NCBI GenBank assembly: GCA_001871015.1
Contig: MNUO01000034.1
Span: 1-25,874 of the forward strand
DNA from: Candidatus Desantisbacteria bacterium CG1_02_38_46
GTDB lineage: Bacteria > Desantisbacteria > UBA1551 > UBA1559
DNA length: 25,874 bases
Reading direction: 5' to 3'
Numbering within the stretch: position 1 is the first letter of the stretch; every line of letters begins with the position of its first letter. The notes under the pieces were generated by a model that did not search any database, was not told where the DNA came from, and saw only the letters and a list, made by a program, of their open reading frames with translations. This document shows positions 1 through 25,874 of this stretch, one piece after another. Position numbers and translations under genes: made by a program.

Positions 1-213
1 CTTTATCCGGTTTTTGCTCTTGCTTATCCTGTGTTTCTATCATAATCATAAAATTAAAGCAAGGATTGAGGACGATGTAGCAATCTCCATTGCATCCTCG
101 ACATGGTCTGGATAGGACTAATGACGCTCTTACGTCCCCAATCCAAAAAATCTAAGAGAAAGGTGGTGAAATTTGTATAAATAGTTAGGACTACGAAAAA
201 TCTTTACCAGACA
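1..213. other. Non-coding left edge of the window
   Basis: No convincing gene is seen here. The only coding hint is a leftward open frame starting at an ATG complementary to 47-49 and running off the window edge; it has just 16 codons and no Shine-Dalgarno sequence, so it is not called. The stretch holds a folded segment (63-144). The AT-rich TATAAATA at 176-183 has no acceptable -35 box at the right distance. Confidence 0.4.
63..144. repeat. Long imperfect stem-loop, possible degenerate repeat or small RNA
   Basis: The outer arms GGATTGAGGACG (63-74) and CGTCCCCAATCC (133-144) pair except for one position. Inside are nested pairings: GAGGA with TCCTC, and GCAAT with ATTGC around a CTCC loop. 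This is direct sequence evidence for a roughly 80-nt foldback. Its nature is unknown: a decayed miniature element is the likeliest reading, a structured RNA or leader is possible. No flanking promoter or T-tract supports transcription. Confidence 0.35.
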
Positions 214-321
214 GCAGAGTAAACTCTGCACTTCCTCTTACAGAGCCTACTTCGGCAGAGTGCCACTTCCAGAGTGCCTACAGTCGGCTACTTTTGGCCA
301 CTACAATAATTGCCTAACTAT
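181..321 (-). repeat. Degenerate array of GTAG-headed REP-like palindromes with inverted flanks
   Basis: Read on the minus strand this segment is a chain of short palindromic units. One starts GTAGTGG at 304 and ends at 283 (22 nt). The next starts GTAGGCACTCTGG at 281 and runs to 254. A third starts GTAGGCTCTG near 252 and merges into a perfect hairpin at 214-229 (stem GCAGAG/CTCTGC, loop TAAA on the plus strand). The last hairpin is identical to the REP hairpins inside trpE and trpG. A 9-bp inverted repeat, ATAGTTAGG (181-189) and CCTAACTAT (313-321), brackets the array. It lies directly upstream of the dehydrogenase start. Confidence 0.7.
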
Positions 322-336
322 ATTATACAAGGAATA

Positions 337-1371
337 ATGAAAGCAGCAGTATATCTGGGAAAGGAATCAATCGAAATAAAAGAAGTGGAAAAACCAGAAG
401 TTAAAAGAGGAGAGGTTCTCGTTAAGGTTCATTCATGCGCAATCTGCGGAACTGATGTCCGCACATATTTTCATGGACATCATGCAATTAATCCGCCGCA
501 TATACTGGGCCATGAAGTTGCTGGGGAGATTGCCGAGATTGGTGAGGATGTTGAGGGATATAAGTCAGGAGAGCGCGTCCATATGGTAACAGAGGTGGGC
601 TGCGGAAAATGTAAATTTTGTATGGAGGGCAGACAGAACCTATGCCCGGATTTGAGAGCAATGGCATATTATTATCCAGGAGGATTTGCAGAATACATTC
701 TTATTCCACGCGAGGGAGTCATTCAGGGAAATCTTCTTCCTATTCCATATGGACTTTCGTTTGATGAGACAACTCTTGCCGAACCACTTTCCTGCTGTAT
801 CAATGCACAGGAATATCTAAATATTACTTCTGGAGAAACAGTGGTTGTTGTTGGAGCGGGACCAATTGGATGTATGCACACAGAACTGGCAAGATTGTCA
901 GGTGCGGCAAAGATAATTCTGGCAGATATCTCGGAAGAAAGATTAGAGCTGGGGAAAAAATTTGGCGCAAATGTTTTTGTCAATAGTACTAAGGAAGACT
1001 TAATCGAAAGAGTAAAGGATGAAACTGAAAATGCAGGAGCAGATGTGATTATTGTTGCCTGTCCTGCTCCTCAGGCACAGGAGCAAGCATTACAAATGAT
1101 TGCGACAAGAGGCAGAATTAGTTTTTTTGGAGGATTGCCGGGAGGAAAAACCATTGTCATTGAAAGCAACATTATTCATTATAAGGAAATTTCTATATTT
1201 GGAGCATTTGCATCTTCTGTTCGCCAATACAAACAGGCGCTTGAGCTTCTGGCAGGCAAAAAAATAAACGGTGATGACTTAATCACGCACAGGTTTCCAT
1301 TAGAGAAAATCAAGCAAGCGCTTGAAGTGGCAAGAAGTGGCAAGGGATTAAAGGTAATTATTAATCCGTAA
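337..1371 (+). CDS. Zinc-dependent MDR alcohol/polyol dehydrogenase
   Basis: Predicted cytosolic NAD(P)-dependent oxidoreductase of the medium-chain family, close in layout to sorbitol, L-threonine and other polyol dehydrogenases. In the 344-aa product the catalytic-zinc ligands are seen as Cys37 (in CGTD) and the GHE motif at 58-60. Four structural-zinc cysteines lie at 89, 92, 95 and 103. The nucleotide-binding loop GAGPIG is at 173-178, followed by an acidic ADIS strand end that favours NAD over NADP. The start at 337 is preferred because AAGGA precedes it at good spacing; an upstream TTG at 310 abuts the REP array and lacks a ribosome site. The next gene follows after 15 bp, so the two dehydrogenases are probably co-transcribed and act on one sugar-alcohol pathway. 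The exact substrate cannot be read from sequence. Confidence 0.9.
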   Translation: MKAAVYLGKESIEIKEVEKPEVKRGEVLVKVHSCAICGTDVRTYFHGHHAINPPHILGHEVAGEIAEIGEDVEGYKSGERVHMVTEVGCGKCKFCMEGRQNLCPDLRAMAYYYPGGFAEYILIPREGVIQGNLLPIPYGLSFDETTLAEPLSCCINAQEYLNITSGETVVVVGAGPIGCMHTELARLSGAAKIILADISEERLELGKKFGANVFVNSTKEDLIERVKDETENAGADVIIVACPAPQAQEQALQMIATRGRISFFGGLPGGKTIVIESNIIHYKEISIFGAFASSVRQYKQALELLAGKKINGDDLITHRFPLEKIKQALEVARSGKGLKVIINP

Positions 1372-1386
1372 TTGGAGGGTTGAATT

Positions 1387-2184
1387 ATGTGTGAAAAAAG
1401 ATTAGAGGGTAAAATTGCGATTGTTACAGGTGGTGCTCAGGGTTTAGGGGAAGCAATATCTAAAAGACTTGCCGATGAAGGAGCGAAAGTGGCAGTTGCA
1501 GATATAAATTATTCCAAAGCCAGAGAGGTTAGTGAAGAAATAATCAAGAATTTTGAAGAATTCGGGGCAATGGCTATCGAAGTCGATGTAACAAAGTCTG
1601 AAGATGTGAAGAAAATGGTTGATGAAACAGTAAAAAAATTTGGACGGATTGATATACTTGTTTCCAATGCAGGAATTTTAAAAGCATTTGAAATCACCGA
1701 ATTTCCTGAAGATATCTGGCGAAAGGTGATAGATGTGAACCTGGTGGGCTATTTTATTTGCGCAAAAGAAGTTGCTAAGGTGATGAAGGGACAAAAATCA
1801 GGAGTTATAATTCAAATAAATTCAAAATCAGGAAAGAAAGGAAGTTTCTGGAATTCTGCTTATGCGTCTTCTAAATTCGGCGCAATTGGATTAACCCAGA
1901 GCATTGCTTTAGACCTTGCTCCTTATGGAGTGCGCGTGAATGCAATATGTCCGGGAAACTTGTTAGATTCTCCTCTCTGGATGGATAGTCTCTATGAACA
2001 ATATTCCTGCAAATGGGGAATTTCCAAAGAAGAAGTACGCAAGAAATACGAAGAGCAGGTGCCTCTTGGACGCGGCTGCACCTATGATGACGTTTGCAAT
2101 GTTCTTGTGTTTTTAGCAAGCGATGAAGCAAGTTATATGACTGGCCAGGCAATAAATGTTACCGGTGGCCAGGAAATGCGGTAA
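1387..2184 (+). CDS. SDR family dehydrogenase, sorbitol-6-phosphate 2-dehydrogenase-like
   Basis: Short-chain dehydrogenase/reductase of 265 aa. Visible motifs are the cofactor loop TGGAQGLG (14-21), an acidic residue ending strand 2 (VADIN, NAD preference), SNAG (93-96), a catalytic serine in INSKSG (about 146-148) and the YxxxK pair Tyr159/Lys163. The C-terminal half (GNLLDSPLW, VPLGRGC, TGQAINVTGGQ) closely follows what I recall of E. coli SrlD, which oxidises D-sorbitol 6-phosphate to fructose 6-phosphate. That makes a sugar-alcohol phosphate the best substrate guess, though rhamnose- or other hexitol-linked relatives share these motifs. GGAGG sits well before the ATG. It is the second gene of a two-gene unit with the zinc dehydrogenase; no sugar PTS or kinase lies nearby. 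Confidence 0.85.
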   Translation: MCEKRLEGKIAIVTGGAQGLGEAISKRLADEGAKVAVADINYSKAREVSEEIIKNFEEFGAMAIEVDVTKSEDVKKMVDETVKKFGRIDILVSNAGILKAFEITEFPEDIWRKVIDVNLVGYFICAKEVAKVMKGQKSGVIIQINSKSGKKGSFWNSAYASSKFGAIGLTQSIALDLAPYGVRVNAICPGNLLDSPLWMDSLYEQYSCKWGISKEEVRKKYEEQVPLGRGCTYDDVCNVLVFLASDEASYMTGQAINVTGGQEMR

Positions 2185-2208
2185 AAACAGAAAAATCATC
2201 GCGATAAC

Positions 2209-2236
2209 TTGACAAATTTAAAATATCTGCTATTAT
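2209..2236 (+). promoter_or_regulatory. Sigma-70-type promoter for the AAA/DUF4143 ATPase
   Basis: TTGACA at 2209-2214, a 16-bp spacer and TATTAT at 2231-2236. The start codon of the ATPase is 34 bp downstream of the -10 box, so this gene is probably transcribed separately from the dehydrogenases. Confidence 0.65.
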
Positions 2237-2270
2237 TAATATATGCCTTAATTTTAGCAGGGATAATATT

Positions 2271-3515
2271 ATGTACATAAAGAGAAATTTAGAAGAAATT
2301 ATAAATAAATATATTGAGACACCCGAAATTATTGCAATTGTTGGAGCAAGGCAGACAGGTAAAACCACTCTTTTGAAACACGTTCAAGAAAATATTAAAA
2401 ATTCCACATTTATAACTTTTGAGGATGTTAAAATCCGGACATTATTTGATAGAGACATAGATGCTTTCATTGAACTGCATATTAATCCCTACCAACATAT
2501 TTTTATTGATGAATTTCAATATGCTCGGAAGGGTGGCCAATCTTTAAAATTTATATACGATACCACGCACAATAAGAAGATTTTTATTTCTGGCTCTTCG
2601 GTTTTGGAGCTGACTGTAAACGCGGTTAAATATTTAGCAGGCAGAATATTTTCTTTTAATCTGTATCCATTTGGTTTTCAGGAATACCTGAGTTATAAAA
2701 ACCCTCATCTCTACGAATATTACAAAAAAATAGAACAGGATAAAAAATTAGATAATGTATTAATTGAAAAATTTTATTCTTTATTGGAAGATTTCATCAT
2801 TTATGGAGGTTATCCTCGCGTAGTTATTGCAAAAGGCACTGAAGAAAAAAAGGAAGTTTTAAAAAATATTTTGAATGTGTATCTTTTGAAGGATGTAAAA
2901 GATTCTTTCAGGTTGGCAGATGATTATAAAATTTTTAATCTTATTAAGTCGTTATCCCTCCAAACCGGGAATGTTATTTCTTATAATGAACTCTCAAGCA
3001 CAACACAGCAAAGTTTTTCTTTGCTCAAAAGAAGCCTGAGTCTCATCGAAAAAACTTATATAATAGCACTCCTGAGGCCATTTTTTACAAATAAAAGAAT
3101 AGAACTCGTCAAAAATCCAAAAGTTTATTTTTATGATACTGGATTGAGGAATGCAGTGATTGACGATTTTAAAAAGATGGATGCGAGGCAAGACAGTGGA
3201 TCCCTGTATGAAAATTTTATTTTTACTGAATTTACTAAGAAAAATTTTAATGTAAAATATTGGAGAACCAAATCAAAAGCAGAAGTCGATTTTATAATCA
3301 ACGACAAGATACCCGTGGAAGTAAAGTCTAATTTAAACAGATTGACAATTGGAAAACCTCTTTTAAGTTTTATTGAAAAATATAAACCAGAAGAAGCTTT
3401 CATTTTTAACAGAAATATTGTAGAAAAAATTAAAGTAAATAATACAAAAGTTCGTTTCTTGTATCATTTTTCTAAATATGAACAAAAAACCATTGAAGGT
3501 TATCAAAATTACTGA
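2271..3515 (+). CDS. AAA_14/DUF4143 ATPase
   Basis: Cytosolic P-loop ATPase of 414 aa. The N-terminal AAA domain has Walker A GARQTGKTT (about 26-34), Walker B HIFIDEF with the catalytic acidic pair (about 76-82) and a sensor-like strand FISGSS. The C-terminal DUF4143 part ends with a PD-(D/E)XK-like pattern: a Glu in the YENF/FTEF helix, Asp in AEVDFII, and VEVK. This domain pair is very common in archaea and uncultured bacteria. Its role is not settled; toxin-antitoxin, nuclease or mobile-element functions have been suggested. It has its own promoter and stands between a metabolic pair and the gat genes. A second, distantly related member lies at 18643-19947. An insertion is plausible, but no terminal repeats are visible. 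Confidence 0.85.
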   Translation: MYIKRNLEEIINKYIETPEIIAIVGARQTGKTTLLKHVQENIKNSTFITFEDVKIRTLFDRDIDAFIELHINPYQHIFIDEFQYARKGGQSLKFIYDTTHNKKIFISGSSVLELTVNAVKYLAGRIFSFNLYPFGFQEYLSYKNPHLYEYYKKIEQDKKLDNVLIEKFYSLLEDFIIYGGYPRVVIAKGTEEKKEVLKNILNVYLLKDVKDSFRLADDYKIFNLIKSLSLQTGNVISYNELSSTTQQSFSLLKRSLSLIEKTYIIALLRPFFTNKRIELVKNPKVYFYDTGLRNAVIDDFKKMDARQDSGSLYENFIFTEFTKKNFNVKYWRTKSKAEVDFIINDKIPVEVKSNLNRLTIGKPLLSFIEKYKPEEAFIFNRNIVEKIKVNNTKVRFLYHFSKYEQKTIEGYQNY

Positions 3516-3600
3516 GTGGGGTTAAAAGTGAAAAACAAGAAGAAAAAATTAGAGACTATTTCAGAATTATAGAAAAATGCAAAATTAAATAGAGAAATTT

Positions 3601-3969
3601 ATGTCAGAAGTCATATTTAGAACTGATCAAGAGGATGTATCGGCGGAGTTTCTGGAAAATGATACAGCTGAAAAAATATTGGAAAACTTGCCAATTGAAT
3701 CAAAAGTCAAAACATGGGGTGACGAGATATATTTTGACACTGGAATAGATGCGCCATCTAAAGACGCAACTCTTGATGTCAGTGTGGGCGATATTGCGTA
3801 CTGGCCCGAAGGAAAATGCCTATGCATATTTTTTGGTCCGACGGCAATAAGTAAGACAGAAAAACCTGTGCCGGCAAGCGAAGTTGTGATTATTGGAAAA
3901 ACCTCGGCAAAACCGGAATTTTTGAGAAAAATAAAGTCAGGAACGAAAATAAGAGTGGAAAAAGGTTAA
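3601..3969 (+). CDS. Cyclophilin-like fold protein (TM1367 type)
   Basis: Small 122-aa cytosolic protein matching the cyclophilin-like family typified by Thermotoga TM1367. The diagnostic segment is visible: [10 protein letters not shown], then [22 protein letters not shown], then [10 protein letters not shown]. Members adopt a cyclophilin beta-barrel but lack the known prolyl isomerase residues, and no reaction is established. The ribosome site is weak. The gene ends four bases before gatA begins, so it is almost certainly translated from the same message as gatAB. It occupies the place where gatC often sits, but shows no likeness to GatC. Confidence 0.75.
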
Positions 3970-3973
3970 AGAA

Positions 3974-5428
3974 ATGGAACTTAATGAATTGGCCTGTCAT
4001 GAATTGCACGAGAAGTTAGCAAAAAAAGAAATTACGTCTATGGATATTGTGAAGGCGGTTGAAAAACAAATTGCAGCAACGGAAAAAAATATCCACGCCT
4101 ATATAACAATTTTCGACGACATGGAAGAACAAGCAAGGAAAATAGTTGATAAGTTGACAAGTGGACAAGTTGACAAGGAGAGCTTACTGTGGGGGATACC
4201 CGTGGCAATCAAAGATAACATCTGCATGGATGGCAGAAGAACGACTGCAGGTTCAAAAATTCTGCACAATTTCATTCCGCCATATGATGCGACAGTAATT
4301 GAAAAACTGAAGAATGCTGGGGTAATTTTTATCGGCAAGACAAATATGGATGAATTTGCATTCGGTTCCTCCACCGAAACCTCAAATTTTGGACCCACAA
4401 TTAATCCATCAAGAGAAGGAAGGGTACCCGGCGGTTCAAGCGGCGGTTCTGCTGCAGCAGTTGCAGCAGACGAGGCGATTCTTTCCCTGGGTTCTGACAC
4501 AGGGGGTTCAATACGCCAGCCCGCTTCTCTTTGTGGAGTTGTTGGAATGAAACCTACATATGGCAGGGTGTCTCGCTACGGGTTGATTGCTTTTGGCTCT
4601 TCGCTTGACCAGATAGGACCTTTCAGCAGGGATGTAACTGATTGTGCGATTCTTTTGAATGCGTTAAGCGGATACGATTCCAGGGATTCAACTTCGGTAA
4701 ACAGGCCGGTTCCTGACTACACAAAAGCACTTACAAAGAATATCAGGGGAGTCAAAATCGGAATTCCAAAGGAATATTTTATTGAAGGTATTAATGCAGA
4801 GGTTAAGAAAGCAGTGGAGAGGGCAATTGAGACACTTAAAAAACTTGGAGCAGAGGTTGTTGAGATAAGTCTTCCACATACAGAGTATGCAGTTGCTACT
4901 TATTATATTGTTGCAACTGCTGAGGCAAGTTCAAATTTAGCCCGCTATGATGGAGTGAAGTACGGCCACAGGAAAGAAGGGACAAGCATAGTAGATATGT
5001 ATGGAAAAACAAGGGCAGATGGATTTGGCAAAGAGGCAAAACGCCGTATTATGTTAGGAACATATGCACTATCAGCAGGATATTACGATGCATATTACCT
5101 GAAGGCTAACAAAGTGCGCACGCTTATCCGCCAGGATTTTGAAAAAGTATTTGCAAAGGTTGATGTGATTATCACACCAACATCTCCAACCCCTGCTTTT
5201 AAAATCGGCGAGAAATTAGATGACCCATTAAAAATGTATCTTTCAGATATCTTTACCATTTCTGCAAATCTTGCCGGGATTCCGGGGATTTCAATTCCCT
5301 GCGGATTAACGAAAAATGACCTGCCGATTGGCTTGCAAATTCTTGGAAAACATTTTGATGAAGAAGGAATACTGCGGGTAGCATATGCGTATGAACAAAT
5401 AAGCAAAAGAGGATTTTATGGATTATGA
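3974..5428 (+). CDS. gatA: Asp-tRNA(Asn)/Glu-tRNA(Gln) amidotransferase subunit A
   Basis: Amidase-signature subunit of the GatCAB amidotransferase. It releases ammonia from glutamine so that GatB can convert mischarged Glu-tRNA(Gln) or Asp-tRNA(Asn). The 484-aa length is normal. The Ser-cisSer-Lys triad is present as Lys80 (VAIKDN), Ser155 (GGSSGGS) and Ser179 (DTGGSIRQP), one residue off the numbering I recall for S. aureus GatA. The amidase signature runs from about 150 to 185. The 3' end overlaps gatB by 11 bp, which implies translational coupling. No gatC lies adjacent. A variable loop at residues 60-68 is encoded by a tandem 8-bp repeat. Confidence 0.97.
4153..4176 (+). repeat. Three tandem 8-bp repeats inside gatA
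   Basis: Consecutive octamers GTTGACAA, GTGGACAA and GTTGACAA total 24 bp, or eight codons, and keep the gatA frame. They encode part of the surface-type segment between the first helices and the [10 protein letters not shown] core, a region of variable length in amidases. Confidence 0.6.
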
Positions 5429-6839
5429 AATTGTTATTGGACTTGAAGTCCATGTTCATATGAAGACAAGGTCAAAGATGTTCTGCTCTTGCTCATCTGA
5501 GTTTGGAGCAGAGCCAAATACACATACCTGCCCTGTTTGCCAGGGAATGCCAGGAGTGCTGCCTGTTATAAATAAAAAAGCAGTTGAGCTCGCTATAAAA
5601 AGTGCACTTGCATTGAATTGTGAGATTGCACCCAGATGCATATTCAGCCGCAAAAATTATTTCTATCCTGATTTACCAAAGAATTATCAGATTTCTCAAT
5701 ATGACATACCCCTGGCAGAACATGGCTTTCTTGAAATTCCAGGAAAGAGAATCGAAATTAAAAGGGTACATATGGAGGAGGATGCAGGAAAACTTGTGCA
5801 TTCAGGAGCGGGTATAGAGGGTTCAGTATACAGTCTTGTTGATTTTAATAGAACAGGAATTCCACTTCTTGAAATTGTCAGCGAACCTGATATTTCAAGT
5901 TCTGAAGAGGCATACCTCTATTTAAATATGCTTAAACAGGTTCTGCAATACCTGAATGTCTCTGACTGCGATATGGAAAAAGGAAGTCTTCGCTGCGATG
6001 CAAATATTTCAGTGCGCAAACCTGGTGGGGAGATGGGCGTAAAAACAGAACTCAAAAACATGAATTCTTTTAAGGCGGTTCAAGTCGCCCTTGAATACGA
6101 AGCGAAGAGACAGATTCAGATTCTGGATGATGGTGGCAAGATAATTCAGGAAACAAGATTGTGGGATGAAAAGAAAGGCGAGACATTTTCTATGCGTTCA
6201 AAAGAAGAAGATTGCGATTACAGATATTTTCCTGAGCCTGACCTTGTCCCGCTGGAAGTAAGTGAGGAATGGAAGGAAGAGATAAAAAAAGGTCTGGCAG
6301 AAATGCCGTCAATTCGACTGCAGAGGTTCGTTAGTGAATACGGCCTGCCGGAATATGATGCAGGGGTTCTGAGTTCTTCGCGGGAGTTGGCAGATTATTT
6401 TGAGGAGTGCGTGAAGGCATATCCAAAACCAAAGATTGTCAGTAACTGGATTATGACTGAATTGATGGGGCTTTTGAACGAAAAGAATATTTCCATTTCA
6501 GAATGCAGGGTTAGTTCCCAGTCCCTTGGTGAAATGTTAAAATTGATTGAAGATGGGACAATAAACGGGAAGATTGCAAAGGAGATATTTCCGCAGATGT
6601 TTGATACAGGAAGGCCAGCAAAGGAAATTATTGCCGAAAAAAGTCTCACACAGATAATAGACCAAGGTGAAATTGCAAAGGTAGCAGAAAAGATAATCGC
6701 AGAAAACCCAAAGGTCGTAGCAGATTACAAAGCAGGAAATGAAAAACTGCTCGCATTTCTTATAGGTCAGGTTATGAAGGTAACAAAGGGCAAGGCAAAT
6801 CCGCAATTAGTAAACAAAATCTTAAGAGAAAAGATATAA
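5418..6839 (+). CDS. gatB: Asp-tRNA(Asn)/Glu-tRNA(Gln) amidotransferase subunit B
   Basis: GatB binds the mischarged tRNA, phosphorylates its glutamate or aspartate with ATP and transfers ammonia delivered through a channel from GatA. The 473-aa product begins with the hallmark [12 protein letters not shown] and has the zinc cysteines CSC and CPVCQG within residues 20-45. Conserved kinase-core motifs follow ([70 protein letters not shown]). The C-terminal helical and YqeY-like tail is complete. The start lies inside gatA. The gene ends two bases before the inverted repeat of the transposase element, so the element inserted cleanly just downstream of it. Confidence 0.97.
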
Positions 6840-6840
6840 G

Positions 6841-7873
6841 AGGGTCAGACCTCAACATCTCACAACTCAACTTTCAGGGGGTGGTATGACTAGGCCTTTA
6901 AGAATAGAATTTGGGGGTGCGTTTTATCATATTACTGCACGGGGCAACGAGAAGAAACCTATTTTTCTTGATGACTGTGATAGAACCAAATTTAAAGAAA
7001 TAATCCAGAAAGTCTTAAAACGTACAGGAGCAATTGTTCATTGTTATGGTCTGATGGACAATCACTATCATCTGCTGCCGGAAACGCCAAGAGGCAATAT
7101 AAGTAAAGCAATGCATGATCTAAATACTTCTTACACCGTCTATTTTAATAAACGACACAAAAGGGTGGGGCATCTCTTTCAGGGAAGGTTTAAAGGAATT
7201 CTTATAGAAAAGGATGCCTATCTCCTGGAGTTAAGTAGATATATCCATTTAAATCCTGTACGGGCAGGGCTTGTAAAGAGGCCCGAAGATTACAAATGGA
7301 GTAGCTATAGAGGCTACATAGGGTTAGATGAAGGAGAACCATGGGTTCAGAGAGACTGGACACTCTCTCAGTTCGGATCAACGGAAAAGGAATCTATGGA
7401 GGCCTATAAAAAATTTGTTCAGGCGGGCATTGCGCTCCAAGAAAAGTCTCCCATGAAAGATGTTTACGCCCAGACAATTCTTGGGACAGAAAAGTTTGTC
7501 GAGAAGATAAAGACGTTAATTAAAGATAATTCTGGAGACAGAGATCTTCCTTCCATCAGGATGCTTTCGCCTGCGAAGGAAATAAGTTGGAACAATATAA
7601 TTAGAGTGGTAAGTAGGTTTTACAATATTAGTGCTGAAAAAGTGCGTGCAGGAAAGTCACGGCCGAATATTTATCGCCAGATTGGCGTCTATCTTGCTAG
7701 GAAATATACGGATAGGAGAACAAGAGAAATAGGAGAATACTTCGGAGGAGTGAGTGATTCAGCGGTGACTATGATGTGTAGTAGACTTGAAAAGAAAAGA
7801 GAAAGAAATTCAGAATTTGCTGAAAAGATATCTAACATTGAAAAGGAGTTGTTAGATGTTGAGGTCTGACCCT
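6841..7873 (+). mobile_element. RAYT element with perfect 20-bp inverted ends
   Basis: The left end AGGGTCAGACCTCAACATCT (6841-6860) is the exact reverse complement of 7854-7873. Between them is a single transposase gene. The right end contains the transposase stop codon (7867-7869) and stops one base before the ATG of the next gene. The element therefore supplies the only Shine-Dalgarno candidate (GAGG, 7861-7864) of that downstream gene. RAYTs are usually single-copy, flanked by REP-type palindromes, and differ from typical IS200 in not spreading themselves widely. Confidence 0.85.
6886..7869 (+). CDS. REP-associated tyrosine transposase (Y1/IS200-like) with DnaA-like C-terminal domain
   Basis: HUH-superfamily single-strand transposase of 327 aa. 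The N-terminal Y1_Tnp domain (about 1-150) shows FYHITARGNEK, the metal-binding His60-x-His62 in MDNHYHLL, and the catalytic-tyrosine region SRYIHLNPVRAG (Tyr119). The C-terminal 100 residues (ISWNNIIRVVSRFY through DSAVTMMCSRLEK) resemble the DNA-binding domain IV of DnaA, a frequent partner of this transposase type. Known family members bind and nick REP hairpins preceded by a GTAG-type tetranucleotide. GGGGG precedes the start. The reading frame is intact, so activity is plausible. The last codons lie within the right inverted repeat. It may process the GTAG-headed palindromes in this window, which is inference. Confidence 0.92.
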   Translation: MTRPLRIEFGGAFYHITARGNEKKPIFLDDCDRTKFKEIIQKVLKRTGAIVHCYGLMDNHYHLLPETPRGNISKAMHDLNTSYTVYFNKRHKRVGHLFQGRFKGILIEKDAYLLELSRYIHLNPVRAGLVKRPEDYKWSSYRGYIGLDEGEPWVQRDWTLSQFGSTEKESMEAYKKFVQAGIALQEKSPMKDVYAQTILGTEKFVEKIKTLIKDNSGDRDLPSIRMLSPAKEISWNNIIRVVSRFYNISAEKVRAGKSRPNIYRQIGVYLARKYTDRRTREIGEYFGGVSDSAVTMMCSRLEKKRERNSEFAEKISNIEKELLDVEV

Positions 7874-10858
7874 ATGAAACTGAAAACAGTTTTAATTCTA
7901 CTTTTAGTTGTGAAATGTGTAGGGCTTGCCCCATTGTTGGCGCAGACGGGAATGTTCAATCATCCTGAAGTGAATTGGCAAATAATTGAAACTGAACATT
8001 TTAAAATTTTTGCTGATAAGGGTTTGATAGATGTGGCAAGGGATGTAGCGCAGATTGCCGAGGAAATTTTTCACCCTGTTACTGAGGATTTAGGTTATGT
8101 CCCCAACTTTAAAGTTCCGCTTGTGCTTATTGATTTTGACGAGGAATTCAATGGCAGTGCTGAGCCGCTTTTCGGGAAGATGGTCATATATTGTTCCAGT
8201 GGCACAAAGGTTACAAGTGGCAATCTTTCATGGCTCAGGCGCGTAATTGCGCATGAGTTTTCACATATAATTACCTTTGGAGCCATAGGTGCTTTTGATG
8301 CATTCACTCAGAGGTATCAGGCCCTGGGTGCCTTACAGATTATTCCTATCTGGTTTCTGGAGGGTATAGCTCAATATGTGGCTGAAACCTGGGATACACA
8401 TCGGGATATGCTTCTTCGTATGGTAACCCTTGAGGGTAATCTTCTTCCACTCTCAAAGATGGAAGGATTTGCTGGAACCGATATCAGGGAGAGCAGACTC
8501 ATTTATGAGCAGGGACATTCACTTGTCAGATATATAGCCAATAATTACGGCAGTGATAAAATTAAGGAAATTCTGGCAGAATTGAAAAAAGCTCCGTTTA
8601 GCCTTTCAGTTGCGATTAAAAAAGTTCTCAGAGAGGAACTTAATGTTATACACGAGAAGTGGCTTTCTTTTATTAAAGAAAAATATACAGGGGTTAAAAA
8701 AGAAACTCAGCCTTATTATAACTTTGCTCTTCGTCTGACAAATATGGGAGGATGGGTATGGCATCCAGTATTTTCGCCCCAGGGAAATAGGGTTCTTTTT
8801 GCTTCAAGTTATAACTATGACTATGCAACCTGTGATTTATACATGGGGGAATTAAAAGATAATCGTCTGGTTAATGTGAAGAAAATTACTGATAGGGCGG
8901 GTTTCTTTCATTCTTTCTCGACAGATGGTTCAAGAATTCTCTTCTCAAAAATTGATTATCGTAAAAATGGTTCGCTTAACGAGGATATTTATATCATTTC
9001 TCCCACCGGACATAACCGCAGGAGGCTTACTTATAATGAACGCGCCAAACATCCTTCTTTTTCCACGGACGGAAAGAAAATCGCCTATGTAGTAAATAAA
9101 TTCGGGGTTACTGACATATGGATTATGGACGCAGATGGAAAAAACAAGGTGAATTTAACTAAAGGAAAGAATTATGGACAAAATGATTCTCCCAGGTGGT
9201 CAAGAGATGGCAGGTTTATTGCATTTTCGCATTTCAGCGATGAAAAGAGAGATATTGCAATTTTTGATTTAGAAAGCAAGAATTTTCACAAGTTGACCGA
9301 TGATGAATTCGATGACCGCACCCCTGTTTTTATGCCGGACGGGAAAGGAATATTATTCACTTCAGATAGAATCAGGGGTATTCCGAATCTCTTTTTAATG
9401 AAAATAAATAAAGATGATTCTGGCGTTCTGTCTCCCACAGAGATATTTCAATTGACCGATATCGTTGGTGGAGTTTTTGAGCCGGAAATAGATACTGCTG
9501 GAAATAGAATTTTATTTTCTGGTTTTGGCGCAAAAGGGTTTGACCTTTATCTGTGCGAACTGGACCGACTTTCACCTGTCAGTTTAGAATGTAAAAACCA
9601 GGGTTCAGAATCCATCACTCAAATAACGACGGTAGAAACTGAAGTTATATCTCAGCCTTATTCCTATTTTGACACGCCCCCGACGTTTAATTCGCGAGAA
9701 ACAAGGTTCTTGAGCGAAGCGAAAGGTTCTTATTGCGACACACCCCCGACGTTTAATTCGCGAGAAACAAGGTTCTTGAGCGAAGCGAAAGGTTCTTATT
9801 GCGACACACCCCCGACGTTTAATTCGCGAGAAACAAGGTTCTTGAGCGAAGCGAAAGGTTCTTATAATTCTTTCCTGGGTATACGCCCGATTTTTCTCCT
9901 TCCTGCTATTACTATAAGTAATTATGGATTATGGGGGACAATCGGGATGTATTTCCTTGACCCTCTTGATAAGCACACGATTAGCGGATATGCATATTTT
10001 GATGGTTTTAATTCGGTTTTTTCATGGAGTTACACTAATCGTCAGCTATACCCTACAATTATCTTCAGCGGTTATCAGAACCCATATTATTATACCGGAG
10101 CAAGGATATACAGGAGGTACAGAGCAAATAATATCGAGGTAAAATTTCCATTGAGTGGACATTTTTCACTGAGTGGGCTTGCTCTGTTTCAGACAAGCGA
10201 AGATGCTTTATTTGATACAAATGGTTATAAGCTTGGTCAGGTTGACAAAAATGAAAATAATCTCGGTATAGCCTGTTCTTATTTGACTTACAGAGAAAGA
10301 GTAGACAGTGATTTTAATCCGGCAGGTGGAAGATATATAAATCTTTCATACCTGTGGTCTAATCCTGCCATAGGAAGTAATTATGATTATCATCTCTATA
10401 AAATTGACTGGCGGGAATACATTGATATCTGGAGAAGGGGTGCACATACTCTGGCTGTGCGGTTTTATGGAAGAGCAATTGAGACCAATCAGGGTCATAC
10501 CATATCCTTGCCCTGGGATGACAATACCTTAAGGGGAATACCATGGGGGGCGTTACGAGGTAACAGGACCGTTGCCTCCTCTATTGAATACCGCTTTCCC
10601 CTTTTCAAAGACCTCGGATTTAATTTTCTCGGGTTATATTTTGACCGATTTTATATTGTTCCGTTCGTTGATTATGGCGGAGCATGGTACGGAAATGAAA
10701 TAATGTCCGGAAAGTTTCGTTCAACTTTCGGCGCAGAGGCAAGATTTCGCTTCTGGATAATGAGTAGATACCCCATGATTTTACGGCTTGGACTATTACA
10801 GGAGATAGAACCCAATAACCAGGCAGGATGGCTATTCAGCATCCAGCCAACCTTTTAG
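7874..10858 (+). CDS. Secreted metallopeptidase-like / TolB beta-propeller / D15 beta-barrel fusion
   Basis: A 994-aa envelope protein. A signal peptide (MKLKTVLILLLVV...PLLAQ, about 24 residues) is followed by a peptidase MA-like domain with His127-Glu128 and His131 (AHEFSH) and a downstream glutamate in WFLEGIAQY (about 163), a gluzincin layout. Next come TolB/PD40 propeller blades (about 280-570; for example DIWIMDADGKNKVNLT and SPRWSRDGRFIAFS). The last 300 residues are aromatic-rich beta strands resembling the Omp85/D15 surface-antigen barrel (GRYINLSYLW, LPWDDNTLRGIP, GNRTVASSIEYRFPLF). Between propeller and barrel lie three in-frame 22-aa copies of a DNA repeat. The start at 7874 is chosen because the signal peptide begins there; the upstream ATG (7856) lies inside the transposon end. 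The likely location is the outer membrane with a periplasmic or surface peptidase; substrate unknown. Confidence 0.85.
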   Translation: MKLKTVLILLLVVKCVGLAPLLAQTGMFNHPEVNWQIIETEHFKIFADKGLIDVARDVAQIAEEIFHPVTEDLGYVPNFKVPLVLIDFDEEFNGSAEPLFGKMVIYCSSGTKVTSGNLSWLRRVIAHEFSHIITFGAIGAFDAFTQRYQALGALQIIPIWFLEGIAQYVAETWDTHRDMLLRMVTLEGNLLPLSKMEGFAGTDIRESRLIYEQGHSLVRYIANNYGSDKIKEILAELKKAPFSLSVAIKKVLREELNVIHEKWLSFIKEKYTGVKKETQPYYNFALRLTNMGGWVWHPVFSPQGNRVLFASSYNYDYATCDLYMGELKDNRLVNVKKITDRAGFFHSFSTDGSRILFSKIDYRKNGSLNEDIYIISPTGHNRRRLTYNERAKHPSFSTDGKKIAYVVNKFGVTDIWIMDADGKNKVNLTKGKNYGQNDSPRWSRDGRFIAFSHFSDEKRDIAIFDLESKNFHKLTDDEFDDRTPVFMPDGKGILFTSDRIRGIPNLFLMKINKDDSGVLSPTEIFQLTDIVGGVFEPEIDTAGNRILFSGFGAKGFDLYLCELDRLSPVSLECKNQGSESITQITTVETEVISQPYSYFDTPPTFNSRETRFLSEAKGSYCDTPPTFNSRETRFLSEAKGSYCDTPPTFNSRETRFLSEAKGSYNSFLGIRPIFLLPAITISNYGLWGTIGMYFLDPLDKHTISGYAYFDGFNSVFSWSYTNRQLYPTIIFSGYQNPYYYTGARIYRRYRANNIEVKFPLSGHFSLSGLALFQTSEDALFDTNGYKLGQVDKNENNLGIACSYLTYRERVDSDFNPAGGRYINLSYLWSNPAIGSNYDYHLYKIDWREYIDIWRRGAHTLAVRFYGRAIETNQGHTISLPWDDNTLRGIPWGALRGNRTVASSIEYRFPLFKDLGFNFLGLYFDRFYIVPFVDYGGAWYGNEIMSGKFRSTFGAEARFRFWIMSRYPMILRLGLLQEIEPNNQAGWLFSIQPTF
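9671..9865 (+). repeat. Three tandem in-frame copies of a 66-bp repeat element
   Basis: Units begin at 9671, 9737 and 9803 (period exactly 66 bp, 22 codons). The copies are nearly identical: the first has GACACGCC where the others have GACACACC, and the third diverges at its last few bases. Each contains AACAAGGTTCTTGA and a second AAGGTTCTT bracketing a short variable segment. They encode DTPPTFNSRETRFLSEAKGS three times, between the beta-propeller and beta-barrel domains. A diverged reverse copy is found at 16309-16386, proving that this is a dispersed element and not a protein-driven repeat. Confidence 0.9.
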
Positions 10859-10875
10859 AGGTGTCAGGAGCAATA

Positions 10876-12195
10876 ATGCGAAAATGGATTATTTTTTTTG
10901 GAGTAATTAGTTTATTGACAGGTTTGATGAGTGGGTGTGCAAAAAAAGAAAAAGCAGAAGCAAAGAAAGAAAATGTAAGTGTAGTAAAAATTCACTGGGT
11001 AGTTGGTTCTGCGCCTACCAGGAAGTATGAAATTGCCGGATTTTATAAGGACCCATCCTCAAAAGGAATTGTAGTAGAGCCGGACATGAGAAGCGATAAT
11101 CCAAAGGCAATACTTTCCATGATTGAAAGCGGAAACCCACCAGACTTGTTTTCAATCTATAGCCCGGCAGACATGCTTTTGTATATGGAAAAGGAAGCTC
11201 TCCTGGATTTATCTCCATACATGAGACGCTACAAACTTGATCCAGGAAACTTCTGGACAGCGTTGAAACCTTATATGCAATATAAAGGTAAGGTTTATGG
11301 TTTTCCTTCAAACTGTAGTCCATTTGTATTATTCTATAACAAAAAAATGTTTGATGAATCAGGCATTCTATACCCAAACAAGCATTGGACATGGAAAGAT
11401 TTATTAGAGGCAGCAAAGAAGTTGACAAAAAAAGATAAAAAAACCGGACGCTATACCCAATTTGGACTTCTCAGTGAGGATCCTGATATGTTCATCTGGC
11501 AGAATGGAGGATGGTATTACACTAAGGACGGAAAAAAATGTATTATTAACTCCCCGGAGGCAAAGTGGGCGTTTCGTTGGTATTATGATTTGCGATTCAC
11601 TCACAATGCGATGCCAACCCCTTCCGAAGTACAGAGTTTATCAGCACATGGTGGAGGAGATGGTTCGCTGAACCTTTTTGCCGCAGAGAAGGTGGCGATG
11701 TTCATTCAGGGAAGAGGGATGGTAAGAATATTGCGCAAGAATAAGATTCTTGATTGGAACATTGCGCCTGTGCCGAGGGGAAAACATAAAGTGACAAAGA
11801 TTGTCTCCAGAACTTATGCAATTCCCAGGAATTGCAAGCATAAGTATGAAGCATTTAAGTTCTTAAATTACCTCATTGGTCCTGGCCAGTATATTATTGT
11901 TAAAAGCGGAGATGGAATTCCAAGCCGCATATCAATGTGCAACAGCAAAGAATTTCTGCTTGACAAAGATTTTCCAGAGGAAGACAGGAATAAAATTTAT
12001 CTGGATGAAATGATCTATGCCCGTGCTCCGGAATACTCTCCATATGTCTCTGAGATTGAAGCAAACAGAATCTGGCAGGAGGAAATTAATCTGTGCTGGA
12101 ATAAAAAGCAGAGTCCTGACGAAACCCTCAACAAAATTGCTGCAAGGATAAACAAAATTATCCAGCAGAATCTGGCAAAGAAAAAACAAAAATAG
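10876..12195 (+). CDS. ABC transporter family 1 extracellular solute-binding lipoprotein
   Basis: A 439-aa substrate-binding protein of the carbohydrate (family 1) type. The N-terminus has a hydrophobic stretch ending in a lipobox LMSGC with the lipidated Cys21, followed by a charged KKEKAEAKKE linker. Typical motifs follow: NPPDLFSIYSPADMLLYMEKEALLDLSPY (split here as NPPDLFSIY and EALLDLSPYM), KVYGFPSNCSPFVLFYNKKMF, HWTWKDLLEAAKKLT and AMFIQGRGM. The start at 10876 has GGAG 8 bp upstream; a longer frame from 10828 would run into the preceding gene and spoil the signal peptide. No permease or ATPase genes lie nearby, so its transporter partners are elsewhere or it is an orphan receptor. The ligand is probably a sugar or oligosaccharide, fitting the GH127-like enzyme downstream. 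Confidence 0.9.
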   Translation: MRKWIIFFGVISLLTGLMSGCAKKEKAEAKKENVSVVKIHWVVGSAPTRKYEIAGFYKDPSSKGIVVEPDMRSDNPKAILSMIESGNPPDLFSIYSPADMLLYMEKEALLDLSPYMRRYKLDPGNFWTALKPYMQYKGKVYGFPSNCSPFVLFYNKKMFDESGILYPNKHWTWKDLLEAAKKLTKKDKKTGRYTQFGLLSEDPDMFIWQNGGWYYTKDGKKCIINSPEAKWAFRWYYDLRFTHNAMPTPSEVQSLSAHGGGDGSLNLFAAEKVAMFIQGRGMVRILRKNKILDWNIAPVPRGKHKVTKIVSRTYAIPRNCKHKYEAFKFLNYLIGPGQYIIVKSGDGIPSRISMCNSKEFLLDKDFPEEDRNKIYLDEMIYARAPEYSPYVSEIEANRIWQEEINLCWNKKQSPDETLNKIAARINKIIQQNLAKKKQK

Positions 12196-12216
12196 TGAAA
12201 ATATGGGACTTTCACT
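12194..12216. promoter_or_regulatory. Inverted repeat touching the -35 box, possible operator
   Basis: AGTGAAA (12194-12200) and TTTCACT (12210-12216) form a perfect 7-bp inverted repeat with a 9-nt centre. It starts in the stop codon of the lipoprotein gene and ends on the first base of the next -35 box. There is no T-tract after it, so an intrinsic terminator is unlikely; an operator is possible. Confidence 0.3.
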
Positions 12217-12244
12217 TGACAAAACCTAAAAAATGTGCTATAAT
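12216..12244 (+). promoter_or_regulatory. Consensus sigma-70 promoter of the PorV-like gene
   Basis: TTGACA (12216-12221), 17-bp spacer, TATAAT (12239-12244): a full consensus match at ideal spacing. It implies a strongly expressed message with a leader of about 55 nt for the outer-membrane protein gene. Confidence 0.85.
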
Positions 12245-12306
12245 TTGTTTTACAGAGTAGCAGTATACAGATTTCTAAAATATATTACAGAGATTAGGAG
12301 GTAGAG

Positions 12307-13293
12307 ATGAAAAGTAAAATTCTATTCTTATTTATTTGTTTTTTCTTCATTGCCAATTTAAGTTATGCGGCATTTACGGATTTAGGTGCAGGCGGGCGTC
12401 CGTTAGGAATGGGGCATGCATTTGTGGGACTTGCTGACGATGTCAATGCAATTTATTATAACCCTGCGGGGTTAATTCAGGTTAAGGGAATGGAATTTAC
12501 TTTTATGTACGCGCCGCTGTTTCTTGGACTTACTGATGAGAGTAGTATATCCGATTACTATGGAGCTTATGCACAGCCATTGGATGGAAGGAGTGCATTT
12601 GGTGCCGGGTGGCTTGGGCGCTCTCTTATTAGTGCAGGGGAAATGTTGTATCAGGAAAATATGTTCTATGGTTCATACGCCAGAAGGATTATGCAAAAAC
12701 TTACTGTTGGCGTAAGTATAAAGATTCCGCACCATCAGTATGGTGAAAATGAATATACGAAGAATGGAGTTGATGATAACGGAGCGGCAAATAAAGGTCA
12801 GGACCCAACTTTCGCCAGTGGTTACGGAAAGGTAGGTGTAAGTTTAGATGCAGGACTGTTATATAATTTAACCCAAAATATTTCTGCTGGCGTGATGCTT
12901 CAAGATTTATTCTCTACAAATCTTGCGCTTCATGCACAGGGCACTGACCAGATTCCTTTTAACTTTAAGGCAGGCGTTGGATATAAGATACCAAAACTTG
13001 CTGCACTCGAGGATATAGCAGTTGTCGCTGACATCGCATATCGCATTGGTGGACTACAAAATGATTTCAAATTCCATGTCGGTGCAGAATCATGGTTCTT
13101 GCTGAAAAGTATAGGTGTGCGAGCTGGATATGGAACAGGAGGGAATAGTTATAGTGACATTTCTGTAGGTGGAAGTTATGTATTTGTTGGTGTTCCGGAA
13201 ATCGAGATTGACTATGCCTGGGTTTATCCATTAAGCCGTGTCGCCAATAAAACTTCAGGCAATCATCGGGTTTCCTGTGTTATTCGCCTGTAA
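12307..13293 (+). CDS. PorV/UPF0164-type outer-membrane beta-barrel protein
   Basis: A 328-aa protein with a clear signal peptide (about 1-21, ending LSYA) and the signature N-terminus of the PorV/PorQ/UPF0164 family: DLGAGGRPLGMGHAFVGLAD then NAIYYNPAG. The rest is alternating beta-strand sequence ending on a basic-hydrophobic strand (VSCVIRL), as in FadL-like barrels. Known members are outer-membrane proteins, some acting with type IX secretion, others uncharacterised; no type IX components are visible here. An excellent ribosome site (AGGAGG) and a perfect promoter suggest high expression, expected for a major surface protein. Confidence 0.85.
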   Translation: MKSKILFLFICFFFIANLSYAAFTDLGAGGRPLGMGHAFVGLADDVNAIYYNPAGLIQVKGMEFTFMYAPLFLGLTDESSISDYYGAYAQPLDGRSAFGAGWLGRSLISAGEMLYQENMFYGSYARRIMQKLTVGVSIKIPHHQYGENEYTKNGVDDNGAANKGQDPTFASGYGKVGVSLDAGLLYNLTQNISAGVMLQDLFSTNLALHAQGTDQIPFNFKAGVGYKIPKLAALEDIAVVADIAYRIGGLQNDFKFHVGAESWFLLKSIGVRAGYGTGGNSYSDISVGGSYVFVGVPEIEIDYAWVYPLSRVANKTSGNHRVSCVIRL

Positions 13294-13302
13294 AATATAA
13301 AT

Positions 13303-13357
13303 TAGGGACAGGTTCTATTTTTGATGAGCTATTATTAATAATTAGAACCTGTCCCTA
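13303..13357. repeat. Palindromic RAYT-end-like miniature element
   Basis: Perfect 15-bp arms TAGGGACAGGTTCTA (13303-13317) and TAGAACCTGTCCCTA (13343-13357) enclose 25 nt. The AGGG(A/T)CAG outer end is shared with the transposase element ends at 6841-7873 and with the single remnant at 19948-19971. It lies just downstream of the PorV-like gene, where the folded transcript could also stop or stabilise the message; the right arm is followed by TTTTTG. Confidence 0.75.
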
Positions 13358-13362
13358 TTTTT

Positions 13363-13384
13363 GTAGTGGTCGAGTTTACTCGAC
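13363..13384 (+). repeat. GTAG-headed REP unit upstream of the GH127-like gene
   Basis: A 22-nt unit: GTAGTGG head overlapping a hairpin with stem GTCGAG/CTCGAC and loop TTTA (13369-13384). It has the same length, head and loop as the units in trpE and trpG. It lies 12 bp before the chosen ATG of the next gene. Confidence 0.8.
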
Positions 13385-13395
13385 AAAAAATAGTT

Positions 13396-15111
13396 ATGCT
13401 TACTCCTGATTTAAGAAATGTTCATTTGGGTGGAGAATTGAGCAGGAGGGTAGAGATGGCGCTGCGCCGGCTTTTGCGCGAAGATGAGTTTCCGATACGG
13501 GAGGGATTCACTGCCAGACCATACATGCTGAATTATCTCCTTGCTGATTTATTAGGGCTATCTGATGAAGGTTCACCCTGCGGTCACTGGGCAGGAGATG
13601 AAAGCGGAAGGTATATAAATGTACTCAGTTATATTGCTCCATATGCTGGAAATATATACCCAAGAGAATTAAAGCAAAATTTGATGCAAAAATTGAAGGA
13701 TGTTGTAGAGGGAATTCTTCCTCTGCAGCGACAGGAAGGATATTTTGGCAAGAAAGAGTTAGAAGAGGGGAAGATATATCGAGACCAAATTTCAGGGCAG
13801 GGCTGGCTCTTGCGCGGACTCGTGGAATATTACAAACTTACTCGCGATGAAAAAGCAATTCTCTCAGCAAAAAAATTAGGAGATTATTATATCAAAACCC
13901 ATCTTCTGTGGACTACACCAGAGGCAATGATTGATATGGAGCAGGGCAAATGCGCATATGTTTATTCAAATTACACGCACTGCATTGATGGTTTGGTCAA
14001 TCTCTGGCGTGTCACTAAAGAAGAAAAATACCTTGACCTTGCTAAGAAAATCGGGAAACTTGTAAAGACCTTTGAGCATTCAATTCATAGCCATCATTTT
14101 TTTTCTACCCTGCGTGGTTTAATTAATCTTTATCTTGCAACCGGAGACAAATTCTATTTGAATAAGGTTGAAGCGGAATGGGATGAAATTTCAACAAAAG
14201 GGATATTGCCGACTGGTGGTGTCCCTGAATGTTATACTAACTGGACAAGTGACGAAGGATGTTCTGAGGCAGACTGGGCGATGATAAATCTTTATCTCTG
14301 GAGTATAACACAGAAACCCAGATATATTGAGATGGCAGAAAAAATTATTCTAAACCATTTTTACTGGAACCAGTGTTCTAATGGCGGGTTTTCTGGAAAT
14401 TACGGAGGCGGGGATTTTAGACTTGGCAAGATGGGAAACCTCACACCTGGCAAACGCACTGAAGCATACTGGTGTTGTTCTATGCACTGCACATTTGCCC
14501 TTGCTGAAATTGCAAGGCATATATTTACTTATAATGAAAAAACGCTTTACGTCAATCTTTTCAACAATGTCCACTCGACGTTCAGGATGGGTGATTCAGA
14601 GGTAAAGTTGGAAATAGAAACGCTTTATCCTTTGAAAGGGTTTGTAAAGATTGAAGTTGAATCCAAAAATTTATTTGATTTGAAAATCAGGGTTCCGATT
14701 TGGATAAAACAAGAAAATATAACTTTGCTGGTTAATGAAAAACAAGAAAAATGCAATGTAAAAGATAGTTACCTCCAAATACCAAAGAAAGGTAGAAGGT
14801 TAAAAATAGAACTGAGTTTTCCGTTTCTGCTGAGAATAGAAGGCTCAGGAGAAAAGCACGCTATTTTCTATGGTCCTTCAATCCTGCGTCCAATCAATAA
14901 AATTGACGATTCTGAGATTATAATTTTACCTGACCAGCCCGATTACAAAGTGGAGAATGGCCTTTTGCAGTTGACTCTGTTTGGAGTTAAATTTTCTGAA
15001 GACATTGAGAAAGGGGATAAATGGAGCCCCCGCCTGTTTGAGCCCATCTCTCAGGAACCATTCCATCCACTGGATATTACTTCTTTTCTTTTTGAAGCCA
15101 ACCTTGTTTAA
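13396..15111 (+). CDS. GH127-family-like glycoside hydrolase (beta-L-arabinofuranosidase type)
   Basis: A 571-aa protein with the all-alpha catalytic fold of the GH127 (DUF1680) group, which removes beta-L-arabinofuranose using a zinc-bound cysteine. Visible hallmarks are FTARPYMLNYLLAD, PCGHWAGDESGRY, LPLQRQEGYFG, LRGLVEYYKLTRDEKAI, PTGGVPE with DEGCSEADW, and the late cysteine cluster YWCCSMHC (in characterised enzymes such as HypBA1 the equivalent cysteines coordinate zinc). The C-terminal region forms the beta domains. No signal peptide is seen, so a cytosolic enzyme is likely. The start is uncertain: GTG at 13366 lies inside a REP unit, and the ATG at 13396 has no good ribosome site; the insertion may have replaced the native leader. 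Confidence 0.8.
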   Translation: MLTPDLRNVHLGGELSRRVEMALRRLLREDEFPIREGFTARPYMLNYLLADLLGLSDEGSPCGHWAGDESGRYINVLSYIAPYAGNIYPRELKQNLMQKLKDVVEGILPLQRQEGYFGKKELEEGKIYRDQISGQGWLLRGLVEYYKLTRDEKAILSAKKLGDYYIKTHLLWTTPEAMIDMEQGKCAYVYSNYTHCIDGLVNLWRVTKEEKYLDLAKKIGKLVKTFEHSIHSHHFFSTLRGLINLYLATGDKFYLNKVEAEWDEISTKGILPTGGVPECYTNWTSDEGCSEADWAMINLYLWSITQKPRYIEMAEKIILNHFYWNQCSNGGFSGNYGGGDFRLGKMGNLTPGKRTEAYWCCSMHCTFALAEIARHIFTYNEKTLYVNLFNNVHSTFRMGDSEVKLEIETLYPLKGFVKIEVESKNLFDLKIRVPIWIKQENITLLVNEKQEKCNVKDSYLQIPKKGRRLKIELSFPFLLRIEGSGEKHAIFYGPSILRPINKIDDSEIIILPDQPDYKVENGLLQLTLFGVKFSEDIEKGDKWSPRLFEPISQEPFHPLDITSFLFEANLV

Positions 15112-15147
15112 AAAAATAATGACCTTCAACTTTTAGGTATGTTTAAC

Positions 15148-15176
15148 TTGACTTTTGTTTTTTTGTGTGGTATAAT
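15148..15176 (+). promoter_or_regulatory. Sigma-70 promoter of argC
   Basis: TTGACT (15148-15153), 17-bp spacer, TATAAT (15171-15176). Transcription would begin about 35 bp before the argC start codon and could continue into trpE and trpG, which lack another clear promoter. Confidence 0.8.
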
Positions 15177-15218
15177 ATTGATTGTGTCAAATTGGAGCAG
15201 GGAATATAGAGGTGCAAG

Positions 15219-16310
15219 ATGATTAAAGTTGGAATAGTAGGTGTAACTGGAATGGCAGGGGAGGAAACCCTTAAAATTCTGTTAGGTCACCCAGATGTAG
15301 AAGTTGCCTATCTTGGTTCAGAACATGCTGCCGGAAGTGAAATTGGAGATTTAATTCCTGATTTAAAAGGCATCTGCAGGATTAAATGTGAAGAGACTGA
15401 CCCAAAGGTGATGGCAAAGAAATCTGATGTGCTGCTGCTGTGTAAAGAAGCGGGTTTTAGTATGGGGCTGGTTCCTGAACTGCTCAAGGCAGGCAAAAAG
15501 GTTATTGATCTGGGTCCTGATTTTCGTCTCTCAAATTCTGAGGTTTTTGAGAAATATTACAAAATTAAACACACAGCTAAGGATTTCCTGAAAAAGGCAG
15601 TTTATGGACTGCCAGAGTTGTACAGGGATAAAATTTCTAAGGCAAACCTTGTTGCTAATCCTGGTTGTTATCCCACGGGTGCAATTCTTGCAATTGCTCC
15701 AACAATCAAAGAGATGGAGGATGCTGGTTATGGATTGCAGGATGCAGGACCAATGATTTGTATAAGTGCCTACTCAGGATTATCTGGTTCAGGAAAAAAA
15801 TATAATCTGAAAACAAAGAACCTCTTCATAGAAACATATGGGAATGTTCGTCCTTACGATGTTAATGTGCACCGCCATATTCCGGAGATTGAACAATTTA
15901 TCAAAGAGACTTTGAAATGTGATATCAAAATTTCTTTTGTGCCACACACTGTTCCAATTGACCGCGGTATTCTATCCACTATTTTTATTAGTTCCCCGGT
16001 TCATTCTGCAAATTTCACATTTGAAAAAATTTATGAAGTGTATGAAAAATTCTACAAGGATGAGCCGTTTGTGCGAGTGCTGGGAAAAAGTAACACTGCA
16101 CAGACACAGTCTGTTGCGCACACAAATATGTGCGAGATTTCACTTCCAGAGGGAGCAGAGGCTTCAGCCCGTGGAGCAGGGCGAGGACAGATTGTGGTTA
16201 TTTCCGCAATTGACAACCTGGTCAAGGGTGCGGCAGGTCAGGCAGTTCAGAACTTGAACATAATGTGCGGACTGGATGAGACCGCCGGACTGCAGTTCAG
16301 GAGTATATAA
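15219..16310 (+). CDS. argC: N-acetyl-gamma-glutamyl-phosphate reductase
   Basis: Third enzyme of arginine synthesis: NADPH-dependent reduction of N-acetylglutamyl phosphate to the semialdehyde, in the cytosol. The 363-aa length is usual for the long-form enzyme. The dinucleotide loop GVTGMAGEETL (8-18) opens the protein, the nucleophile is Cys150 in ANPGCYPTG, and the conserved AYSGLSGSGKK, HRHIPEIEQ and FVPHTVPIDRGI motifs follow. AGAGG precedes the ATG. No other arg genes are adjacent; its 3' end runs straight into the dispersed repeat before trpE. Confidence 0.95.
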   Translation: MIKVGIVGVTGMAGEETLKILLGHPDVEVAYLGSEHAAGSEIGDLIPDLKGICRIKCEETDPKVMAKKSDVLLLCKEAGFSMGLVPELLKAGKKVIDLGPDFRLSNSEVFEKYYKIKHTAKDFLKKAVYGLPELYRDKISKANLVANPGCYPTGAILAIAPTIKEMEDAGYGLQDAGPMICISAYSGLSGSGKKYNLKTKNLFIETYGNVRPYDVNVHRHIPEIEQFIKETLKCDIKISFVPHTVPIDRGILSTIFISSPVHSANFTFEKIYEVYEKFYKDEPFVRVLGKSNTAQTQSVAHTNMCEISLPEGAEASARGAGRGQIVVISAIDNLVKGAAGQAVQNLNIMCGLDETAGLQFRSI

Positions 16311-16386
16311 GAACCTTTCCCCGCCTCAGGCGGGTCAAGAACCTTGTTTTTCGTAAATAAACGTCGTGGGCGTGTCAAAATAGGAA
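16309..16386 (-). repeat. Reverse copy of the dispersed 66-bp element, upstream of trpE
   Basis: Read on the minus strand this matches the triplicated element at 9671-9865 over GACACGCCC, CGACGTTTA and AAACAAGGTTCTTGA and the final AAGGTTCTT. The match even extends outward to CCTATTTT, which also precedes the first copy there. Between the two AAGGTTCTT blocks the short segment is replaced by a perfect hairpin, CCCGCC/GGCGGG, so the core varies while the flanks are kept. It begins at the argC stop codon, and its AGGA end (16382-16385) is the only ribosome-site candidate for trpE. Confidence 0.85.
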
Positions 16387-16394
16387 CCAATATT

Positions 16395-17903
16395 ATGTAT
16401 TACCCATCTTTATCCGAATTTAGAAAATTGGCAAAGCGCGGCAATCTTATTCCTGTGTACAGGGAAATACTTGCAGATTTAGAGACGCCTGTTTCAGCGT
16501 TCCTGAAGATTGCGAGGGATACACCTTATGCGTACTTACTGGAAAGCGTTGAAGGACAGGAAAAGATTGGTCGTTATTCCTTCCTTAGTGCCAATCCCTC
16601 ACTGATATTTAAAAGTAAGGGTGAGAGCGTCTATCTTATAATTGATGGTCAGGAAACCGAAATCAAAATGAAGCAGGACCCCCTGGATAATCTGAAAGAA
16701 GTTATGCACCGCTATAAACCTGTAAAAGTTAAAGGACTGCCGCGATTTTTCGGCGGAATGGTAGGATATATTTCTTATGACATGGTCCGTTTTTTTGAAA
16801 AACTTCCTGATAAAAACCCCGATGACCTGAATTTGCCCGACAGTATTTTTTTACTTACCGATACTCTTTTGATTTTTGACCACATAGAACACTCCATAAA
16901 AATAGTATCCAATGTTGTCATCAAGGACAATCCGGATTACGCCTATCAGACTGCCTGCTTGAAGATTGAATTCCTGGTGAAGAGGTTGAAAGAACCGTTA
17001 AAGGCAAATAGTCGAGCAAGCTCGACCACTACAAGTAGTGGCAGAGTTTACTCTGCAAATAGTAGCAAAGAAAAATTTAAATCGAATCTTACAAAAAATG
17101 AATTTGAAAGAATTGTCAAAAAGGCAAAGGAATATATAAAGAAAGGAGATATAATCCAGACTGTTCTCTCGCAGAGAATAGAGACAAAAATTGATGCAAA
17201 TCCATTTGATGTATACAGGGCATTGCGCATTGTGAATCCCTCTCCATATATGTATTATCTGAAAATGGGGAATTTGAAAGTCATTGGTTCTTCACCAGAA
17301 GTATTCCTGAGGGTGGAGGATGGAATTGCCACTGTTCGTCCCATTGCTGGCACAAGACCTCGAGGAATTGACGAAAAAGAAGACAGGAAATTGGAAACTC
17401 AATTACTTTCCGATGAAAAAGAGAGAGCAGAGCATGTTATGCTGGTGGATTTAGGACGCAATGACCTTGGCAGGGTTTGTGAATATGGAAGTGTCCAATT
17501 AAACGAAAGTATGAGCATTGAGAAATATTCTCATGTGATGCACATTGTTTCAGAGATTACCGGGAAATTGCATAAGGGTAAAGATGGGTTTGACTGTGTC
17601 CGTGCCTGCTTTCCAGCCGGCACTGTAAGCGGTGCACCAAAAATTCGTGCAATGGAGGTTATAGACGAACTGGAACCACTGAAGCGCGGACTCTATGCAG
17701 GCGCAGTCGGGTATTTCTCTTTTTCTGGCAATGTGGATACCTGTATTACAATCCGCACTATACTGATGAACAAAGCATCCGCATATATTCAAGCAGGCGC
17801 GGGTATTGTGGCGGATTCCAGACCTGAGAATGAATATCGTGAGACGCTCAACAAAGCCCGGGCATTGTTAAAAGCAGTTGAAATGGCACAGGCGGGACTA
17901 TGA
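16395..17903 (+). CDS. trpE: Anthranilate synthase component I
   Basis: Chorismate-using subunit of anthranilate synthase, the first step of tryptophan synthesis, working with TrpG. The 502-aa product has the N-terminal regulatory domain with the LLES motif that forms part of the tryptophan feedback site, and the chorismate-binding domain with PIAGTRPRG, MLVDLGRNDLGRV, GTVSGAPKIRAMEVIDE and GAGIVADSRPE. The start at 16395 is preferred: a frame extension from TTG 16344 would only translate the upstream repeat. Residues about 206-221 are encoded by a REP pair and fall in the linker between the two domains. The stop overlaps the trpG start by ATGA, indicating coupling. No attenuator leader is visible. 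Confidence 0.95.
   Translation: MYYPSLSEFRKLAKRGNLIPVYREILADLETPVSAFLKIARDTPYAYLLESVEGQEKIGRYSFLSANPSLIFKSKGESVYLIIDGQETEIKMKQDPLDNLKEVMHRYKPVKVKGLPRFFGGMVGYISYDMVRFFEKLPDKNPDDLNLPDSIFLLTDTLLIFDHIEHSIKIVSNVVIKDNPDYAYQTACLKIEFLVKRLKEPLKANSRASSTTTSSGRVYSANSSKEKFKSNLTKNEFERIVKKAKEYIKKGDIIQTVLSQRIETKIDANPFDVYRALRIVNPSPYMYYLKMGNLKVIGSSPEVFLRVEDGIATVRPIAGTRPRGIDEKEDRKLETQLLSDEKERAEHVMLVDLGRNDLGRVCEYGSVQLNESMSIEKYSHVMHIVSEITGKLHKGKDGFDCVRACFPAGTVSGAPKIRAMEVIDELEPLKRGLYAGAVGYFSFSGNVDTCITIRTILMNKASAYIQAGAGIVADSRPENEYRETLNKARALLKAVEMAQAGL
17011..17056. repeat. Head-to-head REP pair inserted in frame in trpE
   Basis: A minus-strand unit (17011-17032, stem GTCGAG/CTCGAC, loop CAAG on the plus strand) and a plus-strand unit (17035-17056, stem GCAGAG/CTCTGC, loop TTTA) meet through their heads, CCACTAC-AA-GTAGTGG. 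Each is 22 nt with a 2-nt spacer, so the pair plus flanking bases gives a multiple of three. The plus unit is read as SGRVYSA. Confidence 0.85.
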
Positions 17904-18544
17904 TTTTGATGATTGATAATTACGATTCATTTACTTATAATCTTGTTCAATATCTGGGAGAGCTGGGCAAAGATATCAGGGTTTACCGAAATGATAAAAT
18001 AACGATTGGCAAGATTCGCTCCCTTAAACCAACCCATATCGTTATTTCACCTGGTCCAGGAAGGCCGGAACAAGCAGGAATTTCAAACGATGTTATCAAA
18101 AATTTTGCCAGCAAAATTCCGATTCTCGGTGTTTGCTTCGGACATCAGTGTATAGGTTATGTTTGTGGCGGAAAAATTGTTCAGGCAAAACGTCTTATGC
18201 ATGGGAAAATCTCAATGATTTATCATGACAGGAAAACTATTTTTAAAGGTTTACCAAATCCATTTGAGGCAACAAGGTATCACTCGTTAGTTATTGAAAA
18301 GAAAACTGTTCCAAAATGCCTGGAGATTTCTGCCTGGACAAAAGACGGTGAAATTATGGGTGTCCGATACAAAGAAGTTTCAAGTTCCAGGTTTCAGGTT
18401 TCAAGTAAAAGTAGTGGTGCAATTCATCGCACTTGTAGTGGCAGAGTTTACTCTGCAATTCTTGAAGGCGTCCAATTCCACCCCGAATCCATTTTAACCA
18501 CCGAAGGCAAGCACCTTTTGGGCAATTTTCTCAAACAAAAATAG
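17900..18544 (+). CDS. trpG: Anthranilate synthase component II (glutamine amidotransferase)
   Basis: Class I glutaminase that feeds ammonia to TrpE. Motifs: DNYDSFTYNLVQYL at the N-terminus, ISPGPGRPEQAG oxyanion region, nucleophile Cys79 in GVCFGHQ, and the His194/Glu196 pair in GVQFHPESILTTEG. The 214-aa product exceeds the usual length of about 190. The excess equals residues about 160-186, where normal relatives go directly from a VRYKE-like strand to EGVQFHPES. That segment is encoded by four heptamer repeats plus two REP units. Since catalytic residues on both sides remain in frame, the enzyme is probably active with a surface loop. It is translationally coupled to trpE; trpD does not follow directly. 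Confidence 0.95.
   Translation: MILMIDNYDSFTYNLVQYLGELGKDIRVYRNDKITIGKIRSLKPTHIVISPGPGRPEQAGISNDVIKNFASKIPILGVCFGHQCIGYVCGGKIVQAKRLMHGKISMIYHDRKTIFKGLPNPFEATRYHSLVIEKKTVPKCLEISAWTKDGEIMGVRYKEVSSSRFQVSSKSSGAIHRTCSGRVYSAILEGVQFHPESILTTEGKHLLGNFLKQK
18377..18404 (+). repeat. Four tandem heptamers in trpG
   Basis: Consecutive GTTTCAA, GTTCCAG, GTTTCAG and GTTTCAA, 28 bp in total, immediately ahead of the REP pair. They encode the serine-rich start of the extra loop in TrpG. Confidence 0.75.
18411..18456 (+). repeat. Tandem REP pair inserted in frame in trpG
   Basis: Two 22-nt units in direct orientation, 18411-18432 and 18435-18456, separated by TT (period 24 bp). The first has head GTAGTGG and stem GTGCAAT/ATCGCAC with one mismatch. 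The second is identical to the plus-strand unit in trpE and is read in the same frame, SGRVYSA. Confidence 0.85.
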
Positions 18545-18586
18545 ACACAGATTCTACTTTAATTATCAATATAGAGCATATAAATA

Positions 18587-18616
18587 CAAAATTGTAAAAT
18601 ATACTTGACAATTTTG
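18587..18616. promoter_or_regulatory. Inverted repeat over the -35 region, possible operator
   Basis: CAAAATTGT (18587-18595) and ACAATTTTG (18608-18616) are perfect 9-bp inverted arms 12 bp apart, the right arm overlapping the -35 hexamer of the downstream ATPase. A direct repeat ATTGTAAAATATA (18591-18603, 18623-18635) also spans the promoter. Such an arrangement would suit autoregulation; this is inference. Confidence 0.4.
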
Positions 18617-18632
18617 AAAAATATTGTAAAAT
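18605..18632 (+). promoter_or_regulatory. Promoter placed for a nearly leaderless message
   Basis: TTGACA (18605-18610), 16-bp spacer, TAAAAT (18627-18632). The ATG of the ATPase begins only 10 bp after the -10 box and has no Shine-Dalgarno sequence, so the transcript would have a leader of a few bases or none. Confidence 0.6.
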
Positions 18633-18642
18633 ATATATTGTA

Positions 18643-19947
18643 ATGGTAAAAGAACTTTTTTATGAATTTTGGGAAAAAACACTACCTGAGGTTAGAACGC
18701 GAGAACTTGACATTGGGCGACTGGATACAGATTTAATTAATGACATAGTTGGAATAAGAAGATGCGGAAAAACCTATTTTATGTTTTTATTTATAAAACA
18801 TCTTCTTGATGACGAGAATGTCAATAAAAATCAGATTTTATATTTAAACTTTGAAAATAGAAAATTGCATCCATTAAAAGAAAGTTATTTTAATGACATT
18901 GTAGATTTTGTTTATGCAGAAAAATTATTGGACAGATTCAAAAAGATATACCTATTTTTAGACGAAGTCCAGAACATAAATGGCTGGGAAAAACAATTAA
19001 GGAGCATTTATGATGAATTTAAAGGGAAAGTAAAAATCGTTATAAGTGGCTCTAATGCCAGTCTTTTGAAAAAAGATTATGCCACTCTTCTTACGGGAAG
19101 GCATCTTACAATCAATCTTTATCCTCTCTCTTTTAAAGAATTTTTGAATTTCAACAATTTTTCAGTTAACAATAAAAAAATTTTTACTGAAAGAGAGAAA
19201 TCTTTAATACGGAAATATCTGACAGAATATATTAAATCTGGAGGTTTTCCAGAAGTAGTTTTGGCTGATGAATACAAGGAAGATATTTTGCAGCAGTATT
19301 TTGGGGACATAATAACACGCGATATAATATCCCGCGAAAGAATAAGAAAAGACGCTTTTTTAGTTGAAGAGATAGCGGCGTATTTGATAAATAATATTTC
19401 TAATCTTTTTAGTCTGAGAAAAATATCTAATTTCTTTGGGTCCAGTGGGAATAAAATTTCTGTTCCTACCTTGCAGAATTATTTAAGATTTTTTGAAAAT
19501 GCTTTTTTATTTATACCTATTCGAATTTTCTCCTATAAAATCAGGGAGCGATTACAGCACCCTCAGAAAATTTACTGTATAGATGCAGGATTAATCAGTG
19601 CCTTAAGTTCAAAATCTCCTCCTGATTGGGGCAGATTATATGAAAATACTGTTGCTGTTGAATTGAAAAGAAAGAAATGCGAAATATATTACTGGAAAGA
19701 CTATAGATATAATGAGGTAGATTTTGTAATAAAGAAAGGATTAAAAATATCCACGCTTATACAGGTATGTTACGATATGAATAAAGATAATTATGAAAGG
19801 GAGGCAAGTTCACTTATAAAATGTTCTAAGGAACTTAAATGCAAGGACCTTTTGATAATAACCGATGATGAAGAAAGAGAGTTTAAAGAGAGTGGTATTA
19901 CTATTAAATCAATTCCTCTCTATAAATTTTTACTTTTTGGTTATTAG
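18643..19947 (+). CDS. AAA/DUF4143 ATPase (second copy, distant)
   Basis: A 434-aa ATPase with the same two-domain plan as the gene at 2271 but little sequence identity. Walker A is GIRRCGKTY (about 37-45), Walker B YLFLDEVQ (about 103-110) and the sensor strand VISGSNASLL. The DUF4143 part has YPLSFKEFL, SGGFPEVV and ends YENTVAVEL, YNEVDFVIK, LIQVCYDM, a form of the nuclease-like E/D/QxC pattern lacking the terminal ExK lysine. Its role is unresolved in the family. It is the first gene of the AT-rich block that separates trpG from trpD, is followed by a RAYT-type end remnant, and is probably an independent insertion from the methyltransferase cassette behind it. Confidence 0.85.
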   Translation: MVKELFYEFWEKTLPEVRTRELDIGRLDTDLINDIVGIRRCGKTYFMFLFIKHLLDDENVNKNQILYLNFENRKLHPLKESYFNDIVDFVYAEKLLDRFKKIYLFLDEVQNINGWEKQLRSIYDEFKGKVKIVISGSNASLLKKDYATLLTGRHLTINLYPLSFKEFLNFNNFSVNNKKIFTEREKSLIRKYLTEYIKSGGFPEVVLADEYKEDILQQYFGDIITRDIISRERIRKDAFLVEEIAAYLINNISNLFSLRKISNFFGSSGNKISVPTLQNYLRFFENAFLFIPIRIFSYKIRERLQHPQKIYCIDAGLISALSSKSPPDWGRLYENTVAVELKRKKCEIYYWKDYRYNEVDFVIKKGLKISTLIQVCYDMNKDNYEREASSLIKCSKELKCKDLLIITDDEEREFKESGITIKSIPLYKFLLFGY

Positions 19948-19971
19948 AAATAGGGACAGCGACCATTTTTC
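19948..19971 (+). repeat. Solitary RAYT-type end remnant
   Basis: AAATAGGGACAGCGACCATT followed by TTTC lies directly after the ATPase stop codon. It shares the AGGG(A/T)CAG outer motif with the inverted ends at 6841 and 13303. No matching inverted copy is found within the window, so it is likely half of a decayed element. Confidence 0.55.
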
Positions 19972-20001
19972 AGGATTTTTAAATATAAGGAGAAATGAAC
20001 T

Positions 20002-21606
20002 ATGGCAGTGAAAAAATACAAAAAAGTAAAAGAAAATATTTTAATAAAACCAAAAGGGAAAAAAGACAGAGCTTGGTTTACCAGAGATTCTGCCACTGGT
20101 GAATTAGTAAAAACAAGACCATTTGTCAGACAGGCAGAGAAAATAGATTTAGAACTTTTTCCTAATAAAGAAATAGAAAAATTAAGACATTCTAATAGGA
20201 AGAACCACAATCAATATTTTACTCCCGAATTTGCAGTAGAAAAAGCCATTTCTCTTATCTCAGAAACAAAAATTGAAAATATAATTGATCCAGCAGTTGG
20301 TAATGGAGTATTTCTCAGGATAGCTTCTAAGAAATGGAAAAGTGCAAAATTATTCGGGATAGACATTGACAAAGAAATAGTGTCTATATTGAATAAATCT
20401 AACTTGCCCAGTTCTTTTATTTGCTCTGCAGATAGTCTCTTACACCAAGCATGGCAAATACCTGAAATTAAAAAAATTCTTTTGAATGGTGGGTTCGACC
20501 TTGTTGTTGGAAATCCTCCATTTAGCAGTTGGTTTAATCGTATAGGATCCCAGGAAATCCTGTCTAATTATGAATTGGCTAAGAATAATGGGAATTTGAA
20601 AAGAAGCCAAGCAATTGAAATACTCTTCCTTGAAATTTTTATAAAAATAGCGAAGGAGGGAGGTTTTATTGCGATCGTCCTTCCCGACGGAATACTTTCA
20701 AATCCACAGTATAGATATGTGCGTGAATTTATTCTAAGAAAAACAAAGGTACTGCAAATTATTAATCTCCCGAGAAATATTTTTGAAGATACATCTGCAA
20801 AGACAAGTATTCTAATTCTTCAAAGAATGAACATGTATAATCTTAAATATTATGTAGGAATATATGATCTCAATAAAAAAGGGGAATTAAATAACAAAAT
20901 AAAAGCTAAAGGAGAAAAATTATTAAATAGAATGGATTATAATTTTTATTATAATTTTAAAAAGTGTTCATTAAGAAAATTAGGTAATAACGGGCTTGTA
21001 GTTAGACCATTAGATAATTTTATAATTTATTGTAAAACCGGAAAAACTCTTTATGGAAAAGATAGGGTGTTTTCAGGCAAGGGACTGCATTTTCTTCATA
21101 CTACAAATATTGCAGATATTGGCATAAATTATGAAAAGGATAAAAAATTTATTCAACCGAATAGCAAAATGGACTTTAAAAATGCCCACACAAGAATTGG
21201 CGATATTTTAATCGCTCGAGTCGGGAACGGATGTGTAGGAAAATGTGGTATTATTTCTTCAAAAAAAGATATGGGAATAGTTTCCGATTGTATCTTTACG
21301 CTCAGAATAAATAAACTATCTCCTTATTTTGTAAGCATTTTTTTAAAAACAAAATTTGGAAAAGAATGGTTTAATGCCATAAAACATGGTTCAGCGGCGA
21401 CTAGTATTGCTAAAAATGAAATTTTATCAATTCCCATTCCCTTACTTCCCAAAAACACCCAAGGAGCGATTGAAAAACAATACAAAAAGATAATTACAAA
21501 TTATCATAGAAATGGTAATGACAAAGATTTAAAAATTTATCAGTGTTTTAAAAAATTGATAAAAAATGTAGAGGAGAAAATCACCAATGGGAAAAATATT
21601 CAATGA
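20002..21606 (+). CDS. N6-adenine DNA methyltransferase with C-terminal specificity-like region
   Basis: A 534-aa enzyme expected to transfer methyl from S-adenosylmethionine to adenine in a defined DNA site. Motif X-like QYFTPEFAV (71-79) precedes the SAM loop DPAVGNGVFL (96-105), the acidic motif II GIDID (119-123) and catalytic motif IV NPPF (171-174); helix IAIVLPDGILSN follows. This is the HsdM/Eco57I-type order. From about 330 the sequence resembles a type I target-recognition domain (HTTNIADIG, RIGDILIARVGNGCVGKCG, SSKKD, ENEILSIPIPLLP-like end). M and S functions thus appear fused with a single recognition half. AAGGAG precedes the start. The stop overlaps the next gene by 20 bp. No nuclease or helicase domain is visible in it. 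Confidence 0.85.
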   Translation: MAVKKYKKVKENILIKPKGKKDRAWFTRDSATGELVKTRPFVRQAEKIDLELFPNKEIEKLRHSNRKNHNQYFTPEFAVEKAISLISETKIENIIDPAVGNGVFLRIASKKWKSAKLFGIDIDKEIVSILNKSNLPSSFICSADSLLHQAWQIPEIKKILLNGGFDLVVGNPPFSSWFNRIGSQEILSNYELAKNNGNLKRSQAIEILFLEIFIKIAKEGGFIAIVLPDGILSNPQYRYVREFILRKTKVLQIINLPRNIFEDTSAKTSILILQRMNMYNLKYYVGIYDLNKKGELNNKIKAKGEKLLNRMDYNFYYNFKKCSLRKLGNNGLVVRPLDNFIIYCKTGKTLYGKDRVFSGKGLHFLHTTNIADIGINYEKDKKFIQPNSKMDFKNAHTRIGDILIARVGNGCVGKCGIISSKKDMGIVSDCIFTLRINKLSPYFVSIFLKTKFGKEWFNAIKHGSAATSIAKNEILSIPIPLLPKNTQGAIEKQYKKIITNYHRNGNDKDLKIYQCFKKLIKNVEEKITNGKNIQ

Positions 21607-22192
21607 AAAAATTTATAATTCAATTGCTATAGACAAACTGACAATTTTTGCGATTTTTCACCTATCAGCTCAACATGAAGAATGCGCTTTTGAGAGACTT
21701 GCAAAGGAATGTTTTACTCTTTTCCCCAAACGTTTTTGTTTAAGACGTTATAGCCAATGGCCAGATAGCAATCGTGTATATTTGTCTATGATACGATGTA
21801 GAAATAATGGATGGGTTGTAGGGAATGAAAAAAGTGGCTTTCAAATTACAGAATTTGGTATTAAGATTGCCAAAGATATTTCTGATCAATTAGATAATGT
21901 TAAAATTGAAATGATTAAAAATCATAAAACAATAAATAAACAGTCACGAGAGCGAGGTGAAACTATAATAAATTTTATAAAACAAAGCAAGGCATTTATA
22001 AATTTTAAGAGCGACAAAAATATTTTCACTATCACTGAAGGAGAATTTAGAGAGATGCTTGGAGCAACAAGAGAGACACCAGAAAGAGTATTAAAACAAA
22101 ACTTTGAATATTGTTTGAATGTTTGCAAGGAATATAAAGAAAGGGAATTGATAGATTTTTTGACAATATGTAGAAAACAAATGTTCCGCTAA
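21587..22192 (+). CDS. Unknown protein, probable winged-helix subunit of the methyltransferase/GHKL module
   Basis: A 201-aa basic protein that I do not recognise. The first 95 residues (IDKLTIFAIFHLSAQ, FERLAKECFTLFPKRF, NRVYLSMIRCRNNGWVVG, GFQITEFGIKIAK) look like helix-helix-helix plus a beta wing ending in an ITEFG turn, a common shape in winged-helix DNA-binding proteins. The second half is helical and lysine/glutamate rich, with TITEGEFREMLGATRETP possibly a second small helical domain. It begins inside the methyltransferase gene behind GAGGAG, so the two are translationally coupled. Its end lies 28 bp from the start of the GHKL ATPase. A DNA-binding, adaptor or nuclease-regulating role in the module is inference. 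Confidence 0.6.
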   Translation: MGKIFNEKIYNSIAIDKLTIFAIFHLSAQHEECAFERLAKECFTLFPKRFCLRRYSQWPDSNRVYLSMIRCRNNGWVVGNEKSGFQITEFGIKIAKDISDQLDNVKIEMIKNHKTINKQSRERGETIINFIKQSKAFINFKSDKNIFTITEGEFREMLGATRETPERVLKQNFEYCLNVCKEYKERELIDFLTICRKQMFR

Positions 22193-22220
22193 TAAATACA
22201 AAATGGGGGGGTATATAATT

Positions 22221-24119
22221 ATGAATAGTAGTATTTTTGGTGAAGCGAAAAAACTTCAAATAGAACCCAGAATTGTTAAACAAATGAGTCTTGCAACTAT
22301 TCGGACTTTTCCGGATGCTATTGTAGAATTGGTAACTAATTGCGATGATAGTTACAGGAGACTTGAGGAAAAAAATGTTGTTTGTTCAGGAGAAATAAAA
22401 GTTTTTATAAAAAGATTGAAGGGTGGAAGATGTGAAGAATTAAAAGCAATTGATTTTGCTGAAGGAATGGAAAAAAATCAACTTGAAGAAGCGCTTAAAT
22501 TTGGAGGTGAAACAAGTGGATTTGAAAAAGGTAAAAGTGTAAGAGGTTTATTTGGCAGAGGACTGAAAGAATCAATTTTGGCGTTGGGTAAAGGAATAAT
22601 TTATACTATAAAGGATAATAAAATATCTATTGCAGAATTATGGTGGGATGAAACTAGCAGCAGTGCAAAATATAAAATTATTAAAGAAAGTTATATTCCA
22701 AGCTTAGAAGAAAGAGATGAAGTTGGCATTAAAGAAAACGGGACTTGCGTAAAAATTTCTATTACTAATGAAAGGATTAAATGTCCTGAGTATAAGACAC
22801 TAAAACCTCAAATTTGTAATCATTTTGCCTTAAGAGAAATTAATTCATCTACTAAAAGGAAAGTTTATTTGTGTTTTGAGTCATCAAAAGATGGAAGCAG
22901 GATATCTTCACCTATTTCATTTGAAAAGCCAGCAGGAAAAGAAATCCTTAATATGCCTATCACATTACCTAATTATGGTGATGAGATTAAAGTGAAGATA
23001 CTTGAAAGCGATACTGAATTAGATAGTCCATACAACGACCCTTATTCAAAAGCAGGATTGTTAATAAAAAGTGGTGGTGCCATTCTTGATAAAACATTAT
23101 TTAAATTTTCATCTGAAAAGGCAGGAAGTTATTTTTTTGGTGAGGTTGTATGTGAAGGAATTTATGGAAGGATAAAAAGGGGTGATTACGGAATGATTGA
23201 TCCCAATAGATGTGGAATAGAATGGCAACATCAATATTGCAAAATTTTACAAAATGAGATAGAAAAGGTTTTGCAACCTTTCATTGAGAAGAAAAAAGAG
23301 GAATTGTTAAAAAGTAAGCCATCCATAAAAATGTCTGAACAAACGAAGAAAATGTTAAATAAAATATGTCAATTATTAAATAGATTCGCAAAGCTTGAAC
23401 TTGAAAAAGAATTACCCGATGGAACAGATCTGGAAAAAGATGATGAGGTCAGAGGCATTATGATAAAACCATCAAAAGCACATATTATTATTAATAAAGA
23501 AAGATGGTTTTCAGTATATGTTCCTTTTAAACAAGTAGGAATTATTCCAAAAGTGAAAGTAACTTCAAGTAATAACGAAAAGATATCAGTTTTAGATCCA
23601 GATATAAATAATTTTCGTCCTCACTCAAAACGACCTGAAATTCTAATAGGCAGATTCAGAGTGATAGGGCGAGAAGTTGGGTCAATTGGAACAATAAAGT
23701 GTATTTCAGAAGATGGTAGTAATGCAACGGCAGAGGTAGATGTTATTCCAGAAGAGAAAGAAGGAAAGAAAAAAAAGAAATTAGAGATACCTAAGGGTGG
23801 TTTCTTTTCTGAAATTACTCCAGATTTAGAAAGAGATCCTAATCAACGTGTTGCATATGAATCTGGTAAAATAAAAATTTTTGTTATGTTTCCTATGATA
23901 CAGCAATATCTTGACGAAAAATTAGAACCCAAAAGAGATGAAGGGAAAGTAATATTAGCAGAACTAATAGGTGAAGCTTTTTGTAAAGTAGTGGCAAGAG
24001 AGCGTGTTGATAGAGGTAATCCTCCAATAATAACATCTGAAATTGATGCATTTAATATAGCGATGAATGCGGTTCAGAAAGAGTATCTTCATCAAATTCA
24101 TAAAATTTTGGTGGAATAA
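22221..24119 (+). CDS. GHKL (MutL/MORC/Hsp90-like) ATPase
   Basis: A 632-aa protein with a Bergerat-fold ATPase at its N-terminus: N-box ELVTNCDDSY (Glu36, Asn40, Asp43), G1-box AIDFAEGM (Asp77) and G2-box GLFGRGLKESILALG (from 109). The order and the G2 form are closest to MutL/MORC-like ATPases, which clamp DNA through ATP-driven dimerisation. A basic-acidic middle region (EKKKEELLKSKP, KKMLNKICQLLNRFAKLELEKE) could be a coiled coil. A beta-rich domain at about 420-540 and a helical C-terminal domain (VMFPMIQQYLDEKLEPK, AELIGEAFCKVVARERVD) follow. I see no nuclease motif. The start at 22221 is preferred because a run of seven G bases serves as ribosome site; an ATG at 22203 would place that run in the coding sequence. 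Published work links similar ATPases with restriction-modification operons. Confidence 0.85.
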   Translation: MNSSIFGEAKKLQIEPRIVKQMSLATIRTFPDAIVELVTNCDDSYRRLEEKNVVCSGEIKVFIKRLKGGRCEELKAIDFAEGMEKNQLEEALKFGGETSGFEKGKSVRGLFGRGLKESILALGKGIIYTIKDNKISIAELWWDETSSSAKYKIIKESYIPSLEERDEVGIKENGTCVKISITNERIKCPEYKTLKPQICNHFALREINSSTKRKVYLCFESSKDGSRISSPISFEKPAGKEILNMPITLPNYGDEIKVKILESDTELDSPYNDPYSKAGLLIKSGGAILDKTLFKFSSEKAGSYFFGEVVCEGIYGRIKRGDYGMIDPNRCGIEWQHQYCKILQNEIEKVLQPFIEKKKEELLKSKPSIKMSEQTKKMLNKICQLLNRFAKLELEKELPDGTDLEKDDEVRGIMIKPSKAHIIINKERWFSVYVPFKQVGIIPKVKVTSSNNEKISVLDPDINNFRPHSKRPEILIGRFRVIGREVGSIGTIKCISEDGSNATAEVDVIPEEKEGKKKKKLEIPKGGFFSEITPDLERDPNQRVAYESGKIKIFVMFPMIQQYLDEKLEPKRDEGKVILAELIGEAFCKVVARERVDRGNPPIITSEIDAFNIAMNAVQKEYLHQIHKILVE

Positions 24120-24135
24120 AATTGAAATAGCAAAG

Positions 24136-24483
24136 ATGAAGAAAGTAAATCTCAAAGAAACTGACCCCCCACCTAAAATATGGAACTGGGTGTGGGATAC
24201 TTTGGGAGAAATTTCAGATGAGGTTGGTGTAGAGAAAAAGGGGAAATATCTACTCATATACGAGGGGTGGGGCGGAATTTGTGTTAGCGATATATATGAT
24301 TCAAAGAAATCCGATGAAGAAAATGAAGACGAGTCTTATAAATATGCTGAAGAACAATCTGATGATGTAATTGAAGAGTGGATTGAAGGATATAAAAAGA
24401 CTCATAACTTGATTGAATGCGGATATGAGCCCACAGGGCTCTACGGTGTCACATGGGCATTGTTTAAAAAAATAGAAAAATAA
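24136..24483 (+). CDS. Small acidic protein of unknown function
   Basis: A 115-aa product without recognised family. It opens with KETDPPPKIWNWVWDTLGEISDEVGV and continues with YLLIYEGWGGICVSD, a Glu/Asp-rich segment (SDEENEDESYKYAEEQSDD, about residues 58-76) and a final GYEPTGLYGVTWALFKKIEK. Net charge is strongly negative. The ATG at 24136 is chosen because it follows the ATPase stop by 16 bp; a longer frame from 24067 would overlap the ATPase with no ribosome site. It is probably the last gene of the module. A DNA-mimic inhibitor, an immunity or an accessory subunit are all conceivable; none is shown. Confidence 0.6.
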   Translation: MKKVNLKETDPPPKIWNWVWDTLGEISDEVGVEKKGKYLLIYEGWGGICVSDIYDSKKSDEENEDESYKYAEEQSDDVIEEWIEGYKKTHNLIECGYEPTGLYGVTWALFKKIEK

Positions 24484-24516
24484 GTTTTCGTAAGTTCCCT
24501 GTTAAAAATATTTTGG

Positions 24517-24536
24517 ATTCCTGCTTTCGCAGGAAT
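24517..24536. repeat. ATTCCTGC/GCAGGAAT hairpin (dRS3-like palindrome)
   Basis: A perfect 8-bp stem with loop TTTC, extended outward as TGG...GACA. Similar ATTCC-type hairpins are dispersed in many genomes, the Neisseria dRS3 repeat being the best known. It stands between the small acidic gene and trpD, at the right edge of the inserted block. Without a T-tract it is not a good terminator. No trpD promoter is recognised around it. Confidence 0.6.
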
Positions 24537-24573
24537 GACATCCGTATTAATCCGTGGCTAACAAGGAGTTTGT

Positions 24574-25620
24574 ATGATTAAAGAGGCGATAGCGAAGGTT
24601 GTGAAGAAGGAAAATTTGACTGAGGAAGAGGCAATTGGAACAATGCGGGAGATTATGGAAGGTACAGCGACGCCTGCACAAATTGCATCATTTATTACTG
24701 CTCTGCGAATGAAGGGTGAGACTGTTGAGGAAATAACTGGGTGCGCAAAAGTAATGCGCGAGAAAGCAACCAGAATCAATATTGATAGAGAAATAATTGT
24801 GGACACCTGTGGAACGGGTGGAGACGAGACTCACACCTTTAATATTTCTACTGCCGCAGCATTTGTAGTTGCAGGTGCAGGTTTAATAGTGGCAAAACAC
24901 GGAAATCGCTCAGTATCAAGTCAATGTGGAAGTGCAGATGTCCTTATGACTCTGGGTGTAAATCTGGATGTACCTGCAGAAAAAGTCAAGCAGTGTATTG
25001 AAAAGATTGGTATTGGTTTCTTGTATGCGCCGCTTTTTCACAGTGCTATGAAATTCGCACTTGGTCCCAGGCGTGAGATAGGAATTCGCACAATTTTCAA
25101 TATACTTGGCCCACTCACAAATCCAGCAGGAGCAAATGTGCAGGTCCTGGGAGTTTATAACCCGGATTTGACCCAGCCGATTGCAATGGTTTTGAAAAAT
25201 CTTGGTTCAAAGTCAGCATTCGTTGTTTACGGCGAGGGGTCGCCTCACCACGGCGAGTCGCATGTGGCGACTCGGGCGACTGATGAAATTAGTATAACTG
25301 GACGAACAAAGATTTCGCAATTAAAAGATGGGAATATAAATACTTATTACATTCAGCCCGAGGATTTTGGACTTAAAAGAGCAAAACTCGAGGATATAAA
25401 AGGTGGAGATGCTAAGAAAAATGCACAGATAATTATTGATTTGTTCACAGGAATGACCGGACCAAAACAGGATGTAGTTCTGATGAATTCGGCAGCAATT
25501 TTTGTTGCAGCAGAAAAAGCAAAAACTTTTGAAGAAGGTATTGAAATAGGAAAAAATTCAATAAAATCAGGAAGTGCATTAGAGAAATTAGAAGACCTGA
25601 TAAAATTTAGCAAGGAGTAA
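24574..25620 (+). CDS. trpD: Anthranilate phosphoribosyltransferase
   Basis: Second step of tryptophan synthesis: joins anthranilate to PRPP. The 348-aa protein carries the phosphate-binding loop [17 protein letters not shown] (about 79-95), [19 protein letters not shown] (split as VAKHGNRS and [10 protein letters not shown]), [21 protein letters not shown] and DEIS. AAGGAG precedes the ATG. About 13 extra residues ([13 protein letters not shown]) interrupt the usual short link between the FVVYG strand and DEIS, and are encoded by two GC-rich hairpins. It is separated from trpG by six kilobases of unrelated genes but followed within 41 bp by trpC, so the normal E-G-D-C order is kept across the interruption. 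Confidence 0.95.
25231..25274. repeat. GC-rich double hairpin inserted in frame in trpD
   Basis: Hairpin one is GGCGA/TCGCC with a GGGG loop (25231-25244). Hairpin two is CGAGTCGC/GCGACTCG with loop ATGTG (25254-25274), an 8-bp perfect stem. CACCAC lies between them, reminiscent of the reversed GTGGTG head of a REP. The GC content is far above that of the surrounding gene. Confidence 0.65.
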
Positions 25621-25661
25621 AATGAGGTGGGTGGAAGAGGATAAAAGTGAGGGGGAAAGTC

Positions 25662-25874
25662 ATGATTTTAGATAAGATTGTAGAAAATAAAAAACGGGAA
25701 GTTGACGAAAACAGTAAATTTTATAAAGAATTGGCAGGTAAAATTAAAAATGTTTCACCAAAAGCACAGCAATCTCTGCCACTACAAACTCATAGTTTTT
25801 TGTCTGCTATCTCTATTCCTGGCAAAATCAACCTGATTGCTGAAATAAAAAGATTTTCTCCCACCAACCCTAAG
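25662..25874 (+). CDS. trpC: Indole-3-glycerol phosphate synthase, N-terminal part
   Basis: Fourth activity of tryptophan synthesis, closing the indole ring of the anthranilate-derived ribulose phosphate. Only the first 71 codons are in the window. The family opening MILDKIVENKKREVDE and the substrate-binding strand NLIAEIKRFSP (catalytic lysine in EIKR) are seen. GAGGGGGA precedes the ATG. Residues about 35-42 (QQSLPLQ and neighbours) are encoded by a reversed REP unit, lying between the N-terminal helix and the FLSAI segment that normally precedes the first barrel strand. Confidence 0.9.
   Translation, partial: MILDKIVENKKREVDENSKFYKELAGKIKNVSPKAQQSLPLQTHSFLSAISIPGKINLIAEIKRFSPTNPK
25765..25786 (-). 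repeat. REP unit inserted in frame in trpC
   Basis: On the minus strand this 22-nt unit starts GTAGTGGCAGAG and ends CTGTGC. It matches the plus-strand unit of trpE and trpG at 19 of 22 positions, and its stem GCAGAG/CTGTGC has one mismatch. It is read through in the open reverse frame. Confidence 0.75.

Follow-up and report, generated by a model that had tools for sequence, protein, structure and literature searches.

A conserved gene pair of a predicted winged-helix protein and a MORC-like GHKL ATPase in bacteria and archaea: a possible nuclease-free DNA-silencing module

The involvement of GHKL ATPases in prokaryotic conflict systems has been described from several angles (Iyer 2008, PMC2292703; HEF_HK, PMC8011034; VcSduA, PMC12137116). 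Prokaryotic MORC and the paraMORC1-5 GHKL families sit in restriction-modification operons (PMC2292703), and VcSduA, a paraMORC3 Shedu protein of a phage defence system, is a fusion of such an ATPase with a DUF4263 nuclease (PMC12137116). Equally, immune operons are regulated by the paired proteins CapK, of HTH-STAS-GHKL architecture, and CapS, of STAS-wHTH architecture (PMC13373217). As to eukaryotes, two published accounts associate MORC and SMCHD1 with DNA compaction or silencing (PMC12216690; PMC11879086), MORC2 being reported as a DNA-compacting ATPase in the former. GHKL ATPases in conflict systems are thus known; what appears to be new in the locus described here is the pairing of such an ATPase with a predicted winged-helix protein without a helicase or nuclease.

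The low-G+C island between trpG and trpD

The window, the whole stretch of 25,874 nucleotides that was analysed, is part of a draft genome of Candidatus Desantisbacteria bacterium CG1_02_38_46, whose phylum is represented by two genomes in the comparison sample. An island at 18.6-24.5 kb with a G+C content of approximately 0.30 versus 0.40 splits the trp genes, sitting between trpG and trpD; in an empty-site check, trpD was found to sit elsewhere in the other genome of the same phylum. No tRNA and no Rfam family were found within the window. The four genes with overlaps or short gaps that a previous sequence-only reading had recognised in the island are all present (Table 1), and its statement that a recognisable nuclease or helicase is missing holds, with no such model matching in the island. 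That reading had not included an AAA_14/DUF4143 ATPase gene on the same strand, which ends 54 bp upstream of the methyltransferase gene and is the opening gene of what is putatively one operon; in the comparison of loci it has no conserved link to the downstream pair discussed below. The promoter-like site upstream of this gene scores 11/12, the best in the region, and the overlapping direct repeat could, judged by its position, be an operator.

Two further features of the window lie outside the island. A second AAA_14/DUF4143 ATPase gene sits within its own G+C dip (0.29), apparently a further small acquired island with a gene of the same family. Furthermore, TrpG contains an odd serine-rich stretch of about 25 residues directly before the EGVQFHPESI motif, which resembles an in-frame inserted repeat.

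Table 1. Positions of the features in the window, in the two core proteins (residues) and at related loci
Feature	Sequence	Positions	Strand	Remarks
Second AAA_14/DUF4143 ATPase gene	window	2271-3515		
TrpG	window	17900-18544		
Promoter-like site	window	18605-18632 (with repeat 18588-18635)	+	upstream of AAA_14 gene; direct repeat AAWATTGTAAAATATA
AAA_14/DUF4143 ATPase gene	window	18643-19947	+	PADLOC candidate PDC-S01
Methyltransferase gene	window	20002-21606	+	534 aa
201-aa protein gene	window	21587-22192	+	20-bp overlap with methyltransferase gene
GHKL ATPase gene	window	22203-24119	+	638 aa; 10-bp gap to 201-aa protein gene
Acidic protein gene	window	24136-24483	+	115 aa; pI 4.5; about 16 bp after GHKL gene
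Acidic protein, alternative reading	window	start at 24067	+	138 aa
Winged helix	201-aa protein	~7-108		AF2 model
C-terminal domain	201-aa protein	~121-200		five helices; AF2 model
GHKL+S5	GHKL protein	19-372		predicted model
Helical arm	GHKL protein	344-401		two long helices; predicted model
Beta-rich domain	GHKL protein	~420-515		predicted model
C-terminal helical domain	GHKL protein	579-637		predicted model
MNT-HEPN-like gene pair	L017	532-1169		
Pair, type III methyltransferase, protein start	L021	2983-5885		protein start at contig end
Insert with the pair	L023	7277-9981		
RFKRLA-type protein	L013; L026; L029; L032; L037; L087; L093	7286-7573; 7080-7298; 7135-7362; 2182-2418; 7115-7330; 7101-7316; 7081-7296		
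DYYEWLKDNFKSFF-motif protein	L018; L019; L020; L022; L027	9885-10097; 3083-3304; 3120-3380; 9914-10156; 4182-4361		

A pair inherited and transferred as a unit

The conserved unit consists of two genes, those of the 201-aa protein and the GHKL ATPase. A GHKL profile was scanned against 84,980 species genomes, the best 80 relatives were taken and homologues of the 201-aa protein at their loci were found by iterated HMM. Among the matches listed, a 201-aa homologue lies directly beside the GHKL gene at 43 loci, 40 of them non-redundant, with the 201-aa gene upstream in 38/40 and downstream in two (L036, L038); the two genes overlap or are up to about 40 bp apart. The carriers in this list bear at least 19 phylum labels including the archaeal Bathyarchaeota, Nanobdellota and Nitrososphaerota and are nearly all metagenome-assembled or candidate-division genomes, which would explain why the pair has not been met by screens.

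Starting from the GHKL protein, a search of 290 genomes identified six other carriers, the best approximately 53-54% identical, four of which possess the 201-aa homologue directly upstream; the methyltransferase and acidic protein genes occur at none of these six loci. The reverse test, with the 201-aa protein as starting point and consequently free of the bias of the GHKL search, found this protein in six of the 290 genomes with the GHKL gene adjacent in every case, the sixth and most divergent being detected by HMM only (2.9e-13). Other genomes preserve the gene order of the core pair as well as its length and sequence, so that chance does not account for these genes. The mirror-tree comparison of the two proteins gives r = 0.884, a value reached by 0/2000 permutations, and the tree of the carriers departs from taxonomy, with 18 changes among 19 phylum labels and the Chloroflexota scattered. 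Adjacency, mirrored trees and a non-taxonomic tree taken together, the pair has been inherited and transferred as a unit.

The sequence-only reading had regarded all four genes as one module and had staked this view on their co-occurrence in other genomes. The neighbourhood survey bears out a very strong co-occurrence of the 201-aa and GHKL genes; the full set of four does not recur. The closest relative of the GHKL protein is not accompanied by a methyltransferase or an acidic protein, the nearest relatives of the methyltransferase have other partners, and the acidic protein, which gives nothing significant in Pfam, has no relatives in the 289 other genomes and is not a conserved part. The four-gene unit, failing the very co-occurrence that had been named as decisive, was rejected.

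A second GHKL group of about 42 loci (within L040-L096), distant relatives with proteins of mostly about 630 aa, has neither a 201-aa partner nor a common neighbour and served as control only. It stands alone in Marinobacter, Thauera, Arthrobacter, Acetobacterium and others, and the size of its proteins points to a family that is Hsp90-like or consists of solo GHKL proteins.

Companions and mobility of the pair

The methyltransferase of the window (METHYLTRANSFERASE) belongs to the gamma class of N6-adenine enzymes, is complete, includes a target-recognition part of its own and shows the motifs DPAVGNG and NPPF. The fusion of modification and specificity parts recognised previously is evident, as N6_Mtase matches residues 62-299 (8.8e-26, Pfam) and type I specificity models match the C-terminal residues 328-522 (PADLOC). 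The full length matches MTase_II PDLC03311 of PADLOC; scores fall short of the curated cut-offs for hsdM (54 of 243 bits), PglX (33 of 500) and the MADS2 model NF047738 (118.6, cut-off 720). The nearest relatives of the enzyme, at identities of 60% and 47%, adjoin a common gene of 178-220 aa, 57% identical between the two, which from its VNIKT segment probably encodes a restriction endonuclease, so that these relatives look like members of ordinary type II restriction-modification pairs. No homologue of this candidate cognate endonuclease is present in the window, which thereby does not show a type II restriction-modification pair. The enzyme is probably an orphaned type II modification gene and an optional companion of the pair, the simplest history being one in which a neighbouring endonuclease gene disappeared or gave way to the pair.

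A methyltransferase adjoins the pair in 5/40 loci, and those at L021 (type III Mod), L023, L027 and L038 are of other kinds than that of the window. By parsimony, the five adjacent cases need five changes on the tree, and methyltransferase adjacency therefore arose repeatedly. Within 8 kb, a DNA methyltransferase was found at 9/40 paired loci versus 0/42 loci of the distantly related GHKL control group without the 201-aa gene (hypergeometric probability of about 0.001), a contrast that is partly circular because the methyltransferase HMM seeds came from the paired set. A PADLOC scan of neighbours, independent of these seeds, agrees in direction: of 110 near neighbours of the pair, at least six are matched by type II methyltransferase models, none of which ranks with the 25 families most often met in 105 control neighbours. 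From these counts, the association with methyltransferases is real but loose, as expected of defence islands.

These data bear on the third choice among the readings, according to which all four genes form one relative of restriction-modification systems in which methylation marks self and an ATPase complex blocks unmarked DNA, BREX-like without a nuclease. The tight operon in the window with its 20-bp overlap, the repeated gain of adjacency and the enrichment of methyltransferases nearby would be in line with such a system, which we nevertheless judge distinctly improbable, given that 35/40 loci are without an adjacent methyltransferase, that the acidic protein is unique, that the adjacent enzymes belong to differing classes (gamma N6, type III Mod, N4/N6 with HNH) and that the pair breaks methyltransferase genes in L023 and L027.

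L023 has the pair within a methyltransferase-HNH gene, as an insert of about 2.7 kb containing two genes only, and the halves of the host gene stay in frame (KAYRL, then LKDDGR). The insert is flanked by the 12-bp direct repeat ATATAGATTGTT, which resembles a target-site duplication, as though the two genes had moved together. Close to both ends there is also a direct repeat of 16 bp, TTTATTCAACAAAATC. L027 has the pair flanked by fragments of methyltransferase genes cut near motif I, and several loci are embedded in, or follow, operons of housekeeping function (atp, pyruvate dehydrogenase, ribonucleotide reductase); relatives of the genome G282 gave no match to ribonucleotide reductase, so that the empty site is not informative there. 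Flanking repeats at the other loci are not convincing, the 18-bp repeat of L045 being a palindromic dispersed repeat, and the L023 insert encodes no recombinase. As convincing flanking repeats occur at L023 alone and no recombinase is encoded, no claim of a transposon is made. Equally, the pair was not found on phages, plasmids or viral contigs, where plasmid matches were weak only (E 0.02 or worse).

A selfish unit that promotes its own mobility or persistence through some mechanism not involving a known recombinase might be read from the in-frame two-gene insert with its flanking repeat and from insertions into operons and genes of unrelated genomes. We give this reading scarcely any credence, as flanking repeats are seen at one locus only, conserved ends are lacking, no catalytic recombinase motif is recognised and passive mobilisation in trans accounts for the observations.

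At the majority of loci, the immediate neighbours include no defence gene; several loci adjoin MNT-HEPN, PIN and Fic genes, and methyltransferases, toxin-antitoxin and Fic genes are regarded as separate or occasional partners of the pair. Individual neighbourhoods provide further observations. PIN-domain toxin-like genes are located upstream of the 201-aa gene in L034, L035, L044 and L050, the latter two also having an AbrB-like gene, and L017 has an MNT-HEPN-like gene pair next to the module. Behind the pair, L021 encodes an entire type III methyltransferase and, at the contig end, the beginning of a protein that matches a class II pAgo (PDLC02381, 1e-30). Directly upstream of the 201-aa gene, seven loci contain a small conserved protein (RFKRLA..RTN..L..LGN..NR..Y.YS..DI.KIF) for which Pfam has no name. 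Another small protein with a motif like DYYEWLKDNFKSFF is encoded shortly downstream of the GHKL gene in five loci and is a possible third subunit in that branch.

Predicted folds, a possible mechanism and comparison with known systems

The 201-aa protein, which gives nothing significant in Pfam, was modelled with AF2 from 39 sequences at a mean pLDDT of 91. The predicted winged helix matches the wHTH proteins AF1382, SSV1 F-93, MntR and DtxR as well as MarR proteins at Z 9-11, in agreement with the winged-helix-like character suggested previously; matches of the structure search cover this part (residues 7-108) only, and the invariant residues E36, F50, P59, D60 and G79 of the family all lie within it. 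No nuclease motif was recognised in the protein. A topoisomerase VI/Spo11-like A+B pair had been considered, because topoisomerase VI-A carries a winged helix, and was rejected: the 201-aa protein lacks a Toprim-sized domain and its match, in the search with the full-length model, is confined to the wHTH.

The GHKL protein matches HATPase_c_3 (7.3e-9, Pfam), and its model (mean pLDDT 86.8) contains a GHKL+S5 part with Z of 21.1 to MORC3, 20.7 to SMCHD1, 20.4 to Hsp90 and 19 to topoisomerase VI-B. With MORC2 also matched, MORC2, MORC3 and SMCHD1 range from Z 20.5 to 21.1, their scores and that of Hsp90 being ties within approximately one Z unit. The ATP motifs are intact (E42, N46, DxAxG 84-88, GxxGxG 115-120, T181), and the protein models as a MORC/SMCHD1/Hsp90-type GHKL+S5 ATPase. 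The previous designation as MORC-like is borne out by the fold, with GHKL followed by S5 and residues 19-372 aligning to MORC3 and MORC2. The MORC motif GhXhhpXXRhl with the S5 arginine is absent; the window reads GLLIKSGGAIL, A replacing R, and the majority sequence of the family is GILIKxxxAIL. Long versions of the protein have extra sequence in the region of the beta-rich domain. The Hsp90 score, nearly that of MORC3, would also suit a chaperone of the Hsp90 kind whose client or partner binds DNA and which has no link to defence, a reading that is very unlikely for a pair with a constant winged-helix partner that is patchy, transferred, rare (6/290 genomes) and close to conflict genes.

Our tentatively favoured reading, held with somewhat less than even confidence, is that of a two-gene module whose ATPase acts as an ATP-gated clamp on DNA, is loaded by the winged-helix protein and keeps foreign DNA silent or out of the cell. 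The 201-aa protein would bind DNA via its winged helix and recruit the GHKL ATPase, presumably through its helical domain; on ATP binding, the N-terminal heads might pair up in the manner of MORC, SMCHD1, MutL and Hsp90, and DNA would be trapped or compacted by the dimer once it has closed. The DNA so marked, which might be foreign, mobile or a locus under repression, would not be transcribed or replicated, no cutting being needed, and an adjacent methyltransferase, where present, could mark self DNA. Complex formation, clamping and silencing are what we infer from the predicted folds and the conserved pairing, and a defence role is suggested by gene context. Counting against this reading are the lack of an immediately neighbouring defence gene at most loci, the position of several loci in or behind housekeeping operons, the failure to find the pair on phages, plasmids or viral contigs and the missing S5 arginine of the MORC motif. 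A bolder version, which we consider unlikely, would make the pair the prokaryotic counterpart of MORC/SMCHD1 silencing, a winged-helix-loaded GHKL clamp that does not cut and moves as a two-gene cassette between bacteria and archaea.

The main rival, to which we assign a rather low though appreciable probability, is a regulatory switch in which a winged-helix repressor and a GHKL ATP-driven sensor or kinase control adjacent immune or other genes. CapK-CapS is a GHKL and wHTH pair with exactly such a role (PMC13373217), the wHTH resembles MarR, DtxR and MntR repressors, and the gene immediately after the pair encodes a type III methyltransferase in L021 and various other products at other loci. 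Against this, the 40 loci have no conserved co-directional downstream gene, Pfam and NCBIfam show a STAS domain, as in CapK and CapS, in neither core protein, and the GHKL protein is of MORC/Hsp90 size with S5 and extra domains and not kinase-like. Upstream palindromes, present at 5/39 loci versus 6% in shuffled controls, are barely above expectation and give no clear autoregulatory signal.

If the clamp reading is true, bacteria and archaea own a nuclease-free DNA-silencing module built on a MORC/SMCHD1-type ATPase engine. As the mechanism of MORC and SMCHD1 in animals and plants is still debated, the two-gene version might serve as a small testable model of how a clamp chooses and compacts DNA. 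Equally, the pair would point to a source of defence genes that the catalogues lack because nearly all carriers are uncultured. The two core proteins match no family of PADLOC-DB 2.0.0 at E 1, four further family members none at E 0.1, and Pfam, NCBIfam and PHROG have no family name for either beyond HATPase_c_3; no named system in these collections matches the set, as had been stated before. A published account of the pair was not found in the literature searched, in which subscription journals are thinly covered.

Compared with described systems, the pair shares with prokaryotic MORC and paraMORC (PMC2292703) the GHKL+S5 architecture, HATPase_c_3, a patchy lateral distribution and methyltransferases near some loci. 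These families differ in having an SF2 helicase/nuclease partner, a neighbour found neither in the island of the window nor recurrently across the 40 loci, whereas the pair has a constant winged-helix partner and lacks the MORC arginine; they carry RE-fold, TIR or HxH extensions in place of the beta-rich and C-terminal helical domains predicted here, the comparison with paraMORC1, 2 and 5 (C-terminal extensions, ExxxH/HxH motifs), to one of which the GHKL protein may yet belong, being one with their published description. VcSduA/paraMORC3 Shedu (PMC12137116) has a GHKL ATPase within phage defence in common, defence being a possible role by context in our case, and unlike VcSduA the GHKL protein gives no Pfam match to the RE-fold DUF4263 at E 1. 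BREX, MADS and similar nuclease-free systems equally combine a methyltransferase (that of the window being weakly MADS2-like) with ATPases and no evident nuclease; their other subunits are absent here. The CapK-CapS regulators (PMC13373217) likewise pair a GHKL with a wHTH protein, but the present pair has no fixed downstream immune operon. Eukaryotic MORC2, MORC3 and SMCHD1 provide the closest solved folds with GHKL+S5 and a helical arm in common; at approximately 14% identity, the GHKL protein carries neither their CW zinc finger nor an SMC hinge, and unlike in these proteins, the DNA-binding subunit of the pair would be a separate one.
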